The notes under the pieces: generated by a model
What the model was told of the DNA's origin: nothing
Database searches by the model: none
Seen by the model: only the letters and a program-made list of their open reading frames with translations
Translations under genes and position numbers: made by a program
Assembly: GCF_007858475.1 (NCBI RefSeq)
Contig: NZ_VIGX01000006.1
Coordinates: 124,001 to 188,000, forward strand
DNA: 64,000 bases
Reading direction: 5' to 3'
From: Tsukamurella conjunctivitidis
GTDB taxonomy: Bacteria; Actinomycetota; Actinomycetes; Mycobacteriales; Mycobacteriaceae
Shown here: one piece after another, positions 1-64,000 of the stretch
How the letters are laid out: the number at the start of each line of letters is the position of its first letter
Numbering within the stretch: the first letter of the stretch is position 1

Positions 1-329
1 GCGAAACCCTGGGGCCGCGGCCGGGCGCCACGGCGCCTCCCGCGACTCCGGAGCCCACCTACGACGCGCCGGTGACCACGACCCCGCGGGCGCCGTCGAG
101 CACCGTTCGCCCGTCCGGCGCGCCGGGGGAGTCCGGCGCACCGTCGTCGACGGTGCCGGGCCGCTCGGGCGAACCGGGCTCCTCCGCGCCGGCGGGGGCG
201 ACGACGACCACCACGTCACCGGGCGGGATCGTGCTGCCGGGCGGGGTGCCGGTGCCCGGCCTTCCGGGGGCGAGCACGGAGCCGCCGGCCTCGGGCGGCG
301 CACCGACGACGACGGTTCCGGCGGGCTAG
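1..329 (+). CDS. C-terminal tail of a Pro/Thr/Ser-rich protein (5' end missing)
   Basis: An open frame enters from the left edge (codons begin at base 3) and stops at 327-329. The visible ~108 residues are low complexity, dominated by Pro, Gly, Thr, Ser and Ala with short runs such as TTTTTS, and have no recognisable fold. Such tails are usually extracytoplasmic linkers or disordered C-termini. In mycobacteria the genes just upstream of ftsE encode a mechanosensitive-channel-like membrane protein and a proline-rich protein, so this may be the tail of such a protein. That assignment rests on position only. The stop lies 27 bp before ftsE, so the two may be co-transcribed. Confidence 0.6.
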   Translation, partial: ETLGPRPGATAPPATPEPTYDAPVTTTPRAPSSTVRPSGAPGESGAPSSTVPGRSGEPGSSAPAGATTTTTSPGGIVLPGGVPVPGLPGASTEPPASGGAPTTTVPAG

Positions 330-342
330 TCGGCGGCGTCAG

Positions 343-348
343 TAGACT
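343..348 (+). promoter_or_regulatory. -10 element (TAGACT) for a leaderless ftsE transcript
   Basis: TAGACT lies 8 nt before the GTG start of ftsE. That is the spacing expected when transcription starts at or next to the start codon. No Shine-Dalgarno sequence lies between them, which fits a leaderless mRNA. The -35 region is not convincing. Confidence 0.4.
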
Positions 349-356
349 GGGCGCTC

Positions 357-1046
357 GTGATCACGCTCCAGAACGTCACGATGATGTACAAGGCGTCGGC
401 CAGGCCGGCGCTCCACGACCTGTCGCTCGAGATCGGCAAGGGGGAGTTCGCCTTCCTGATCGGGCCCTCGGGTTCCGGGAAGTCGACGTTCTTCCGGCTG
501 CTGCTCAAGGAGGACAAGCCGACCAACGGCGACGTCTACGTGGGCGATTACCACGTGAACAAGCTGTCCGGCCGGCGCGTCCCGCAGCTGCGGCAGTCGC
601 TCGGATGCGTCTTCCAGGACTTCCGGCTGCTGCAGCAGAAGACGGTGGCCGAGAACGTCGCGTTCGCCCTGGAGGTGATCGGGAAGCCGCGCAACGTCAT
701 CGACCGGACGGTGCCGCAGGTGCTCGACTACGTCGGTCTCGGGGGCAAGGCGAGCCGGATGCCGAGCGAGCTCTCGGGCGGCGAGAAGCAGCGCGTCGCG
801 ATCGCCCGCGCCATCGCGAACCGGCCGCTGCTGCTCCTGGCCGACGAGCCCACCGGCAACCTGGATCCCGATACCTCTGCCGAGATCGTGGACGTGCTGG
901 ACCGGATCAACCGGGCCGGCACCACCGTGGTCATGGCCACGCACGACCGTCACATCGTCGACTCGATGCGCCGCCGCGTCATCGAGTTCCGCATGGGTGA
1001 GATGGTGCGCGACGACGCGACCGGCGTGTACGGGCTGGGCCGCTGA
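357..1046 (+). CDS. ftsE: Cell-division ATP-binding protein FtsE
   Basis: ABC-type ATPase that pairs with FtsX at the division septum and powers activation of peptidoglycan hydrolases. It is a cytoplasmic peripheral protein. The 229 residues hold Walker [10 protein letters not shown] (about 36-44), the Q-loop FQD (about 86-88), the signature LSGGE (139-143), Walker B LLLADEP (about 159-165) and a TTVVMATHD switch region. Length is normal for FtsE. The GTG start gives the family N-terminus [11 protein letters not shown]. ftsX follows after 54 bp and smpB after that, the order seen in mycobacteria. Confidence 0.97.
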
Positions 1047-1100
1047 CGGCCGCGGCCGCAGCCCCGCCCACCGACGACGAACCGAAGGACTGAATTCCCA

Positions 1101-2006
1101 GTGCGTGCCAGTTTCATCACCAGCGAGGTCGTCACCGGCCTGCGCCGGAACGTGAGCATGACGATCGCCATGATCCTGACCACCGCGATCTCGCTCGGCC
1201 TGTTCGGCGGCGGCCTGCTCGTGGTGCGGATGGCCGACAAGAGCCAGGACATCTTCCTGCAGCGCGTCGAGATCCAGGTCTTCGTGGACGACAAGGTCGC
1301 CGCAGACGATCCGGACTGCCAGAAGTCCGTGTGCCAGGCGCTCGAGTCGAAGATCAAGTCGCAGCCCGGTGTCGACTCGATCGACTACATCTCGAAGGAC
1401 AAGGCCTACGAGATCGCCAAGACCAAGACCTTCGCGAACCAGCCCGACCTCGCGGACCTGGTGCGTCCCGGCGTGCTGCCCGCGTCCTTCAAGGTGCGGA
1501 TCAACGACGACAAGCAGTTCGGCGGTGTCATCGACGCCATCAAGAACGAGCCGGGCGTCTCGAGCGTGCTCGACCAGCGCGAGGTGGTCAAGCGCATGTT
1601 CTCCGTGCTCGACGGTGCGCGCAACGCCGCGTTCTTCGTGGCGCTGATCCAGGCGATCGCGGCCGTCCTGCTGATCGCGAACATGGTCCAGGTCGCCGCC
1701 TACACGCGGCGCACAGAGGTCTCGATCATGCGGCTCGTGGGCGCCACGCGCTGGTACACGCAGCTCCCGTTCCTGCTCGAAGCCGTCCTCTCCGCGGTGA
1801 TCGGCGCGACGCTCGCCGTCGTGGGCCTGTTCGTCGGCAACAAGCTCGTCTTCGACTGGGCGATGAGCGAGTTCTATTCGAAGAACCTCCTCGCCCGTGT
1901 GACCGTGACGGACGTCCTGCTGGTCTCGCCGTGGCTGTACGTGGTGGGCGCGGGCTTCGCGGCGGTCACGGCCTACGTGACCCTCCGTTTCTACGTGCGC
2001 GAGTAG
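1101..2006 (+). CDS. ftsX: Cell-division permease-like protein FtsX
   Basis: Membrane partner of FtsE; its large extracellular loop contacts wall hydrolases or their activators (a RipC-type partner in mycobacteria). The 301 residues begin with a short cytoplasmic stretch and a first membrane segment (about 20-45). An extracellular domain of roughly 120 residues follows, carrying a closely spaced Cys pair (DCQKSVC). Three more membrane segments occupy the C-terminal half, ending in the family pattern of an FtsX domain with [11 protein letters not shown]. The GTG start at 1101 follows GAAGGACTG, an acceptable ribosome-binding site. The gene is full length. Confidence 0.96.
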
Positions 2007-2102
2007 CCGCGGACGAAAGTCGCTTTCCGCGCACCGTCGGACACCCGTACGATGGAGTGGTTGTCCAGCCGCTCCGGCGGCCGAAACGGAAGGGAAGGGA
2101 CG

Positions 2103-2582
2103 ATGGCGAAGGAGAAGGGGCGCTCGGTGATCGCGAGCAACCGCAAGGCGCGCCACAACTACGCCATCCTCGACACCTTCGAGGCCGGTGTGGTGCTGGT
2201 GGGTACGGAGGTGAAGGCGCTCCGCGAGGGCAAGGCCTCGCTGGTCGACGCCTACGCCACCATCGACGACGGCGAGGTCTGGCTGCGCGGCCTGCACATC
2301 CCGGAGTACGGGAACGGCTCGTGGACCAACCACACCCCGCGGCGCACGCGGAAGCTGCTCATGCACCGCCGTGAGATCGACTCGTTGACCGGCAAGATCC
2401 GCGAGGGCAATCAGACGCTGGTGCCCCTGTCGATGTACTTCAACGAGGGCCGGGTGAAGGTCGAGCTGGCGCTCGCCAAGGGGAAGCAGGACTACGACAA
2501 GCGGCAGGACATCGCGCGCCGCACCGCTGAGCGTGAGCTGGTCCGCGAGCTCGGCCGGCGCGTCAAGGGCATGCGCGGCTGA
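2103..2582 (+). CDS. smpB: SsrA-binding protein SmpB
   Basis: Binds tmRNA and delivers it to ribosomes stalled on broken messages, standing in for the missing codon-anticodon helix during trans-translation. The 159 residues show the SmpB core: NRKARHNY near the N-terminus, [20 protein letters not shown], and a basic C-terminal tail ([13 protein letters not shown]) that enters the mRNA channel. The ATG at 2103 is chosen over an in-frame start 51 nt upstream because it follows AAGGGACG and gives the usual MAKEKGR start. The partner RNA gene ssrA lies 360 bp downstream. Confidence 0.97.
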
Positions 2583-2648
2583 TTCTTCCGACGGTGTCCG
2601 GCGTGGCGCGTTGAGATCGAGCCTCCGCGGGCGTTCACTTGGGATACG

Positions 2649-2663
2649 AGTTACTGATGTGAC
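2649..2663. promoter_or_regulatory. MtrA-type direct repeat, one half imperfect
   Basis: AGTTACtgaTGTGAC. On the other strand this reads GTCACAtcaGTAACT, close to the period-9 direct repeat GTCACAnnnGTCACA described for the mycobacterial response regulator MtrA. A perfect version lies at 45285-45299 with the same 3-nt spacer (tga). It sits 29 nt before the small ORF at 2693. The region 2583-2692 shows nothing else I can name. Confidence 0.4.
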
Positions 2664-2692
2664 TCGTGAGACTCAAGTGAGGAGCGGATCCA

Positions 2693-2812
2693 ATGAGTGT
2701 CGAGAATCGGGCCAAGGTCGTTTCGCTGGCGCATCGCGTGGGTGCGGTGCTGCTCACGGTGCTGATGAACATGAACGCCTCCGCCGCCGGCGTGCGCCCG
2801 CGCACCGTCTGA
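2693..2812 (+). CDS. Small secreted-looking peptide (39 residues), unknown function
   Basis: An ATG preceded by GAGGAGCGGATCCA (GAGGAG ends 8 nt before the start) opens a 39-residue frame ending in TGA. The peptide has a basic/polar head (MSVENRAKVV), then a hydrophobic stretch AVLLTVLMNM and a small-residue run NASAAGV that resembles a signal-peptidase site. The product may therefore be an export signal with a very short mature part. I do not recognise the family. It lies between smpB and ssrA, 130 bp before the mature tmRNA, with an MtrA-like repeat upstream. It could also be the truncated start of a longer secreted protein. The ribosome-binding site is good; the coding evidence is otherwise limited by length. 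Confidence 0.4.
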   Translation: MSVENRAKVVSLAHRVGAVLLTVLMNMNASAAGVRPRTV

Positions 2813-2942
2813 TCAGGGCTTCGGCGACAATCACCGGTGTGACGAGGGCTACCGGAAAACCATTGGACATGGGCCCCGCGCGGTGAGGTATCGTGGAATC
2901 TCCACCTCGAAAGAGGAGGGCTTCCGCTGAGGCGGACGATGA

Positions 2943-3310
2943 GGGGCCGATCGGTTTCGACTTCGTTTGTTGACGCGGGGGAAGCGTGCCGGTGCAGGCT
3001 GGAGACCACCGTAAGCGTCGCAGCAACCCTATAAGCGCCGATTCCAATCAGCGCGACTTCGCTCTCGCTGCCTAAGCAGCCAGGCGAGTCTGTCAGTCCG
3101 GGTTCGCCCTCGGCCCGGGTACTGGCATCAGCTAGAGGGATTCACCCCGCGGTGCGGTCGCGGCATCGCGGGGGACATTCAACAGCGACTGGGATCGTCA
3201 TCCCGGCTCGTCCGTGAGACCGGGAGATCCGAGTAGAGGCAGAGCGGACTGCGCACGGAGAAGCCCCGTAGAAATGACGGAGGACCCGGGTTCAATTCCC
3301 GGCGGCTCCA
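2943..3310 (+). ncRNA. ssrA: tmRNA (SsrA), one-piece, tag ADSNQRDFALAA
   Basis: Transfer-messenger RNA that rescues stalled ribosomes together with SmpB. The tRNA-like domain is clear: 5' GGGGCCG pairs with CGGCTCC at 3303-3309 (one G-U), followed by discriminator A3310. CCA is not encoded. The 5' arm continues into ATCGGTTTCGACTTCG and the T-arm reads GGGTTCAATTCCC. The tag frame at 3037-3075 encodes ADSNQRDFALAA then TAA. The hydrophobic ALAA end is the proteolysis signal. Upstream, TTGGAC (2863-2868) and TATCGT (2889-2894) could be promoter elements, but their 20-nt spacing is long. Confidence 0.95.
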
Positions 3311-3314
3311 CAGC

Positions 3315-3347
3315 GAAGCGCCCCCGACCGCTGGTCGGGGGCGCTTC
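3315..3347. terminator. Bidirectional terminator hairpin after ssrA
   Basis: A perfect 15-bp stem (left arm 3315-3329, right arm 3333-3347) closes a 3-nt loop. It starts 4 nt after the tmRNA end and is followed by no long T-run. It lies 11 bp before the convergent excalibur gene, so it can end transcription from both sides. Confidence 0.8.
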
Positions 3348-3358
3348 CGTGTCCGGTG

Positions 3359-3568
3359 CTACTTCTTCACCTCGCAGGCGATGCCGTCGCCGTCGCGGTC
3401 GAGCTTGGAGCTGTATCCGGGCTGGCCTTTGAGGAGCGGCGCCTTGCCGGCCTGGCGCACCTCGGTGCAGTTCTTATAGGTCGGATCGGCGTTCGAGACC
3501 GCGGCCGGAAGGGCGAGCGCGGCGACGGCGAACGCCACGGCGGCGGCGCGGATGAGGGAAGTGGACAT
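3359..3568 (-). CDS. Secreted excalibur calcium-binding domain protein
   Basis: A 69-residue exported protein that is almost entirely signal peptide plus one excalibur domain. Residues 1-27 form a signal peptide (MSTSLIRAAA, hydrophobic core, SNADP cleavage region). The mature part holds the excalibur pattern: an early Cys (YKNCTEV), then LDRDGDGIACE, an EF-hand-like calcium loop with the second conserved Cys. The family is known as an extracellular Ca-binding module often attached to nucleases or wall proteins; here it stands alone. The gene is monocistronic and convergent with ssrA. Confidence 0.85.
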   Translation of the reverse strand: MSTSLIRAAAVAFAVAALALPAAVSNADPTYKNCTEVRQAGKAPLLKGQPGYSSKLDRDGDGIACEVKK

Positions 3569-3783
3569 GGGAACTCCTGCAGACCGGGGGACGACGACCG
3601 CGGGACGGTCCCTCTCCCGCGGTCTTTACGGTGTACGCCTTTGCGAGATCACACACAATGTCGCATATGGGTAATTAGTCGGGAAACTGAGTACTGCTCA
3701 CCGTCGGCCGGAGTTTCGATGCGGTGGAACAAGTTCTAGGAATCTCCGTCCGGGAGAGGTCCGGTGGGTTAGCTTCGGTGACC

Positions 3784-4731
3784 ATGAACCTGCGTTCCGC
3801 ATGGCGACGCGCGGTCGTCGCGGCTGCCGGCATCGCGCTCCTGGTCGCGGCCCCGTCGACCGCGGCGCCGTTGCCCGAGAACTTCAACTTCTTCGGCGGC
3901 ATACCGTCGGAGCTGACGAACCCGAACGGCTCGCTGCCCGGGACGAACGACTACTCCTGCAGGCCGACGGTGCGTCACCCCCATCCCGTCGTGCTCGTGC
4001 ACGGCACCGGCGGCGGCTCGCAGACCAACTGGGGCGCCTACGCGCCGCTGCTCAAGAACGACGGCTACTGCGTCTTCTCGTTCACCTACGGCGCCCTGCC
4101 CGGCGCGCCCTGGCCGGTGAACCAGATCGGCGGGACGCGGCCGCTCGCGACCAGTGCCCAGCAGCTGAAGGCGGTGGTGGAACGCGTTCTCTCAGCGACG
4201 GGCGCGGCGAAGGTGGACCTGATCGGGCACTCGCAGGGCACGCTCATGCCGTCGTACTTCGTGAAGTACCTCGGCGGTGCCGAGAAGGTGGGCAGGTACG
4301 TCTCGCTCGCGCCGCTGTGGCGCGGCACCGGGGGTGATCTGGGCAAGGCCGTCTCGGTCTTCGTGCGCGGCCTGAACGCGCCCGATCCGTACTTCCCGAT
4401 CTTCGAGTCGATCGGCGACATGCTGCCGGGATCGCGGTTCCTGGACAAGATCTGGGCCGGCGGCACGCCCTACGTGCGCGGCGTCGAGTACACGAACATC
4501 TCCACCCGGTTCGACGAGCTGGTGCTGCCGTACACGAGCGGGCAGCTCGCCGGGCCGCCCGGAACCAAGGTCACCAACGTCGTCGTGCAGGACACGTGCG
4601 GCCAGGACTTCTCGGACCACCTGGCGATCGCGGGGTCACGCCGGGCGGCGTACTTCGTGCTCAACGCGCTCGATCCGCAGCATCCGAGGCCGGTGCCCTG
4701 CTATGTGGTGCCGCCCTTCACCGGATCCTGA
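3784..4731 (+). CDS. Secreted lipase/esterase, alpha/beta hydrolase (lipase class 2 type)
   Basis: Predicted extracellular ester hydrolase of 315 residues. A signal peptide covers about residues 1-28 (MNLRSAWRRA, long Ala/Val core, STAAP). The oxyanion segment is VLVHGTGGGSQ (71-80), the nucleophile Ser150 sits in GHSQG, and Asp244 (RFDELV) and His279 (SDHLA) complete the likely triad. The length fits the actinobacterial EstA/lipase class 2 family. ATG 3784 is preferred to an in-frame GTG 60 nt upstream because it puts the signal peptide at the N-terminus. It converges with another secreted esterase that ends 32 bp away. The substrate is unknown. Confidence 0.88.
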   Translation: MNLRSAWRRAVVAAAGIALLVAAPSTAAPLPENFNFFGGIPSELTNPNGSLPGTNDYSCRPTVRHPHPVVLVHGTGGGSQTNWGAYAPLLKNDGYCVFSFTYGALPGAPWPVNQIGGTRPLATSAQQLKAVVERVLSATGAAKVDLIGHSQGTLMPSYFVKYLGGAEKVGRYVSLAPLWRGTGGDLGKAVSVFVRGLNAPDPYFPIFESIGDMLPGSRFLDKIWAGGTPYVRGVEYTNISTRFDELVLPYTSGQLAGPPGTKVTNVVVQDTCGQDFSDHLAIAGSRRAAYFVLNALDPQHPRPVPCYVVPPFTGS

Positions 4732-4763
4732 GCCGGTCGGCACCGGCCGATGGGCGGCGCTCG

Positions 4764-5513
4764 CTAGCCTCCGCTGGCGGCCTTGCCGGCGGGATAGAGG
4801 GTGTTCTCGACCCGGATCGATCCCGCGGGGTCGTTGGCGCGTACGCCCTCGCACCGTCCGGCAACCGCGGCCTGGACCTGTGCGATGACCCGCGGGTCCA
4901 CCGGCTCGAGGGTGTGGTCGAAGCCCCCGTTCCCGGTGGCGGACGGCACCGGCGTCATCCGGCACTGCGGTCCGGTGATGCGCCCGTCGGCCCATTCCTT
5001 GGCACTCCGGATCGAGTAGTACTGCGTCGGGCCCGCGGCGCCGACGCCGCTGTTCAGCGTCGTGAGGAAGCCGGAGCCGGGGCACACCTCTCGGGCCGTG
5101 CCGGACTGGGAACAGGCAGCGGGGCTGCCGTACTGCGCCGTGCCGATCGCGACGTACCGCGCGACTTTGGGGGCTCCGCCGAGCGCCTTGAGGTAGTAGC
5201 GCGCGCTGAGGCCGCCCACGCTGTGGCCGACGAGCGAGACACCACCGCCGTTCGCGCGGGCGCGATCCACGGCCGTGCCGATCGCCGAGGCATCGGCCCG
5301 GAGATCGAGGCCGGCCAGGCTCAGCACGTCCACTCGGTATCCGGACCGCTCCAACGCGGCCTTCATCGGCTGGTACGGCAGGGCGCCGATGTACTGGCCG
5401 GGAACGATGACGACGGTGCCCGGCGTCGGGGCGGCGAAGACGGCGGGCGTCGTTGCGGTGCCGATCGTGGCGGCCACGGCCGCCGCGGCGAGGAGGGAAC
5501 GTCCTGCATTCAT
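4764..5513 (-). CDS. Secreted alpha/beta-hydrolase esterase
   Basis: A 249-residue exported hydrolase. Residues 1-28 are a signal peptide (MNAGRSLLAA, Ala-rich core, VFAAP). The nucleophile is Ser98 in GHSVGG, with an oxyanion segment VIVPGQY near residue 38. The fold resembles the neighbouring lipase, but the two are not close copies. The start codon has no Shine-Dalgarno sequence. Instead a -10 element TAGGCT lies 7 nt upstream, so the message is probably leaderless. An IdeR/DtxR-like box covers that promoter, which suggests iron-dependent repression. The metal-exporter gene upstream is separated by 51 bp. Confidence 0.82.
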   Translation of the reverse strand: MNAGRSLLAAAAVAATIGTATTPAVFAAPTPGTVVIVPGQYIGALPYQPMKAALERSGYRVDVLSLAGLDLRADASAIGTAVDRARANGGGVSLVGHSVGGLSARYYLKALGGAPKVARYVAIGTAQYGSPAACSQSGTAREVCPGSGFLTTLNSGVGAAGPTQYYSIRSAKEWADGRITGPQCRMTPVPSATGNGGFDHTLEPVDPRVIAQVQAAVAGRCEGVRANDPAGSIRVENTLYPAGKAASGG

Positions 5514-5532
5514 GGAGGGGAGCCTAACCTAA
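5514..5532 (-). promoter_or_regulatory. Candidate IdeR/DtxR iron box overlapping a leaderless promoter
   Basis: Read on the minus strand this is TTAGGTTAGGCTCCCCTCC, matching 15 of 19 positions of the iron-box consensus TTAGGTTAGGCTAACCTAA; all four mismatches are in the half next to the ATG. The -10 hexamer TAGGCT (5521-5526) is inside the box and TTCTCA (5544-5549) is a possible -35 at 17-nt spacing. Bound repressor would block the esterase promoter. Confidence 0.5.
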
Positions 5533-5564
5533 ACAACCAGGGTTGAGAAGGTTCGTGGCGCGGC

Positions 5565-6488
5565 TCACTCCGCCCGGTAGGACTCGCCGTGCGGGTCGTC
5601 GCAGTGGTCCTCGGCGCCCGCGTGATCGACCTGCAGCGTGGCGTGCTCGATGCCGTACTCGTCGTGGAGCATGCCGCTGATCTTCGAGCGCACGGCGTGG
5701 CAGTCCGCGACGGCGTCGACGAGGACGTGCGCCGAGAGCGCCGGCTGGCCCGACGTGATCTCCCAGATGTGCAGGTCGTGCACCTCGGTCACCGAGGGGA
5801 CGGCGGCGACCTCGCGTCCGACCTCGGCGGGATCGATGCCCTCGGGCGCCGCCTCGAGGAAGATCCGCCCCGACGCCTTGACCAGTCCCCAGCCGGCCTT
5901 GAGCATCAGCGCCGCCACGACGAGCGCGGCGATCGCGTCCGCCCGGCCCCAGCCGGTGGCCCAGATGACTGCGCCGGCGATGGCGGTGGCGATGAAGGCG
6001 TAGAGGTCGTTGAGGATGTGCTGGTAGGCGCCCTCGACGTTGAGGCTGGTGCGGTTCGCGCGCCGGATGCACCACGTGGCGGCGAGGTTCACGGCGCACC
6101 CGGCGAGCGCGGTGAAGAAGACCAGCCGCCCGTCCACCTCGGGCGGCGTGATCAGCCGCGAGATCCCCTCGTAGACGAAGAACGCCGCGAGGAGGAGGAG
6201 TGTGATGCCGTTGGCCTGCGCCGAGAGGATCTCCACCCGCTTGAGGCCCCAGGTGTACCCGCCCTTCGCCGGCTTGGCGGCGATCTTGATCGCGACCAGC
6301 GCGAGCACGATCGCCGCAGCGTCGGTGAGCATGTGCGCGGCGTCGGTGATCAGCGCGAGCGAGCTCGCGATGATGCCGATCGTCACCTCGATCGCCATGA
6401 AGGCGACGATGAGTCCCAGCGCCAGGCTCAGCCAGCGCTTGTCGGCGTCCGCCGACACCCCGTGGTCGTGTCCCGCGTGTCCGCTCAT
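5565..6488 (-). CDS. Cation diffusion facilitator (CDF) metal exporter, CzcD type
   Basis: Inner-membrane antiporter that exports Zn(II) or related divalent metals in exchange for protons. The 307 residues start with a His-bearing N-terminus (GHAGHDHG). Six membrane segments follow, with the transport-site motifs SLALITDAAHMLTDAA (Asp and His metal ligands) and HILNDLYAF in the fifth segment. A cytoplasmic ferredoxin-like domain (about 205-290, with VHDLHIWEI) comes next, and an acidic/His tail (AGAEDHCDDPHGE). Length is normal. A strong palindrome in the upstream gap (6533-6556) is a plausible metalloregulator site, but no ArsR/SmtB gene lies beside it. Confidence 0.92.
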   Translation of the reverse strand: MSGHAGHDHGVSADADKRWLSLALGLIVAFMAIEVTIGIIASSLALITDAAHMLTDAAAIVLALVAIKIAAKPAKGGYTWGLKRVEILSAQANGITLLLLAAFFVYEGISRLITPPEVDGRLVFFTALAGCAVNLAATWCIRRANRTSLNVEGAYQHILNDLYAFIATAIAGAVIWATGWGRADAIAALVVAALMLKAGWGLVKASGRIFLEAAPEGIDPAEVGREVAAVPSVTEVHDLHIWEITSGQPALSAHVLVDAVADCHAVRSKISGMLHDEYGIEHATLQVDHAGAEDHCDDPHGESYRAE

Positions 6489-6532
6489 GTCAGCTCCGCC
6501 CCTCGATCGGTGAGATCACCGGACGACCATAC

Positions 6533-6556
6533 ATTGCAACATGCGCATGTATCAAT
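6533..6556. promoter_or_regulatory. 24-bp interrupted palindrome between the CDF exporter and the GMC gene
   Basis: The core ACATGCGCATGT (6539-6550) is perfectly self-complementary and is flanked by ATTG (6533-6536) and CAAT (6553-6556), with two unpaired positions on each side. The size and its place in a divergent gap suggest a dimeric repressor operator. Metal sensors of the SmtB type use sites of this kind, but the bound protein is unknown. Confidence 0.45.
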
Positions 6557-6604
6557 CACGGTCTACGCTGGCGAGATCGATGGACCACGCCGACGGGAGT
6601 ACCG

Positions 6605-8489
6605 ATGGCTGCACCGGAGCGCACGGAGGAGTTCGATTTCGTCGTCGTGGGATCGGGTGCGGGTGGAGGGCCGCTCGCCGCCGCGCTCGCTCTCGCTGGG
6701 CACACCGTGCTGGTTCTGGAAGCGGGTGACGATCACGAGTGCCCGTACTACAGCGTCCCGATCATGCAGGGCCACGCGAGCGAGGACGCGGACATGCGAT
6801 GGGACTTCTTCGTCGACCACTGGGACGATCCGCGGCAGGCGCGGCGCGATGCGAAGTACGTCGGGGCCGAGGCGGGCGTGCTCTACCCACGGGGGAGCAC
6901 GCTCGGTGGGAGCACCGCGATCAGCGCGATGGTGCACATCTACCCGCACTCGAGCGACTGGGAGCGGCTCGCCGACCTCACGAGTGACGATTCCTGGGGA
7001 CCGGAGGCGATGCGCCGGCGGATCGAGCGGTTGGAGGATTGGCGGGCCGTGGACGCGGAACCCCTCCCCGGCGACGACGCCCACGCTCGCGACCGGAAGG
7101 CGCGGCACGGACGCGGCCGGCTGGCTCGGCGTCACGCGCGCGGCCCCGAAGCTCGCGGGCCGCGAGCCGCGTTTCCTCGACGTGATCGCCGCGATCGAGA
7201 CCACCAGTAGGCAGATGTTCGGCATCCCCGAGGATGTCAGTCTCCCGCGCGATGCGAACGCCGCCGACACGCCGCAGGACTTCCAGGGGATGTCGTTCAT
7301 CCCCGTCGCCGTCCGCGGCGGCGTCCGCAACGGGGCGCGGGAACGCGTCGCCGACACCGTCTCCCGCACGCCAAACCTGCAGGTACGGCTCGACGCCCTC
7401 GTCACGAAAGTCCTGCTCGACGACAGCGGGCGGGCCCACGGGGTCGAGTACCGGTCGGGGCGGCGTCTCTACACCGCGGCGCCCCGCCGCTCCGATCCCC
7501 GCGACCCGGGCAGGCGGGTGCCGGACGTGCCCGCGGATCCGGAGCCCACGATCGTTCGGGCCCGGAAGGAGGTGATCCTCGCGGCCGGCGCGTTCAACAC
7601 GCCGCAACTCCTCAAGCTCTCGGGCATCGGCCCGCGCGCCGAACTCGAACGGTGGGGCGTCCCGGTCCGCGTCGACGCACCGGGTGTCGGGGCGAACCTG
7701 CACGACCGGTACGAGGTCGCGGTCACCTTCGGCCTCGACCGGGACTACCCACTGTTCGACGGTTCGCCGCTCGACGTCCCGGCCGACCCGTCGAATCCGG
7801 ATGCGCTGTACCAGGAGTGGACCGACAGCCGTGACGGCCCGTATGCGACGAACGGCTCGCTCGCCGCGCTCATCGCGAAGTCGAGCGTCGCGGGGGAGGC
7901 GTCCGACCTGATCGTCTTCGCCCTCCCGATCGACTTCCACGGCTACTACCCGGGGTACGCCCGCGAGGGCGCGCAACACCACGACCGGCTGTCGATCCTG
8001 GTCCTCAAGGCGCACACCCAGAACCGTGCCGGCTCGGTGACCCTACGGTCGGCCGACGCTCGCGACGCGCCGCACATCGCCTTCCGCTACTTCGAGGAGG
8101 GGTCGCCCGGATTCGAGCGCGACCTGACCGGTGTCGTCGACGGGGTGGAGATCGCCCGCGCCATCGCGCGGAACCTCGAGACCATCGGCGTCCGAGAGGA
8201 ACTGACCCCGGGAACGGCGAGGTCCACCCGCGAGCAGATCGCCGAGTTCGTCCGCGACGAGGCGTGGGGGCACCACGCGTGCGGGACCGCGAAGATCGGC
8301 GCGGCCGACGATCCGTCGGCCGTGCTCGACGGGCGGTTCCGCGTGCGCGGAGTCCCGGGCCTGCGCGTGGTGGACGCCTCCGTGTTCCCCGACATCCCGG
8401 GGTTCTTCATCGCCTCCGCCGTCTACCTGGCGAGCGAGAAGGCCGCCGACGACCTGCTGTCCGAGTACGGCCGGCCGGCCGGCGCGTGA
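6605..8489 (+). pseudogene. GMC-family FAD oxidoreductase interrupted by a frameshift
   Basis: Choline-dehydrogenase/glucose-oxidase type flavoprotein. From ATG 6605 the frame encodes the Rossmann motif (VVVGSGAGGGPLAAALA), the PRGSTLGGSTAISAM FAD segment and then, near 7085-7115, loses similarity. The next frame (+1) carries on with GWLGVTRAAPKLAGREPRFLD, the flavin-loop region [13 protein letters not shown], and the C-terminal active-site region (WGHHACGTAKIG, ASVFPDIPGFF), ending in TGA at 8489. One extra base, or a loss of two, around the RHG/GWL junction explains this. Without it the protein would be about 627 residues, normal for GMC. It may be a true pseudogene or an assembly error. 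The substrate is unknown (alcohol or sugar). Confidence 0.85.
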
Positions 8490-8490
8490 G

Positions 8491-8895
8491 TCAGTCCAGG
8501 ACGGCGAGGGCGTCGATCTCCACCAGCATCACCTCGTGCGGGAGGTCGACGAAGACCGTCGTGCGGCAGGGGAGCGCGGCGCCCTCGGGCACGTTCTCGG
8601 CGATGAAGGCGCCGTAGACCTCGTTCATCGCGGCGAAGTCGTCGCGGGTGGTGAGGTACACACGGAACATCAGCACGTCGGCGACGGACGCGCCGCCGGC
8701 CTCGAGGATGGCCTTGACGTTCTCCAGGGTGCGCCGGGTCTGCTCCTTGACGTCGCCCGCGGCGATGTACTGGTTGGTGGCCGGGTCCATCGGGCCCTGG
8801 CCCGAGACCTGCAGCATGTTACCGCGGCGCACGCCCTGGGAGAAGAAGTGGGCCGGAGCGGGTGCGTCGGTGGTGGAGACGGCGGTCGCGGTCAT
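8491..8895 (-). CDS. RidA-family enamine/imine deaminase
   Basis: Cytoplasmic YjgF/YER057c/UK114-type protein, 134 residues, that hydrolyses reactive enamines and imines released by PLP-dependent dehydratases. The family patterns are present: SGQGPMDPATNQ near residue 31, QTRRTLENVKAILEAGGAS at the helix, and the anion-binding arginine region LPCRTTVFVDLPH followed by MLVEIDALAVL at the end. It is the last gene of the leftward set that starts with the sugar-acid kinase and the IclR regulator, 55 bp after iclR. Its place beside a PLP deaminase fits a role in finishing that enzyme's imine product. Confidence 0.9.
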   Translation of the reverse strand: MTATAVSTTDAPAPAHFFSQGVRRGNMLQVSGQGPMDPATNQYIAAGDVKEQTRRTLENVKAILEAGGASVADVLMFRVYLTTRDDFAAMNEVYGAFIAENVPEGAALPCRTTVFVDLPHEVMLVEIDALAVLD

Positions 8896-8950
8896 GGTGA
8901 TTCCTTTGCTCTCGTGGGTGTTTCGGATGTTCCCGGGGTGTCCGGGAGGT

Positions 8951-9697
8951 TCAGCGCGGGCGGTACCCGCAGTCGCGGGAGATCGCCGCGCACGTCGCGC
9001 GCAGCGGCTCCAGCAGTTCCAACAGCTCGTCGAAGGGGAGGACCACGTCGGGCACCGAGACGGACACCGCGGCGACGACGGTGCCGGTCGCGTCCCGGAC
9101 CGGCGCGCCGATGCAATTGATCGTCGGCTCGTTCTCCTCGCGGTCGGCGGCCCAGTCCTGCGCGCGGACGCGGTCGATCTCGGCGAGGTAGTCCTCGGGC
9201 GTCACGATGGTGTTCGCGGTCCGCCGGGTGAAGTCCATTCCGGCGACGAACCGCCGCAGCTCGTCGTCGGGGAGCGTCGACAGCATGAGCTTGCCGACGG
9301 CGCTGGAGTTGAGATTGACCTCCATCCCCACCCGCGAGTACATGCGGATGAGGTCGCGCGATTCCAGCTTGTCGATGTAGACCACCGCGTCGCCCTCGCG
9401 GGCCGCGAGATGGGTGGTCCGGCCGTACTCGCGGTTGAACGCGACGAGATGGGGCGCGGCGATCTCGCGGATCCCGCGCTGCTCCGAGGCGCGCGCGGCC
9501 AGGTCGAAGACGCGCGAGCCGAGGTGGTAGCGGTGCGCCTCGTCGTGGTACGCGAAGCGTGCCTCCGTGAGCGGGCGCAGGAGGCGGAGCACGGTGGTCT
9601 TGTGCACGCCGAGCTCGTCGGCCAGTTCGTCGAGCGAGGCCGGTCCCTCGCCCAGTAGGCGGAGGATCTCCAGCGCGCGGGTCAGGCTCTGGCTCAT
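8951..9697 (-). CDS. IclR-family transcriptional regulator
   Basis: A 248-residue regulator with an N-terminal winged helix (about 1-60; the recognition region is LADELGVHKTTVLRLLRPL) and a C-terminal IclR effector domain (about 70-245, including VGMEVNLNSSAVGKLMLS and CIGAPVRDATGTVVAAVSVS). IclR proteins usually sense a sugar acid or aromatic acid and control a neighbouring catabolic operon. Its start overlaps the stop of the upstream kinase gene by 4 nt (ATGA), so it is made from the kinase transcript and would be part of the circuit it controls. Direct repeats in the divergent gap at 10797-10824 are a candidate target. Confidence 0.93.
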   Translation of the reverse strand: MSQSLTRALEILRLLGEGPASLDELADELGVHKTTVLRLLRPLTEARFAYHDEAHRYHLGSRVFDLAARASEQRGIREIAAPHLVAFNREYGRTTHLAAREGDAVVYIDKLESRDLIRMYSRVGMEVNLNSSAVGKLMLSTLPDDELRRFVAGMDFTRRTANTIVTPEDYLAEIDRVRAQDWAADREENEPTINCIGAPVRDATGTVVAAVSVSVPDVVLPFDELLELLEPLRATCAAISRDCGYRPR

Positions 9698-10725
9698 GGT
9701 GCTCGGCTCTCCCGGGGCGGCGGGAAGTCCGCGCCGGCGATGCGGATCCCGTCCGGGCTCACGTGCGCGTCCGACCAGGCGTCGTCGTCGCAGGCCAGCA
9801 GGGCCGTCATCGCCTCGGGTGGCAGGGTGGCGAAATCGGCTCGCACCGTCAGGGTCGCGGCGGCGCCGGCGTGCCCGCGGCGCAGGCAGCTGCGTAGGTC
9901 CTCGTCGCGCGCGAGCCCGTGCAGGAAACCCGCCGCGAAGGAGTCGCCGGCCCCCACGGGCTCGACCACGTCGACGGAGAGGGCGGGGACCGCGATCTCC
10001 GCGCCCGCCCGGTCCACGACGATGGCGCGCAGCGCGCCGTCCTTGACGACGACGGTGCGCGGCTCGGGGAGCAGGGCGCGGATCTCGGCGGCGGAGCCGG
10101 TGCCGAGCACGCGCTCGGCCTCGTCGGACCCGACCAGCACGACGTCGGCGCAGCGGGCCAGCTCGATGACGACAGACGGGTCACCATCGGGCCAGAGTTG
10201 CTCGCGCCAGTTGACGTCGAAGGTCACGGTGCCGCGCACGCCGGTGCGGTCGCGGAGCAGGGCGCGGGTGAGGGCGGCGCACGACGGGGAGAGGGCCGGT
10301 GTGATCCCGCTGGTGTGCACGATGCGGGCGGCCTCGAGGGTCGCCGCGACCGCGGGGCGGGTGAGGAAGTCGGGGCCCATCGCCGCGGCCGCGCTGCCGG
10401 CGCGCCGGTACGTGCTGGCGGTGACGGGCTCGCCCGCGTCGTCGACGCCCTCGGTCTTGGCGTACCGACCGGTGAACGCCGTCTCGTCGACCTCGACGCC
10501 CTCCGTCCGCACACCGTGCGCGCGCAGGTGTTCGACGATCCGCCGCCCCTCGGCGTCCCCGCCGACCCGGCTGAGGAACGCGGTGGGAGTGCCCAGGGCC
10601 GCGGTGCCCGCGGCGACGTTCGCCTCCGCGCCGCCGGCGTGCATGGCGGGAGCGGCGGCGTCGAGGTCCGCCGCGGCGACCAGTGCCAGCGGCTCCCCGA
10701 GGCACGCGATCCGAGCTCCAGTCAC
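9694..10725 (-). CDS. PfkB-family sugar kinase, probable 2-dehydro-3-deoxygluconokinase
   Basis: ATP-dependent ribokinase-family kinase of 343 residues. It carries the N-terminal substrate region (ACLGEPLALV and HAGGAEANVAAG) and the anion-hole/catalytic motif VEPVGAGDSFAAGF with catalytic Asp261. The partner genes predict 2-keto-3-deoxygluconate (KDG) as substrate, giving KDPG for the aldolase encoded across the divergent gap; sequence alone cannot separate KDG from other sugar substrates. The GTG at 10725 follows AGAGGGGC and gives a standard N-terminus; an in-frame start 66 nt upstream would only add Arg-rich sequence. It is first in the leftward operon kinase-IclR-RidA. Confidence 0.82.
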   Translation of the reverse strand: MTGARIACLGEPLALVAAADLDAAAPAMHAGGAEANVAAGTAALGTPTAFLSRVGGDAEGRRIVEHLRAHGVRTEGVEVDETAFTGRYAKTEGVDDAGEPVTASTYRRAGSAAAAMGPDFLTRPAVAATLEAARIVHTSGITPALSPSCAALTRALLRDRTGVRGTVTFDVNWREQLWPDGDPSVVIELARCADVVLVGSDEAERVLGTGSAAEIRALLPEPRTVVVKDGALRAIVVDRAGAEIAVPALSVDVVEPVGAGDSFAAGFLHGLARDEDLRSCLRRGHAGAAATLTVRADFATLPPEAMTALLACDDDAWSDAHVSPDGIRIAGADFPPPRESRAP

Positions 10726-10796
10726 GCGTCGTGCCCCTCTTCGGTCTCGTGGTTGTGCAGGTCCTCGCCGCAATGCTAGCGTCTGTGACACGCATC

Positions 10797-10824
10797 ACGC
10801 AACGATGATTGCAATATACGCAAC
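10797..10824. promoter_or_regulatory. Direct repeats ACGCAAC 21 bp apart in the divergent promoter
   Basis: ACGCAAC occurs at 10797-10803 and again at 10818-10824. The 21-bp spacing is two helical turns, so both copies face the same side of the DNA. An overlapping pair TTGC (10809-10812) and GCAA (10820-10823) forms an inverted repeat. The site lies between the kinase and deaminase genes and could be the operator of the cluster's IclR protein. Confidence 0.35.
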
Positions 10825-10841
10825 ATAGCAGATTGGGACGC

Positions 10842-12098
10842 ATGATGGTCAACGGGAACGGTGCCCGGCCGGTGGAGTTGAGTGTGCTCGACAAGGCAGT
10901 ACCCGCATGGGCGAACGGCATGACAACGGCCGACTTCCTCGCCCGGGAGCCCCGTCTGGCGGAACTCTCCACGCCCGTTCTCGTGCTCGACCGGGCGGCG
11001 ATGGCCGGCAACGTCGCCGAGTTCGCCCGGTGGACCGCCACCCACGGATTCGATCTCGAGCCGCACGGCAAGACCACGATGGCGCCCGCGCTCTGGCAGG
11101 ACCAGCTCGACGCCGGGTCCACGGCGATCACCGTCGCCAACCTGCCGCAGCTGCAGGTGGCCGTCGCCACCGGCTTCCGGAACCTGCACGTGGCGAACGC
11201 GATCGCCGACGCCGCCGGGATCCGCTGGCTCGGCGAGGCGCTCGACGCCGACCCGGCGCTCGAGGTCACCCTCTGGGCCGACGGCCTCGGCACCGTCGAC
11301 GTGCTCGAGCGGGGGCTCGCCGCCGCGACCCGGCAGCCCACCGTGCTCGTCGAACTGGGTGGCCCCGGCGGCCGCACCGGCGCGCGCACCGTCGACGAGG
11401 CGTTCGCCATCGGCGAGGGCATCGCCGCCTCTCCGCGGCTGCGCCTCGGCGGGGTCACCGGCTACGAGGGTGCCTTCGCGCACGACACCTCGTCCGCGGC
11501 GCTCGGCACCGTCGACGACTACCTCCGCACGCTGAAGGAGCTGCACGCCCGCCTGCGCCCGCTCTACCCGGAGGGACGGATCGTCGTCTCCGCCGGGGGG
11601 AGCGCCTACTTCGACCGCGTCGCCGCGATCCTGGGCGACATCGACGACGCACGCGTCGTCATCCGCTCGGGGGCGTACATCATCCACGACGACGGCTTCT
11701 ACCGCGGCATCACGCCGTCGGGCCGCGAGGCCGGCGCGCCCCGCCTGCGGTCGGCCATGCACGTCTGGGCCCGCGTGATCTCGCGGCCCGAGCCCGGCCT
11801 CGCCCTCCTCGACGTGGGCCGGCGCGACGTCTCCTTCGACGAGGGCCTGCCCGAGCCGCAGGTCGCCGCCGCGGGCCTCGGCGAGCCCGCACGCCCGATC
11901 GACGCGGAGATCTCCGCCGTCAACGACCAGCACGCCTTCCTGCGCCTGCCCGCCGGCGATCCGCTCGCCGTCGGCGACGTCGTGCGCCTGGGCCTGAGCC
12001 ATCCCTGCACCGTCTTCGACAAGTGGCGCGTCATCCCCGTGGTCGCGGACGACGGGGCGAACCCGCGGGTCGTCGACATGATCTCCACCTACTTCTAG
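10842..12098 (+). CDS. PLP-dependent D-amino-acid dehydratase/deaminase, probable D-glucosaminate dehydratase
   Basis: Fold-type III PLP enzyme of the D-serine dehydratase / D-threonine aldolase-like group, 418 residues. An alanine-racemase-like barrel carries the Schiff-base Lys77 in LEPHGKTTMAP, and the C-terminal domain has the metal-binding His387 and Cys389 in SHPCTVFDKW. The family eliminates water and ammonia from D-configured 2-amino-3-hydroxy acids. With a KDG-type kinase and KDPG aldolase beside it, D-glucosaminate (giving KDG plus ammonia) fits better than D-serine. ATG 10842 is chosen; the TTG 33 nt upstream lies in the operator region. It is the first gene of the rightward operon. 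Confidence 0.78.
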   Translation: MMVNGNGARPVELSVLDKAVPAWANGMTTADFLAREPRLAELSTPVLVLDRAAMAGNVAEFARWTATHGFDLEPHGKTTMAPALWQDQLDAGSTAITVANLPQLQVAVATGFRNLHVANAIADAAGIRWLGEALDADPALEVTLWADGLGTVDVLERGLAAATRQPTVLVELGGPGGRTGARTVDEAFAIGEGIAASPRLRLGGVTGYEGAFAHDTSSAALGTVDDYLRTLKELHARLRPLYPEGRIVVSAGGSAYFDRVAAILGDIDDARVVIRSGAYIIHDDGFYRGITPSGREAGAPRLRSAMHVWARVISRPEPGLALLDVGRRDVSFDEGLPEPQVAAAGLGEPARPIDAEISAVNDQHAFLRLPAGDPLAVGDVVRLGLSHPCTVFDKWRVIPVVADDGANPRVVDMISTYF

Positions 12099-12107
12099 AG
12101 GCGCACC

Positions 12108-13709
12108 ATGCACGACACAGTCATCCGCGCCGCCACCGTCGTCGACGGCACCGAGGCGCCGCGCTACACCGCCGACGTCGCGATCTCCGACGGCGTCATC
12201 GCCGCGATCGGCAGCGAGCTCGGGCCCGCGCGCCGCGTCATCGACGCCGACGGGCTGGTGCTCAGCCCCGGCTTCATCGACATGCACGCCCACTCCGACC
12301 TGCAGGTCCTGCTCAATCCCGAGCATCCCTCGCGGATCACGCAGGGCGTCACGTGCGAGGTGATCGGCCAGGACGGCCTGAGCTACGCGCCCGTCTCCGA
12401 CGAGACGCTGGCCGTGGTGCGGCGCCAGATCGCCGGCTGGAACACGGACCCGGAGGACTTCGACTTCTCCTGGCGGACCGTCGGCGAGTACCTGGACCAT
12501 CTCGACGCGGCCGGGACCGCCACGAACCTCGCCTATCTCGTACCGCACGGCCTGCTCCGCGCCCTCACCCGCGGTTTCGACGACGGTGTCGCGTCCCCGG
12601 CCGAGGTCGAACGGATGCAGGAGATCCTGGCGCAGGGCCTGCGCGAGGGCGCCGTAGGCCTGTCCACCGGCCTCACCTACACCCCGGCGATGTACGCCGA
12701 CGACGCGGAGCTCGCTGCGCTCATGCGGACCACCGGCGAACTCGGCGGCTACTTCTCGCCGCACCACCGCAGCTACGGCGCCGGCGCGATGGAGGCCTAC
12801 GCCGAGATGATCGACCTGTCGCGCCGCACCGGCTGCCCGCTGCACCTCGCGCACGCCACCCTCAACTTCGGCCCCAACAAGGGGCGCGCGCCCGAGTTGC
12901 TGACGCTGCTCGACGAGGCCGTCGCCGCCGGGGCGGACGTCTCCCTCGACACCTACCCCTACCTGCCGGGCGCCACCACCCTCGCCGCGATCCTGCCCAG
13001 CTGGGCCGCGGCCGGCGGCGCCGACGCGACGTTGGTGCGGCTGCGCGACCCGCAGGATCTCGCCCGCATCCGGGAGCACCTGGAGCACACCGGATCCGAC
13101 GGCTGCCACGGCGTGATCGCGGAGTGGGAGACCATCGAGATCAGCGGCGTCGGCGACGATGCGCTGGCCGGTTACGTGGGCCGGACCGTCGCGCGGATCG
13201 CCGCCGACGAGGGCCGCGACCCGTTCGACGTGTGCATCGGCATCCTGCTCGACGATCGGCTCGCGACCGGGATCCTGCAGCACGTCGGGCACGAGGAGAA
13301 CGTGCGCGCGATCATGCGCCACCGGACCCACACCGGCGGCAGCGACGGCCTGCTCGTCGGCGGCAAACCGCACCCGCGCGCGTGGGGCACCTTCGCCCGC
13401 TACCTCGGCCACTACAGCCGCGACCTCGGCCTGATGAGCCTCGAGGAGTGCGTGGGCCATCTCACCGGCCGGGCCGCCCGTCGCCTCCGCCTGGTCCGAC
13501 GGGGCCTGGTCCGCGAGGGCTACGCCGCCGACCTGGCACTGTTCGACCCCGACGTGGTGATCGACCGTGCCACCTACGACGCCCCGCGCACGCCCGCAGC
13601 GGGATTCACGCACGTCTTCGTCCGCGGTGTCGCCGCGCTCGACGACGGGGAGACCACCGGCGCGCTCGCGGGCGGCGCGCTGCGCCTCACGGAAGAAGGA
13701 GTCCTGTGA
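12108..13709 (+). CDS. N-acyl-D-amino-acid deacylase family amidohydrolase, probable N-acetyl-D-glucosaminate deacetylase
   Basis: Metal-dependent amidohydrolase of the D-aminoacylase group, 533 residues, expected to release acetate from an N-acetyl-D-amino acid. Metal ligands are visible: His60 and His62 in FIDMHAHSDL, the bridging Cys83 in GVTCEVIG, His219/220 in FSPHHRS, His246/249 in HLAHA, and Asp413 in HTGGSDGLL. It starts 9 bp after the PLP deaminase and shares a 4-nt overlap (GTGA) with the aldolase. In the marine chitin-oxidation pathway, N-acetylglucosaminate is handled by enzymes resembling D-amino-acid catabolism, and this pairing matches. True D-amino-acid substrates remain possible. 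Confidence 0.8.
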   Translation: MHDTVIRAATVVDGTEAPRYTADVAISDGVIAAIGSELGPARRVIDADGLVLSPGFIDMHAHSDLQVLLNPEHPSRITQGVTCEVIGQDGLSYAPVSDETLAVVRRQIAGWNTDPEDFDFSWRTVGEYLDHLDAAGTATNLAYLVPHGLLRALTRGFDDGVASPAEVERMQEILAQGLREGAVGLSTGLTYTPAMYADDAELAALMRTTGELGGYFSPHHRSYGAGAMEAYAEMIDLSRRTGCPLHLAHATLNFGPNKGRAPELLTLLDEAVAAGADVSLDTYPYLPGATTLAAILPSWAAAGGADATLVRLRDPQDLARIREHLEHTGSDGCHGVIAEWETIEISGVGDDALAGYVGRTVARIAADEGRDPFDVCIGILLDDRLATGILQHVGHEENVRAIMRHRTHTGGSDGLLVGGKPHPRAWGTFARYLGHYSRDLGLMSLEECVGHLTGRAARRLRLVRRGLVREGYAADLALFDPDVVIDRATYDAPRTPAAGFTHVFVRGVAALDDGETTGALAGGALRLTEEGVL

Positions 13710-14338
13710 CCACCGACGACCCATCCGGCCTGCTCGACGCGCTGGCCGCCGACCGGGCGCTCACCGTGGTGCGCGCCCCCGACCTCCCGGACGCGGCCGC
13801 CCTGTGCCGGGCGCTCGCCGAGGGCGGGATCCGCACGGTCGAACTGACCTTCACCACGCCCGACGTGCTCGGCCACCTTGAACGGGCGGCCTCCGTCGAG
13901 GGCACGAACCTCGGTGTGGGCACGGTGCGCTCCGCCGCGCAGGCCCGCGACGCGGTGAACGCGGGCGCGCGCTTCCTCGTCACCCCCGACGTCAACGAGG
14001 AGGTCGCGCAGGCTGCGCGCGACCTGGGCGTCCCCGTCTTCCTCGGAGCACTGACCCCGACCGATGTGGCCCGCGCGGCCGCGCTCGGCTCGGTGGCCGT
14101 GAAGATCTTTCCCGCGCGCGCCTTCGGCCCGGGCTATCTCAAGGACCTGCACGGTCCGTTCCCCGGCCTGCCGCTGCTGCCTTCGGGCGGCGTCAGCGAG
14201 GCCAATGCCCGCGAGTTCCTGGGCGCCGGCGCCGTCGCCGTCTGCGCCGGCACGTCCGTCGTGCCCCCCGACACCGTCGCCGCCGGCGATTGGGCCGACA
14301 TCACTGTCCGCGCCGCGCGTTTCGTCGCCGCGCTCTGA
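13706..14338 (+). CDS. KDPG-type aldolase (2-dehydro-3-deoxy-phosphogluconate aldolase)
   Basis: Class I aldolase of the KDPG/KHG family, 210 residues, that splits KDPG into pyruvate and glyceraldehyde 3-phosphate. The Schiff-base Lys133 lies in SVAVKIFPA and the catalytic Glu46 in RTVELTFTTP; FLVTPDVNEE and LLPSGGVSEAN are the standard phosphate- and pyruvate-site loops. GTG 13706 overlaps the deacylase stop by 4 nt (GTGA), a sign of translational coupling, so the aldolase belongs to the deaminase-deacylase operon. It supplies the last step of the proposed amino-sugar-acid pathway. Confidence 0.92.
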   Translation: MTTDDPSGLLDALAADRALTVVRAPDLPDAAALCRALAEGGIRTVELTFTTPDVLGHLERAASVEGTNLGVGTVRSAAQARDAVNAGARFLVTPDVNEEVAQAARDLGVPVFLGALTPTDVARAAALGSVAVKIFPARAFGPGYLKDLHGPFPGLPLLPSGGVSEANAREFLGAGAVAVCAGTSVVPPDTVAAGDWADITVRAARFVAAL

Positions 14339-14365
14339 CCTTCTTCCAGAACGGGAGTACCACTC

Positions 14366-15760
14366 ATGTCCTCGGCCATCGACTGGCTGCAGCACGACAC
14401 CGGGGGTCTGCTGACCCTCGCAGCGGTGTCGATCGCGGTCCTGCTCGTCCTCATCATCAAGGTCAAGCTCGAGCCCTTCATCGCGCTGATCATCGTGTCG
14501 GTCGCCCTCGCACTGGTGGCCGGCGTCTCCGTCGAGAAGCTCGTCGGGTCGCCGCAGAAGGGGGCGGCGCAATCGATCCTGGAGACCGGCTTCGGCGGCA
14601 TCCTCGGGCACATCGCACCGATCATCGGCCTCGGCACGGTGCTCGGCGCGATCCTCGAGCGATCCGGCGGCGCCGACGTGCTCACCAGCTGGCTGCTCAG
14701 GCTGTTCGGGCCCAAGGGGGCGCCGCTCGCCATGGGGGTCACCGGCCTCATCCTGGGCATCCCGGTGTTCTTCGACATCGGCATCTTCATCCTGGCGCCG
14801 CTGGTCTACGTCGCCGCCAAGCGCGGCGGCAAATCGCTGGTCATGTACGCACTGCCGATGCTGGCGGGCCTGTCGATGACCCACGCCTTCCTGCCCCCGC
14901 ACCCCGGCCCCGTCGCCGCGGCGGGCCTGCTGCACACCTCGCTCGGCTGGATCATCGTCATGGGCCTGGTCTGCGGCATCCCGGCGTGGTTCGCCTCGGG
15001 CGTCGTCTGGGGCACGTGGATCGGCAAGCGCGTGATCGTCGACGTGCCGGAGGAGTTCGTCCCGGAGGAGGAGCACGCCAGCAAGGACCGGCCGCCGCTG
15101 GCGCTGATCGCCTTCATCATCGCCGTGCCGATGCTGCTGATCCTGGGCGGCACCTTCGGCTCGGTGTGGCTGACCCCGGGAACGAAGCCCTTCTCGATCC
15201 TCGTCTTCCTCGGCACGCCCGCGATCGCCCTGACCATCGCCGTGGTGCTGGCCTTCTACCTGCTCGGCATCCGCCGGGGGATCAACGCCACGCAGCTCGC
15301 CGAGATGACCGGCGCGGCGCTCAAGCCGATCGGCATGATCCTCCTCGTGGTCGGCGCGGGCGCCCTGTTCGGCGCGGTCCTGCGGGCCACGGGCGTCGGA
15401 ACGGCACTCACCGACTCGATGTCGGACCTCGGCCTGCCGCTCATCGTGACCGCGTACCTGGTCAGCTGCGCACTGCGCATCGCGCAGGGTTCGGCCACGG
15501 TGGCGATCACCGCGACCGCCGGCATCATCGGCGAGACGGTCGCGGCCGGCAACTACTCGCAGGCGCAGATCGCGCTCATCGTCATCGCGATCTCGGCCGG
15601 GTCGATCATCCTCAGCCACGTCAACGACGGCGGTTTCTGGATCGTCGCCAAGTACTTCAACATGACCGTCAAGCAGACGCTCATGACCTGGTCGGTGCTC
15701 GAGACCGTCCTGTCCGTGGTGGGCTTCGCGATGGTGCTCATCGTCTGGGCGATCGTCTGA
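14366..15760 (+). CDS. GntP-family gluconate/sugar-acid permease
   Basis: Integral membrane H+-coupled importer of the GntP family, 464 residues, with about 12 hydrophobic segments. Conserved features are ETGFGGILGHIAPIIGLGTVLG near residue 75, IPVFFDIGIFILAPLVY, MTHAFLPPHPGPVAAA and HVNDGGFWIV near the C-terminus. Relatives import gluconate, idonate, fructuronate or D-serine. It follows the aldolase by 27 bp in the same operon with GAACGGGAGTA before the start. In context the cargo is likely a free (N-acetyl-)amino-sugar acid. Confidence 0.9.
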   Translation: MSSAIDWLQHDTGGLLTLAAVSIAVLLVLIIKVKLEPFIALIIVSVALALVAGVSVEKLVGSPQKGAAQSILETGFGGILGHIAPIIGLGTVLGAILERSGGADVLTSWLLRLFGPKGAPLAMGVTGLILGIPVFFDIGIFILAPLVYVAAKRGGKSLVMYALPMLAGLSMTHAFLPPHPGPVAAAGLLHTSLGWIIVMGLVCGIPAWFASGVVWGTWIGKRVIVDVPEEFVPEEEHASKDRPPLALIAFIIAVPMLLILGGTFGSVWLTPGTKPFSILVFLGTPAIALTIAVVLAFYLLGIRRGINATQLAEMTGAALKPIGMILLVVGAGALFGAVLRATGVGTALTDSMSDLGLPLIVTAYLVSCALRIAQGSATVAITATAGIIGETVAAGNYSQAQIALIVIAISAGSIILSHVNDGGFWIVAKYFNMTVKQTLMTWSVLETVLSVVGFAMVLIVWAIV

Positions 15761-15767
15761 CGGCCTC

Positions 15768-15797
15768 GGCGTCGCGGCGGTCCGCCGTCGCGACGCC
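15768..15797 (+). terminator. Probable terminator after the sugar-acid operon
   Basis: A 9-bp perfect stem (GGCGTCGCG at 15768-15776 with CGCGACGCC at 15789-15797) encloses a GC-rich 12-nt loop, 8 bp after the permease stop. There is no T-run. The rest of the gap to 15936 shows nothing else recognisable. Confidence 0.5.
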
Positions 15798-15936
15798 GAA
15801 CCGAGCCTCCTCCCGTTCCGCCCGTTGTGCCCGACGGGCCACCGGATTACCGCGCGCGGAAGCCGTCCCGGCGATACGTTGGACGCCAGTGGCCGCGCGA
15901 TCCGTGGCCGCATCCGGATGATGAGGTGGACTGACG

Positions 15937-17580
15937 ATGGCTCATTCGCGTGCCGGCCGACCGGCTCTTCCCGACGACCTGATCGATGTCGAAGCTGTTC
16001 GTGCTGCGTATTATTCGGTCGCGCCGGACCCCGGCGATCCGGACCAACGGGTGGCGTTCGGCACATCGGGACACCGGGGGACGTCGCTGAGCGGCAGCTT
16101 CAACGAGAACCACATCGCGGCCACGACGCAGGCGATCATCGAGTACCGCGCGGCCGAGGGCGTCCGCGGCCCGCTCTACCTCGCGAAGGACACGCACCTG
16201 CTGTCCGGTCCGGCCTGGGAGACCGCCGTCGAGGTCCTCGCCGGGAACGGCGTGGACACCCTGATCGACCTCGACGACCGGTACACGCCGACCCCCGCCC
16301 TGAGCCACGCGATCCTGACCTTCAACCGCAAGCACGGGGGAGGCGTCGAGGCCGACGGCATCGTCGTCACCCCGTCGCACAATCCGCCCGCGGACGGTGG
16401 CTTCAAGTACAACCCGCCCACCGGCGGGCCGGCCGACACCGATGCGACCTCGGCGATCGCGGCGCGTGCCAACGAGATCCTCGAGAGCGGGCTGCGCGAT
16501 GTGCGCCGCATCCCGCTGGAGCGGGCCCTCGCATCGGACGTGATCCAGCGCTTCGACTTCCTCGACTCCTACGTCGGCGACCTCCCTTCCGTACTGCACC
16601 TCGACCGGATCCGCGACGCCGGCGTCCGCATCGGCGCGGACCCGCTCGGCGGCGCGGCAGTCGGCTACTGGGGCGCGATCGGCGACCGCTACAACCTCGA
16701 TCTGACCGTCGTGAATCCGACCGTCGACCCGCAGTTCGCGTTCATGACGCTCGACACCGACGGCAAGATCCGGATGGACTGCAGCTCGCCGAACGCGATG
16801 GCCTCGCTGATCGCGAACAAGGATCAGTACGACATCGCGACGGGCAACGATGCCGACTCCGACCGGCACGGCATCGTCACCCCCGACGGCGGGCTGATGA
16901 ACCCCAACCACTACCTCGCCGTCGCCATCGACTACCTCTTCGCCTCCCGCAACGGCTGGCGCGACGACGCTGCCGTCGGCAAGACTCTGGTGAGCTCGTC
17001 CATGATCGACCGGGTGGTCGCGGAGCAGCAGCGGAAGCTGCTCGAGGTCCCCGTCGGCTTCAAGTGGTTCGTCCCGGGCCTGCTCGACGGGAGCGTCGGC
17101 TTCGGCGGGGAGGAGTCCGCCGGTGCGTCCTTCCTGCGCCACGACGGTTCCGTGTGGACCACGGACAAGGACGGCATCATCCTGGCGCTGCTCGCCTCCG
17201 AGATCCTGGCCGTCACCGGTAGGAGCCCGTCCCAGCACTTCGCCGTGTTGGGGGAGCAGTACGGCGTGCCCGCCTACGCCCGGACCGACGCGCCCGCAGG
17301 CCGCGAGCAGAAGGCCGTCCTGTCCAAGCTCTCGCCCGAGCAGGTCACCGCCGACGAGCTCGCCGGGGAGCCCATCACGGCCAAACTCACCCGCGCACCC
17401 GGCAACGGCGCGCCCATCGGCGGCCTCAAGGTGACCACCGAGAGCGCCTGGTTCGCGGCCAGGCCGTCGGGTACGGAGGACGTGTACAAGATCTACGCCG
17501 AATCCTTCCGCGGGGCGGATCACCTGGCGCAGGTGCAGGCGGAGGCGAAGGCGCTCGTGGACGGAGTTCTCGGGTCCTGA
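15937..17580 (+). CDS. pgm: Phosphoglucomutase (alpha-D-glucose-phosphate specific)
   Basis: Interconverts glucose 1-phosphate and glucose 6-phosphate, feeding UDP-glucose, trehalose and glycogen synthesis. The 547 residues match the bacterial Pgm family: FGTSGHRG (41-48), the phosphorylated Ser147 in VTPSHNPP, the Mg-binding loop [10 protein letters not shown], the sugar-binding [12 protein letters not shown], and the phosphate loop near the C-terminus ([13 protein letters not shown]). The gene stands alone with no operon partner. UDP-glucose dehydrogenase at 34.6 kb uses a product of this route. Confidence 0.96.
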
Positions 17581-17626
17581 ACCCGCCTGACCTGCACAGT
17601 CGTGTGCGGCCGCTATTGTGGTCGGC

Positions 17627-18367
17627 GTGAGCAAGGGTAAGAACGCGAAGTACGTTCCCGCGAAGCAGTCCAACACCATGACCTACGTGCTGGGCGGCAT
17701 CGCCGTCCTCGTGGTCATCGTGGTCGTCATCGGCGGCGTCCTGCTGCTGAGCAAGAAGGAGGGCACGCCCGCTGATAAGGCGCAGGCCGCCATCGACAAG
17801 GCCACCCCGGCCTTCGTGCTCGGCAGGGCCGACGCCCCCACGAAGCTGACGTTCTTCGAGGACCCGTACTGCCCCGCCTGCGGCAACATGGAGCGCGCCA
17901 ACGGCGAACAGATCACCAAGGCCATCGAGGACGGCAAGCTGCAGATCAAGTACTTCATGCTCTCCTTCCTGAACCGCAACAGCCCGTCGGGCGACTACTC
18001 CGACCGCGCGGCCGGAGGCCTGCTGGCCATCGCGAAGTCCTCGCTCCCCGAGGACCAGAAGCAGAAGGCGTGGCTGGGCGCGCACACCGCGATGTACGCG
18101 AACCAGCCCGAGGAGGGCAAGGGCGACAAGACCAACGCCGAGATCGCCACGGTTCTGTCCGACGGCGCCAAGGCCAAGGGCGTCGAGTTGCCCGCCGACG
18201 TGACGGCGGCGATCCGCGACGGCAAGTACACCGTCGAGTCCGCGCAGAACGCGGGCGCCGGCAGCCAGCTCATGCAGCAGGTCAACAGCACCGGCACGCC
18301 CACCGTCATCCACAACGGCGAGAAGATCACCGTGCAGGGCGACTGGCTGACGCCGCTCCTCAAGTAA
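17627..18367 (+). CDS. Membrane-anchored DsbA-family thiol oxidoreductase
   Basis: A 246-residue thioredoxin-fold protein held at the outer face of the membrane by one N-terminal segment (about 19-42, rich in Val and Ile). The redox motif is Cys82-Pro-Ala-Cys85 in FEDPYCPACGNM, and the cis-proline region is NSTGTPTVIHNG. Mycobacteriales carry similar DsbA-like proteins that fold exported proteins. GTG 17627 is chosen because a -10-like TATTGT (17614-17619) lies 7 nt upstream, which suggests a leaderless message; another in-frame GTG at 17618 overlaps that hexamer. Confidence 0.85.
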   Translation: MSKGKNAKYVPAKQSNTMTYVLGGIAVLVVIVVVIGGVLLLSKKEGTPADKAQAAIDKATPAFVLGRADAPTKLTFFEDPYCPACGNMERANGEQITKAIEDGKLQIKYFMLSFLNRNSPSGDYSDRAAGGLLAIAKSSLPEDQKQKAWLGAHTAMYANQPEEGKGDKTNAEIATVLSDGAKAKGVELPADVTAAIRDGKYTVESAQNAGAGSQLMQQVNSTGTPTVIHNGEKITVQGDWLTPLLK

Positions 18368-18454
18368 ACGGGCGCTGACCAGCCGATTTGGTGCACGCGA
18401 GCTGCCTCCTGTAATGTTCTCCGGGCGGGAAACCGCAGGTGAACAACGCAATAC

Positions 18455-18527
18455 GGGGCTATGGCGCAGCTGGTAGCGCACCACACTGGCAGTGTGGGGG
18501 TCAGGGGTTCGAGTCCCCTTAGCTCCA
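18455..18527 (+). tRNA. tRNA-Ala (anticodon GGC)
   Basis: A 73-nt cloverleaf: acceptor GGGGCTA pairs with TAGCTCC, the D-arm contains GCGCAGCTGGTAGCGC, the anticodon stem-loop CACACTGGCAGTGTG gives anticodon GGC, and the T-arm reads AGGGGTTCGAGTCCCCT. The discriminator is A18527. CCA is not encoded. Confidence 0.97.
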
Positions 18528-18532
18528 CAGAG

Positions 18533-18566
18533 AAGAACCCCTCCGACTTCGGTCGGAGGGGTTCTT
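18533..18566 (+). terminator. Intrinsic terminator after tRNA-Ala
   Basis: A perfect 15-bp stem (18533-18547 with 18552-18566) is capped by a UUCG tetraloop and starts 5 nt after the tRNA. The right arm ends in TTCTTT. Confidence 0.85.
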
Positions 18567-18816
18567 TCGTGGTCGGGCGGGCCGTGGTCGGACGACGAGT
18601 GTGGCCGAGGGAACACTGCGGCCGTCCGGATCCGCACGCGGGGTGCCCGTCCGCTGCGGAACCGCATGTGACCTGCGATGACATGCTCGCCGAGTCGCAT
18701 CGGAACCGTCCATCGGAGGCGCTCGTGACGAGAATCACCTTCATGTGATTGCGCTACCATGATCGCCCTGCCAGCGACGATAGGTATTCATGATGGGTGA
18801 TCCAAGGTGTATCGAT

Positions 18817-18845
18817 TTGTCCAATAAATTGGTCCGACCTAATCT
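18817..18845 (+). promoter_or_regulatory. ahpC promoter (TTGTCC, 17 nt, TAATCT) with a possible peroxide operator upstream
   Basis: -35 TTGTCC (18817-18822) and -10 TAATCT (18840-18845) have ideal spacing and lie 43 nt before the ahpC start. Just upstream, 18779-18816 contains ATAGGTAT and GTATCGAT, vaguely like OxyR half-sites; this part is weak. The remaining gap from 18568 shows no gene. Confidence 0.55.
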
Positions 18846-18887
18846 CGATCTCGAACCCACAGGTACCCGAACGAAACGAGGAAGCAC

Positions 18888-19451
18888 GTGTCGCTGATCA
18901 ACAAGCAGATCAAGCCCTTCACCGCTGAGGCATTCAAGGACGGCAACTTCGTCACCGTCTCCGACCAGGACATCGCCGGCAAGTGGGCCGTCTTCTACTT
19001 CTACCCGGCCGACTTCACCTTCGTGTGCCCCACCGAGCTCGGCGACCTCGCCGATCACTACGAGGAGCTGCAGGGCCTGGGCGTCGAGGTCTTCTCGGTC
19101 TCGACCGACACCCACTTCACCCACAAGGCGTGGCACGCCTCGTCGGACACCATCGCCAAGATCAAGTACGCGATGATCGGCGACCCGAGCCTGCAGATCA
19201 GCACCGACTTCGAGGTGCTCCGTGAGGGCCAGGGCCTGGCCGACCGCGGCACCTTCCTGGTCGACCCCGACGGCGTCGTCCAGTTCACCGAGGTCACCGC
19301 GGAGGGCATCGGCCGCAACGCCGCCGAGCTCGTCCGCAAGGTCAAGGCCGCCCAGTACGTGCGCTCGCACCCGGGCGAGGTCTGCCCCGCCAAGTGGGAA
19401 GAGGGCGCCGACACCCTCGCTCCGTCGCTGGAGCTCGTCGGCAAGATCTAG
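18888..19451 (+). CDS. ahpC: Alkyl hydroperoxide reductase peroxiredoxin AhpC
   Basis: Typical 2-Cys peroxiredoxin that reduces hydrogen peroxide and organic peroxides in the cytoplasm. The 187 residues show the peroxidatic Cys47 in [10 protein letters not shown] and the resolving Cys166 in GEVCPAKW, with the enterobacterial-type length and C-terminus. That form works with AhpF, which is encoded next, rather than with the AhpD partner used by many mycobacteria. The GTG start follows GAGGAAGCAC. A GC-rich hairpin separates it from ahpF. Confidence 0.97.
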
Positions 19452-19464
19452 TCGCCGACGGCCG

Positions 19465-19490
19465 CGGGGCGGGAGTCGTCTCCCGCCCCG
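19465..19490 (+). other. Intercistronic hairpin between ahpC and ahpF
   Basis: A perfect 11-bp stem (CGGGGCGGGAG with CTCCCGCCCCG) has a TCGT loop and lies 13 nt after the ahpC stop. There is no T-run. It could stop part of the transcription or protect the 3' end of ahpC, so that more AhpC than AhpF is made. Confidence 0.6.
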
Positions 19491-19541
19491 CCGTCGTCCA
19501 CCACCTCGCTCGAATCTGAAGAAGAAGAGGATCGGATCACC

Positions 19542-21122
19542 ATGCTCGAAGCCGCGCTCGCCACTCAACTCAAGGGTCTGCTCACCAACGTCACGATGCC
19601 GGTCGAGCTCGTCTCGACGCTCGACGACGGTGCCAAGTCGGCCGAACTCGCGGAGCTGCTCGACGAGATCGCGGGCATGTCCGAGCACATCCAGCACGAC
19701 CGGACCGGCGATGACCCGCGGACCCCGTCGTTCCTGATCCGTCGCGCCGGCACCGACATCGCGGTGCAGTTCGCCGGAATCCCGCTGGGGCACGAGTTCT
19801 CGTCGCTCGTGCTCGCCCTGCTGCAGGTGGGCGGTCACCCGTCCAAGGAGGCCGCCGACCTGCTCGAGCAGGTGCGCGACCTCGAGGGCGACTACCATTT
19901 CGAGACCTACTTCTCGCTGTCCTGCCAGAACTGCCCCGACGTGGTGCAGGCGCTCAACCTCATGGCGGTCCTCAACGCGCGGATCACCCACACCGCGATC
20001 GACGGTTCGCTGTTCCAGGACGAGGTCGACAACCGCCAGGTGATGGCCGTGCCGACGGTCTTCGTCAACGGTGAGCTCTTCGACTCGGGCCGGATGAACC
20101 TCGAGCAGATCGTCGGCAAGCTCGACTCCGGTGCGGCCGAGCGCACTGCTGCGTCGCTGTCGGAGAAGGAGCGGTTCGACGTGCTCGTCGTCGGCGGCGG
20201 CCCGTCGGGCGCCACCGCGTCGGTCTACGCGGCCCGCAAGGGGATCCGCACCGGCATCGTCGCCGAGCGGTTCGGCGGCCAGGTGCTCGACACCATGGCG
20301 ATCGAGAACTTCACCTCGGTCTCGTACACCGAGGGCCCGAAGTTCGCCGCCGAGCTCGAGAGCCAGGTCCGTCAGTACGACGTCGACATCATGAACTCCC
20401 AGCGCGGTGCGAAGCTCGCCCGCGACGAGGAGACCGGCGTGATCACCGTCGACCTCGCGAGCGGGGCGCGGCTGCAGTCGCGCACCGTCGTCGTCTCGAC
20501 CGGTGCCCGCTGGCGCTCGATGGACGTGCCCGGTGAGACCGAGTACCGCAACAAGGGCGTCACCTACTGCCCCCACTGCGACGGCCCCCTGTTCAAGGGC
20601 AAGCGCGTCGCCGTGATCGGCGGCGGCAACTCGGGCGTCGAGGCCGCGATCGACCTCGCGGGCATCGTCTCCCACGTCACGCTCATCGAGTTCGACTCGG
20701 AGCTGCGCGCCGACCAGGTGCTGCAGCGCAAGCTGCGCAGCCTGCCCAACGTCGACGTGCTCGTCAGCGCGATGACGACCGAGGTCGTCGGCGACGGCCG
20801 CAAGGTGACCGGCCTCAACTACACGAGCCGTACCACCGACGAGGCGCATGCGCTGGAGCTCGACGGCGTCTTCGTCCAGATCGGTCTCCTGCCGAACACC
20901 GAGTGGCTCGAGGGCACGCTCGAGCTGAGCCCGCGCGGCGAGATCGTCGTCGACGAGGCCGGGCGCACGTCGCTCCCGGGTGTCTTCGCGGCCGGCGACT
21001 GCACGACGGTCCCGTTCAAGCAGATCGTGGTCGCCGCCGGATCCGGTGCGACCGCGGCGCTGAGCGCCTTCGACCACCTGATCCGCACGGACGTTCCGGT
21101 CGAGGCGACCACCGTCGGCTGA
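19542..21122 (+). CDS. ahpF: Alkyl hydroperoxide reductase subunit F
   Basis: FAD-dependent NAD(P)H:peroxiredoxin reductase that recycles AhpC. The 526 residues have two parts. An N-terminal tandem thioredoxin-like domain (about 1-200) holds Cys128-Gln-Asn-Cys131, and a thioredoxin-reductase module (about 210-526) has FAD site [10 protein letters not shown], redox Cys343-Pro-His-Cys346, NAD site [10 protein letters not shown] and a C-terminal GVFAAGDCT. The ATG at 19542 is preceded by GAAGAAGAGGATCGGATCACC. The architecture is normal AhpF. The pair forms a complete peroxide defence system, unusual for the mycobacterial order where AhpC-AhpD is common. Confidence 0.95.
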
Positions 21123-21141
21123 CGGGCCACCGCAGGATCAC

Positions 21142-21175
21142 CACGACGGGCCGGGCCACCACCCGGCCCGTCGTG
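21142..21175. terminator. Terminator between ahpF and the TDT transporter
   Basis: A perfect 14-bp stem (CACGACGGGCCGGG with its complement) closes a 6-nt loop 19 nt after the ahpF stop. The downstream gene converges, so it may serve both. Confidence 0.75.
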
Positions 21176-21203
21176 CGGTCGAGACGGACCGGTGCTCACT
21201 CGA

Positions 21204-22262
21204 TCAGGCGGTGGGATCGGGCGGGGTGGCGCCGCGGCGGCCCTGCCCGCGCACCACCAGTGCGACCATGCCGGCTGCGACGGCCAGCCAGGTCGCGGGT
21301 GCTATCCACGCGTCGGCGTGCGCGATCCCCGCCATCCACTCCATTCCGGTGACGCCCGCGAGGCGCAGCGTGGCCTGCCCGTACATGCCGATGGGGAAGA
21401 CGATCGACCACAGCGCGAGGCGGAGGAAGCCGGACTCGGGGGAGCGGCGCCACTGCCAGGCAGTGAGCGCGAGGAGCAGGGGGACCAGCCACGACGCGAA
21501 CGCCCAGAGGCAGACGCAGACGGCGATCACGAAGTCCGGGGCCAGGATCCGCTCGCCGGGCGGCAGCGCGGCGAGCTCGGATCCCGCGAGGATCGAAATC
21601 GCCGCGGATCCGAAGAACACCCAGTAGGGCGCGACCTCCTCGCCCGGCCGCAGCGGGGAGAGCATCATCCGTGCCGCGACCAGCGCCGCCACCAGCACCA
21701 GCTGCGCCATCCCAAGACCCCACCACAGCGTCGCGACGGTACCGAGTCCGTGGCCGGGGAGCTGCGGCGCGAGCAGTCCCGCCACGACCGCCACCGACTG
21801 CGTCGCGACGCCCCAGAGGAACCAGGTGCCGTCGGCGCCCGCCAGCCGGTCGCCCTCCGGTGCCGCGGTGTTGTCGAGGACGCGCTGCGCCGGAACGAGG
21901 TAGCCGAGCACGAGCCACACCACCAGCGCCACGGCGCCGACCGCGAGGGCCGCCCCCGGTGCTCCGCGAAGAGCCAGGTAGCCCGCGAGCACCGAGGTCG
22001 CCGCCGGCACCGCCATCGCCGTGAAGCCCGCGGCGGCGATCTCCGCCTTGATCGCGTGGACGCCGTGCACCCGGGACAGGCCCGCCGCGGCGAGGGCGAC
22101 ATGGGCGAGGGCGGCGAGGACGAACAGGACGTCGCCCGGCACCGTCGCACCGACCGAGTACAACAGCGTCGCGATGATGGCCGTCGCCATCACGACGGCG
22201 AACCGGCCGAGGGCGTGCCCGGGAGGTGGGTGCAGCAGGCGGTACAGGGCTCGGTTGGACAC
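21204..22262 (-). CDS. TDT-family (TehA/Mae1-like) membrane transporter
   Basis: Predicted polytopic membrane protein of 352 residues with about ten hydrophobic segments. FGSAAISILAGSE and, near the C-terminus, WSIVFPIGMYG resemble motifs of the tellurite-resistance/dicarboxylate transporter (TDT) family, whose members move C4-dicarboxylates, sulfite or other anions. The substrate cannot be told from sequence. The GTG at 22262 (MSNRALYRLLHPPPG) is preferred over a start 66 nt upstream that adds an Arg-rich head. It is divergent from the DUF2630 gene across 50 bp. Confidence 0.65.
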   Translation of the reverse strand: MSNRALYRLLHPPPGHALGRFAVVMATAIIATLLYSVGATVPGDVLFVLAALAHVALAAAGLSRVHGVHAIKAEIAAAGFTAMAVPAATSVLAGYLALRGAPGAALAVGAVALVVWLVLGYLVPAQRVLDNTAAPEGDRLAGADGTWFLWGVATQSVAVVAGLLAPQLPGHGLGTVATLWWGLGMAQLVLVAALVAARMMLSPLRPGEEVAPYWVFFGSAAISILAGSELAALPPGERILAPDFVIAVCVCLWAFASWLVPLLLALTAWQWRRSPESGFLRLALWSIVFPIGMYGQATLRLAGVTGMEWMAGIAHADAWIAPATWLAVAAGMVALVVRGQGRRGATPPDPTA

Positions 22263-22312
22263 CCTCTGATTGTGGCCCCACGCCGTTCGGCGATCGGTGG
22301 CAGGATCGGGAC

Positions 22313-22558
22313 ATGACCGACGACGCACTGCACACCCGGATCGACGCCCTCATCGCGGAGGAGCACGCGCTGCGGAACAGGCTCGGCGCGGGCGAGATCA
22401 CCGAGAGCGAGGAGCAGGCACGGCTCCAGGTGCTCGAGACGCAGCTCGACCAGGCCTGGGACCTGCTCCGGCAGCGTCGCGCGCGACGCGAGTTCGGTGA
22501 GAACCCGGACGAGGCGGCCGCGCGGTCGGCGAACACCGTGGAGAACTACCGCAACTGA
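22313..22558 (+). CDS. DUF2630 family small protein
   Basis: An 81-residue acidic, predicted all-helical protein (HTRIDALIAEEHALRNRL, then a second helix with EEQARLQVLETQLDQAWDLLRQRRA) that fits the actinobacterial DUF2630 family in length and pattern. The arrangement suggests a helical hairpin or coiled coil. Function is unknown. The ATG at 22313 is chosen because sequence upstream loses coding character. The gene ends 13 bp before the convergent HxlR gene. Confidence 0.75.
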   Translation: MTDDALHTRIDALIAEEHALRNRLGAGEITESEEQARLQVLETQLDQAWDLLRQRRARREFGENPDEAAARSANTVENYRN

Positions 22559-22571
22559 CGCGGCGGGCCCG

Positions 22572-23084
22572 TCAGGGGACCGGTGTCAGCATCCGGTGCC
22601 GTCCGCGTAGCGCAACGGCGACCGGGTCGTCCCGCCTCCGGGGGTTCGGCCCGTCACCCGGGCGGGTCTCGAGGTCGCGCACCGTCGGCACGACGCCGCA
22701 GCACGCGCAGAGTCCGGACGGCTCGAGGTCGGTGCCGCACGACGCGTGCGTGAAGATCCGGGCGGGGAAGTCCGCTTCCAGATGCCGCTCACCCCAGCGC
22801 AGCAGGCTGAAGACGGTGGGCCACAGCTCCTCGCCGGCGGCGGTCAGCTCGTACTCGACGGTGCGCCCCACCTTCCTACGGGCGAGGACGCCCGCCTCGA
22901 CCAGCGTCTCGAGGCGATCGGTGAGTACGCCTCGGGAGACGTCGAGGTGGGCGAGCAGGTCGCTGAAGTGGCGCACGCCGAGGAAGCAGTCGCGCAGGAT
23001 CAGCAGCGTCCAGCGTTCGCCGACGACCTCCAGGGCGCGTGCCAGGTAGCACGCCTGCGCCTCGTAGCCGGTACCCAGTGCCAT
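22572..23084 (-). CDS. HxlR-family winged-helix regulator
   Basis: A 170-residue regulator: an N-terminal Cys-containing helix (YEAQACYLARALEVVGERWTL), an HxlR winged helix (HFSDLLAHLDVSRGVLTDRLETLVEAGVLARR, wing VEYELTAAGEEL) and an unusual C-terminal extension with a Cys cluster (HASCGTDLEPSGLCACCGVV) that may bind zinc or sense redox state. It is divergent from an MFS exporter across 49 bp. That gap contains the small dyad GTCT-n7-AGAC (23107-23121), a possible shared operator. Repression of the MFS gene is the simplest reading. Confidence 0.88.
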   Translation of the reverse strand: MALGTGYEAQACYLARALEVVGERWTLLILRDCFLGVRHFSDLLAHLDVSRGVLTDRLETLVEAGVLARRKVGRTVEYELTAAGEELWPTVFSLLRWGERHLEADFPARIFTHASCGTDLEPSGLCACCGVVPTVRDLETRPGDGPNPRRRDDPVAVALRGRHRMLTPVP

Positions 23085-23133
23085 GGTCCCAGTCTACGCG
23101 CGATAGGTCTTGTGAACAGACTGACCGTCGGTC

Positions 23134-24555
23134 ATGATGAGTTCCATGAATAGACTCGACACGGCCTACGAGCGGGTGCTCGCGACCGTCGCGGCGAGCA
23201 CCCTCGTCGCGATGCTCGCGTACGCCGGCCCGCTGGGTAATGCGGTGACGCTCAACGACGCGCTGCGTGCCACGCCCGCGGGCGCCACGTGGATCCTCGC
23301 CTCGATGAGCGTGGGGCTCGCCGCCGCGTTGGTCACCGCGGGTGTCGTCGCCGACCGAGTCGGGCACCGGAGGGTCTTCCTCGCCGGCGCGGCGATCTTC
23401 GTCGCGGCGAACCTGGCCTGCGCCGTCGTCGTCTCGGCGCCGCTGTTCGTGGCCGCTCGCATCGGAGCCGGCGTCGGTGCCGCGGGCATGATCGCCACCG
23501 GGTTGGGCCTGGTCGCCGCCGAGAGTGAGCACGACGGGCATCGCGCCCGCACGGCGGTCTGGTGGAGCTCCGCGATGGGCGCCGGAATCGCGCTCGGGCC
23601 CGTGCTCACCGGCCTCTTCGACCTCGCGGGCGCGTGGCGCGTGTACTACGTGCTGCTCGCGGCGGGCGGTGCGGTGCTGTGGTGGGCGGGCCGCCGGATC
23701 CCCGCTCGGCCGGCGCACGATCCGGACCGACCGCTCGACGTCGCCGGCTTCTTCCTGCTGACGGGTGCGCTCACCGCCGCGGTCGCGGCGCTCGTCGAGG
23801 TGCGAGCCGGTGCCGGGGCCCTCGCCGCCGGGCTCGGCGCGGGGGCGGTCGTTCTCGGCGCGGCGTTGGCGCTGAGTCAGTGGAAGGGCGCGCGGCTGGT
23901 GGACCCCGCTCTGTTCGGGCGCCGCCGGTTCCTCGCCGCCACGTCGGCCGCCTTCGGTACGGGCATCGGTGTCATCTCCGCGATGTCGGTCGCGGGTACC
24001 TTCGCCGTCGGTGGTCTCGGGCTGACGACACTCCAGGCCGGCGGCCTGTTGGCGGTGTGGTCGGGGACGAGTGCAGTGGCGGCACTGGGGTTCTCGCGCC
24101 TGGCGGGAGTACTGTCGGGCCGAACCCACCTGGTGGGAGGACTCACCGGCGTGGCGCTGGGCCTCCTGCTCGCCGCGGGCCTGTCCGACGGTGCCTCACC
24201 GCTGCGTCTGGTGCCGGGCCTGATGGTCGCCGGCGTCGCATCGGGACTGCTCAACACGGGGCTGGCGCGGGAGGCGATCGCGAGCGTGCCGGCCGGCGAT
24301 GCAGCGATGGGGAGCGGTGCCAACAACACGGCGCGGTACGTGGGATCGGCGCTGGGGATCACGATCGCCGGCCTGCTCGCCGTGGGCGTCGACCCGGTCG
24401 CGGGGTGGAACCGCATCGCGCTGGCAGCGGCGGGCGTGTCCCTCGTCTGTGCTGCAGTGGCTGCCGCCCTCACTCGGGGGACAGGTGCTCGCGCAGTCGG
24501 TCCAGGAAAGCGGTCTGCGCCTTCACCAGCTTCTCCGCGGCCTCCTCGAGGCTGA
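23134..24555 (+). CDS. MFS transporter (drug exporter-like)
   Basis: A 473-residue major facilitator protein with about 14 hydrophobic segments, as in the DHA2 drug:H+ antiporter group. The cytoplasmic loop motif GVVADRVGHRR (motif A) lies between segments 2 and 3, and motif C is SSAMGAGIALGPVLTGLF. The C-terminal tail is Pro/Arg-rich and overlaps the convergent NUDIX gene by 86 bp. Several ATGs are clustered (23134, 23137, 23146), and the true start is uncertain by a few codons. It is likely controlled by the divergent HxlR protein. The substrate is unknown. Confidence 0.85.
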   Translation: MMSSMNRLDTAYERVLATVAASTLVAMLAYAGPLGNAVTLNDALRATPAGATWILASMSVGLAAALVTAGVVADRVGHRRVFLAGAAIFVAANLACAVVVSAPLFVAARIGAGVGAAGMIATGLGLVAAESEHDGHRARTAVWWSSAMGAGIALGPVLTGLFDLAGAWRVYYVLLAAGGAVLWWAGRRIPARPAHDPDRPLDVAGFFLLTGALTAAVAALVEVRAGAGALAAGLGAGAVVLGAALALSQWKGARLVDPALFGRRRFLAATSAAFGTGIGVISAMSVAGTFAVGGLGLTTLQAGGLLAVWSGTSAVAALGFSRLAGVLSGRTHLVGGLTGVALGLLLAAGLSDGASPLRLVPGLMVAGVASGLLNTGLAREAIASVPAGDAAMGSGANNTARYVGSALGITIAGLLAVGVDPVAGWNRIALAAAGVSLVCAAVAAALTRGTGARAVGPGKRSAPSPASPRPPRG

Positions 24556-24934
24556 ACCAGCCGGCGCGGTCGATCTCGGGGACGATCAGGATCCGGCCGG
24601 AGCCGCGCGGCCACTCCAGCTCGAACTCGTTGGAGCGGATCGTGGTCGTGTCGAAGTCGCCCTCCCGTGCGAACGCCGTCACGGTCTTGCCGCCGGATTG
24701 GCGGACGGAGCCCAGCGGCACCGTCGGGCCGGGTGGCGGCGGCGTACCCAGTTCCTCGGCGAATTCGCGTTCCGCGGCGGCCAGGGGCTCCTCATCGGTG
24801 TGCAGGCCCTTGGGGATCGACCAGGCGTGCGCGTCCTTGCGGCTCCAGAAGGGGCCGCCCATGTGCCCGAGGAGCACCTCGACGGCTCCGCCGGCGCGGC
24901 GGTACAGCAGGAGTCCGGCACTGGTCGTGGTCAC
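24470..24934 (-). CDS. NUDIX hydrolase
   Basis: A 154-residue pyrophosphohydrolase. The Nudix box is intact: Gly of PKGLHTDEEP, then AAEREFAEELGT holds the REx2EE metal-binding glutamates. The N-terminal SAGLLLYRR and LGHMGGPFW with SIPKG are typical of the group that acts on diadenosine polyphosphates or damaged nucleotides. Substrate is not predictable. Its 3' end overlaps that of the MFS gene in antisense. Confidence 0.9.
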   Translation of the reverse strand: MTTTSAGLLLYRRAGGAVEVLLGHMGGPFWSRKDAHAWSIPKGLHTDEEPLAAAEREFAEELGTPPPPGPTVPLGSVRQSGGKTVTAFAREGDFDTTTIRSNEFELEWPRGSGRILIVPEIDRAGWFSLEEAAEKLVKAQTAFLDRLREHLSPE

Positions 24935-24985
24935 GTCCGCAGCGTAGCGTCAGCGGTCACGGGACCGTCCTGCGAAGGAGGCGCG

Positions 24986-25168
24986 ATGTCGGAGATCAGG
25001 CGAGCGCCGGACCCGCGGCGAGCGGCGTCGTCGCCGGACCGTGAGGTTCGGGTGTCCACGATCCTGCCGGACGGCGAGATCGTCGCCGTCCCGGTGGAAC
25101 CGCTGAGCCGGCAGCACGACGCGAAGGGACTGGCCCGCGCATCGGAGCGCCCGCCGACGACGGACTGA
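24986..25168 (+). CDS. Small hypothetical protein (60 residues)
   Basis: ATG 24986 has one of the best ribosome-binding sites in the window (GAAGGAGG, 4-5 nt before the start) and opens a 60-residue frame. The product is highly charged and Pro/Arg-rich (SEIRRAPDPRR, SSPDREVRVSTILPDGEIVAV) with no membrane segment or known domain. It stands between the NUDIX gene and a FadR-like operator. I do not recognise the family; the ribosome-binding site is the main support. Confidence 0.5.
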   Translation: MSEIRRAPDPRRAASSPDREVRVSTILPDGEIVAVPVEPLSRQHDAKGLARASERPPTTD

Positions 25169-25203
25169 CCGCGCACCATCCCGCGGGCCACGCCGGCGTC
25201 GCA

Positions 25204-25222
25204 CAACTGGTCCAACCAGTTG
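25204..25222 (+). promoter_or_regulatory. FadR-type operator, perfect 19-bp palindrome
   Basis: CAACTGGTccaACCAGTTG is fully symmetric around a 3-nt centre. It carries the TGGTnnnACCA core used by FadR-subfamily GntR regulators, and lies 34 bp before the start of such a regulator. It is very probably an autoregulatory site that also controls the downstream sterol-desaturase-family gene. Confidence 0.75.
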
Positions 25223-25256
25223 ACCAGAGGGGGTGCCGGGTGTCATGCTGCTCGCC

Positions 25257-25958
25257 ATGGACCTGACCCCCATCGCCAGGACCGCGGTCTCGGATGAGGT
25301 CTTCGCGCGCATCGTCGACGAGATCCTGTCGGGGCGTCTCGCGCCGCACGATCCGCTGCCCGCGGAGCGCGAGCTCGCCGAGCGCTTCGGCGTGAACCGC
25401 CACGCGATCCGCGAAGCGCTCAAGGGCGTGCGGCAGGCGGGCCTGGTGCACATCGCGCAGGGCGGTAAGACCCGTGTGCTCGACTGGCGCGTGAGTGCCG
25501 GTCTCGACGTGCTCAGTGCGGTCGCCGGCGCCGGCGTCGTCCCGCCGCTGCGCGTGCTGCGCGACGTCACCGAGATGCGGCGCACGATCGCCGCCGACGC
25601 CGCACGCCTCTGCGCGGAGCGGGCCACCATCGAGCAGAGGGCCGCGATCACGGCCCTCGCCCAGGGGTACCCGGACGGCGGGTACGCCGCGGACGCCGCG
25701 TTCTGGACAGCGGTCGTCGACGGCTCGGACAACCTCGCCTACCGGCTCGCGCTCAACACGCTGCTCGCGGGCATGAGGGGCGTGGGGGAGCAGACCTTCG
25801 GCGCTCTCGGGCTCGACGGTGAGCTGCTGGACCGGCAGGCGCACCTCGACCTCGCCGCGAGCATCGCCGTCGGCGACGCCGACGCGGCGCACGCCAGGAC
25901 CTCAGAACTGTTGGCGGGCATCGTTGCCGCCCTCGACGCCGCCGCGGCGAACTCCTAG
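25257..25958 (+). CDS. GntR-family regulator, FadR subfamily
   Basis: A 233-residue regulator with an N-terminal winged helix (about 5-75; motif LPAERELAERFGVNRHAIREALKGVRQAGLV) and an all-helical effector domain (about 90-230) of FadR/FCD type, including the Asp/His-containing helices RDVTEMRRTIAADAARL and DRQAHLDLAASIAVGD. Members sense carboxylates or acyl-CoA. ATG 25257 is preferred; an upstream GTG (25233) would start almost at the operator. A perfect FadR-type palindrome lies 34 bp upstream, and the fatty-acid-hydroxylase-superfamily gene starts 18 bp downstream, so control of lipid modification is likely. Confidence 0.9.
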   Translation: MDLTPIARTAVSDEVFARIVDEILSGRLAPHDPLPAERELAERFGVNRHAIREALKGVRQAGLVHIAQGGKTRVLDWRVSAGLDVLSAVAGAGVVPPLRVLRDVTEMRRTIAADAARLCAERATIEQRAAITALAQGYPDGGYAADAAFWTAVVDGSDNLAYRLALNTLLAGMRGVGEQTFGALGLDGELLDRQAHLDLAASIAVGDADAAHARTSELLAGIVAALDAAAANS

Positions 25959-25976
25959 AAAGTCACAGGTGCCACC

Positions 25977-26831
25977 GTGTTCGACCTCATCCGTGCCGCC
26001 ATACCGATCTTCGTGCTCTGCCTGGTGCTCGAGTATCTCTCGTTCCGCTTCCTGCCGGACGACGACGAACTCGGCTACGACCTGCGTGACTCCCGGACCA
26101 GCCTCACCATGGGCATCGGGAACGTGATCATCAACCTCGGGTGGAAGCTGGTGGTGCTCGCGGCCCTCGCCGGTTCCTATCTGCTCGCGCCCGTGCACCT
26201 CTCGGCGACCGACCCGCTGACGTGGGTGCTCCTGTTCGTCGCCGACGACCTGGCCTACTACTGGTACCACCGCACCCACCACACGGTCCGGGTGCTGTGG
26301 GCGAGCCATGTGGTGCACCACTCGAGCCGGTTCTACAACCTGTCCACGGCGCTGCGCCAGACCTGGACCCCGTTCACGGCGCTGCCGTACTGGATCCCGC
26401 TGGCGCTCATGGGAATTCCGCCGTGGATGATCCTGTTGCAGCAGTCGGTGAGTCTGGTCTACCAGTTCTTCATCCACACCGAGCGCGTCGGAAGGCTGTG
26501 GCGGCCGATCGAGTTCGTGCTGAACACCCCCTCGCACCACCGCGTGCACCACGGCTCGAACGCGGCGTATCTCGACCGCAACTACGGTGGCATCCTGATC
26601 GTCTGGGACCGCCTGTTCGGCACCTTCGAGCCCGAGGGCGAGCGAGTGCGCTTCGGTCTGACGAAGAACATCGACACGCACAATCCGCTCAAGGTGGCGA
26701 CGCACGAGTACGCGGCGATCGTGCGGGACGTCCGCGGGACGCCCTCCTGGCGCGAGCGGTGGGGTTACGTGGCGAAGGGACCGGGCTGGTCGCCGGTGCC
26801 GCCGGCGGAGTCGGTCGCCGCGGCCGACTGA
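25977..26831 (+). CDS. Sterol desaturase / fatty acid hydroxylase superfamily membrane protein
   Basis: A di-iron membrane oxygenase of 284 residues with about four hydrophobic segments. The histidine boxes are clear: HRTHH, HVVHHSS, and TPSHHRVHHGSN (the longest box), with an isolated His in the FIHTE stretch. The family hydroxylates or desaturates sterols, fatty acids, alkylglycerols or carotenoids. Start is GTG 25977, 18 bp after the FadR-like regulator, so the two form an operon. Its 3' end overlaps the convergent MFS gene by 67 bp. Substrate is unknown. Confidence 0.9.
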   Translation: MFDLIRAAIPIFVLCLVLEYLSFRFLPDDDELGYDLRDSRTSLTMGIGNVIINLGWKLVVLAALAGSYLLAPVHLSATDPLTWVLLFVADDLAYYWYHRTHHTVRVLWASHVVHHSSRFYNLSTALRQTWTPFTALPYWIPLALMGIPPWMILLQQSVSLVYQFFIHTERVGRLWRPIEFVLNTPSHHRVHHGSNAAYLDRNYGGILIVWDRLFGTFEPEGERVRFGLTKNIDTHNPLKVATHEYAAIVRDVRGTPSWRERWGYVAKGPGWSPVPPAESVAAAD

Positions 26832-28072
26832 CGCCGCGAGAGCACGGCGTTCGCGACGCCCGCGCTCAGCACGACGAGGGCGGCGACGAGCGGCGCGCAC
26901 TGCGCCACGGCAGTGCCGAGGTTCTCCGCAAGCGCCCCGTTCACCGCGGACGCGAGGGACTGGCCCAGGATCAGGCTGCTGCCGAGGATCGTCATGACGG
27001 TGGCCGAGCGGCCCAGCGGACTGCGCTCGGCGCCGAGGCTGAACTCGGTCACCAGCGTCGGTCCCACGCCGATCCCCGCGATGGCCAGACCTGCCACGAG
27101 CAGCGGTAGCGACGGCGCGGCGGCGATCAGGGCGGCGCCGAGGACGAGCACGGTCGAGAAGCTCACCCAGCGCGCCGCGATGCTGAACCGTTCGGGCAGC
27201 AGTGCGGAACCGAGGGCGAGCGCAGCGGAGCCGACGCCCATGACGCCGTAGAACAGCCCTGCGGACTCCGCGTTGCCCGCATCGCGCATGAAGGCCGTGA
27301 GACCGGTGAGGGTGGAGCCGAAGAACAGGCCCATGCCGAAGACGCCCGCGATCACGGTGAACAGCAGGGGGTTCGCGAGTTCGCGCGCCGGTGCCTGCAC
27401 GACGGCGCCGTCGCCGTGCTGCTCGGCGGCGCGGCCGCTGGGGTGCAGGGCGAAGGCCGAGACGAACAGGACGGTCAGTACTGCCGCGCCGACCATGGGG
27501 GCGGCGGGCGACATCGTGGTCGCGAGCAGGCCGACGATGACGGGGCCGAAGACGAAGATCACCTCGTCGGCCGCGGATTCGTAGGCCATCACCGATAGCA
27601 GCGTGCGCACCCGGCGCCCCTCGGGGAGCTTCGTGGTGATCATGGTGACCAGCCGGCTGCGCGACATCGGGCCGACCTGCGGCGCGCTCGCGCCCACCAG
27701 GGCGGCCGAGCCGAGCACCGCCCAGCCGGGCAGCGGGCTGAAGACGACCCAGGTCATGAGCAGCAGCGCAAGACTGTTCGCGATGCCGGCGGCGAGCACC
27801 GTCCGCCGCTGGCCGAACCGGTCCGCCGCCGCGCCGACGAGCGGCCCCACGACGGCGGAGCCGATGCCCACCATGGCCGAACTCAATCCGCCGAACGCCA
27901 GCGAGTCGCGGCCCGCGACCACGAGCGTGAGCACGCCGACCACCATCATGGCGAACGGGAGCCGTGCGACGAACGCGACGGGGAAGTAGCTGCGCCCGGC
28001 GACCGACAGCAGTGTCGGTGTGGGCGAGGAGGTCTCCCTGGGGGGCGTCTCGTGGGACATGGTGGCGGTCAC
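26765..28072 (-). CDS. MFS transporter
   Basis: A 435-residue major facilitator with about 12 membrane segments. Motif A-like sequence GAAADRFGQRRTV follows segment 2, and a related GAERSPLGRSATVM occupies the matching position in the second half. An N-terminal Thr/Pro-rich tail precedes the first segment. The product is probably an exporter, but nothing identifies the cargo. The 3' 67 bp are antisense to the sterol-desaturase-family gene, leaving no room for a terminator. Confidence 0.85.
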   Translation of the reverse strand: MTATMSHETPPRETSSPTPTLLSVAGRSYFPVAFVARLPFAMMVVGVLTLVVAGRDSLAFGGLSSAMVGIGSAVVGPLVGAAADRFGQRRTVLAAGIANSLALLLMTWVVFSPLPGWAVLGSAALVGASAPQVGPMSRSRLVTMITTKLPEGRRVRTLLSVMAYESAADEVIFVFGPVIVGLLATTMSPAAPMVGAAVLTVLFVSAFALHPSGRAAEQHGDGAVVQAPARELANPLLFTVIAGVFGMGLFFGSTLTGLTAFMRDAGNAESAGLFYGVMGVGSAALALGSALLPERFSIAARWVSFSTVLVLGAALIAAAPSLPLLVAGLAIAGIGVGPTLVTEFSLGAERSPLGRSATVMTILGSSLILGQSLASAVNGALAENLGTAVAQCAPLVAALVVLSAGVANAVLSRRQSAAATDSAGGTGDQPGPFAT

Positions 28073-28254
28073 CGTCGTCGGGCCTTTCCGCGGCGCGCGG
28101 CCGCCATCGTTTCGACGTGCCGCCTTGGGGCCCGGAGGGCTGTGCCAGGTAGATACACGAGCTGTCGCCGCGGCGTCGCCGCAGCCGAATCATCCTATCA
28201 ATTCTCGATGCGGGACGCGCCCGCGCGTGAACCGGACATCTTGTCGAGACTAAT

Positions 28255-28279
28255 AAAACCCCAGGTAAAGAGGGGTTTT
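28255..28279. other. AAAACCCC/GGGGTTTT inverted repeat upstream of the copD-like gene
   Basis: Two perfect 8-bp arms (28255-28262 and 28272-28279) enclose a 9-nt loop. It looks like a terminator in either direction, but no gene reads into it from the left, and it lies just before a promoter. It could stop antisense readthrough or bind a regulator. The rest of the gap (28073-28254) shows nothing I can name. Confidence 0.45.
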
Positions 28280-28285
28280 GTCCGA

Positions 28286-28317
28286 TTGGTCACACCGCGT
28301 TAGTAAGGCTAGTCTCA
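28286..28317 (+). promoter_or_regulatory. copD-like gene promoter with an iron-box-like sequence over the -10
   Basis: TTGGTC (28286-28291), 18 nt, then TAGTCT (28310-28315), 9 nt before the ATG, so the message is nearly leaderless. The stretch 28299-28317 (GTTAGTAAGGCTAGTCTCA) matches 12 of 19 positions of the IdeR/DtxR box and keeps the AGGCTA core. This is weaker than the site at 5514. Confidence 0.4.
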
Positions 28318-28324
28318 CTCGACT

Positions 28325-29470
28325 ATGGCGAGCCTTACCTACTATCTGGCGGCGGGCGCTCCGGCGACCCCTCCGCTCTGGCGCATCCTCACCCAGGTGG
28401 GGTACTTCGGTGCCCTCGCTCTGTCCGGTGGGGTGTTCCTCGTGCTGGCCTTCCTGCTGCCGGTCGCCGCGCGGGGCGGCGCGGCCGAGCGCGCGGTACG
28501 CGGCCTCGTGCCGTACGTCGCCGCCGTGACCCTGATCGCCGGCTACGCGCAGTACGCGGGGCGGATCGCGCGGAGCAAGCTGGGGCTCTCGTTCACCGAA
28601 TCCCTCGCGCCGTCCCGGTTCGGCGCGTACCTCGATCTGCCGAAGGAGAAGGGGGCGTGGATCTCGGCGCCGGTGATGGCCACGGCGCAGCTCGGCCTCT
28701 TCGCGCTCGCGGTCGCTCTCCTGGTGGCCCTCCGCCTGGTCGACGGCCGGGCGATGGCGGTCCTCGCGGGCGCCGGCTTCGCGGTGATCGTGCTCGCCGC
28801 CTCCGCGCCCAGTCTGACGACCGCGGTCGTGGGCATGGACGCCGCCGCGAACCGCATACTCAAGCTGGCCCACATCCTGGCCTGTGTCGTCTGGCTCGGC
28901 GGGTTGTTCGTGCTCGCGGCGGCCGGCCTGCGGGCGCGGCGCTCCGGGGCCGACGGCGCCGGAGCCTTCGCGCGCATGTGGGGCCGGTTCAGCGCGTGGG
29001 CGATGGGCGCGGTGATCGCAGTCGGCGTCAGCGGGCTCTGGCTGACGTGGGTGCACGTCGGATCGTTCGCGCAGTTCGTCACGACGCCGTACGGGCGGTA
29101 CCTGCTGATCAAGCTGCTCCTCGTCGTCGGCATGGTGGTCGCGGGCGCCTACAACGTGCGCGTGCTGATCCCCGCGATCCGGCGAGCCCGGCTGGCCGGC
29201 GACGGGCCCACTGTGATCCGGCTGGCCCTGCACCGCTTCCCGAGGGTGGTCGCGGCCGAGGCCGCAGCGGGCATCGGTGTCCTCCTGATCGTGCCCTTCC
29301 TCTCCGGGTCTGCGCGCAAGCAGGCCGACGGAGCCGCTGCGGGTCCGTTCGACTGGGAGACCTTCGGCGTCGGCGCGCTGCTGGTGGTTCTGCTGGTCGT
29401 CGGGTGCACGGCGGCGGTCCGGGTGGGATCGACGCGCTCGGCCGGCGCCGCCGGTGCCCCCGCCTCCTAG
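28325..29470 (+). CDS. CopD-domain membrane protein
   Basis: A 381-residue protein with about nine hydrophobic segments. The second half holds the CopD domain: KLAHILACVVWLGGLFVL with the conserved His, then WGRFSAWAMGAVIAVGVSG, GRYLLIKLLLVVGMVVAGAYN and RFPRVVAAEAAAGIGVLL. CopD proteins take part in copper import or supply copper for oxidase assembly. No CopC domain is fused or adjacent. Its promoter carries an iron-box-like sequence, so metal-dependent control is plausible. It converges with the GNAT gene with a 4-bp overlap. Confidence 0.82.
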   Translation: MASLTYYLAAGAPATPPLWRILTQVGYFGALALSGGVFLVLAFLLPVAARGGAAERAVRGLVPYVAAVTLIAGYAQYAGRIARSKLGLSFTESLAPSRFGAYLDLPKEKGAWISAPVMATAQLGLFALAVALLVALRLVDGRAMAVLAGAGFAVIVLAASAPSLTTAVVGMDAAANRILKLAHILACVVWLGGLFVLAAAGLRARRSGADGAGAFARMWGRFSAWAMGAVIAVGVSGLWLTWVHVGSFAQFVTTPYGRYLLIKLLLVVGMVVAGAYNVRVLIPAIRRARLAGDGPTVIRLALHRFPRVVAAEAAAGIGVLLIVPFLSGSARKQADGAAAGPFDWETFGVGALLVVLLVVGCTAAVRVGSTRSAGAAGAPAS

Positions 29471-30153
29471 CTCGACGGGACGCGGATCACCTCGAGCGGC
29501 ACCGTGCTCGTGTGGACGAAGCCCATCGCCTCGTAGAGTCTCCGCGCCGGATTGTCGTCCGAGGTGTGCAGGAAGGGGATGTCGCCGCGCTCGCGGATGC
29601 CATGAGCCACGGCGCGGATCACGCGGGAGGCGAGGCCTCGCCCGCGCGCCTCGGGCGCGGTGCAGACCGCACTGATCTCGGTCCACCCCTGCGGGTGCAT
29701 GCGCTCGCCGGCCATGGCGATGAGAGTCCCGTCGGTGTCGCGGATGCCGAGGTAGGTGCCCAGCTCGATGGTGCGCGGTAGGAACGGCCCGGGCTTGGTC
29801 CGCTCGACGAGGGCCGTCATCTCGGACACGTCGGCGGCCATGAGGCGTACGGCCTCCGGTTCGGGTGCGGTCTCCACCGCGCTGCCGTCGTACTGGACCA
29901 GGCCGATCGTCTCGACCACCGACCACCCCGCCGGGAGCGGTGCCGACCGGTCGCGCAGGAGCGCGGTCCGGTCCCGGCCGGTCAGGCGTGCGACGTCGGC
30001 GTAGTCCTCGTCGGTGAGCGCGCGCGGGTGTCCGTAGAACACGGAGACGTCGGGGTGGTACCGCTGGATCCGGCCCGCGGACAGCCGGAACCGCGCGTGC
30101 GGGCCGGAGAGTGCGGCGTTGACGGGGTCGGCCAGAACGGAACGGTCGGTCAC
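29467..30153 (-). CDS. GNAT-family N-acetyltransferase
   Basis: Predicted acetyl-CoA-dependent acyltransferase, 228 residues. The acetyl-CoA site sits in the C-terminal half: ISAVCTAPEARGRGLASRVIRAVAHGI (the R-G-x-G-L/A motif A), followed by LHTSDDNPARRLYEAMGFVHTS (motif B). The N-terminal part is a divergent extra domain with the same alpha/beta look. The GTG start gives MTDRSVLADPVN. Substrate is unknown; the closest pattern is the FR47-like group. Confidence 0.85.
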   Translation of the reverse strand: MTDRSVLADPVNAALSGPHARFRLSAGRIQRYHPDVSVFYGHPRALTDEDYADVARLTGRDRTALLRDRSAPLPAGWSVVETIGLVQYDGSAVETAPEPEAVRLMAADVSEMTALVERTKPGPFLPRTIELGTYLGIRDTDGTLIAMAGERMHPQGWTEISAVCTAPEARGRGLASRVIRAVAHGIRERGDIPFLHTSDDNPARRLYEAMGFVHTSTVPLEVIRVPSS

Positions 30154-30180
30154 GTCCAGATCATGGCAGACGCGGTGGCG

Positions 30181-30573
30181 TCAGAGTCCGGCGGCGGTCT
30201 CCGCCAGGCGCGGCAGCACCGCGTCGCGCCAGCCGGGCCCCATGCGGTCGAAGGCGGCGGCCATGCGCTTGTCGTCCAGGTCGAATCCGCTGTGTTCCAG
30301 GAAGACGCGGGTGCCGCGGCCCTCGGCGCTCAGCGTCCAGGCGAGCGTCCACTCGGCGGTGAAGGTGTAGACGAAGCGCTCGGGTGCGACCGATTCCAGG
30401 ACCCGGCACGGCTGCGCGCCGAACCCCGGCATGTCGAGGGTGAACTCGTGGCCGACGTCGGGCCCGATGTCACCCTCGGCCCACCACCGGCGGACCAGTT
30501 CCGGCTCGGTGAGGGCGCGCCACACGGCGGCCGGGGTGGCGGCGACGAACCGATCCAGCATGATGACGGCCAT
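30181..30573 (-). CDS. SRPBCC / AHSA1-domain protein
   Basis: A 130-residue START-like fold protein of the activator-of-Hsp90-ATPase (AHSA1) type: VAATPAAVWRALTEPELVRRWW at the N-terminus, a central beta sheet (EFTLDMPGFGAQPCRVLES, FVYTFTAEW) and a long C-terminal helix (DRMGPGWRDAVLPRLAE). Such proteins bind hydrophobic ligands. The start follows the ArsR stop directly (TGA then ATG), so the two genes are translationally coupled, a very common ArsR-AHSA1 pair in actinobacteria. The role is unknown. Confidence 0.9.
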   Translation of the reverse strand: MAVIMLDRFVAATPAAVWRALTEPELVRRWWAEGDIGPDVGHEFTLDMPGFGAQPCRVLESVAPERFVYTFTAEWTLAWTLSAEGRGTRVFLEHSGFDLDDKRMAAAFDRMGPGWRDAVLPRLAETAAGL

Positions 30574-30897
30574 TCACAACTCCTCTGCGATCTCGGCGAG
30601 CGCGGACAGTCGTGCGCGCCAGAACTTCTCGAACGGGTGCAACCACTCGCCGAGATCCGCCAGCGGCTCGGCCGTGAGCCGGTAGATCCGGCGGCGGCCG
30701 TCGGGGGAGTCGGTGACGAGTCCCGCCTCGCGGAGCACCTTGAGGTGCTCCGCGACGGCCGGGCGGCTCAGCGTGAACCGCTCGCTGAGCTCGCCCGCGG
30801 CGAGCGGCCCCTCGGCGAGGATGCGCAGGAGTTCGCGGCGAACGGGATTGGCGAGCGCGAGGAAGACGCGATCGGTGCTCTCCGTCTCGGTGGTCAC
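30574..30897 (-). CDS. ArsR-family winged-helix regulator
   Basis: A 107-residue protein that is just a winged helix: VFLALANPVRRELLRILAEG, LSERFTLSRPAVAEHLKVLREAGLV (recognition helix), and a wing DGRRRIYRL. The metal-binding Cys motif of true ArsR/SmtB sensors is absent, so this belongs to the non-metal ArsR group that partners AHSA1 proteins. Its GTG start overlaps the upstream HxlR stop by 3 nt, placing it second in the operon HxlR-ArsR-AHSA1. Confidence 0.9.
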   Translation of the reverse strand: MTTETESTDRVFLALANPVRRELLRILAEGPLAAGELSERFTLSRPAVAEHLKVLREAGLVTDSPDGRRRIYRLTAEPLADLGEWLHPFEKFWRARLSALAEIAEEL

Positions 30898-31313
30898 GCT
30901 GTCGACGTTACGTCGGATATCTCCGACATGTCAACTCTCTCCGACGCTTCTCCGTCGTGGGCGGACGGCACCGTGACGAGCTGTTCGCGCTGCAGGCGAT
31001 CGCGCCCCCAGGCTCCGAGCGGCGCGAGTGCCGCGTTCAGCGCCAGACCGGACCGGGTCAGTGAGTACTCGACCTTGGGCGGCACCTGTGCGTACACCTC
31101 GCGCGTCACCAGCCCGTCCTCCTCCATCTCCCGCAGGTGCTGGGTGAGCATCTTCTCGCTCACCCCCGGCAGCCCCCGGCGCAGCTCCGCGAAGCGGCGC
31201 ACGCCATGGGCGTCGAGCTCCCACAGGATGAGGCCCTTCCACTTCCCACTGACCACGTCCAGCGCGGCGTCGATGCCGCAGATGTACGGGCCCGATCGCG
31301 TCGATCTCGCCAT
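30894..31313 (-). CDS. HxlR-family regulator
   Basis: A 139-residue HxlR protein: the family Cys at YICGIDAALDVVSGKWKGLILWEL, recognition region RFAELRRGLPGVSEKMLTQHLREMEEDGLV, and wing PPKVEYSLTRSG. Family members of this type sense aldehydes, quinones or oxidants through that Cys. ATG 31313 follows GAGGTGGTC; a GTG 15 nt upstream is also possible. It is first in a three-gene regulatory operon. A perfect 10-bp-armed inverted repeat lies 21 bp upstream in the divergent gap with an imine-reductase-like gene. Confidence 0.9.
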   Translation of the reverse strand: MARSTRSGPYICGIDAALDVVSGKWKGLILWELDAHGVRRFAELRRGLPGVSEKMLTQHLREMEEDGLVTREVYAQVPPKVEYSLTRSGLALNAALAPLGAWGRDRLQREQLVTVPSAHDGEASERVDMSEISDVTSTA

Positions 31314-31334
31314 GACCACCTCACTCACCAGAAG

Positions 31335-31365
31335 GTAAGTACCCCAGCAATTAGTGGGTACTTAC
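31335..31365. promoter_or_regulatory. HxlR operator, inverted repeat GTAAGTACCC / GGGTACTTAC
   Basis: The arms (31335-31344 and 31356-31365) are perfectly complementary, with an 11-nt spacer. GTAC-centred arms of this kind are typical HxlR-family sites. It sits between HxlR (leftward) and the oxidoreductase (rightward) and can control both. Confidence 0.75.
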
Positions 31366-31396
31366 GGAACGGACCGCCGGTATCGATGATCGAGGC

Positions 31397-32320
31397 ATGA
31401 CACAGCAGAGCGCAAGAGCACACGAACCGCAGACCGTCTCGATCCTCGGACTGGGAGCCATGGGCTCCGCCCTCGCCGCCCCTCTACTGGACCGCGGCCA
31501 CGTCGTCACGGTGTGGAACCGCAGCCCCGGCCGGGGCGAGGAACTCGTCGAGCGCGGCGCGCGCCGCGCCGGTACCGTCGCCGATGCGGTGCACCGCAGC
31601 GGGCTGATCGTCACCTGCCTGCTCCGTTACGCCTCGGTGCGCGAGACCCTCGACCCGGTCGCGGAGCGGCTCCGTGGCCGCACTCTTCTCGACCTCACCA
31701 CGACCACACCGGCGGAGGCCCGTGCACTCGGAGCGTGGGCCGAGGAACACGGCATCGAGTACCTCAACGGAGCGATCCTCGCCACGCCGCCCATGATCGG
31801 CGCACCGGGCGCGCAGCTGTTCGTCAGCGGGTCGGCCGAGGTCCTTGCGCGCACTCGCACGGTTCTCGAGGCCTGGGCCGAGATCGTCTACGACGGTGCC
31901 GACCCCGGCGCCGCGTCCCTCATCGACCTCGCGATGCTCGCGGCGATGTATCAGATGTTCGCGGGCCTGTTCCACGGCGCGGCGATGGCCGCGACGGCGG
32001 GCATGCGCGCGACCGATTTCGCCGCCCGGGCGGTGCCGTTCGTCACCGCGATGGTGCCCCACTTCGCCGGTGACGCCGAGATCGTCGACGGCGGGGACTA
32101 CTCGGTGCCGGGCCAGCAGAGTCTGCACTTCTCGGACCTGTCCGACATCATCCGTGCCAGCGACGAAGCGGGTGCGAACTCGTCGACCATTCGCGCCGTC
32201 CAGGCGCTCATCGCCGAACAGGTCGACCTCGGCTTCGGCGACGACGGCATGGCCAGGATCTACGAGAGCCTGCGCCGCCCGCACGCCGGCCGCGATGACG
32301 CGGCGGAGGCCGTCGCATGA
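31397..32320 (+). CDS. NAD(P)-dependent oxidoreductase, imine-reductase / beta-hydroxyacid-dehydrogenase type
   Basis: A 307-residue two-domain reductase: a Rossmann domain with the dinucleotide motif ILGLGAMGSALA and NRSPGR (basic residue after the second strand, favouring NADPH), then a helical domain with an IRED-like pattern (GAILATPPMIGAPGAQLFVSG, DLAMLAAMYQMFAGLFHGAAM). Imine reductases make amines; related enzymes reduce beta-hydroxy acids. It faces the HxlR gene across a strong HxlR operator, so it is probably induced by a reactive compound sensed by that regulator. The true substrate is unknown. Confidence 0.82.
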   Translation: MTQQSARAHEPQTVSILGLGAMGSALAAPLLDRGHVVTVWNRSPGRGEELVERGARRAGTVADAVHRSGLIVTCLLRYASVRETLDPVAERLRGRTLLDLTTTTPAEARALGAWAEEHGIEYLNGAILATPPMIGAPGAQLFVSGSAEVLARTRTVLEAWAEIVYDGADPGAASLIDLAMLAAMYQMFAGLFHGAAMAATAGMRATDFAARAVPFVTAMVPHFAGDAEIVDGGDYSVPGQQSLHFSDLSDIIRASDEAGANSSTIRAVQALIAEQVDLGFGDDGMARIYESLRRPHAGRDDAAEAVA

Positions 32321-32432
32321 CCGGGGTGACGCCGCTCCCATGGCCGTCCGCGGACTCGGCGCCGGGGGACGCACGCTCGTCGTGGCGTCGTGGACCGCGA
32401 CGTTCGAGGCGGTGCGCAAACCCGCGTAGCGC

Positions 32433-32879
32433 CTAATCGAAGGAGACGCCCTCGAAGTCCTCCGGCGTGTACTCGCGCGCCTCCACGAGCACCATCCAGT
32501 TACCCGAGTTGTCGCGCATCAGCGCCTCGACGCCGTACGGGCGCTCCTCGGGCGGCTGGATGAACTCGACGCCCTTGGCGGAGAGGGCCTCGTACGTCGC
32601 GCGACAGTCCTCGACGGCCAGGCCCAGGCCGGGCAGCCCGCCGTCGGCCTGCGCCCGCTGCATCGCGGCGATGAGGTCGTCCGACAGCGGCCTCGACGGG
32701 GTGGTCAGGTGGATCTGCAGTTCCGGCTGTGCCGGGTGGCGGACGGTGACCCACCGGAAGTCCGGGCCCATGGTGATGTCGTCCTTGGGTTCGAAGCCGA
32801 GGATGTCGGTGTAGAACGCCAGGGATTCGTCGAGGTCGCGGACCCACACGGACACGAGCGAGATGTTCTTGATGGTCAT
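32433..32879 (-). CDS. VOC-superfamily (glyoxalase/bleomycin-resistance-like) protein
   Basis: A 148-residue protein with the two beta-alpha-beta-beta-beta modules of the vicinal oxygen chelate fold: SVWVRDLDESLAFYTDILGFEP at the start, and the second module GLGLAVEDCRATYEALSAKGVEFIQPPEERPYGVEALMRDNSGN. Candidate metal ligands are present (His77 in ELQIHL and a Glu in the VEALM segment), but the reaction cannot be predicted. It lies 9 bp downstream of the AraC regulator on the same strand, so the two are likely one operon. Confidence 0.88.
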   Translation of the reverse strand: MTIKNISLVSVWVRDLDESLAFYTDILGFEPKDDITMGPDFRWVTVRHPAQPELQIHLTTPSRPLSDDLIAAMQRAQADGGLPGLGLAVEDCRATYEALSAKGVEFIQPPEERPYGVEALMRDNSGNWMVLVEAREYTPEDFEGVSFD

Positions 32880-32888
32880 GGACCGAGC

Positions 32889-33374
32889 CTAGGAGCGCCC
32901 CGGTGCCGCGCGCTTCTCCTCGCTTGCGGTGTCGTGGCGCTCGGCCAGGCCCGCCATGAACACGAAGCAACTCGGGATGCGCGGTGCGCCGTCGGACCAC
33001 CGCGTCCGGAACTCCGTGGGCGATTCGCCCACCAGCTCCCGGAACCGGCTGCTGAACGAGCCGAGGCTCGTGAACCCCACCGCGGTGCAGATCTCCGTGA
33101 CCGTGAGATTCGTGGCGCGAAGCAGGTCCTGGGCGCGCTCGATGCGCCGGCGCGACAGGTGCTCGGCGGGGGAGACGCCGTAGGTCGCGACGAACAGGCG
33201 CTGGAAGTGGTACTTGCTGATCCCCGAGATCGCGGCCAGGGCGGCGAGGTCCAGGGGTTCCGCGTAATTGCGGTCCGCATGATCCCGCGCACGCCGCAGA
33301 TGGGGCAGCAGATCGTCCGACGCGCGTACGGTCACGGGGGTCGCCTCCGCCCTTCGCTCAATGAGTGGATTCAC
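32889..33374 (-). CDS. AraC-family transcriptional regulator (short form)
   Basis: A 161-residue regulator consisting mainly of the C-terminal AraC DNA-binding domain: first helix-turn-helix DLAALAAISGISKYHFQRLFVATYGVSP, second TVTEICTAVGFTSLGSFSSRFRELVGESP, then a short tail. No separate ligand domain is fused. The GTG at 33374 follows AGAGGATCTGCG; a GTG at 33389 is the alternative. It is probably co-transcribed with the VOC gene and divergent from the repeat protein across about 38 bp. Confidence 0.87.
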   Translation of the reverse strand: MNPLIERRAEATPVTVRASDDLLPHLRRARDHADRNYAEPLDLAALAAISGISKYHFQRLFVATYGVSPAEHLSRRRIERAQDLLRATNLTVTEICTAVGFTSLGSFSSRFRELVGESPTEFRTRWSDGAPRIPSCFVFMAGLAERHDTASEEKRAAPGRS

Positions 33375-33412
33375 CGCAGATCCTCTCACTCCGCCGCCTA
33401 CGATGGGCGGCT

Positions 33413-34435
33413 ATGGACCTCAAGGGCATCGTCACCACCCCGCTGCGCGTCGTCTTCTCCACCGCCGACGCCGCGATGTCGGCGGTCGAGGGCGGCGTCG
33501 CCGTGACTCGATTCGCCGTGCAGAACGTCGAGTCGGAGGTGAGCAACGCGTTGCACGTCGACGCCGAGATCAGCTCGGTCACGCCGATGCAGTTGCTGCA
33601 ACGACTCGCCTCCCTGCTCGAACCCGACCGCCCCGTCGGCATCATCCTCTCGCGCGGCGGGCCGCTCGATCGCGTGCTCAAGCCCGGCGGGGTCGTCGAC
33701 CGCCTCACCGAGCCCGGCGGCATGCTCGAGAAGCTCACCGCCCCCGGTGGCCTGCTCGATCAGGCCACCAAGGAGGACAGCCCCGTCACCCGCCTGACCA
33801 CCGAGGGCGGGCCGTTGGACCGGCTCACCCGGCCCGGCGGCGTCGTCGACCAGATCACGGAGTCCGAGGGGGTGCTCGAGCGCCTCACCTCCGAGGGCGG
33901 TGTGATCGACAAGCTCACCGCGCCGGACGGCGTGCTCGAGAAGCTCATGTCCAAGGACGGCGTCCTCGACAAGCTCACCGAGAAGGGCGGCGTGCTCGAC
34001 AAGCTGGCCGCCAAGGACGGCGTGCTCGACAAGCTCACCGGCCAGGACGGCCTCATCGACAAGCTCACCGAACCGAACGGTGTCATCGACCGCGCGATCG
34101 CCGACGGCGGCATCGTCGACCAGTTGCTCGGCCAGGAGGGCGCGATCGAGCGCGCCATCGCGCCCGGCGGCACCCTCGACGCCGTCTCTCAGCTCCCGGA
34201 CGTCGTCGCGGAGCTCAACGAGGCCGTCGCGTTGATGACGGCGGCGGTGAACCCGATGAGCGATCTGGTCAACCGCCTCCCCAAACGCATCCTCAAGGGG
34301 CGTGAGGGGCGTGAACCGCGCCGCGGGTCCTCGTCGTACGACGGATCCCCGTCGGCGTCGGCGTCCCGTCCGAGCACTCCGGAGCCCGGTCCAGCAGCGC
34401 CGGAGGCCGACGGCCCGGCCGGCCCGCCCCAGTAA
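33413..34435 (+). CDS. Decapeptide-repeat protein of unknown function
   Basis: A 340-residue protein in three parts. Residues 1-81 are non-repeated (MDLKGIVTTPLRVVF, then SVTPMQLLQRLASLLEPDRPVGIILSR). Residues 82-261 are eighteen tandem 10-residue units of the form [GDEN]G-V-[LVI]-[DE]-[KRQ]-L-T-x-[PEK], for example GGVLDKLAAK and DGVLDKLTGQ. The tail has a short helix (VAELNEAVALMTAAVNPM), a basic patch (KRILKGREGREPRR) and a Ser/Pro/Ala-rich disordered end. No signal peptide or membrane span is seen. I do not recognise a named domain. The regular hydrophobic/charged pattern suggests a short helix per unit in a repeat stack. ATG 33413 is chosen over GTG 33365. Confidence 0.75.
   Translation: MDLKGIVTTPLRVVFSTADAAMSAVEGGVAVTRFAVQNVESEVSNALHVDAEISSVTPMQLLQRLASLLEPDRPVGIILSRGGPLDRVLKPGGVVDRLTEPGGMLEKLTAPGGLLDQATKEDSPVTRLTTEGGPLDRLTRPGGVVDQITESEGVLERLTSEGGVIDKLTAPDGVLEKLMSKDGVLDKLTEKGGVLDKLAAKDGVLDKLTGQDGLIDKLTEPNGVIDRAIADGGIVDQLLGQEGAIERAIAPGGTLDAVSQLPDVVAELNEAVALMTAAVNPMSDLVNRLPKRILKGREGREPRRGSSSYDGSPSASASRPSTPEPGPAAPEADGPAGPPQ
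33656..34195 (+). repeat. 18 tandem 30-bp units encoding a decapeptide repeat
   Basis: The region reads as 18 consecutive 30-bp units in frame. The central units (about 33926-34075) are the most alike at DNA level, around the common core GCGTGCTCGACAAGCT. Outer units have drifted (for example DSPVTRLTTE). No unit is partial, which points to in-frame expansion. Confidence 0.85.
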
Positions 34436-34574
34436 CGCCGAGGCGAACCCGAGACCACTCCGAGGCGAACGCGGGGGATCGCGGCGGGCGCGCTCGTGAA
34501 TCTCCGCGTAACCCTTGCCCAACTCCGGCGTGCGGCTCTTCCGTGTCGCCGTGGCGCCGACCTACTTTCGGCGC

Positions 34575-35879
34575 ATGAAGATCACAGTGCTGGGTACGGG
34601 GTACCTCGGAGCCACGCACGCGGCGTGCATGGCGGAGCTGGGCCACGAGGTGCTCGGTGTCGACGTCAACCTCAGCAAGATCGCTGCGCTGTCGGAGGGC
34701 AAGGTGCCCTTCCACGAACCGGGTCTTCCCGCGGTGCTCAAGCGGAACATCGAGGCGGGGCGCCTGCGCTTCACCGACTCCTACGAGGAGGCCGGTGCGT
34801 TCGGCGATGTGCACTTCATCGCCGTGGGCACGCCGCAGCGCAAGGGCGAGTTCGCCGCCGACATGACCTACGTGAACTCCGTGATCGACTCGCTGGTGCC
34901 GCACCTGCACCGCGACGCCGTGATCCTGGGCAAGTCGACGGTCCCCGTCGGTACCACCGACCTGCTGCGAGCGCGCGCGGCCGAGCTGGTTCCCGCCGGT
35001 GTCAGCGTCGAGTTCGCCTGGAACCCCGAGTTCCTGCGCGAGGGCCACGCGGTCAAGGACACTCTCGAGCCCGATCGCCTGGTGCTCGGTGTCGAGCCCG
35101 GCGGCCGCGCCGAGGAGGTCGCGCGTGAGATCTACGCCGAGATGCTGACCCGGGACACCCCGTTCTTCGTCACCGACACCGCGACCGCCGAGCTGGTGAA
35201 GATCTCCGCGAACGCCTTCCTGGCGACCAAGATCTCGTTCATCAACGCGGTCGCCGAGGTCTGCGAGGCCGCCGGCGCCGACGTGGTGGCACTCGCCGAT
35301 GCGATCGGTGTCGACTCGCGTATCGGCCGCAAGTTCCTGGGTGCGGGCATCGGCTTCGGAGGCGGCTGCCTGCCCAAGGACATCCGCGCCTTCATGGCAC
35401 GCTCGGGCGAGCTCGGCGCCGGCCACATGCACGGCCTGCTCCGCGAGGTCGATGCGATCAACATGAGCCGCCGGACCCGGATGGTCGACCTGGCGCGCGA
35501 GGCCTGCGGCGGCTCGCTGCTCGGCGCGAAGGTCGCCGTGCTGGGCGCTGCCTTCAAGCCCGACTCGGACGACGTGCGCGATTCGCCGGCACTCAACATC
35601 GCGGGGCAGATCCAGCTGCAGGGCGCGGCCGTCTCGGTCTACGACCCCGAGGCGATGGACAACTCGCGCCGCGTCTTCCCGACGCTCGATTACGCCACCA
35701 CCGCGCTCGAGGCCTGCGAGGGTGCCGATGTGGTGCTGGTTCTCACCGAGTGGACCCAGTTCAAGGAGCTGGATCCGGCGGTGGTCGGCGCGGTCGTACG
35801 TAACCCCGTGCTGCTCGACGGCCGGAACTGCATGCCGTCTCAGGCCTGGGTGGCCGCGGGGTGGGAGTACCGCGCCTGA
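34575..35879 (+). CDS. UDP-glucose 6-dehydrogenase
   Basis: NAD-dependent enzyme that oxidises UDP-glucose twice to UDP-glucuronate, a precursor for wall or capsule sugars. The 434 residues have an N-terminal Rossmann domain with LGTGYLGATHAACMAELGH, the Lys/Asn active-site region VKISANAFLATKISFINAVAE, the catalytic Cys265 in GFGGGCLPKD, and a C-terminal UDP-binding domain (GAAFKPDSDDVRDSPA). ATG 34575 has the -10-like TACTTT 6 nt upstream and no Shine-Dalgarno sequence, suggesting a leaderless message. An in-frame start 60 nt upstream lies in poorly coding sequence. The gap from 34436 shows nothing else. Confidence 0.95.
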   Translation: MKITVLGTGYLGATHAACMAELGHEVLGVDVNLSKIAALSEGKVPFHEPGLPAVLKRNIEAGRLRFTDSYEEAGAFGDVHFIAVGTPQRKGEFAADMTYVNSVIDSLVPHLHRDAVILGKSTVPVGTTDLLRARAAELVPAGVSVEFAWNPEFLREGHAVKDTLEPDRLVLGVEPGGRAEEVAREIYAEMLTRDTPFFVTDTATAELVKISANAFLATKISFINAVAEVCEAAGADVVALADAIGVDSRIGRKFLGAGIGFGGGCLPKDIRAFMARSGELGAGHMHGLLREVDAINMSRRTRMVDLAREACGGSLLGAKVAVLGAAFKPDSDDVRDSPALNIAGQIQLQGAAVSVYDPEAMDNSRRVFPTLDYATTALEACEGADVVLVLTEWTQFKELDPAVVGAVVRNPVLLDGRNCMPSQAWVAAGWEYRA

Positions 35880-35902
35880 GCCCGAGGTGCCGCTGGACAG
35901 CT

Positions 35903-35922
35903 CGAGTGAACACTCGTACACT
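35903..35922 (+). promoter_or_regulatory. Palindrome CGAGTGaaCACTCG overlapping a leaderless promoter
   Basis: The dyad CGAGTG-aa-CACTCG (35903-35916) is perfect, and ACACTCG repeats at 35918-35924. The -10 hexamer TACACT (35917-35922) ends 8 nt before the ATG of the hydrolase. The arrangement suggests a TetR-like repressor that blocks the promoter; no such gene is adjacent. Confidence 0.45.
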
Positions 35923-35930
35923 CGAAGTTC

Positions 35931-37217
35931 ATGAACATCGCGGAGGGGCGGCGGCGCGCGGAGGTGCGCGCTCTCGCTGAGCTGGGCTGTACCGAGTTCG
36001 CCGGAACCGTGGACGGTGTCCACGGCGTACACCGGGCCGTCTCCGACCGGGTCTTCCGCTACGTCCGGCTCGGCGTCGGGCCCGCGGTGGCGCCGGTGCG
36101 CGCGTTGCACGACGGCATCACGGACGGCGTCTACGCGACCATCAGTACCGTCGCGCGCACCGTGGGTCGGGTCGCCGCCGCCGGCGCGGACTGGCCGGGG
36201 GAGCGGCCGCCGTCGGAGACGCCGCGCGGCGCCGCACTGATCGGCGTGCTGCTCGGCCTCATCGGCGACGACCTCGAGGCGCAGGCGTCACCGCTCGCCG
36301 CCGACCCCGTCACGGTCCGGGTCGACGGCGCGATCGTCCACCTCGGCGACGGTCCCGTGCCCGCCGACCGGCTCGACCCCGCGGAGGTCTTCGACGGTGC
36401 GACCGGTCGCGTCGTGGTGCTCCTGCACGGACTCACCGAAACCGAGCACGCCTGGGGCGTCGGCGGACTGGAGGCCGAGGACTACGGGGTGCGGCTCGCC
36501 GTCGATCTGGGCGCCACCCCGGTGTACGTGCGGTACAACAGCGGCCGGCACATCAGCGACAACGGGCGAGACCTCGCGGGCCTGCTCGAGGCGCTCGTCG
36601 CGGCATGGCCGGTCCCCGTGACCGAGCTCGTGCTGATCGGGCACTCGATGGGCGGTCTCGTGGCTCGCAGCGCCGCGCACCGGGCGCAGCGCGACGAGAT
36701 GGCCTGGCCCGCGGGCGTGTCGGCCACCGTCAGCCTGGGCACGCCGCACCTGGGCGCCCCGCTGGAGCAGGCCGCGCACTACGGTAGCGCCGCGCTGGCC
36801 GCGGTGCCCGAGACCGCTCCCTTCGGGAGACTGCTGCGGCGCCGCAGCGCGGGGATCCGCGACCTGCGCGCGGGGTCGATCGTCGACGAGGACTGGCGGG
36901 ACCGCGACGCGGACGCGCTCGGCGCGGCCGCGGCCGCCGAGGTCCCGCTGCTCGACGGGGCGGAGCACTTCTTCGTCGCCGCCACGTTCACCCGGGACGC
37001 CCGGCACCCGGTGGGCCGGCTGCTGGGCGATGGTCTGGTGCTGGCACCGAGCGCGGGCGGGCGTGGGAGGGCGCGGCGGATCGGCTTCACCGACGACGCC
37101 GGAATGCATCTGGGTGGTGCGCACCACTTCACCCTGCTGCAGTCCGACGCCGTCTACGACCGGATCCGCGGCTGGCTCGATCAGCCCCGCGAGCGCGCGG
37201 GGGTCACCGGCGAGTAG
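35931..37217 (+). CDS. Large alpha/beta hydrolase (PGAP1/lipase-like)
   Basis: A 428-residue hydrolase without signal peptide. The first 155 residues are a helical region ([34 protein letters not shown]) with a weakly hydrophobic stretch [15 protein letters not shown]. The hydrolase core starts at about 160 with the oxyanion loop [15 protein letters not shown], and the nucleophile Ser239 lies in [21 protein letters not shown] follows, typical of GPI-inositol-deacylase/PGAP1-like lipases. His in the C-terminal GAHHFTLLQ likely completes the triad. Its 3' end overlaps the convergent TauD gene by 37 bp. Substrate is unknown. Confidence 0.8.
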
Positions 37218-38098
37218 TCCGAGGCGTCGCCCTTGAGCGCCACACCCTCCCGGCCGTCGACGCCGACGGGGAGATCGCCCGCGAGGGTCACGCGGCGCAG
37301 CAGGCGCTTGTGGTCGCCGTAGTCGTTGATACCGAAGTGCTGGGTGGAGCGGTTGTCCCAGATCGCCACGTCGCCGGGCTGCCAGGCCCAGCGGACGGTG
37401 TTGTCGGGGTTCTCGATCCGGCGCTGCAGGAGCGCGAGGATCGGGGCCGAGTCCTGCGAGCTCAGGCCGGCGAAGGACTTCACGAAGTGGCCCAGCAGCA
37501 GCGATCGGCGGCCGGTCTCCGGGTGCACGCGCACCACGGGGTGCTCGGACTCGAAGATGTTGCGGATGAACTCCTGGTGGTACTCCGCGCGCTGGTAGGT
37601 GGCGTTGTGCCCGGCGTAGTCGTAGTCGTTGGTGTGGATGGCGCGCAGGTTCTCGGCCAGCGTCTTGAGCGGCGCGGGGAGGCGGTCGTAGGCGCGGGTG
37701 GTGGAGGCCCACGTCGTGTTCCCGCCGTGCGGCGGCAGGACGACGGGCCGCAGGATCGACGCCTTGGGCACGCGGTCGACGAAGGAGACGTCGGTGTGCC
37801 AGCTGTTCGCCGCGCCCTCGATGGGCAGCAGGTCGGAGTCGGAGCGGACCGTCGGGTGCGGGGTGGTCGGCACACCCAGGCGGCGCGCGAGCGCGTGCTG
37901 GCCCGCATCGTCGAGGTGGTGCTGGTCGCGGAAGAAGATCACCTCGTGCTCGGCGAGCAGGTCCAGAACGGTGTCCGCGGTGGCGTCGTCGAGGTCGCCG
38001 CCGAGCCGCACGCCGTGCACGATCGCGCCGATGTGCTCGCCCAGCCGGGTCACGGTGATATCAGGCGCGGTGGTGGTGGGCTCGAGCGTTGCGGTCAT
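37181..38098 (-). CDS. TauD/TfdA-family 2-oxoglutarate-dependent dioxygenase (taurine or alkylsulfate type)
   Basis: Non-heme Fe(II) dioxygenase, 305 residues, that hydroxylates the carbon next to a sulfonate or sulfate ester so that sulfite or sulfate is released. The iron triad is visible: His101 and Asp103 in NSWHTDVSF and His254 in [10 protein letters not shown], with the 2-oxoglutarate-binding Arg in the [10 protein letters not shown] segment. The sequence resembles both TauD and the alkylsulfatase AtsK, and the choice is open. It is last in the minus-strand set SsuA-SsuC-SsuB-arylsulfatase-TauD, 93 bp after the sulfatase. That gap holds an inverted repeat TTGCGT/ACGCAA. Confidence 0.87.
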
Positions 38099-38191
38099 GG
38101 CGGCCTCCGTCGGTGGTGGTTGCGGTGTGCCCTCAGCTCACTCGATCCGGGCCGACGGTGCCAGGGTTGCGTTCACCGGGACGCAATCCGC

Positions 38192-40495
38192 TCAGTCCGC
38201 CTCCTCCTCGGCCTCCTGCTGCAGTCGGTCGATGTCGTCCGACGGGACCCCGACAGGTCCGGGCGTGTACGTGACCGTGTGCAGCGCACCGGAGTACGGG
38301 AAGGTGCCGCGGCGCTCGCGCAGCTCCCACGCCACCGGGCCGCGAGCGTCGAGGCCGACCGAGATGCCGGTCCACGGCGCCATGCCGATGAGCTGGACAC
38401 GGTCCGGGAGGACGGCGACTTCCGCAGCGTCGATCTCGACGGCGAAGTCCCACCGGAGGTTCGGGCGCACCGACGCGGCGACGGAGACGGTCCGGCGGCC
38501 CGGTGGGACGGGGCCGGTGCGCGTTTCCGAGTAGCGGCCGTAGGCGTTGTAGCCGAACACGACCGCGCCGTCTTCGACGTAGACCAGGTAGCCGCCGAGA
38601 GCGTCCCCGTGCGCGACGAGCACGCCCTCGGCGCCGTCGAGTTCGACGTCGATGTCGATGCGGAAGTCCCGGTACTGCACGAGCTTCGCCGACCGGTACC
38701 GCTCGAGGACGGGGGTGCCGGGGAGGAGCCGCACGGGCTCGGAGAGTCGCCGTTCGGCCGGGTGACGGGTCGATCCGTCGATCACGATCGGGAAGACGGT
38801 GTTGCGCCAGGCCTCGTACTCCCACTCCGCCGCGAGTTCCGCGACGAGGTCGGGGTGCTCGGCGGAGAGGTCGGCGGTCTCGGCCGGATCCGATCGGTTG
38901 TCGAAGAGCTGCCAGCGCGGCGCCAGTGGATCGTCGCCGCGGCCGTGCAGGCTGAGCAGCTTCCAGCCGTCGCGGTAGTACCCGCGGTGCCCGCGGAACT
39001 CCGAGTACTGCCGCGTCCGGGCGGAATCCGCGGAGCGGTCCGCCCAGGCGGCGCGTTGCGAGACGCCGTCGCGTTCCTGCGCGAGCAGCCCGTGCCGATG
39101 GGTGGGCGTCGCGACCCCGGCCAGGTCCAGCAGGGTCGGGGCGACGTCGGTGACGAACGAGAACTGCTCGCGGACACCCCGTGCGTCCGGGAGGCCCGCG
39201 GGCCACGACAGCACGAGGGGCACGCGCACGCCGCCCGCAAAGGTCTGGCCCTTGTAGAACCGGAAGGGCGTGTTGGACACCTGGCCCCAGCCGCGCGGGT
39301 AGTGCACGCCGAGTCGGGCGGTGCCGATCAGCTCCTCGGGGTGATCGACGTCGCCCTCCCACCCCGAAGGACCGATGCCGTCGGCGAACTTCACGAACTC
39401 GGCGAAGTAGCTGCGCGTGCCCTCCGGCCCGCCCTCGGCGGTGCCGCCGTTGTCGGAGGTGAACACCACGATCGTGTTCTCCAGCTCGCCCAGTTGCTCG
39501 ACCGTCTCGAGCAGCCGGCCCAGGCTGTCGTCGACGGTGCGCACCATCGCCGCGTACACCTGCATGTACGCCGCGAAGCGGCGCTGCCGCTCGGGATCGA
39601 GCTCGTCCCACGGCGGCACGTCGTAACCGGGCTCGCTGTTGCGGCGGGCCGGGCGCACCTCCGGGCCGAACAACCCGAGCTCCCGCTGGCGGGCGAACCG
39701 CTGCTCGCGCACGGCGTCCCAGCCGCGGGCGTAGTCGAGGTCGCCGCGGGGCAGGTCCTCGTCCTTGACCTGCAGCGGGCCGTGCATCGCGATGTGCGCG
39801 AAGTACAGGAAGAAGGGCTTGTCCGCGTCGTGCGCCCGCAGGTCCTTGATCCACGAGACAGCGGTGTCGGTCAGGGCGTCGGTGACGTAGAAGCCCTCGG
39901 GGTATTCGGCGACCGGATCGACGGTGTTGTCGCGCACCAGTTGGTTCGGGTGGAAGAAGGAGTTCAGGCCCTCCAGCGAGCCGTAGTAGTGGTCGAAGCC
40001 GCGCTGCACCGGCCAGGAAGAGTGGTCGGCGTCCGGGCCGAGCCGGGAGTCCTTGGCGAGGTGCCATTTCCCGACCGCGTAGGTCGCGTAACCGGAGGCG
40101 CGCAGGATCTCCGGCAGGGTGAGCACGTCGTCCGCGAGGCTCAGCCGCAGGTTGGGGAAGCCCGGATCGGAGTTCGCGACCGAGCCGTAGCCCGCGCGGT
40201 GCGGGTTGAGTCCCGTGAGCAGCGCCGCGCGGGCGGGGGAGCAGACCGGCGTCGTGTGGTGATTGGTCGACAGCACGCCGCGCGCCGCGAGCGCGTCGAG
40301 GTGCGGTGTCGGGATCTCGGAACCGTACGGCCCGATGTCGGAGAATCCCATGTCGTCGACCAGGACGACGATGATGTTCGGCGCCCCGGCCCGGGCTCGG
40401 GTCTCCGCGGGCCAGGACGGTTCCGACTCCGCTTCGGAGCGGCCGATCCGCCCGGCGAAACCCTCGTACCCGCGGGCGTGATCGGGGATGCTCAT
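38192..40495 (-). CDS. Arylsulfatase (type I, formylglycine-dependent)
   Basis: Sulfate-ester hydrolase of 767 residues. The sulfatase signature is complete: Asp47-Asp48 in NIIVVLVDDMGFSD, and Cys85 in PVCSPARAALLTG, which must be converted to formylglycine; VGKWHLA and the DNGGTAEGGPEG metal-site loop follow. The C-terminal third (about 590-767) is the extra domain of large arylsulfatases. No signal peptide is seen, so the enzyme is probably cytoplasmic. It starts inside the stop of the ABC ATPase (ATGA overlap). The arrangement supports scavenging of sulfur from imported aryl or alkyl sulfates. Confidence 0.93.
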   Translation of the reverse strand: MSIPDHARGYEGFAGRIGRSEAESEPSWPAETRARAGAPNIIVVLVDDMGFSDIGPYGSEIPTPHLDALAARGVLSTNHHTTPVCSPARAALLTGLNPHRAGYGSVANSDPGFPNLRLSLADDVLTLPEILRASGYATYAVGKWHLAKDSRLGPDADHSSWPVQRGFDHYYGSLEGLNSFFHPNQLVRDNTVDPVAEYPEGFYVTDALTDTAVSWIKDLRAHDADKPFFLYFAHIAMHGPLQVKDEDLPRGDLDYARGWDAVREQRFARQRELGLFGPEVRPARRNSEPGYDVPPWDELDPERQRRFAAYMQVYAAMVRTVDDSLGRLLETVEQLGELENTIVVFTSDNGGTAEGGPEGTRSYFAEFVKFADGIGPSGWEGDVDHPEELIGTARLGVHYPRGWGQVSNTPFRFYKGQTFAGGVRVPLVLSWPAGLPDARGVREQFSFVTDVAPTLLDLAGVATPTHRHGLLAQERDGVSQRAAWADRSADSARTRQYSEFRGHRGYYRDGWKLLSLHGRGDDPLAPRWQLFDNRSDPAETADLSAEHPDLVAELAAEWEYEAWRNTVFPIVIDGSTRHPAERRLSEPVRLLPGTPVLERYRSAKLVQYRDFRIDIDVELDGAEGVLVAHGDALGGYLVYVEDGAVVFGYNAYGRYSETRTGPVPPGRRTVSVAASVRPNLRWDFAVEIDAAEVAVLPDRVQLIGMAPWTGISVGLDARGPVAWELRERRGTFPYSGALHTVTYTPGPVGVPSDDIDRLQQEAEEEAD

Positions 40496-41277
40496 GCGGT
40501 CGCGACCACCGCCGTCTCCTGCTCGACGCCGAGCGCGTCGAGCAGCCGTCCCCGGAGCTCGGCGAAGCCCGGCTCACCGGGGCGCCGCCCGTCACCGTCG
40601 CCGACGGTGACGTCTACCGACAGGATCCCGTGGTCCAGCACCAGGATCCGGTCGGCGAGCGCGATCGCCTCGTCGACGTCGTGCGTGATGAGCAGGACGC
40701 CGGGGCGGTGCCGCGCGACCAACCCCGTGAGCAGGTCGTGCATCTTGAGCTTGGTCAGCGCGTCCAGTGCGCCGAAGGGCTCGTCGGCGAGGAGCACCGC
40801 CGGCTCGCGGACCAGACTGCGCGCGAGGGCGACCCGCTGCTGCTGCCCGCCGGACAGCTCGCGCGGCCAGGCCTTCTCCCGGCCCTCGAGCCCCACCTCC
40901 CGCAGGAGCGCACGGCCGACCTCCTCGGCGTCGGCGCCCGGGAGGCCGAGGATCACGTTGGACAGGACGCGGGACCAGGGGAGCAGCCGCGAATCCTGGA
41001 AGACGACCGCGCGTCGCGGATCGACCTCGAGCACACCCGAACCGGGTACTCCGTCGTCGAGGCCCGCGATCGCGCGCAGGAGCGTCGACTTGCCCGACCC
41101 GGACCGCCCGAGCAGGGCGACGAACTCGCCCCGGCGGATGGTGAGGTCGACCCCGCGCAGGACGGCACGGCCGTCGAAACCGCGCACCAGATTCCGCGCC
41201 TCGATCACGGGAGCGCCGGCGTCCGGGGCGGTCGAGGAGGCCTCCGGCGTGGTCAGTGGGCCAGGGTGCTCTGCCAT
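40492..41277 (-). CDS. ssuB: Sulfonate/sulfate-ester ABC transporter ATPase (SsuB type)
   Basis: Nucleotide-binding subunit of an SsuABC/TauABC-type importer, 261 residues. Walker A LLGRSGSGKSTLLRA, Q-loop FQDSRLLPW, signature LSGGQQQRVALARSL and Walker B VLLADEPFGALD, then H-loop LLITHDVDEAIALADR, are all present; the FQDSRLLPW and DALTKLKMHDLL stretches are typical of the nitrate/sulfonate/taurine group. ATG 41277 follows AAAGGCACTCTC. The N-terminus overlaps the end of the permease gene by 25 bp and the C-terminus overlaps the sulfatase start by 4 nt. Confidence 0.92.
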   Translation of the reverse strand: MAEHPGPLTTPEASSTAPDAGAPVIEARNLVRGFDGRAVLRGVDLTIRRGEFVALLGRSGSGKSTLLRAIAGLDDGVPGSGVLEVDPRRAVVFQDSRLLPWSRVLSNVILGLPGADAEEVGRALLREVGLEGREKAWPRELSGGQQQRVALARSLVREPAVLLADEPFGALDALTKLKMHDLLTGLVARHRPGVLLITHDVDEAIALADRILVLDHGILSVDVTVGDGDGRRPGEPGFAELRGRLLDALGVEQETAVVATA

Positions 41278-42143
41278 GAGAGTGCCTTTCGTGCGGAGAA
41301 GCGGACGAGGAGGTCGGTGCCGAAACCGAGGAGTGCGTAGACGGCGAGGCCGACGACGATGACGTCGGTGAGGCCGTACAGGCGGGCCTTGTACATGAGG
41401 TAACCGATGCCGTCGGAGGCGCCGACCTGTTCGACGACCACCAGCGCGAGCCAGGCCACCGTCGCGCCGAGGCGCAGTCCGGTGAAGAACCCGGGCAGCG
41501 CCCCGGGGATCGCGATGTGGCGCACGAAGCCGGCGCGGCTCAGGCCGACCGTCTCCGCCAGTTCCACGTACTTGCGGTCGATGCCGCGCAAGCCGGCGTG
41601 GGTGTTGAGGTAGACGGGCGTCGCGACGGCGAGGGTGATGAGGACGATCTTCATCTCCTCGCCGATGCCGAACCACACGATGAACAGGGGCAGCAGTGCG
41701 AGGGCGGGGATCGCGCGGTAGATCGTCACGGTGCCGTCGATGAGGGCCTCGCCGGGCCGGGTGAGGCCGGAGAGGAGGGCCAGGAGGACCGCCAGGCTCA
41801 CGCCGAGAACGCCGCCGACGATCGCGCGTTGCGCGGACGCCCAGATGTTGGACCACAGAGAACCGTCGAGCGCGAGGTGCCACGCGGTGTTCACCACGGT
41901 CCACGGTGCGGAGAGGACGGTGTCGGGGATGACCCCGGTCGCCGAGCCCGCGGCCCAGAGCGCGACCACCAGGGCGGGGCCGGCGAGGATCCAGGCGCCG
42001 ATCGGGCGGGAGTCGACCAGCGCCCGGCGGGTCGCTGCCCGCGGGAGCAGCTCGTGGTCCGGATCGAGGGCGCCGGGGCGCTGCTCCGGAGGCGTGTCGG
42101 CGGCGAGGCCGCTACCGAGGCGGCCGAGAGGAGGTGAGGTCAC
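41253..42143 (-). CDS. ssuC: Sulfonate-type ABC transporter permease (SsuC type)
   Basis: Membrane subunit of 296 residues with about six hydrophobic segments. The BPD-transporter inner-membrane domain runs from about 95 to 285 and includes the EAA loop VELAETVGLSRAGFVRHIAIPGALPGFFTGLRLG, with the IPGALP pattern of the SsuC/TauC group. A variable, charged N-terminus precedes the first segment. It lies 9 bp after the binding-protein gene and overlaps ssuB. Confidence 0.92.
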   Translation of the reverse strand: MTSPPLGRLGSGLAADTPPEQRPGALDPDHELLPRAATRRALVDSRPIGAWILAGPALVVALWAAGSATGVIPDTVLSAPWTVVNTAWHLALDGSLWSNIWASAQRAIVGGVLGVSLAVLLALLSGLTRPGEALIDGTVTIYRAIPALALLPLFIVWFGIGEEMKIVLITLAVATPVYLNTHAGLRGIDRKYVELAETVGLSRAGFVRHIAIPGALPGFFTGLRLGATVAWLALVVVEQVGASDGIGYLMYKARLYGLTDVIVVGLAVYALLGFGTDLLVRFSARKALSWQSTLAH

Positions 42144-42152
42144 GGGGAGGCC

Positions 42153-43190
42153 TTAGGTCGTCGGGTCGGTGGCGAAACGGAAGTCGACGGAACCGTCGGC
42201 CGAGATGCGGCCGCCGGGGATCTCGTCGAACGCGGCGAGCGTGTCGATGGTGTCCTGCTGGCGCGCGACGAGCGCACGGTCGAGCGGGATCGACCGCCAG
42301 GAGCCCTGGCCCTCGTAGGCGATGCGGCCCACGGCGGCGGGGATCTTGAGCGCGCCCGCGTAGTAGGTGTCGATCCAGCGGTTCTTGTCGGCGTCGGCCC
42401 AGGCTCGCGCGCGGTCGATGGCGGCGGAGAGCTTCTTCAGGGCCGCGGCGCGGGCGGGATCGGCGAGCGCCGACCGCGGCGAGTAGAGGAACATCAGTCC
42501 GGATTGGGCGGCCTGGGAGATCGCGTCGGGCAGCACCTGCGCGTCGGGGTGCGCGAGGCGGTACTTGGTGCTGATCGGTTCCATGAGCGGGGCGATGTCG
42601 ATCTGTCCTGCCCCGAGTGCCTCGCCCACCTCGGTGAGCTGCAGCGGCACCAGCTGGACGTCGTGCTTGGTCAGGCCCGCGGTGCGGAGCAGGCGCAGCA
42701 CCATGGCCTGGTGCGCCGTACCCTCGGCGTAGCCGATCTTGCGTCCGCGCAGGTCGGACGGGGTGCGGAGGGTGACGCCCGGTCGCGCGACGGTCGAGAC
42801 GCCGCCCCGCTCGAGCTGCCAGGCCTTGATGATGGGGCTGGGGAAGCGGGCGATCTGCGCGTGGATCGGCGGGACGTCGGCCACGATCGCGACCTGCGTC
42901 GCATCGGCGCGGAAGGACTCGAGGATCGCGGGACCGCCCGCGAAGTCGGCGAACTTCACGGGGAAGCCGAGCTTCGCGGCCTCCCCGGACGCCGTGAGCA
43001 TGGTCTTGAGGATGGACTGCTGATCGGCGACCGTGATGACGGTGCCCGCGGGAACGCGGTCGGGGATCGGTGCGGACGGGTCGTACGCGGGCCCCGTCGA
43101 CTGCGCGCACGCGGCGACGCCGAGGACGGCGACGAGTGCGGTGGTCAGCGCCGCGGCGCGGCGGGGGAGGCGAAATGGCATGGGGGCCAT
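42153..43190 (-). CDS. ABC transporter substrate-binding lipoprotein (SsuA/TauA type)
   Basis: Extracellular binding protein of 345 residues and the first gene of the organosulfur operon. A lipoprotein signal ends in VLGVAACAQ, with the Cys as lipidation site. The mature part is a periplasmic-binding fold of the nitrate/sulfonate/taurine class (VITVADQQSILKTMLTASGEAAKLGFPVKFADFAGGPAILE; LRGRKIGYAEGTAHQAMVLRLLRTAGL). Two ATGs are possible (43190 and 43181); neither has a strong ribosome-binding site. Cargo is likely an organosulfonate or sulfate ester, judged from the sulfatase and dioxygenase in the same operon. Confidence 0.88.
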   Translation of the reverse strand: MAPMPFRLPRRAAALTTALVAVLGVAACAQSTGPAYDPSAPIPDRVPAGTVITVADQQSILKTMLTASGEAAKLGFPVKFADFAGGPAILESFRADATQVAIVADVPPIHAQIARFPSPIIKAWQLERGGVSTVARPGVTLRTPSDLRGRKIGYAEGTAHQAMVLRLLRTAGLTKHDVQLVPLQLTEVGEALGAGQIDIAPLMEPISTKYRLAHPDAQVLPDAISQAAQSGLMFLYSPRSALADPARAAALKKLSAAIDRARAWADADKNRWIDTYYAGALKIPAAVGRIAYEGQGSWRSIPLDRALVARQQDTIDTLAAFDEIPGGRISADGSVDFRFATDPTT

Positions 43191-43230
43191 TGAAGGGGAC
43201 CGGGCCCGCCGCCGGAACCCTTGGACGCAG

Positions 43231-43258
43231 GCTGAGTGTAGGGCGGCACCGATAGAAT
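43231..43258 (+). promoter_or_regulatory. Promoter of the trhO-like gene (TTGGAC, 16 nt, TAGAAT)
   Basis: -35 TTGGAC (43231-43236) and -10 TAGAAT (43253-43258) lie 10 nt before the ATG. The leader would be only a few nucleotides. Confidence 0.6.
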
Positions 43259-43268
43259 CGGCACTGTC

Positions 43269-44105
43269 ATGGGCAAGGTCGTGCTGTTCTACGTGTTCGC
43301 CCCGCTGGCCGACCCGGACGCGATCCGGCTCTGGCAGCGGGCGCTGTGTGAGGCGAACGGTCTCCGCGGCCGGATCATCGTCTCCCGCCACGGGATCAAC
43401 GTGACCGTCGGCGGGGAGATCCGTGCCGTCAAGCGGTACGTTCGTGCCACCCGGGAGTACCCCGCGTTCAAGGCCGCGGACGTCAAGTGGTCGGACGGCG
43501 CCGCCGAGGACTTCCCGAAACTCTCGGTCAAGGTGCGCGACGAGATCGTCACCTTCGGTGTGCCCGACGAAGTCGTCGTGGACGGGTCGGGCGTGCGGGG
43601 TGGTGGCGTGCATCTCACGCCCGACGAGCTGCACGCCCTGCTGGAGGAGAAGCCCGACGCGATCTTCTTCGACGGGCGCAACGCGATCGAGGCGGAGATC
43701 GGCCGGTTCGCCGGCGCCGTGGTGACCCCGGCGAAGACCACGCGGGACTTCGTGACCCTGCTCGACTCGGGGGAGTACGACCACCTCAAGGGCCGCCCGG
43801 TGATCACCTACTGCACCGGGGGCGTGCGCTGCGAGGTACTCAGCGCGGTGATGCGGAACAGGGGCTTCGGCGAGGTCTATCAGCTCGACGGCGGTATCGC
43901 CCGCTACGGCGAACGGTTCGGCGACCGCGGGCTCTGGGAGGGGTCGATGTACGTCTTCGACCGGCGGATGCGCATCGACTTCTCCGACGAGGCCCGGCGG
44001 ATCGGCCGCTGCACGCGGTGCGGTGCGCCGACGTCGAACGTCGCGAACCTCGCGCCGCCGCAGGACCGCGAGCTCGCCGTTCTGTGCGAGGACTGCGCGC
44101 CGTGA
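43269..44105 (+). CDS. trhO: tRNA uridine-34 hydroxylase, rhodanese-related (TrhO/YceA)
   Basis: Oxygen-dependent enzyme that makes 5-hydroxyuridine at the wobble base of some tRNAs. The 278 residues have an N-terminal acylphosphatase-like domain ([17 protein letters not shown]), a rhodanese domain (about 115-210) with active-site loop CTGGVRC (Cys182, Cys188), and a C-terminal Cys cluster ([14 protein letters not shown] and CEDC) that may hold zinc. Length and order match the UPF0176/TrhO family. The CobW GTPase starts 10 bp downstream, so the two are probably co-transcribed. Confidence 0.92.
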
Positions 44106-44115
44106 GGACACCGTC

Positions 44116-45201
44116 GTGAGCGCCGGTCCCGTCCCGGTCGTCGTGGTGGCGGGCTACCTCGGCGCGGGCAAATCCACACTGCTCAACCACCTTCTCTCCG
44201 GGGCCGGCGACGCCCGGATCGGGGTGGTGGTGAACGACTTCGGCACGGTCAACATCGACGCGATGCTGGTCGCCGGCGTCTCCGGCGGGGGCTCCGTCCG
44301 GAGTGTCTCGCTCAGCAACGGGTGCGTGTGCTGCACGGTCGACGACGAGGAACTCGAGGACGTTCTCGGATCGCTCGCCGCGCGCGGCCTCGACCTGATC
44401 GTGGTCGAGGCCTCCGGTCTCGCCGAGCCGGCGGCGATGGTGCGACGGGTGGTGCTGGCGCAGGAGCCGCGGATCGACTACGGCGGCCTCGTCTACGTCG
44501 CCGACGCCGCGCACCTCGCCGGAACCATGGAGCGGCACCCTTCACTGCGACACCATCTCGCGCTCGCCGACCTCGTCGTCCTCAACAAGATCGACCTCAC
44601 CGCCGATCCGGATGCCGTGCGGGCGCTGGTCCGCCGGCACGCACCGTCCGCTCCGGTCGTCGGGACCGTGGACGCCGCGGTGCCGGTGGACCTGCTCATC
44701 GACGCCGAGGTACTCGCGCGTCGTGCCGCCGACCGCCGGGACTCGCCGCGCCAGCTCACTCTCGACGAGGCCCTGCGGGAGCACGCACATACGCACGACG
44801 AGGACGGAACGATCGAGCACCGGCACGCGCACCTGCACGACGAGTACTCCTCGGTCACCGTCGAGACCGGGCCGCTCGACGCACGGGCGGTCGCGGCGCT
44901 GCTCACCGACCCGCCGCAGGGCGTCTTCCGCGCGAAGGGCTTCGTCACCGTCGCGGACGGCACGCGGTTGGAGGTGCACGCGGTGGGCCGGCACGTCCGG
45001 ACTGCCGTTGAGCGCGGCCGGAGGGGAGGGGCGGCGTCGGTGCTGGTCTTCCTGGGGATCGGGCTCGACGAGGACGCCGTTCGCAGACGAGTTCAGGGTT
45101 GCCTGGCGGGTCCGGACGCTCCCGCTGACCCGCAGGCAGTGCTCTCCCTGCTGCGTTACTCGGCTGCGGCGCAGTCGGATTCGGCGATCCTCGAAGACTG
45201 A
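44116..45201 (+). CDS. CobW/COG0523-family GTPase metallochaperone
   Basis: G3E GTPase of 361 residues that delivers a metal (often Zn, sometimes Co) to client enzymes. G1 is VVVVAGYLGAGKSTLLNHLL, the hallmark CxCC metal motif is Cys70-Val-Cys72-Cys73 in SNGCVCCTVDDE, and the guanine motif is NKID. A His-rich segment at about 223-241 has eight His between Asp/Glu residues, typical of zinc-handling members. The C-terminal CobW_C domain is present (GVFRAKGFVTVADG). GTG 44116 lies 10 bp after trhO. No Zur box is obvious in the shared promoter, so zinc control is not shown. Confidence 0.9.
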   Translation: MSAGPVPVVVVAGYLGAGKSTLLNHLLSGAGDARIGVVVNDFGTVNIDAMLVAGVSGGGSVRSVSLSNGCVCCTVDDEELEDVLGSLAARGLDLIVVEASGLAEPAAMVRRVVLAQEPRIDYGGLVYVADAAHLAGTMERHPSLRHHLALADLVVLNKIDLTADPDAVRALVRRHAPSAPVVGTVDAAVPVDLLIDAEVLARRAADRRDSPRQLTLDEALREHAHTHDEDGTIEHRHAHLHDEYSSVTVETGPLDARAVAALLTDPPQGVFRAKGFVTVADGTRLEVHAVGRHVRTAVERGRRGGAASVLVFLGIGLDEDAVRRRVQGCLAGPDAPADPQAVLSLLRYSAAAQSDSAILED

Positions 45202-45284
45202 GGCCCACCGATTCAGATAACGTTTCGGTAACGATCAGGGATGAGATTTTCCTAAAGTCTCAATTGATGGTTGACTGTTTCTCG

Positions 45285-45299
45285 TGTGACTGATGTGAC
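45285..45299. promoter_or_regulatory. MtrA-type box, perfect direct repeat TGTGACtgaTGTGAC
   Basis: On the opposite strand this reads GTCACAtcaGTCACA, matching the period-9 direct repeat known for MtrA, which controls wall hydrolase and division genes. It lies 61 nt before the amidase-like start. A second pair, GATAACG (45216-45222) and GGTAACG (45227-45233), repeats every 11 bp further upstream. Confidence 0.55.
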
Positions 45300-45319
45300 G
45301 AAAGTTGCACAAGAGAATT

Positions 45320-45360
45320 GGAAGGAGAGCGGCGCCACTTCCCCTGGCGCCCAGCTGCCC
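45320..45360 (+). promoter_or_regulatory. Shine-Dalgarno separated from the start by a hairpin
   Basis: A strong GGAAGGAG (45320-45327) is 33 nt from the ATG, too far for normal use. Between them GGCGCCA (45331-45337) and TGGCGCC (45345-45351) form a 7-bp hairpin. With it folded, the gap drops to about 12 nt. The structure could set or regulate translation of the amidase-like gene. Confidence 0.45.
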
Positions 45361-46737
45361 ATGAAGAAGACCCGTGTCCTCGCAGGTTCGCTTGCGACTG
45401 CGGCCGTCGCGCTGTTCGGTGCGCCCGGCCTCGCGTCCGCCGACCCCGCTCCCGCCGCACCGGCCCAGCCGCTGTCCGGCAAGACCGTGTTCCTCGACGC
45501 CGGCTCCTCCGTCGCGTCGGCCGTCGAACAGGCCCGCAAGGTCGCCGACGGCCGTGGCGGACAGGTGCCCTGCGTCAACCCGGTGGCGATCGCCTCCAAC
45601 GGCACCCCCGACCACTCCATCAACTTCGCCGTCGCCAAGATGGTCGAGGCCGCGCTCAAGACCCAGGGCGCCAAGGTCATCCTGTCCCGCGCCGATGACG
45701 CCGGTTTCGGCGGCTGCGTCGACCAGCGCGCGACGGCCGCCAACAAGTCCGGCGCCGACCTCGCCGTGAGCATCAACAGCGCGGTCCAGGACGCCACGAA
45801 GCGCGGATTCCTGCTCGAGACCCCGGCCCCCGGTGCCGATGCCAAGGTCACCGCGCAGCAGGCGGTGAGCGACCCCGCGACCACGGTGATCCGCGACGCC
45901 TCCCGTGCCGGCGGTTTCGTGCCGGCGCAGTACCTGGGCGGCCAGGACGGCATCGCGAAGACCACCAACGCCCTCGCGTCGCTGGTGAACATCCCGCTCG
46001 TCTACGCGAACCTGGGCAACCTCGCCAACGCCGACGACGCGGCTCTGCTGACCTCCCGGGAGGGACAGACGCAGTACGCCTCCGTCCTGACCAACGGCGT
46101 GATCCAGCAGCTGACCGGCAAGATCAAGCCGGGCGGCGTGGTCGATCAGCCCGTTGCGGCCCAGCCGGTCGCGCCGCAGGTCGATCCCGCGGTCCCGGTC
46201 ACCCCGGCAGCCCCGGCTGCTCCGGCGGCAACCGCTCCGGCGGCGACCGCTCCGGCGGCCGCGGCTCCGACGGCTCCCGCGCAGACCCCGATCGTCCCGG
46301 CCGTGCCGGGTGCGCCCGCCGCGGCGGCCCCCGTCACCCCGAGCACCGGCACCACCACCTCCCCGATCGTCTCGGGTGTGCCGATGCTGCAGGGCGGCGC
46401 GACCCCGTCCAGCGCCACGGCACCGCAGGCCACCGCGCCCGCGGCGACCGCGCCGCAGGGGACGTCCGTGACGATCCCCGGGCTGGGGCAGGTGGCGCTC
46501 CCGCAGCTCCCGACGATCTCGATCCCCGGTCAGGCTCAGCCGCTCGGTGTGAACTCGCTCTTCGAGATGGGGCCCAAGGCCGCCGAGTTCCTCACCAGCT
46601 CGCAGGGGCAGCAGCTCGTCAACACCCTGATCTCGAGCCCGCAGGCCTTCAACTCCCTGCAGTCCGCGCAGGGCCCGGCCGCCGCACAGGAGATCCTCAA
46701 GGCGATCCTGAGCGCCGGCGCGATCCTGCCGAAGTAG
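45361..46737 (+). CDS. Secreted Rv3717-like amidase-fold protein lacking all catalytic residues
   Basis: Exported 458-residue protein: signal peptide 1-27 (MKKTRVLAGS, LASA/DP), an Amidase_3-type domain (about 38-260), a Pro/Ala/Thr-rich linker (about 265-375) and a helical C-terminus. The domain aligns with mycobacterial Rv3717 along its length, including TGRGG-like DGRGG, the Cys pair (VPCVN and GGCVDQRA) and YIGQDG-like YLGGQDG. In Rv3717 zinc is bound by two His and one Glu and a second Glu is catalytic. Here these positions read FLDAGSS, INFAVA, VSINSA and VYANLGN, so all four are lost. It should bind, not cut, peptidoglycan. Confidence 0.85.
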   Translation: MKKTRVLAGSLATAAVALFGAPGLASADPAPAAPAQPLSGKTVFLDAGSSVASAVEQARKVADGRGGQVPCVNPVAIASNGTPDHSINFAVAKMVEAALKTQGAKVILSRADDAGFGGCVDQRATAANKSGADLAVSINSAVQDATKRGFLLETPAPGADAKVTAQQAVSDPATTVIRDASRAGGFVPAQYLGGQDGIAKTTNALASLVNIPLVYANLGNLANADDAALLTSREGQTQYASVLTNGVIQQLTGKIKPGGVVDQPVAAQPVAPQVDPAVPVTPAAPAAPAATAPAATAPAAAAPTAPAQTPIVPAVPGAPAAAAPVTPSTGTTTSPIVSGVPMLQGGATPSSATAPQATAPAATAPQGTSVTIPGLGQVALPQLPTISIPGQAQPLGVNSLFEMGPKAAEFLTSSQGQQLVNTLISSPQAFNSLQSAQGPAAAQEILKAILSAGAILPK

Positions 46738-46820
46738 CACCACGCTGCACCGTCTTCCGTCGGGGACGTCACGCCCCGGCGGGAAGCGGTAGCGCGGTCC
46801 GATCTGGCAAGCTGGCTGAT

Positions 46821-47714
46821 ATGGCACTCCGCGATATCGTCCGGCTCGTCCACATGGCCCCGCCGATCAAGGACCTGAAGGGGAAGAAGGTCCTCGTCAC
46901 CGGCGCCGCCAGCGGGATCGGCCGCGCTACCGCGAATCTTCTCGCGGCGCACGGCGCCGAGCTGGTGTTGACCGACATCAACGCCGAACAGCTCGACGAC
47001 GTCACCCGCCACGTCACCGCCCTGGGCGCGAACGTCATCGCGTCCAGGGCCTTCGACGTCTCCGACTACGACGCGGTGCGGGCGTTCGCCGACGAGGTGC
47101 ACGCGGCCGCGGGCTCGCTCGACGTCGTGATGAACGTCGCGGGCATCGCGGTCTGGGGCACCGTCGAGAACCTCACCCACGAGCAGTGGCGCAAGACCGT
47201 CGACGTGAACCTGATGGGACCGATCCACGTGATCGAGACCTTCGTCCCGCCGATGATCGCCGCGGGCCGCGGTGGTCAGCTGGTCAACGTCTCGTCCACC
47301 GCGGGCCTCATCGCGCTGCCCTGGCACGCCGCCTACTCGGCCGCGAAGTTCGGTCTCGTCGGGGTCTCCGAAGTGCTTCGCTACGACCTCCGCCGGCACG
47401 GTATCGGTGTGTCGGTGGTCGTGCCGGGGGCGGTGGAGACGGGGCTGGTGAAGACCGTCGAGATCAACGGGGTGGACCGGTCGAACCCCACGGTGAACAA
47501 GGGGATCGACGCCTTCCCCAAGGTCACGGCAGATAAGGCGGCGCAGGCGATCGTCGACGGCGTGCTGCACAACCGCTTCATCGTGTACACCTCGTTCGAC
47601 ACGCGGTTCGGCTACTTCTGGAAGCGGAAGTTCGCGCTGCCCTACGAGATCGCGATGCGCGTTGCGAACGACCGGTTCGCCTACCTGGCGAGGATCTCAG
47701 AGCGCGGCGACTAG
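46821..47714 (+). CDS. Short-chain dehydrogenase/reductase (SDR)
   Basis: NAD(P)-dependent oxidoreductase, 297 residues. The cofactor site VLVTGAASGIGRATA, the NVAG motif, catalytic Ser in VNVSSTAG and the YSAAK pair (Tyr-x3-Lys) are all intact; Asp in LTDINAEQ after the second strand favours NAD. A basic C-terminal extension (FWKRKFALPYEIAMR) is typical of mycobacterial SDRs linked to lipid metabolism. It converges with a TetR gene, overlapping it by 18 bp. Substrate is unknown. Confidence 0.92.
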   Translation: MALRDIVRLVHMAPPIKDLKGKKVLVTGAASGIGRATANLLAAHGAELVLTDINAEQLDDVTRHVTALGANVIASRAFDVSDYDAVRAFADEVHAAAGSLDVVMNVAGIAVWGTVENLTHEQWRKTVDVNLMGPIHVIETFVPPMIAAGRGGQLVNVSSTAGLIALPWHAAYSAAKFGLVGVSEVLRYDLRRHGIGVSVVVPGAVETGLVKTVEINGVDRSNPTVNKGIDAFPKVTADKAAQAIVDGVLHNRFIVYTSFDTRFGYFWKRKFALPYEIAMRVANDRFAYLARISERGD

Positions 47715-48293
47715 GCGCACGTGCTCCGTCCACACGGCCTCGAGCTCCTCCGGCGAGACGCCGGTGCCGAGCTGATGGAGCACCCACGCGGGGCTGAGCG
47801 TCGCCATCAGCGCCGCCGCCCACACCTCGGTCTGCGCCGCGCGGCCCGCCTCGACCAGCATCGCGCGCACCGTCATCGTCGATACGCGCCACGGCGGGGC
47901 GTCGTACGGATCGCGCGCGGCCTGCTCGGCGCCCCGCAGCAGGTCGCCGTGGCGCGCGATGAGCTGCATCCGGGCCTTGCCGTACTCGGTCAGTCGGTGC
48001 ACGGGGTCGCCGCCCGGCCCGAGCGGCGGCGGGCCGAACATGAAGCGGTGCTGCAGTTCGGTCTCGTCGTGGTCGAGGAGGGCCTGCAGCAGTCCGGCGC
48101 GCGAGCCGAAACGGCGGAAGACCGTGCCCTTGCCCACGCCCGCGGCCTGCGCCACGGCGTCCATGCTGACCGCGTCGACGCCGTGCTCGGCGAACAGGCG
48201 CTGCGCTGCGTCGATCAGCAGTTCGCGGTTGCGGGCCGCGTCGCGCCGCGGCTCGGTCTGCGGCTGCGCGAGGGGCAGGAGTGGTCCGGTCAT
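47697..48293 (-). CDS. TetR-family transcriptional regulator
   Basis: A 198-residue repressor: the N-terminal TetR helix-turn-helix domain (AAQRLFAEHGVDAVSMDAVAQAAGVGKGTVFRRFGSRAGLLQALLD) is followed by a helical ligand domain. It is divergent from an FMN-reductase gene, with the palindrome CGGACcgaaGTCCG in the gap. By the usual rule for divergent TetR pairs it represses that reductase. The ligand is unknown, perhaps a quinone or other electrophile. Confidence 0.92.
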   Translation of the reverse strand: MTGPLLPLAQPQTEPRRDAARNRELLIDAAQRLFAEHGVDAVSMDAVAQAAGVGKGTVFRRFGSRAGLLQALLDHDETELQHRFMFGPPPLGPGGDPVHRLTEYGKARMQLIARHGDLLRGAEQAARDPYDAPPWRVSTMTVRAMLVEAGRAAQTEVWAAALMATLSPAWVLHQLGTGVSPEELEAVWTEHVRLVAAL

Positions 48294-48348
48294 CGGATGG
48301 AGCCTACCGCGCGGGTTTTCGACTCACCATGATCCTGGGGAAGAAATC

Positions 48349-48362
48349 CGGACCGAAGTCCG
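48349..48362. promoter_or_regulatory. Candidate TetR operator CGGACcgaaGTCCG
   Basis: Perfect 5-bp arms around a 4-nt centre in the 130-bp gap between the divergent TetR and FMN-reductase genes. TTAATT follows on the right and could be a -10 for the reductase. Confidence 0.5.
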
Positions 48363-48423
48363 TTAATTTGTGCGGATGCGGTCCGGGTGGGGCCGCGCGA
48401 GAACGTCAGGAGAACTGAGGAAC

Positions 48424-48957
48424 ATGTCGGACATCACCGTGCTGGCCGTCGTCGGATCGCTGCGCAGCAGTTCGCTGAACCGTGAGCTGGCGGAGGTCGC
48501 CGTCGCGAACGCGCCGGAGGGCGTGCGCGTCGAGATCGCGGAGGGGATCGCGGACGTGCCCTTCTACAACGAGGACATCGACGGCGACGCGGCTCCCGCC
48601 GCGGCCGCCGCACTCCGCGACCGGATCGCCGCCGCGGACGCCCTCCTGCTCCTGGCGCCGCCCAACAACGGCACCGTCAGCGCCGTGCTCAAGAACGTCA
48701 TCGACTGGGGCTCGCGCCCCTACGGCGCGAGCGCACTGTCCGGCAAGCGGGTCGCGCTCGCGGGCGTCGGGCACCGCCTGGACACCACTCTGGCCGATGC
48801 GGAACGGGCCGTCACCATCGCCGGCGGCGAGGTCCCCGAGGGGCTCGTCGAGGAGTTCCCGATCTCCGGTCTCGACGGCAAGTCGGTGCGCGAGCACGAC
48901 GTGGTCGCGCAGCGCGCGGGGGAGCTTCTGGAGCGACTCGTGGCGCCCGTCCGATAG
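48424..48957 (+). CDS. NADPH-dependent FMN reductase / quinone reductase
   Basis: A 177-residue flavodoxin-like reductase of the SsuE/ChrR/AzoR-like group: the FMN phosphate loop VVGSLRSSSLNRELAEVA, FYNEDIDGD, and the flavin-ring loop LLAPPNNGTVSAVLKNVIDWGSRP. It may reduce quinones, chromate or free FMN. ATG 48424 follows AGGAGAACTGAGGAAC. Its divergent TetR neighbour probably controls it. A role as FMNH2 supplier to the organosulfur system is not supported, because no FMNH2-dependent monooxygenase is nearby. Confidence 0.9.
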   Translation: MSDITVLAVVGSLRSSSLNRELAEVAVANAPEGVRVEIAEGIADVPFYNEDIDGDAAPAAAAALRDRIAAADALLLLAPPNNGTVSAVLKNVIDWGSRPYGASALSGKRVALAGVGHRLDTTLADAERAVTIAGGEVPEGLVEEFPISGLDGKSVREHDVVAQRAGELLERLVAPVR

Positions 48958-49123
48958 CGCCACCGGGACGGGTTCCGACGGTGCCGGGCGTGTCGGTTCG
49001 GCGTGTCGCTGATCCTCGGCGTGTCCTGGGGATTCACGATGAAAAACGCCCGAAAGAGCGTCTTTCGAGCTGGTAATTTCACGAATGTTGTTCGCAAGTG
49101 GTTGTGTCGCTTCCTCGGGGCCA

Positions 49124-49139
49124 CCACTAGGTGTAGTGT
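49124..49139 (+). promoter_or_regulatory. NrdR box upstream of nrdHIE
   Basis: CCACTAGGTGTAGTGT matches 12 of 16 positions of the NrdR consensus (ACACTATATATAGTGT form) and keeps the CACTA/TAGTG arms. It overlaps possible -10 hexamers (TAGGTG, TAGTGT), as expected for a repressor of ribonucleotide reductase genes that responds to ATP/dATP. I found no clear second box one or a few turns upstream. Confidence 0.6.
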
Positions 49140-49321
49140 TCAGTCCACTGCGAGAGCGGACGGGCCGAGAGGCCGTCCGGGAGGCATGAGGACGTCGCTG
49201 AGGGGTCCGCGGGCCGACCGAGTTCACGCAGGTAAACGTGGCGAGAAAACTTGTCAGTCCGTAGGTCGATAATCGGGTTCCGAGCAGTCTTCGGGACCGT
49301 CCAGCGAAGGGGTGCCATCCA
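49140..49321 (+). promoter_or_regulatory. Long structured leader of the nrdHIE operon
   Basis: About 180 nt separate the NrdR box from nrdH. The stretch contains a stem GGACGGGCC (49158-49166) / GGCCGTCC (49171-49178) with a GAGA loop and one bulge, plus further GC-rich arms. It does not match the cobalamin riboswitch pattern, and I know no named element for it. The part of the gap from 48958 to 49123 shows no gene. Confidence 0.35.
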
Positions 49322-49570
49322 ATGAGCCAGGTCGAGATCACCGTCTACACCAAGCCCGCCTGCGTGCAGTGCAACGCCACCTACAAGGCGCTCGACAAGG
49401 CCGGCCTCGAGTACCGCGTGGTGGACATCACCGAGGACTCGGAGGCCCGCGATTACGTGATGGCCCTCGGTTACCTGCAGGCCCCCGTCGTCGTCGCCGG
49501 CGATGCGCACTGGTCGGGCTTCCGCCCGGACCGGGTCAAGGCGCTCGCCGCCGTCGCCGCCACGGCGTAG
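49322..49570 (+). CDS. nrdH: NrdH-redoxin
   Basis: Small glutaredoxin-like thiol donor for class Ib ribonucleotide reductase, 82 residues, reduced by thioredoxin reductase. The redox motif is Cys14-Val-Gln-Cys17 in [14 protein letters not shown], and [12 protein letters not shown] at the C-terminus is the NrdH signature that replaces the glutathione site. Start ATG 49322 follows GCGAAGGGGTGCCATCCA. First gene of nrdH-nrdI-nrdE, with nrdI starting 2 bp after its stop. Confidence 0.97.
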
Positions 49571-49572
49571 CG

Positions 49573-50022
49573 ATGCCCTCGCCCCTCGTCGTCTACTTCT
49601 CGTCGGTGTCGGAGAACACGCACCGATTCGTGAAGAAGCTGGGCATGCGCGCCGTGCGCATCCCGGTGACGCGGGCGGCCGAGCCGATCACCGTCGACGA
49701 GCCCTTCGTCCTGATCACCCCCACGTATGGCGGGGGCAAGCAGGCCACCGCGGTCTCCGGCGGGGGATACGTCCCCAAACAGGTGATCCGGTTCCTCAAC
49801 GACCAGCACAACCGTTCCCTGATCCGCGCGGTGATCGCGGCGGGGAACACCAACTTCGGCGAAGAGTTCTGCTACGCGGGTGATGTGATCTCCCGCAAAT
49901 GCCGGGTCCCGTACCTGTACCGCTTCGAGCTGATGGGCACCACCGAGGACGTCGAGCGCGTCCGCAGCGGTCTCGTCGACTTCTTCACCCGCAACGACCT
50001 CAAGGAAAGCGCGCGCTCATGA
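49573..50022 (+). CDS. nrdI: NrdI flavodoxin (class Ib RNR activator)
   Basis: Flavodoxin-like protein, 149 residues, that supplies superoxide or another oxidant for building the dimanganese-tyrosyl cofactor of NrdF. FMN-binding loops are visible ([42 protein letters not shown]). The stop overlaps the nrdE start by 4 nt (ATGA). Its presence implies a manganese-loaded NrdF elsewhere in the genome. Confidence 0.96.
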
Positions 50023-52199
50023 CCGCAACTCAGGAAGACCTCGTCCCCTCCGCGAGCCAGTCCGGCGTCCACGGCGGCCCCGGCCACAGCGAGCTGGACT
50101 TCCACGCCCTGAACGCGATGCTCAACCTGTACGACAAGGACGGGCGCATCCAGTTCGACAAGGACCGGGAGGCCGCGCGGCAGTACTTCCTGCAGCACGT
50201 CAACCAGAACACGGTCTTCTTCCACAACCTCGACGAGAAGCTCGACTATCTCGTCGAGGAGAACTACTACGAGCCCGAGGTGCTGGACAAGTACAGCCGC
50301 GAGTTCGTCAAGGGACTCTTCGACGCGGCCTACGCCAAGAAGTTCCGGTTCCCCACCTTCCTGGGTGCGTTCAAGTACTACACGAGCTACACGCTGAAGA
50401 CCTTCGACGGCAAGCGCTATCTGGAGCGCTTCGAGGACCGGGTCTGCATGGTCGCCCTCACGCTGGCCGACGGTGACGAGAAGCTCGCCGTCAACCTGGT
50501 GGACGAGATCATCGCCGGCCGGTTCCAGCCCGCCACCCCCACGTTCCTCAACTCGGGCAAGAAGCAGCGCGGCGAGCCCGTGTCCTGCTTCCTGCTGCGC
50601 ATCGAGGACAACATGGAGTCGATCGGCCGCTCCATCAACTCGGCGCTGCAGCTGTCCAAGCGCGGCGGCGGTGTGGCCCTGCTGCTCAGCAACATTCGCG
50701 AGCACGGCGCACCGATCAAGAAGATCGAGAACCAGAGCTCGGGCGTCATCCCGATCATGAAGCTGCTCGAGGATTCGTTCAGCTACGCCAACCAGCTGGG
50801 CGCCCGGCAGGGAGCGGGCGCGGTGTACCTGCACGCGCACCACCCGGACATCTACCGCTTCCTCGACACCAAGCGGGAGAACGCGGACGAGAAGATCCGC
50901 ATCAAGACCCTGTCGCTGGGCGTGGTGATCCCGGACATCACGTTCGAGCTCGCCAAGAACAACGACGACATGTACCTGTTCTCCCCGTATGACGTGGAGC
51001 GCGTGTACGGCGTGCCCTTCGCGGACGTCAACGTGTCCGACAAGTACCACGAGATGGTCGACGACTCGCGGATCCGCAAGACCAAGATCAACGCGCGCGA
51101 GTTCTTCCAGACGCTCGCCGAGCTGCAGTTCGAGTCGGGCTACCCGTACATCATGTACGAGGACACGGTGAACCGCGCGAACCCGATCGCCGGCAAGATC
51201 ACCCACTCCAACCTGTGCAGCGAGATCCTGCAGGTCTCCACCCCGTCGACCTACAACGACGACCTGTCCTACGCCGAGATCGGCAAGGACATCTCCTGCA
51301 ACCTCGGCTCGCTGAACATCGCGAAGACCATGGACAGCCCCGACTTCGGCGCCACCATCGAGACCGCGATCCGCGGACTCACGGCCGTCTCCGATCAGAC
51401 GGACATCAGCTCCGTCCCGTCGATCGAGTACGGCAACAAGCTGAGCCACGCCATCGGCCTGGGGCAGATGAACCTGCACGGCTACCTGGCGCGGGAGCGG
51501 GTCTTCTACGGCTCGGACGAGGGCGTCGACTTCACGAACATCTACTTCTACACGGTGCTGTTCCACGCGATCCGCGCGTCGAACCGCATCGCCCGCGAGC
51601 GCGACCAGTCCTTCGGCGGTTTCGAGAACAGCAAGTACGCCTCGGGCGAGTTCTTCGACAAGTACACCGAGCAGGAGTGGAAGCCGGCCACCGACAAGGT
51701 CGCCGCGCTCTTCGCCGATGCGGAGATCCACATCCCGACGCAGGACGACTGGCGCGAGCTCAAGGCGGATGTGCAGCAGTACGGCCTGTACAACCAGAAC
51801 CTGCAGGCGGTGCCGCCCACCGGCTCGATCAGCTACATCAACCACTCCACGAGCTCGATCCACCCCGTCGCAGCGAAGGTCGAGATCCGCAAGGAGGGCA
51901 AGATCGGCCGCGTGTACTACCCGGCGCCGTACATGGACAACGACAACCTGGAGTACTACCAGGACGCGTACGAGATCGGCTACGAGAAGATCATCGACAC
52001 CTACGCCGCCGCCACACAGCACGTGGACCAGGGCCTGTCGTTGACGCTGTTCTTCAAGGACACCGCCACCACGCGCGATGTGAACCGCGCGCAGATCTAC
52101 GCCTGGCGCAAGGGCATCAAGACCCTCTACTACATCCGCCTGCGGCAGATGGCGCTCGAGGGGACCGAGGTCGAGGGCTGCGTCAGCTGCATGCTCTAG
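50019..52199 (+). CDS. nrdE: Class Ib ribonucleoside-diphosphate reductase, alpha subunit
   Basis: Catalytic subunit that reduces ribonucleoside diphosphates to deoxyribonucleotides, 726 residues. Redox pair Cys190 (GEPVSCFLL) and Cys427 ([10 protein letters not shown]), thiyl-radical Cys400 with Asn398 and Glu402 in SNLCSEIL, and the C-terminal shuttle pair in GCVSCML are all present. There is no N-terminal ATP cone, as expected for class Ib. nrdF, the radical-generating partner, does not follow; a terminator hairpin comes next instead, so nrdF must lie elsewhere. Confidence 0.97.
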
Positions 52200-52212
52200 G
52201 AGCGACGAACGA

Positions 52213-52247
52213 GAAGCGCCGGTCGGGGGATGCCCGGCCGGCGCTTC
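52213..52247 (+). terminator. Terminator after nrdE
   Basis: A 15-bp stem (52213-52227 with 52233-52247, one G-U pair) and 5-nt loop start 13 nt after the nrdE stop and end the nrdHIE transcript. Confidence 0.8.
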
Positions 52248-52325
52248 GTCGTTCCGCCGCCGGACGGTGTCGCTCACCAGGGGCGACGACGGGCGGGCAC
52301 TGTGAAGACGGATAGAATCCATCCC

Positions 52326-52760
52326 ATGAAACCGTGGCTGATCCGTGGCATCGCCCTCGCGGCGGTGCAGGTCGTCGTGCGCTCCGTGCTGGCCTGGGGC
52401 ATCGTGGCCTTCCCGACGCAGGGGACGGCGCAGCGATTCGCCGCGGTCGCGGTCGTGATGGCCGTGGCCATCGTCTTCGGTGGCTACGACGGACTCACCG
52501 ACGCACGCGCGAACCCGGTCGCGGAGCAGGGAATCGACCTCGTGGGCCGCTGGTTCAAGGCGGCGCTCTTCGCCGGGGTGGTCTCCGGCGCGGTGTGCTG
52601 GGCGGTCGGTACCTGGCTGCTGCCGGGAATCGGACAGGGCTCGTTGCCCTTCGAGTTGGTCATCGGGGCGTGCTTCACCGCGCTGCTCATCGTGATCCCC
52701 GCGTCCCTCGGCACCGTCGTCGGGCGACGACTGGCCGCGAAGCGTCCCGCCACCGCCTGA
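52326..52760 (+). CDS. Small four-helix membrane protein (B-4DMT transporter-like)
   Basis: A 144-residue integral membrane protein with four hydrophobic segments (about 8-28, 38-56, 80-100, 108-130). MKPWLIRGIALAAVQVVVRSVL resembles the actinobacterial B-4DMT family as I remember it; function is unknown. The ATG has a -10 hexamer TAGAAT (52313-52318) 7 nt upstream and no ribosome-binding site, indicating a leaderless message. It converges with the mce operon, ending 9 bp from its last gene. Confidence 0.7.
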   Translation: MKPWLIRGIALAAVQVVVRSVLAWGIVAFPTQGTAQRFAAVAVVMAVAIVFGGYDGLTDARANPVAEQGIDLVGRWFKAALFAGVVSGAVCWAVGTWLLPGIGQGSLPFELVIGACFTALLIVIPASLGTVVGRRLAAKRPATA

Positions 52761-52769
52761 TCGGCGTCC

Positions 52770-53546
52770 CTACAGCGGCGTGATCGAGCTGACCTTCCAC
52801 GTCCCGTCGAAGCGGTCGAGCACGAACTTCATCGGCGACTGCATCGTCGCGAAGGGCACGCCCTGCGTCGACACCTGCTGGCGCACGTTGAGCAGCACCT
52901 CGGCGTGACCCGGCCGCGCGAGGGAGACACCTGCGGTGAGGTCGCCGTCGTCGACCTTGACCTTCACGTCCTGCAGCGCGCCGGCGGTCTGGGTGATCGC
53001 CGTGCGGAGCTTCTTCGCCTCCGTGATCATGCCCGGCGTCAGCACCGCGTCGAGTCGCTTCTCCCACGGGCCGAGGTCGTTCATGTCGATCGTGTAGATG
53101 TCCTTCGCGGCCTGCTTCGCGACCGACGTGACCTGCGTCGTCAGTGCGGTGTCCACGAAGGCGCGATTGTCCACCGCGGCCGCCCACGGCCGGAGCCACG
53201 CGACGAGGGCCGCGAGGACCAGGATCGCCACCGCTGCAGCTCCGATCGCGAGCGGGATGCGGTTCGAGGTGGCCGCGGGCGTCGGGACGGCGTCCTTGGG
53301 CGACGTCTCCGCGGCCGCCGTCGCCGTCGCGTCGGTGCGATCCGTCGCACGAGAGGGCGCCCCGTCGGCCGCGCCGGTGTCACCCTCGGGTGGTGTCGCG
53401 GTGGCGGGGCGGCGGAGCGATGTCCCGCGCGCGACGGGGCGTCGCTTCGTCGTGGGGGACTGCGCGTCGATATCGGCCTTGTCCGGGGACGGCGGGGGTG
53501 AGGCCTCGGTGGGCTCGGTGCTCTCCGGCTTCGCGTCGTCGGTCAT
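52770..53546 (-). CDS. Mce-associated membrane protein
   Basis: Last gene of the mce operon, 258 residues. A long disordered N-terminus rich in Pro, Thr, Ala and charged residues (1-105) is followed by one membrane segment (about 108-128, LAIGAAAVAILVLAALVAWL) and an extracytoplasmic domain of about 130 residues ending in FDGTWKVSSITPL, the usual end of Mce-associated (Mas) proteins. Mas proteins are thought to stabilise or assist the Mce transporter. It overlaps the upstream gene by 4 nt. Confidence 0.85.
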   Translation of the reverse strand: MTDDAKPESTEPTEASPPPSPDKADIDAQSPTTKRRPVARGTSLRRPATATPPEGDTGAADGAPSRATDRTDATATAAAETSPKDAVPTPAATSNRIPLAIGAAAVAILVLAALVAWLRPWAAAVDNRAFVDTALTTQVTSVAKQAAKDIYTIDMNDLGPWEKRLDAVLTPGMITEAKKLRTAITQTAGALQDVKVKVDDGDLTAGVSLARPGHAEVLLNVRQQVSTQGVPFATMQSPMKFVLDRFDGTWKVSSITPL

Positions 53547-54214
53547 GGCGTGCCTCCTTCGCTCGGCGCCGGAGCGGCCGTCGACGGGTCGGCGGTCGGG
53601 GGTGCGGGCGCAGGCGACTGCGGCGCGCCGGTCGTCGCCTCGGGGGCGGCGCCGGTCGCGGGCTGCGACGGGTCGGCGGGACCGATGGCGGCGCGCTCCT
53701 GGAGGGGCTGCATCCCCGACGCCTTCCAGGCGCCGTCGACCCTGGTCATCGACATGACATAGGTCCAGCGGTACGCGTTGTCGGCCTGCTTCCCGTTCTC
53801 GGACTGGCGGACCACGAGGTACACCAGCACCTTCGCGGCGCCGCCGTCCTCGTCGAACTCGATCGGCGCGGCCGAGGCGACCACGGGGTCCGTCTGCAGG
53901 GCGACGCCCGTGTACTGCTTCAGCATGTCCTCGGTGGAGACCCGCTCGCGCTCGTCCCAGTCCTTCCGCAGGTCGCCGGTCATCGCTTCGCCCATGCGGC
54001 GCAGCGTGCCGTCGACGTCCTTGGTGTCGATCTTCTGGATGTCGATGACGGACTGACGGGCCCCGTCGACGGCGGCATCGCGTGCGGCGGCGCGCTCGTG
54101 ATCCGTGTGCCGGCCCCACCAGTTCACGCCCACGACGACGGCCACGATCACGGCGATCGCGAGGAGGACGAGGGCCAGGGCGAGGGGTTTGCGGTCGGCG
54201 GCGGGCTGCGTCAC
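53543..54214 (-). CDS. Mce-associated membrane protein
   Basis: Second Mas-type protein, 223 residues: membrane segment near the N-terminus (about 11-31, LALALVLLAIAVIVAVVVGV), then the Mas domain (QSVIDIQKIDTKDVDGTLRRM, TGDLRKDWDER, VYLVVRQSENGKQADNAYRWTYVMSMTRVDGAWK) and a Pro/Ala/Thr-rich tail after residue 175. It resembles its downstream neighbour in layout. It overlaps mceF and the following gene by 4 nt each. Confidence 0.87.
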   Translation of the reverse strand: MTQPAADRKPLALALVLLAIAVIVAVVVGVNWWGRHTDHERAAARDAAVDGARQSVIDIQKIDTKDVDGTLRRMGEAMTGDLRKDWDERERVSTEDMLKQYTGVALQTDPVVASAAPIEFDEDGGAAKVLVYLVVRQSENGKQADNAYRWTYVMSMTRVDGAWKASGMQPLQERAAIGPADPSQPATGAAPEATTGAPQSPAPAPPTADPSTAAPAPSEGGTP

Positions 54215-55473
54215 TTCGGGTGCCCTCCCAGGATCGTGGCGGCGGCCTGCGCGACGGGGCCGAGGTCGAGACGGTCCGGCGCGATCACCTTCGGCTTGCC
54301 GTCCCAGGGCTGCGGGACGCGCGGATCGGCGTAGCGGGCCCGATCCGCGCTGCGGACGCCGGTGGGGTTGCCCTGCGGCACATCACAACCGACCTGCGTG
54401 TTGAACGGGAACGGATCCCGGTTGATGTCGAAATCCGGGTTCTGCTTCTTGATCGCGTCGATCATCTTCTGCGTCGATTCGTAGCCGACGGTGCACGCCG
54501 GAGGATTGTTCACTTCGAGGACCACACCGTAGTGCAGCAGACCGTCGCCCGGCGAGGTGGCGAAAGCGCCGGACGCGATCATCGGGAACAGGATCAGGAT
54601 CTGCTTGAGGTTGGGCGCCACGGGGTCGACGGCCGTCAGCTGCGCCGCCAGATCGTGCACGACCTTCGTGAGGTCACCGCCGGACTGCTGGACCAGCGCA
54701 CTGAGCTGCGTCGCCGACAGGTTGCCGGTCTGGAGCAGCTTGCGCAGGTCGGGATCGCTGTTCGCCAGGGTCGCGGTGACCACCGTGAGGCTGTCCGCCC
54801 ACTGTCGGATGGCCGAGGACTGCTCGGCCTGCGTCGCGAGCGCGGTGCGGCCGTTGGTGATGAGCGAGAGCGTCGGATCGAGCGTGTCGCTCCCGGTCTG
54901 CGCGAGGCGCGACAGCGATTCGACGAGGGCCCGAAGGTTCTGCCCGTTGCCGCCGAGCGCCACCGACAGCTCGGTGACCACCGTGTTGAGCTTCGCCGGA
55001 TCGACGGACTCGCTGAGCACCGTGACGTGCTTGAGGAAATCCTCGATCGGCTCCTGGACCCGGGTGTCCCGGATGACGGCGCCGTCCGCCAGCACGGTCT
55101 TCGACGGTGTGCCGCCCTCCGGCAGCTTCTTCGGCACGAGGTCGAGGTACTGCTCGCCGATCGACGAGCGCTCGGCCACGACGGCCTGGACGTCATCGGG
55201 CACCGACGGCCGGCTCTTGTCGAGCTGCAGGTCCACCTGCACGCCGTCGGGGACGAGGTGCAGTTGCCCGACCCGGCCGACGGGCGTGCCGCGGTAGGTG
55301 ACCTCGGCGTTGGTGAAGATGCCGCCGGAGTCCTTGAGCATGACCTTGACGGTGTAGACGCCGAATCCGAGCATCTTGTCGATGCGGGCGTACTGGGCAC
55401 CGACGAAGGCGATGCCCACCACGGCCAGGACGGCGAAGACCAACAGCTGGCGCCGCTGCAGCTTGGGGATCAT
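54211..55473 (-). CDS. Mce family protein, MceF position
   Basis: Substrate-tunnel subunit of an Mce lipid importer, 420 residues. One N-terminal membrane anchor (about 10-27) precedes the MCE/MlaD domain (about 35-115: YTVKVMLKDSGGIFTNAEVTYRGTPVGRVG), a long helical region (about 130-300) and a tail with two Cys (PPACTVGYES, QVGCDVP). It is sixth in the mceA-F series by order. Sequence alone does not say which of the mce1-mce4 classes this operon belongs to. Confidence 0.92.
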   Translation of the reverse strand: MIPKLQRRQLLVFAVLAVVGIAFVGAQYARIDKMLGFGVYTVKVMLKDSGGIFTNAEVTYRGTPVGRVGQLHLVPDGVQVDLQLDKSRPSVPDDVQAVVAERSSIGEQYLDLVPKKLPEGGTPSKTVLADGAVIRDTRVQEPIEDFLKHVTVLSESVDPAKLNTVVTELSVALGGNGQNLRALVESLSRLAQTGSDTLDPTLSLITNGRTALATQAEQSSAIRQWADSLTVVTATLANSDPDLRKLLQTGNLSATQLSALVQQSGGDLTKVVHDLAAQLTAVDPVAPNLKQILILFPMIASGAFATSPGDGLLHYGVVLEVNNPPACTVGYESTQKMIDAIKKQNPDFDINRDPFPFNTQVGCDVPQGNPTGVRSADRARYADPRVPQPWDGKPKVIAPDRLDLGPVAQAAATILGGHPK

Positions 55474-56546
55474 CGCGTGCCTCCCTGCGTGGTGGTCGTC
55501 GCCCGACCGGAGCCGGGACCGTACTTCGGGGTGACCGGGGTCGGGGGACCGGCACCCGCGCCGAGAGCCTCGAGCTGGTTGATCAGGCGGGTGTCGAGCG
55601 AGATGAACAGGTTCATCGAATCGCCCTTGATCGCGTCGACACCGGCGTCCGGGAACGGGAAGGTGGCGATGAACGGGAGGGCCGTGACGATGTCGTCTGC
55701 CGCGCCGGCGAGCGCGCGGAGCGTGGGACGCAGCGAGAGCAGGTCCTCGATGAGTTCCTTCTGCGACTTCGACAGCACCTCCGTCCCGACCTTGCCGAGC
55801 CGGTCGAGCTGCTTGATCATTTCGATGATCTCGGGCCGTTGTTCGTTGAGGACCGCCGTGCCGCGCGGCAGCTCCGCGAGGATCCGGCTGATCTGCACGG
55901 TCTGGTTCGCGGCGCGTTCGGACAGCTTCGCGACGCCGTCGATCGCGGCCGTGATGTCCGAGCGCTGCTTGTTCAGCCCCGCGATAAGGCGGTCGGTCTG
56001 CGTGATGAGCGAGCGCACGCGCTGCGGGTTGCTCGTCGCCGTGTTGATCTCGTCGACGATGGGCTTGAGCTTGCCCACGCCGCCGTCGTTGAGCACCAGG
56101 GAGAGGACGCCGAGCACCTGCTCGATGGACGCGTTCGTCTTGTTCGCCGCGGCCCGGAGGGTCGCGCCGCTCTGCAGGGCGGCACCGTCGGATCCGCCGG
56201 AGGAGACGAGCGTGACGTACTTCTCGCCCAACAGGTTCGACTGCTCGATCGCGGCTCTGCTGTCGGCGGGCACCTTCACCCCGTCGCGCACCTTGACCAC
56301 GACGTCTGCGGTCCACCCGTCCTCCGCGAGGCCGATCGATTCGACCTTGCCGACCGTGGCGCCGCCGATCCGCACCGAGGACTCGGGCACGAGGTCCATC
56401 ACGTTCTCGAACTGCAGGTGGAGCGTCGTCGGGTGCGCGCCGAGCGCGGGGCCGCCGGGCAGTGGCACCGAGTAGATGCCGCCGCAGGCCGTGAGCAGGA
56501 CCGAGGTCATCGCCAGCGCGCCGCCGGCCAGGAGCCGCCGCGTCAT
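55470..56546 (-). CDS. Mce family lipoprotein, MceE position
   Basis: A 358-residue lipoprotein of the Lpr/MceE type. The signal ends in SVLLTACGG, with the Cys as lipid anchor, unlike the membrane helices of its neighbours. The MCE domain (about 40-120: LHLQFENVMDLVPESSVRIGGATVGKVESI) and a helical region follow. It is fifth in the series, with 4-nt overlaps on both sides. Having the only lipobox at this position is the standard arrangement. Confidence 0.92.
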   Translation of the reverse strand: MTRRLLAGGALAMTSVLLTACGGIYSVPLPGGPALGAHPTTLHLQFENVMDLVPESSVRIGGATVGKVESIGLAEDGWTADVVVKVRDGVKVPADSRAAIEQSNLLGEKYVTLVSSGGSDGAALQSGATLRAAANKTNASIEQVLGVLSLVLNDGGVGKLKPIVDEINTATSNPQRVRSLITQTDRLIAGLNKQRSDITAAIDGVAKLSERAANQTVQISRILAELPRGTAVLNEQRPEIIEMIKQLDRLGKVGTEVLSKSQKELIEDLLSLRPTLRALAGAADDIVTALPFIATFPFPDAGVDAIKGDSMNLFISLDTRLINQLEALGAGAGPPTPVTPKYGPGSGRATTTTQGGTR

Positions 56547-57931
56547 CGTGCGCCTCCCGACGTCGACGGAGCGGCGGGCTTCGCGGAACCGCTCGGGGCC
56601 GGCTTCGCCGGCGTGCCGTGGGCGACCGAGGTGCTGGGCGCGGCCGCGGTGGTCGACGGCCCCGTGCCCGCCGGGGTCGGCGGGAGCACACCGTCGACCG
56701 ACGGTGCCGTGCGCCCGGGCACCGTGCCGGGCACCGAGCCGCGCTGCAGGTTGGCGCCGGAGAGGATGCCGAGCGGCAGGTTCAGCGAGGGCACCCGCAC
56801 GCCGTCGGTGATCTGCTTGGCGATGTTGGTGCACTGCGAGAGCAGCGGGCCGAGCGTCGTCGTGATCTGCGCGAACTGCGGGTTGCCGGGCATGAGCTTG
56901 CCGAGGTCGGCGAGCTTGCACGCCGTGCCGAGGGGGTCCTGCAGGTCGGGGAGGTTGGGGCGCAGGGTCAGCGTTCCGGAGTCGGGGTCGTAGGCCTGGT
57001 CCAGGTTGCTCGCGGCGACGGGCAGGTAGGAGAGGATCTGCGCCTGTGCGGTCTTCGTGTCGTTGAGCACCTTCGTGATCTCGGTGAGACCGTGCACGTT
57101 CGAGCTCAGTGCGTCGCGATTGTCCCGGACGAAGGCGCCCACGTCGCCGAGGGCGGTCGCCAGGAGGTTCAGCGCCTTCGTGAAGTCGTCGCGTTCGCCG
57201 GCGAGGTATTTCGTGAGGTCCGCGAGCTGGGTGTTGAAGGTGCGCACCTGCTTGTCGTTCTCGGCGAGCATGGTGACGAAGGTGTTGAGCCCCTTGACGG
57301 TCGCCGCGATGTTGTCGCGGGAGTTCGACAGGGTCGTGCTCGCCTTCGACAGGCCGGCGATGGCATCGGCCATCGCCTGGCCGTTGCCCGCGAGGTTCTC
57401 GGCGGAGACGTCGAGCAGGTCGGTCAGCGCGCCCTGTTCGCCCGGCTTCGCCTTGTTCGCGCCCTCGGGGCCGAGGGCCTGGGCGAGCGTGCTGATCGAC
57501 GCGTACACCTGGTCGATCTCGACCGGTGTCATCGTGTGGTCCTGGTTCACGACGGCGCCGCTGCTCGCGGTGGGGCCGTCGGTGTAGACGGGCAGGAGCT
57601 GGACGTAGCGGTCCGAGATGACCGACGGGGTGACCTGCGCGGCCCAGAGATCCTTGGGCAGCTTCACCCCTCGATTCACCTGCAGCTGCACCCGGACGCG
57701 GTCGCGTTCGGGCGTGACCTCGTCGATCTCGCCGACCTTGACTCCGAGGATGCGCACGTCCGAGCCGGCGTAGATGCCCACGCCGCGGTCGAAGTACGCG
57801 GTGACGCGGGTGGCGCCCATCGTGCGCACCAACCACCAGCCGCAGCTCGCGATGACGACGACCGCCACCAGCGCGGCCGCGGCGTAGGCGAGGCGGCGCG
57901 GGGTCAGGCCGAACTTCTCGAGGCTCGTCAT
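56543..57931 (-). CDS. Mce family protein, MceD position
   Basis: A 462-residue Mce subunit: membrane anchor (about 15-35), MCE domain (about 40-120: RVTAYFDRGVGIYAGSDVRILGVKVGEIDEV), a long helical needle region (about 145-330) and a Pro/Ser/Ala-rich C-terminal tail of about 70 residues typical of MceC/MceD proteins. A Cys pair (LGTACKLADL, LSQCTNIAK) lies before the tail. Overlaps mceC and mceE by 4 nt. Confidence 0.92.
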   Translation of the reverse strand: MTSLEKFGLTPRRLAYAAAALVAVVVIASCGWWLVRTMGATRVTAYFDRGVGIYAGSDVRILGVKVGEIDEVTPERDRVRVQLQVNRGVKLPKDLWAAQVTPSVISDRYVQLLPVYTDGPTASSGAVVNQDHTMTPVEIDQVYASISTLAQALGPEGANKAKPGEQGALTDLLDVSAENLAGNGQAMADAIAGLSKASTTLSNSRDNIAATVKGLNTFVTMLAENDKQVRTFNTQLADLTKYLAGERDDFTKALNLLATALGDVGAFVRDNRDALSSNVHGLTEITKVLNDTKTAQAQILSYLPVAASNLDQAYDPDSGTLTLRPNLPDLQDPLGTACKLADLGKLMPGNPQFAQITTTLGPLLSQCTNIAKQITDGVRVPSLNLPLGILSGANLQRGSVPGTVPGRTAPSVDGVLPPTPAGTGPSTTAAAPSTSVAHGTPAKPAPSGSAKPAAPSTSGGAR

Positions 57932-58977
57932 TTCTGGCCTCCGTTGGTCAGGAAGTCCGTGCGGATCGGAGGGCGGCTGCCGGGGATCACCGGCAGACCG
58001 GGCGGCGTGAGGTTGGTGACCACCGACTCCTGCCACCGGCCGTTGCCGAAGACGTTGCTGTAGACCTTGTAGAACGGCGCGAGGAGCGTGATCGTGCTCT
58101 CCAAGCCCTTCTTGTTGTCCTGCAGCAACTGCACCACCTGGCGCAGCGAGGTGAGCGCCGGACCGATCTGCTTCTCGTTGTCTCGCACGATGCCGGTGAG
58201 CGTCGTCGAGAGCGACTGCGTGGTCTCGAGCAGCCGCGAGATGTCGTCCTGGCGCTGGTTCAGGGTGGTGAGGAGCGCTCCCGCGTCGCCGATCAGCTTG
58301 CGGAAGTTCTCCGTGCGGTCCGCCAGCAGCTTCGAGGTCTTGCCGGTCTCGGCCAGCAGGCGCTGCAGGTCCTCGTCGCGCTTGTTGATCGTCTCGGACA
58401 GCCGGGTGATGCCGGTGAGCGATTCACGGACGTTCGGCGGCGTCTCGCGGAAGGCGTCCGCGAGGGTGTGCATACTCTGCGCGAGCCGCTTCGTGTCCGT
58501 CTTGTCGATGGTGCTGGACGCGTCGGAGACGGCGGCCACCACGTCGTACGGGGAGGTGGTGTCGGTGATCGTGTGCTTCGGGTCCAGGCGGTTCGCGCCG
58601 CGGGGGTCCAGGGCCAGGTACTTCTGGCCGAGGACCGTCTTGATCTGAATGCTCGCGGACGTGTTGTCGCCGAGCCAGACGTCCTTGGCGCGGAACTTCA
58701 CCCGTGCCTTCGCGGCCTTGAGGTCGAGGTCGACGGACTGGACGGTGCCGACCTTGACCCCGGCGACGCGGACCTCGTTGCTCGGCAGCAGGCCGGCGGC
58801 CTCGCTGAACAGCGCGGTGTACGTGGTTCCCGCGCCGATCAGGGGGAGGCGGTCGATGAAGAACGCCGAGGCCGTCGCCATCAGCAGCAGGACGATGCCC
58901 ATCGCGCCGGTCTGGATCGGGGAACGACGTTGCCCGCGTCGGCGTTCGCCGGTGGAGGTCGTGGAGGAGTGGGTCAT
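57928..58977 (-). CDS. Mce family protein, MceC position
   Basis: A 349-residue Mce subunit: a basic, Ser/Thr-rich head (1-22), one membrane segment (about 24-42), the MCE domain (about 50-130: YTALFSEAAGLLPSNEVRVAGVKVGTVQSV) and a helical region rich in Leu/Thr/Gln (about 150-300). The long Pro-rich tail often found at this position is absent; the protein ends soon after the helices. Overlaps mceB and mceD by 4 nt. Confidence 0.92.
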   Translation of the reverse strand: MTHSSTTSTGERRRGQRRSPIQTGAMGIVLLLMATASAFFIDRLPLIGAGTTYTALFSEAAGLLPSNEVRVAGVKVGTVQSVDLDLKAAKARVKFRAKDVWLGDNTSASIQIKTVLGQKYLALDPRGANRLDPKHTITDTTSPYDVVAAVSDASSTIDKTDTKRLAQSMHTLADAFRETPPNVRESLTGITRLSETINKRDEDLQRLLAETGKTSKLLADRTENFRKLIGDAGALLTTLNQRQDDISRLLETTQSLSTTLTGIVRDNEKQIGPALTSLRQVVQLLQDNKKGLESTITLLAPFYKVYSNVFGNGRWQESVVTNLTPPGLPVIPGSRPPIRTDFLTNGGQK

Positions 58978-60065
58978 CGCGGATTCCCGTCCCGGTAGCA
59001 CCGCGTGGCGGTGTTGGTGTACACGGGCTGGTTCACCGACGGGACGTCGATCGCCAGCGAGAGCCGGTCCCCCTTGCCGGTGCCCGCCACCAGATCGACG
59101 CCGCACAGGTAGAACTGGAACCAGCCGCCGAAGGACGCGAGACGACCGACGGCCTCGATCTTCCCCGGGAGGAAGTTCAGAGTGTGGGCGACGTCGGCGC
59201 TGCGCCCGTTGAGCTTGTCGGTGAGCGCCTTCAGGCCCGCGATGTCGTCCTTGATCGCGCCGCGCGTGGGCGTGAGGATCGACTCGGTCACCGTCGTCAG
59301 CTGCGCCAGCGAGCCGAGCGACGAGCCGATCGCGCCCCGGTCCTGCGACAGCCCCGTCACGAGCTGCTGTGTGGTGGTCAGCAGGTCGGTGAACTGCTTG
59401 TCGCGCTCGTTGATCGTGCCCAGCACCCTGGTTAGGTTCGTGATCAGCTCGCCGATCACGCGGTCCTTGTCGGCGATGGTGTTGGTCAGCGACGCGGTGT
59501 TCACCAGCAGGTCGTTCACCGTGCCGCCCTGGCCCTGGAAGACGGTGATGATGCGGTTCGCGAGCGTGTTCACGTCGTCGGCGGTGAGCTGCTTGAACAG
59601 CGGCCGGAACCCGTTGAACAGGTCGGTGAGGTTCACCGCCGGCCGGGTGCGCTCGATCGGGATGGTGTCGCCGGGCTTGTACGGCGAGGTGCGCGCGGCG
59701 CCGCGCGCGGGTTCGTCGTCGGTGGGGCTCTGCAGCAGTTCCAGGTAGCGCTGGCCGACGAGGTTCTTCAGCCGCAGCGCCGCGGTCGCCGTACCGGGGA
59801 TGGAGTCGCGGTCGGTGAGGGTGAAGGCCACGTCCGCCTGGCCCCGATCGTGGATCGTCACGTCCTTGACCTGGCCGACGCGGACGCCCGCGATCCGCAC
59901 GTCGTCGCCGGACTGGACCATCGTCGCATCGGAGAAGATCGCGTGGTACGCCCGCGAGAAGGACAGGTCGCTCTGCGCGATCGACGAACCGAGGACGCCC
60001 GTCGCCGCCGCCGTGATCACGGCGAAGGCGATCAGTTTGAGCAGCGGACCGGTGATGGGTTTCAT
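58974..60065 (-). CDS. Mce family protein, MceB position
   Basis: A 363-residue Mce subunit: membrane anchor (about 7-27), MCE domain (about 35-120: FSRAYHAIFSDATMVQSGDDVRIAGVRVGQVKDV), helical region (about 150-300) and a short C-terminal segment with two Cys (FYLCGVDLV, ATRCYRDG). Length is normal for MceB. It overlaps mceA and mceC by 4 nt. Confidence 0.93.
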   Translation of the reverse strand: MKPITGPLLKLIAFAVITAAATGVLGSSIAQSDLSFSRAYHAIFSDATMVQSGDDVRIAGVRVGQVKDVTIHDRGQADVAFTLTDRDSIPGTATAALRLKNLVGQRYLELLQSPTDDEPARGAARTSPYKPGDTIPIERTRPAVNLTDLFNGFRPLFKQLTADDVNTLANRIITVFQGQGGTVNDLLVNTASLTNTIADKDRVIGELITNLTRVLGTINERDKQFTDLLTTTQQLVTGLSQDRGAIGSSLGSLAQLTTVTESILTPTRGAIKDDIAGLKALTDKLNGRSADVAHTLNFLPGKIEAVGRLASFGGWFQFYLCGVDLVAGTGKGDRLSLAIDVPSVNQPVYTNTATRCYRDGNPR

Positions 60066-61396
60066 CGGATCTCCACCTCCTTGCCCGCGAGCGCGGGGAC
60101 GAAGGCCGCGGTCAGCCATTCGGGGACGTCGTTCGCATCGGTGCCGGACGCCGCGGCGAAGGCGATCCGCGTCGCCCGCGAGTTCTGCGCGGCGACACCG
60201 ACCGTCGGCATCTGCGACGGTGCCGAGACGTTCGGCTCGGGCAGCTGGAACCGGCCGTCCTGGGGGCCGACGTTGCGCAGCGGCGGCGCGAAGGAACCGC
60301 CGGCGTGCGGCCCGCCCTTGTAGCCGGGGGTCGGCTTGCCCTTGGCGGCGTTGTAGCAGGCCGGTCCGCGGTCGTCGAACCAGCGCGGCTCGTCCTGGTT
60401 GGGCAGGTACCGGCCGCGGGAGTTGGCGATGATCATCGAGATCCGGGCGCCCGGCTGGTTCGTGCCCTCGCCGACGATGCGGTTGGCCTCGGGCAGGAGC
60501 GTCGCGAAACGCTCGAAGGTACAACCGAACTCGGGGGAGTAGCGGGCCAGGATGGTCAGCGTCGTGTGCGATTTGTTGGCGACGGTGACCAGCTCGGACC
60601 GGTTCGCCTCGAGCAGCCCGGCGGTGCGCCCGGCACCGTCGGCCACCGAGGTCCAGAAGGCGTGGAAGGCCTGTTTCCCGGACACGACGGTCGTGTTCGT
60701 GGTGCGGAAGGTGTCGAGCGCGGTGATCAGGTCGGGGACGGCGTCGGCGTAGGTGTCGGTGACGGTGGCGAGCGAGCGCAGCGACGCCTGGAGGTCCGGC
60801 ATCACGGCGTTGACCCGAGTGAAGATGGTGGTGAACTGCTCGAAGGCGGTGTTCAGGTTCTTCCCGTTGCCCGACAGTCCGTTCGCGAGCGCACCCAGCG
60901 TGGCGTTGAGGTCCTCCGGCGGGACCGCGCGCAGCAGGGGGAGGAGCTTGTCGAAGAGCTGGTTCAGCTCGGTGGCGTTGCCGGACGTGTCGGTGCGGAT
61001 CGTCGCGCCGTCGCGCAGCGCCGACGCGCCGGGGGTGCCGGTGCCGCCCTGCCCGGCCGGCACCTGCAGCGCCACGTAGCGCTGGCCGAACAGGGTCTTC
61101 GGCAGGATCCGGGCGGTGACATCGCCGGGCAGCTGGCGTGCCTGCTCGGGCTTGAGACCCATCCGGATGACCGTGTGCCCGTCGCGCACGAAGACGTCGC
61201 GGACCGTGCCCACCTCGACGCCGCGCGCCCGGACCTCGGAGTTCACGGGCAGCGACGCGCCAGCGGTGTCGGTGTTCAGCTCGACCCACGTGAAGGTCTC
61301 GAAACGCTGCTGGTACTTGCCGATGGTGACGACGAGGAACAGGGCGCACACGCCGAAGAAGGCGAGGCCCAGGAGGCGGCGGCGGAGCGTGCGCAT
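60062..61396 (-). CDS. Mce family protein, MceA position
   Basis: First Mce subunit of the operon, 444 residues: a basic head (MRTLRRRLLG), membrane anchor (about 9-24), MCE domain (about 36-120: FTWVELNTDTAGASLPVNSEVRARGVEVGTV), helical region (about 150-310) and a C-terminal domain with Cys in FGCTFERF and GPACYNAAKG. The start overlaps the YrbEB stop (TGATG). MceA proteins confer cell-entry phenotypes in mycobacteria, but import of lipids or sterols is the shared biochemical role. Confidence 0.93.
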   Translation of the reverse strand: MRTLRRRLLGLAFFGVCALFLVVTIGKYQQRFETFTWVELNTDTAGASLPVNSEVRARGVEVGTVRDVFVRDGHTVIRMGLKPEQARQLPGDVTARILPKTLFGQRYVALQVPAGQGGTGTPGASALRDGATIRTDTSGNATELNQLFDKLLPLLRAVPPEDLNATLGALANGLSGNGKNLNTAFEQFTTIFTRVNAVMPDLQASLRSLATVTDTYADAVPDLITALDTFRTTNTTVVSGKQAFHAFWTSVADGAGRTAGLLEANRSELVTVANKSHTTLTILARYSPEFGCTFERFATLLPEANRIVGEGTNQPGARISMIIANSRGRYLPNQDEPRWFDDRGPACYNAAKGKPTPGYKGGPHAGGSFAPPLRNVGPQDGRFQLPEPNVSAPSQMPTVGVAAQNSRATRIAFAAASGTDANDVPEWLTAAFVPALAGKEVEIR

Positions 61397-62232
61397 CAGG
61401 CGATCTTCACCGTCGTCGTGGTGCCCCAGATGGCGAGGCTGAGGAAGAAGTCGAGCAGCGCGATCGCGACCAGCGAGGTGCGCACCGCCCGGCCCACCGC
61501 GACGCCGACGCCCGCAGGGCCGCCCGACGCGTGGTAGCCGTAATAGCAGTGCACGAGCACCAGTACGAAGGCGAAGACCAGCACCTTGCCGAAGGACCAC
61601 AGCACGTCGGCCGGTGAGAGGAACAGATTGAAGTAGTGGTCGTAGGTGCCCGTCGACTGGCCGAGCAGCGTGGTGTTGACGAACCTCGTCATCACGTACG
61701 ACGACAGCAACCCCACGATGTACAGGGGGATGACCGCGACGAAGCCCGCGATCACGCGGGTCGCGGTGAGGAAGGCGATCGAGGGGATCGCCATGGCCTC
61801 GAGCGCGTCGACCTCCTCGGAGATCCGCATGGCGCCGAGCTGCGCGGTGAAACCGCAGCCGACCGTCGCCGACATCGCGAGCGCGGCGACGAGCGGCGTG
61901 AGCTCACGGGTGTTGACGTACGCGGACAGAAAGCCGGTCATCACGGAGGCGCCGAGCTGCTGGAGGGCGGCGTTGCCCTGCAGACCGACGACGACGCCGG
62001 TGAAGCCGCAGAGCATGAGGACGACGCCCACGGTGCCGGCGATCACCGCCAGCGCGCCGCTGCCGAAGGCGACCTCGGCCAGGACACGCCCGACCTCCTT
62101 CGGGTAGCGCCGCAACGACTGCGGGATGAAGCCGATCGACCGCGCGTAGAAGGACATCTGCTCACCGGCACCGTCGAGCACCTTGAGCGGGGCCGCGGCG
62201 GCCCGGCGGGCCCTATTGGTGAAGTTCGTCAT
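61396..62232 (-). CDS. YrbEB/MlaE-family ABC permease of the Mce system
   Basis: One of two permeases of the Mce transporter, 278 residues with about five or six hydrophobic segments. Family motifs: GVVVGLQGNAALQQLGA, ELTPLVAALAMSATVGCGFTAQLGAMRISEEVDALEAMAI (the conserved cytoplasmic EED/ALEAM loop that meets the ATPase) and YGYHASGGPAGVGVAVGRAVR near the end. The ATPase (MceG/Mkl) is not in this window, as is usual for such operons. It starts 3 bp after yrbEA. Confidence 0.94.
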   Translation of the reverse strand: MTNFTNRARRAAAAPLKVLDGAGEQMSFYARSIGFIPQSLRRYPKEVGRVLAEVAFGSGALAVIAGTVGVVLMLCGFTGVVVGLQGNAALQQLGASVMTGFLSAYVNTRELTPLVAALAMSATVGCGFTAQLGAMRISEEVDALEAMAIPSIAFLTATRVIAGFVAVIPLYIVGLLSSYVMTRFVNTTLLGQSTGTYDHYFNLFLSPADVLWSFGKVLVFAFVLVLVHCYYGYHASGGPAGVGVAVGRAVRTSLVAIALLDFFLSLAIWGTTTTVKIA

Positions 62233-62235
62233 GGT

Positions 62236-63039
62236 CTACGAGCCCTTCGCCGGGACGATCTGCAGGTACACCGCGGTGAGGATGATGTTCGCGAAGAACA
62301 GCAGCAGGAAGGTGATCACCACGGACTGGTTCACGGCGTCGCCGACGCCCTTCGGGCCACTGCCCGGGTTGAGGCCCTTGTAGGCGGCCACGACGCCGGC
62401 GATGAGGCCGAAGACGAGCGCCTTGAGCTCCCCGACCAGCAGATCCGGAAGCTGGGCCAGCGCGGAGAAGGAGGCGAGGTAGGCACCCGGGGTGCCGTGC
62501 TGCAGGACCACGTTGAAGAAGTAGCCGCCCACGACGCCGACCACCGAGACCAGTCCGTTGAGGAAGGCACTCACGAGCATCATCCCGAGGACCCGGGGTA
62601 CGACCAGGCGATGCACGGGGTCGATACCGAGCACCTCCATCGCCGCGATCTCCTCGCGGACGGTGCGTGCGCCGAGGTCGGCGCACACCGCGCTGCCGGC
62701 GGCGCCGGCCACGAGGAGGGCAGTGACCACCGGCGCGCCCTGCTGGACGACGGCGAGGACGCTCGCGGCACCGGTGAAGCTCTCGGCGCCCAGCTGGCCG
62801 ATGAGCGAACCGGTCTGCAGGGAGACGATCGCGCCGAAGGGGACGGCCACCAGCGCCGTCGGCAGGATGGTCACGCTCGCGATGAACCAGGACTGCTCGA
62901 TGAACTCGCGGAACTGGAAGGGGCGCCGGAAGGTGTTGCGGACGATGCTCGCGAACAGCTGGAAGATCATGCCCACCTGGGTGAGCGCGGAGACGCTGCC
63001 CTGCGCGACCTTGGTGACGCCGGATTGAATGATCGACAC
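62236..63039 (-). CDS. YrbEA/MlaE-family ABC permease of the Mce system
   Basis: First gene of the mce operon, 267 residues. MlaE-family permease with about five hydrophobic segments, the coupling loop GSAVCADLGARTVREEIAAMEVLGIDPVHRLVVPRVLG and a C-terminal GPKGVGDAVNQSVV. The start is GTG (MSIIQSGVTK). It pairs with YrbEB to form the membrane channel and depends on an ATPase encoded elsewhere. Confidence 0.94.
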   Translation of the reverse strand: MSIIQSGVTKVAQGSVSALTQVGMIFQLFASIVRNTFRRPFQFREFIEQSWFIASVTILPTALVAVPFGAIVSLQTGSLIGQLGAESFTGAASVLAVVQQGAPVVTALLVAGAAGSAVCADLGARTVREEIAAMEVLGIDPVHRLVVPRVLGMMLVSAFLNGLVSVVGVVGGYFFNVVLQHGTPGAYLASFSALAQLPDLLVGELKALVFGLIAGVVAAYKGLNPGSGPKGVGDAVNQSVVITFLLLFFANIILTAVYLQIVPAKGS

Positions 63040-63119
63040 GGGCCCTCACACTGCTAGCTGCACGGAAGTATCCCGGGGAGCCGAGACCGCCGTGCCCCGA
63101 ACCTCCTCGGAGCAGGGGT

Positions 63120-63148
63120 AGATTAGCTCCTGCCCATGCCGAACCACA
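63120..63148 (-). promoter_or_regulatory. Probable mce operon promoter
   Basis: Read on the minus strand: -35-like TGTGGT (63143-63148), 17 nt, -10 TAATCT (63120-63125), about 80 nt before the yrbEA start. No MceR- or KstR-like operator is evident to me in 63040-63494. The rest of this 455-bp gap holds no gene I can support. Confidence 0.45.
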
Positions 63149-63494
63149 CGTTCGTTCTGTGATGGGATCCCGAACTGCGCGGGGCCGGCCGGAGGTGGAG
63201 CGGGCGGCACCGCGGGGCTGTGATGGTGCACTCGCCGGCGGCCTCCGCTCTCGCCGCGCCGGGATCCGCTCGCCGGTTCCCCTCTGACCTGCTGGATCAT
63301 GCGGCGTGATCGCACCGTTCGTGGCGGGCGTCGACGGCCGGCGGCGGCGCGCCCCCGACGGTGCTGCCGGCCCTCGGCGCGCGTGCCGCGATGTGCTCGA
63401 CGTCACAATGGATCTTTACGTGTGAGTAAGATCATTGCCGAAGCCTGTGCCGGCGCCGATGTTTGAACCGTTCGCGGGGCGGCTACCCGAAGGT

Positions 63495-64000
63495 ATGACT
63501 TCAGCACTCGCGATCATCTGCACTCTCACACCCTCGCCGTCCGCGTCGAGCAGTGAAGTCCTCGCCCGGCAGGTTCTGGAGGAGCTCGACCGACACGGCG
63601 TCTCCGGTGAGGCCGTCCGCGCGGTGGACCACGACATCAGGCCCGGGGTGCAGCGCGACATGGGTGAGGGCGATCAGTGGCCGGAGGTGCTCGAGCGGGT
63701 TCGCGCGGCCGACATCGTGCTCCTCGCCACGCCCACCTGGCTCGGGCACATGTCCAGCGTCGCCCAGCGGGTTCTCGAGCGACTCGATGCGGAGCTGTCC
63801 GAGACCGACGACGAGGGGCGCCCCGCCATGCTCGGCAAGGTGGCGATGTGCGCCGTCGTCGGCAACGAGGACGGGGCGCACAAGATCATCGCGGACGTGT
63901 TCGGCGCGCTGGGCGATATCGGCTTCACCGTGCCCGCGCAGGGTGCCACGTACTGGAACGACGAGGCGATGGGCGGCCGCGATTACAAGGATCTCGAACG
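63495..64000 (+). CDS. Flavodoxin-family / NADPH-dependent FMN reductase-like protein (3' end missing)
   Basis: Open to the right edge, with at least 168 residues. The N-terminus MTSALAIICTLTPSPSASSSEVLARQ has the Ser-rich FMN phosphate loop. ADIVLLATPTWLGHMSSVAQRVLERLD is the second flavin loop (TPTWLG, as in WrbA/flavodoxin-like reductases), and KVAMCAVVGNEDGAHKII is the third strand-loop. ATG 63495 has AAGG only 2-5 nt upstream, so the start may be misjudged. A possible -10 TAAGAT lies at 63427-63432. It is divergent from the mce operon across 455 bp. Probable substrates are quinones or FMN. Confidence 0.8.
   Translation, partial: MTSALAIICTLTPSPSASSSEVLARQVLEELDRHGVSGEAVRAVDHDIRPGVQRDMGEGDQWPEVLERVRAADIVLLATPTWLGHMSSVAQRVLERLDAELSETDDEGRPAMLGKVAMCAVVGNEDGAHKIIADVFGALGDIGFTVPAQGATYWNDEAMGGRDYKDLE

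Follow-up and report, generated by a model that had tools for sequence, protein, structure and literature searches.

Seven genes in Tsukamurella conjunctivitidis unite, in one locus, families for import, deacetylation, PLP-dependent deamination, RidA, 2-keto-3-deoxygluconate (KDG) kinase and KDPG aldolase together with a regulator. As a module it is conserved among actinobacteria, many soil genera having a similar form, and we are fairly confident that it serves to break down an N-acetyl-hexosaminate. The most likely substrate is N-acetyl-D-glucosaminate (GlcNAc1A), the C1-oxidised chitin sugar.

From the gene families we infer the following route. The GntP permease would import GlcNAc1A and the amidohydrolase would remove acetate from it. 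The PLP enzyme and RidA would eliminate water and ammonia to give KDG, with RidA finishing the imine, after which the PfkB kinase would form KDPG and the aldolase would split it into pyruvate and glyceraldehyde 3-phosphate. The IclR regulator, bound at TTGC-N7-GCAA, would repress both operons until an intermediate appears. This stepwise route, proposed in the preliminary description, fits the gene set, which includes a kinase whose best solved relative is a KDG kinase and the only KDPG aldolase (Eda) of a genome in which no Edd exceeds its cut-off, and it fits the GH20, lactonase and sugar ABC genes found in relatives.

Locus layout, operator and conservation

The window is the whole stretch of 64,000 nucleotides that was analysed. 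All seven genes assigned to these families in the preliminary description are open frames in the window, and the start codons of the PfkB kinase, the PLP enzyme and the aldolase are those annotated in the T. tyrosinosolvens copy. The PLP frame has an alternative TTG start at 10809, but the conserved operator begins at that same base, and the ATG at 10842 is therefore preferred.

Features of the cluster, with positions in the window
Feature	Position	Strand	Match or motif
RidA/YjgF-family enamine/imine deaminase, OngD-like role	8491-8895	-	PF01042, 104.6 bits
IclR-family regulator, likely local repressor	8951-9697	-	PF01614/PF09339
PfkB-family kinase, probable KDG kinase	9694-10725	-	PF00294
IclR-type operator (predicted), TTGCAATATACGCAA, between divergent operons	10809-10823	no strand	TTGC-N7-GCAA
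Fold-type III PLP enzyme, D-serine-dehydratase-like; probable D-glucosaminate dehydratase/ammonia-lyase	10842-12098	+	PF14031
D-aminoacylase-like amidohydrolase, probable N-acetyl-D-glucosaminate deacetylase	12108-13709	+	PF07969
KDPG/KHG aldolase, Lys133	13706-14338	+	TIGR01182
GntP-family aldonate permease, probable GlcNAc1A importer	14366-15760	+	TIGR00791

Conservation was evaluated in the best 80 of 546 named deacylase relatives. The PLP enzyme was present in 79 of these 80 loci, RidA in 77, IclR in 75 and the kinase in 71, and the deacylase occurred together with the PLP enzyme, kinase, IclR and RidA in 70. Nine of the 80 had no kinase match, and two of these nine end near the deacylase. 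The aldolase lay within the cluster in 33 loci and was missing from it in 47, while the complete seven-gene set was found in 20. In all 71 kinase-bearing loci, a minus-strand kinase directly precedes the plus-strand PLP gene. Other actinobacteria have the same genes in the same divergent arrangement, which excludes a chance grouping. The preliminary description had supposed that the full set under IclR control in a mycolata-type genome might be undescribed, but the set is not peculiar to such a genome: Streptomyces, Arthrobacter, Amycolatopsis, Kribbella and others carry it as well. Of a gene that adjoins the cluster in 16 loci, two copies were tried, and both were trypsin-like peptidases.

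TTGC-N7-GCAA occurs once in the window (shuffle mean 0.15). Of 79 comparable intergenic regions between divergent operons, 78 have the motif with identical spacing. The regulator scored best among NCBIfam models with KdgR (157 bits, cut-off 275) and then BhcR (155.6 bits, cut-off 350). We rejected the motif as a pathway-specific marker because GTTGC-N7-GCAAC sites cluster elsewhere too, grouping at another locus in two Streptomyces genomes. Judged by eye, the genes of this second locus resemble betaine/C1 oxidation genes with an IclR gene. In ten genomes, moreover, the GTTGC-N7-GCAAC pattern was above its reversed control in seven, equal in one (G644) and below in two (G642 and G650).

Chitin-linked neighbours and the host genome

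In relatives, the cluster extends to a lactonase gene, genes for sugar import by an ABC system and a hexosaminidase gene of family GH20. In four Amycolatopsis loci (L097, L104, L105 and L128), the strand that carries GntP continues with a lactonase, a solute-binding protein, an ABC permease and GH20, and in Actinokineospora (L112) a lactonase and GH20 lie directly 3' of the deacylase; the neighbour gene families were confirmed in one relative (L059). GH20 was found within 10 kb of the cluster in 18 of 49 clade genomes and at none of 33 paralog sites, and anywhere in the genome in 39 of the 49. LPMO genes occurred in 40 of the 49 clade genomes versus 44 of 200 others, and a KDPG aldolase anywhere in the genome in 49 of 49 versus 92 of 200. 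The comparisons with paralog sites and other genomes are raw counts that ignore kinship. We dropped LPMO co-occurrence as proof and count it as support only, since, although strong overall, it is confounded by family and LPMO is missing in Tsukamurella.

Searches of the Tsukamurella genome took in LPMO, GH18 and GH20. The LPMO genes that the preliminary description had suggested looking for were absent (no PF03067 match), as were GH20 (no PF00728 match) and GH18, and LPMO was found in none of 16 Tsukamurella genomes. Oxidative chitin attack by Tsukamurella itself is therefore unlikely, and the host would live as a scavenger, taking up free GlcNAc1A produced by other organisms. Relatives with LPMO and GH20 would use the cluster on their own oxidised chitin.

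Enzyme families and the likely substrate

By its model scores, the permease is of the gluconate type and not of the DsdX type: it matched the gluconate:H+ symporter model TIGR00791 with 367.9 bits, above the cut-off of 292.75, and the D-serine DsdX model with 214.6 bits versus a cut-off of 618. GntP was present in 55 of the best 80 of 546 loci, directly downstream of the deacylase in 39 and upstream on the opposite strand in 16. At loci lacking GntP, one flanking gene was tried at each of two clusters and gave no consistent replacement transporter (an MFS transporter in L106, CbiD in L102).

The PfkB enzyme is a probable KDG kinase. Its nearest solved relative is the Thermus KDG kinase 1v19 (106 bits versus 86 for the next), and it carries Asp261 of the GAGD motif, numbered from the GTG start. 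The aldolase matched TIGR01182 with 169.7 bits, above the cut-off of 156.05, and its Schiff-base Lys133 aligns to a lysine of the T. maritima aldolase 1wa3. It is the sole PF01081 match in the Tsukamurella genome, where no Edd scored above its cut-off. A galacto isomer (N-acetyl-D-galactosaminate) or another 2-acetamido-aldonate, carried by the same chemistry to KDPGal, is an unlikely alternative substrate, although the kinase and aldolase could suit it too. Every NCBIfam kinase equivalog fell below its cut-off, and the best was the bifunctional KDG/KDGal kinase (141.9 bits versus 440); moreover, GH20 enzymes act on both hexosamines. However, the aldolase passes the Eda model and reaches 94 bits with the KDPGal aldolase model (cut-off 207), and the closest solved kinase bears the name KDG kinase.

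The PLP enzyme is a probable D-glucosaminate dehydratase/ammonia-lyase. It matched PF14031 with 81.3 bits, its best solved relative is 3gwq, and it has the features of the metal-dependent, D-serine-dehydratase-like fold type III, namely Lys77 and His387/Cys389, which we take to be the PLP lysine and the metal pair. These residues had been named in the preliminary description, as had kinase Asp261 and aldolase Lys133, and all are present. Its sole NCBIfam match was 3-hydroxy-D-aspartate aldolase, at 86 bits versus a cut-off of 690. RidA scored 105.8 bits with TIGR00004, slightly below the cut-off of 106.25.

The deacylase belongs to the same amidohydrolase family as the D-aminoacylases AfDam (1m7j) and BbDam (3gip), and it scored higher with AfDam (261 bits) than with PpOngB (217 bits), the deacetylase of the marine ong pathway. 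Its identity to two OngBs is 31-32%. In the tree, the OngB rows join AfDam (100/100), while the window deacylase and its actinobacterial clade stand apart and do not group with PpOngB. The residue table set 28 clade rows beside OngB and AfDam. In all 28, OngB Lys254, Glu226, Ser292 and the zinc ligand Cys97 are replaced by Thr251, Tyr223, Thr290 and Asp89, respectively, and Ser291 is replaced by Ala289 in 17. Opposite Gln298, 27 of the 28 rows have Arg, although the alignment is unsure at this site, which lies by a longer insertion. The zinc ligands His222/His252 and the catalytic Asp368 are kept as His219/His249/Asp413, so that with Asp89 in place of Cys97 the full OngB zinc/catalytic set is not matched; neither is the Ser292 and Gln298 pair in the clade rows. 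In PpOngB, S292T leaves 1.3% of kcat/Km. Compared with AfDam, the window deacylase keeps the HxH motif, the two zinc histidines, the catalytic Asp and the carboxylate Arg, whereas the zinc Cys is Asp89, the carboxylate Lys is Thr251, the insertion is longer and the side-chain pocket is smaller and more polar. This pocket, which sets the clade apart, is Phe/Met/Met in AfDam, Ala/Ala/Gly in OngB and Thr/Asn/Val in the window deacylase, where it has no large hydrophobic residue. We regard the enzyme as a probable N-acetyl-D-glucosaminate deacetylase that belongs to a different subfamily from OngB. The pocket favours this reading, whereas the replaced OngB residues and the higher AfDam score count against it.

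Both the deacylase and the PLP enzyme come from D-amino-acid families, and the closeness of the former to AfDam would also suit a D-amino-acid pathway, which we consider improbable. Here N-acyl-D-serine or N-acyl-D-threonine (or a 3-hydroxy-D-amino acid) would be deacylated and turned into a keto acid by the PLP enzyme and RidA, the kinase and aldolase being mere neighbours. The PLP enzyme and IclR match BhcC and BhcR about as well as any NCBIfam model, all below cut-off; related PLP enzymes of Klebsiella and Pantoea lie beside RidA, IclR and amino-acid ABC genes, and the nine loci without a kinase match point the same way. The presence of the kinase in 71 of the 80 loci and of the operator in 78 of 79 speaks against this reading, as do the sole Eda in a genome with no Edd above its cut-off, the gluconate-type GntP, and the GH20 and lactonase neighbours in relatives.

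Relation to known systems

The ong cluster is the Pseudoalteromonas prydzensis pathway for GlcNAc1A; it has the same step order as proposed here, with an essential RidA-family protein, and the complete pathway was reported in Gammaproteobacteria and one Achromobacter (PMC9537276). The abstract of the same work describes what is known about the oxidative use of chitin, LPMOs aside, as very limited (PMC9537276). The ong pathway and the route proposed for Tsukamurella have in common initial deacetylation, PLP-dependent deamination, RidA, a KDG kinase, KDPG and a local repressor. The ong cluster includes GH20, as do some actinobacterial relatives, and its versions in Vibrio, Klebsiella and Serratia add a KDPG aldolase (PMC9537276). 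In contrast, the ong importer is SSS rather than GntP, the regulator is MurR/RpiR rather than IclR, TonB receptors are a feature of ong, and OngB and OngC are of other subfamilies than the Tsukamurella enzymes. The likeness to the Pseudoalteromonas route noted earlier thus stands for the reaction logic but not for gene-for-gene orthology, and the OngB specificity residues are not kept.

A horizontally acquired ortholog of the marine ong cluster would share this logic and several families, but is very improbable given the distance and separate placement of the deacylase, a PLP enzyme outside the OngC clade (Kpn, Ppi and Vib rows, 99/90, tree rooted at the midpoint), 23-28% identity to the ong kinase, and a different regulator and importer type. 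We lean, somewhat cautiously, towards the view that Actinomycetota built a GlcNAc1A pathway independently of ong. A second, so far unrecognised family of GlcNAc1A deacetylases would have arisen from a different D-aminoacylase subfamily, with Asp replacing the zinc Cys, and would have come together with GntP, a PLP-dehydratase clade of its own and a switch made of IclR and TTGC-N7-GCAA. If so, carbohydrate-deacetylase activity arose twice in one amidohydrolase family, the pathway would be a main sink on land for what LPMOs release, and Tsukamurella would scavenge oxidised sugar freed by chitin oxidisers. At least 80 named actinobacterial genomes carry this conserved candidate and its operator, several of them with GH20 and lactonase genes alongside, and it would open what becomes of oxidised chitin in soil to direct tests.

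In the Salmonella dga/PTS route, phosphorylation comes before the lyase, and no step catalysed by a deacetylase is known. Conversion of glucosaminate to KDPG via an ammonia-lyase is called PLP-dependent in the title of one reference. In the open-access literature, titles, abstract openings and passages gave no recognisable actinobacterial account of the pathway, and the terms aminoacylase, oxidized and gluconate are all absent from a 2026 paper on Arthrobacter that degrade chitin (PMC13106269). The word aminoacylase is also absent from the text of a paper on Natrarchaeobius (PMC12343721), passages of which describe a predicted GlcNAc route whose putative glucosaminate-6-P lyase, IclR and gene of the RutC family lie near chitinases. 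The order proposed there is GlcNAc deacetylation and glucosamine oxidation, followed by phosphorylation (PMC12343721).

Gene content and conservation of the cluster

All seven genes that the preliminary description had listed are present in the window, arranged as two operons, PfkB-IclR-RidA on the minus strand and PLP enzyme-deacylase-KDPG aldolase-GntP on the plus strand, which diverge from a short stretch between them. The analysis shows the gene content, the operator and the neighbours directly; we infer substrate and activities, and the cluster is likely an independently assembled pathway of Actinomycetota for N-acetyl-D-glucosaminate (GlcNAc1A), the C1-oxidised chitin sugar. Tsukamurella tyrosinosolvens has an identical annotated gene order, with a deacylase 94% identical to the window copy, and the deacylase was found in 12 of 16 Tsukamurella genomes.

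Features of the window and their positions
Feature	Position	Strand	Remark
Seven-gene cluster	8491-15760	- and +	
GMC oxidoreductase gene	6605-8489	+	end 2 bases from RidA stop
TTGC-N7-GCAA palindrome	10809-10823		in the divergent intergenic region; sole occurrence within the 64-kb window

A scan of GTDB genomes with the deacylase gave at least 546 confirmed relatives, of which the best 80 were used. Their record titles include Tsukamurella, Rhodococcus, Nocardia, Pseudonocardia, Amycolatopsis, Saccharothrix, Lentzea, Arthrobacter, Glutamicibacter, Kribbella, Nocardioides, Streptomyces, Kitasatospora, Nocardiopsis and Actinomadura, and all 80 name genera that we take to be actinobacteria. Neighbours were sought by tblastn with proteins of the window and of the related locus L059 (E ≤1e-9, up to 10 kb either side of the deacylase). 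Among these best 80 of at least 546 loci, we found the PLP enzyme in 79, RidA in 77, IclR in 75, PfkB in 71, GntP in 55, KDPG aldolase in 33, lactonase in 8 and GH20 in 6; several of the 80 end at a contig edge, and L152 and L162 are truncated near the deacylase by contig ends. Deacylase, PLP enzyme, kinase, IclR and RidA occur together in 70 of the 80, and the complete seven-gene set in 20.

The cluster is a conserved module. The gene-order comparison proposed earlier revealed that the divergent order recurs: the minus-strand kinase lies immediately ahead of the plus-strand PLP gene in all 71 kinase-bearing loci, and IclR (75/80) and RidA (77/80) lie within 4.5 kb on the kinase-side minus strand. 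Close relatives of the deacylase (the clade) occur in 49 of 249 evenly sampled genomes of the order (identity ≥49%) and in 15 of 396 evenly sampled genomes of the phylum (E ≤1e-140, three candidates scored per genome). On the suggestion that the full set in a mycolata-type genome may be undescribed, we found no account of this actinobacterial pathway among the open-access papers searched; the module also recurs in Streptomyces, Arthrobacter, Kribbella and other genera.

Some related loci differ. In L039 (G080) the deacylase and GntP matches are split, with a TGA within one piece, and this cluster is perhaps decaying. Family f15 (L033, L035, L074) has deacylase, RidA and PLP genes with no GntP, kinase or aldolase matches nearby; in L033 a mandelate-racemase-family gene comes after the deacylase. 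In L034 (G219) a clade deacylase has no accompanying PLP match; the genes after it cluster with the lactonase, solute-binding and ABC permease genes, and there is a GH20 match. In Eleftheria terrae (Betaproteobacteria, L079), a PLP enzyme of the same superfamily lies immediately 3' of a lactonase gene, possibly another aldonate pathway.

The GMC oxidoreductase gene beside RidA, whose nearest solved relatives are alcohol and choline oxidases, has its 5' and 3' parts in different reading frames, either a broken gene or an assembly error. None of the four Tsukamurella relatives set against the window (L031, L055 = L084, L056, L085) has a match to this gene; in these a cation-efflux gene adjoins RidA instead. 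The L031 record, named plasmid 9 of T. tyrosinosolvens NCTC13231, bears prfB, ftsE, ftsX and smpB and therefore looks like a chromosomal piece mislabelled as a plasmid.

Probable substrate of the pathway

Related loci add further genes to the module, for a lactonase, a solute-binding protein, ABC permeases and a GH20 hexosaminidase. Pfam confirms these families in L059, whose lactonase has, by eye, a Tat-like N-terminal signal. The added genes lie on the same strand 3' of GntP in four Amycolatopsis loci (L097, L104, L105, L128), and in Actinokineospora (L112) the deacylase is immediately followed by lactonase and GH20. Among the GH20 matches listed, at least 18 of 49 clade genomes have one no more than 10 kb from the deacylase, versus none of the 33 sites of more distant paralogs. 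By counts not adjusted for kinship, clade genomes more often carry LPMO (40/49 versus 44/200 others) and GH20 anywhere (39/49 versus 51/200). Because of these neighbours and this co-occurrence, we read the substrate as probably a chitin sugar; they fit the galacto isomer equally, which we nevertheless consider an improbable substrate.

The LPMO genes that the preliminary description proposed to look for were absent from the window's genome and from all 16 Tsukamurella genomes; searches of the window's genome for GH20 and GH18 likewise found neither. If the pathway reading is right, Tsukamurella scavenges the free oxidised sugar.

The earlier argument that kinase and aldolase speak against a D-amino-acid role is retained, since D-serine or D-threonine breakdown needs neither, which favours a sugar acid. 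The closest solved relative of the kinase is Thermus KDG (2-keto-3-deoxygluconate) kinase (106 bits; next 86), with no NCBIfam kinase model over its cut-off. The aldolase passes the Eda (KDPG aldolase) model cut-off, and the window's genome holds no other PF01081 protein; there the Edd model matched a single locus, split into two pieces (161 and 96 bits against a cut-off of 708), which we take for IlvD. KDPG aldolase occurs somewhere in 49/49 clade genomes versus 92/200 others. GntP is over the gluconate symporter cut-off and far under that of DsdX. A D-amino-acid pathway, to which the resemblance of the PLP enzyme and IclR to BhcC (3-hydroxy-D-aspartate aldolase) and BhcR, every score below cut-off, and the missing kinase match in 9 of 80 loci would point, is slightly less probable still, given the kinase with a KDG kinase as nearest solved relative, the sole aldolase and the gluconate-type permease.

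Comparison with the ong pathway

According to PMC9537276, the marine Pseudoalteromonas ong route proceeds by OngB deacetylation, OngC deamination to KDG and KdgK phosphorylation, with RidA-family OngD required for growth; Vibrio, Klebsiella and Serratia ong clusters carry an extra KDPG aldolase gene, and the hosts it reports are Gammaproteobacteria and one Achromobacter. The step order is the same as that predicted for the actinobacterial cluster, which bears out this part of the comparison drawn earlier, but membership in the ong or OngB group was rejected on low identity, separate trees and replaced pocket residues, so we claim only that the cluster would work like the ong pathway.

The reference loci, from Pseudoalteromonas piscicida and Vibrio, were chosen by gene sizes and order, and the P. 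piscicida deacylase matches P. prydzensis OngB (PpOngB) at 583 bits, supporting the assignment. Identities to these loci are 31-32% for the window deacylase, 31-35% for the PLP enzyme, 23-28% for PfkB, 30-31% for RidA and 30% for the aldolase; IclR against OngR and GntP against OngIT gave no match. OngB groups with the D-aminoacylase AfDam, apart from the actinobacterial clade, and OngC-type rows form a separate supported clade in the midpoint-rooted PLP tree.

The window deacylase retains both HxH His, two zinc His, catalytic Asp413, Tyr191, Tyr283 and the carboxylate Arg424. Every one of the 28 clade rows has Asp in place of the OngB zinc Cys97, Tyr in place of Glu226 and Thr in place of both Lys254 and Ser292; the S292T variant of PpOngB keeps 1.3% of kcat/Km (PMC9537276 / PMC12017989). 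Positions of large hydrophobic side chains in AfDam are Thr (24/28, else Ser), Asn and Val in the clade. Judged from these residues, the predicted pocket is clade-specific, fairly polar and different from the OngB solution.

Predicted operator

The palindrome recurs, with a spacing of exactly 7, in 78 of 79 comparable intergenic regions (the window and 78 of the 80 loci), whereas after mononucleotide shuffling 0.6 regions on average had a site at spacings 6-8. We infer that the local IclR represses through this predicted site. TTGC-N7-GCAA was rejected as a marker specific to this pathway because such sites cluster at a different locus in two Streptomyces genomes. There (L182-L185), several GTTGC-N7-GCAAC sites fall within about 25-40 kb, among genes that by eye resemble betaine/C1 oxidation with an IclR gene, which suggests a shared IclR operator type.
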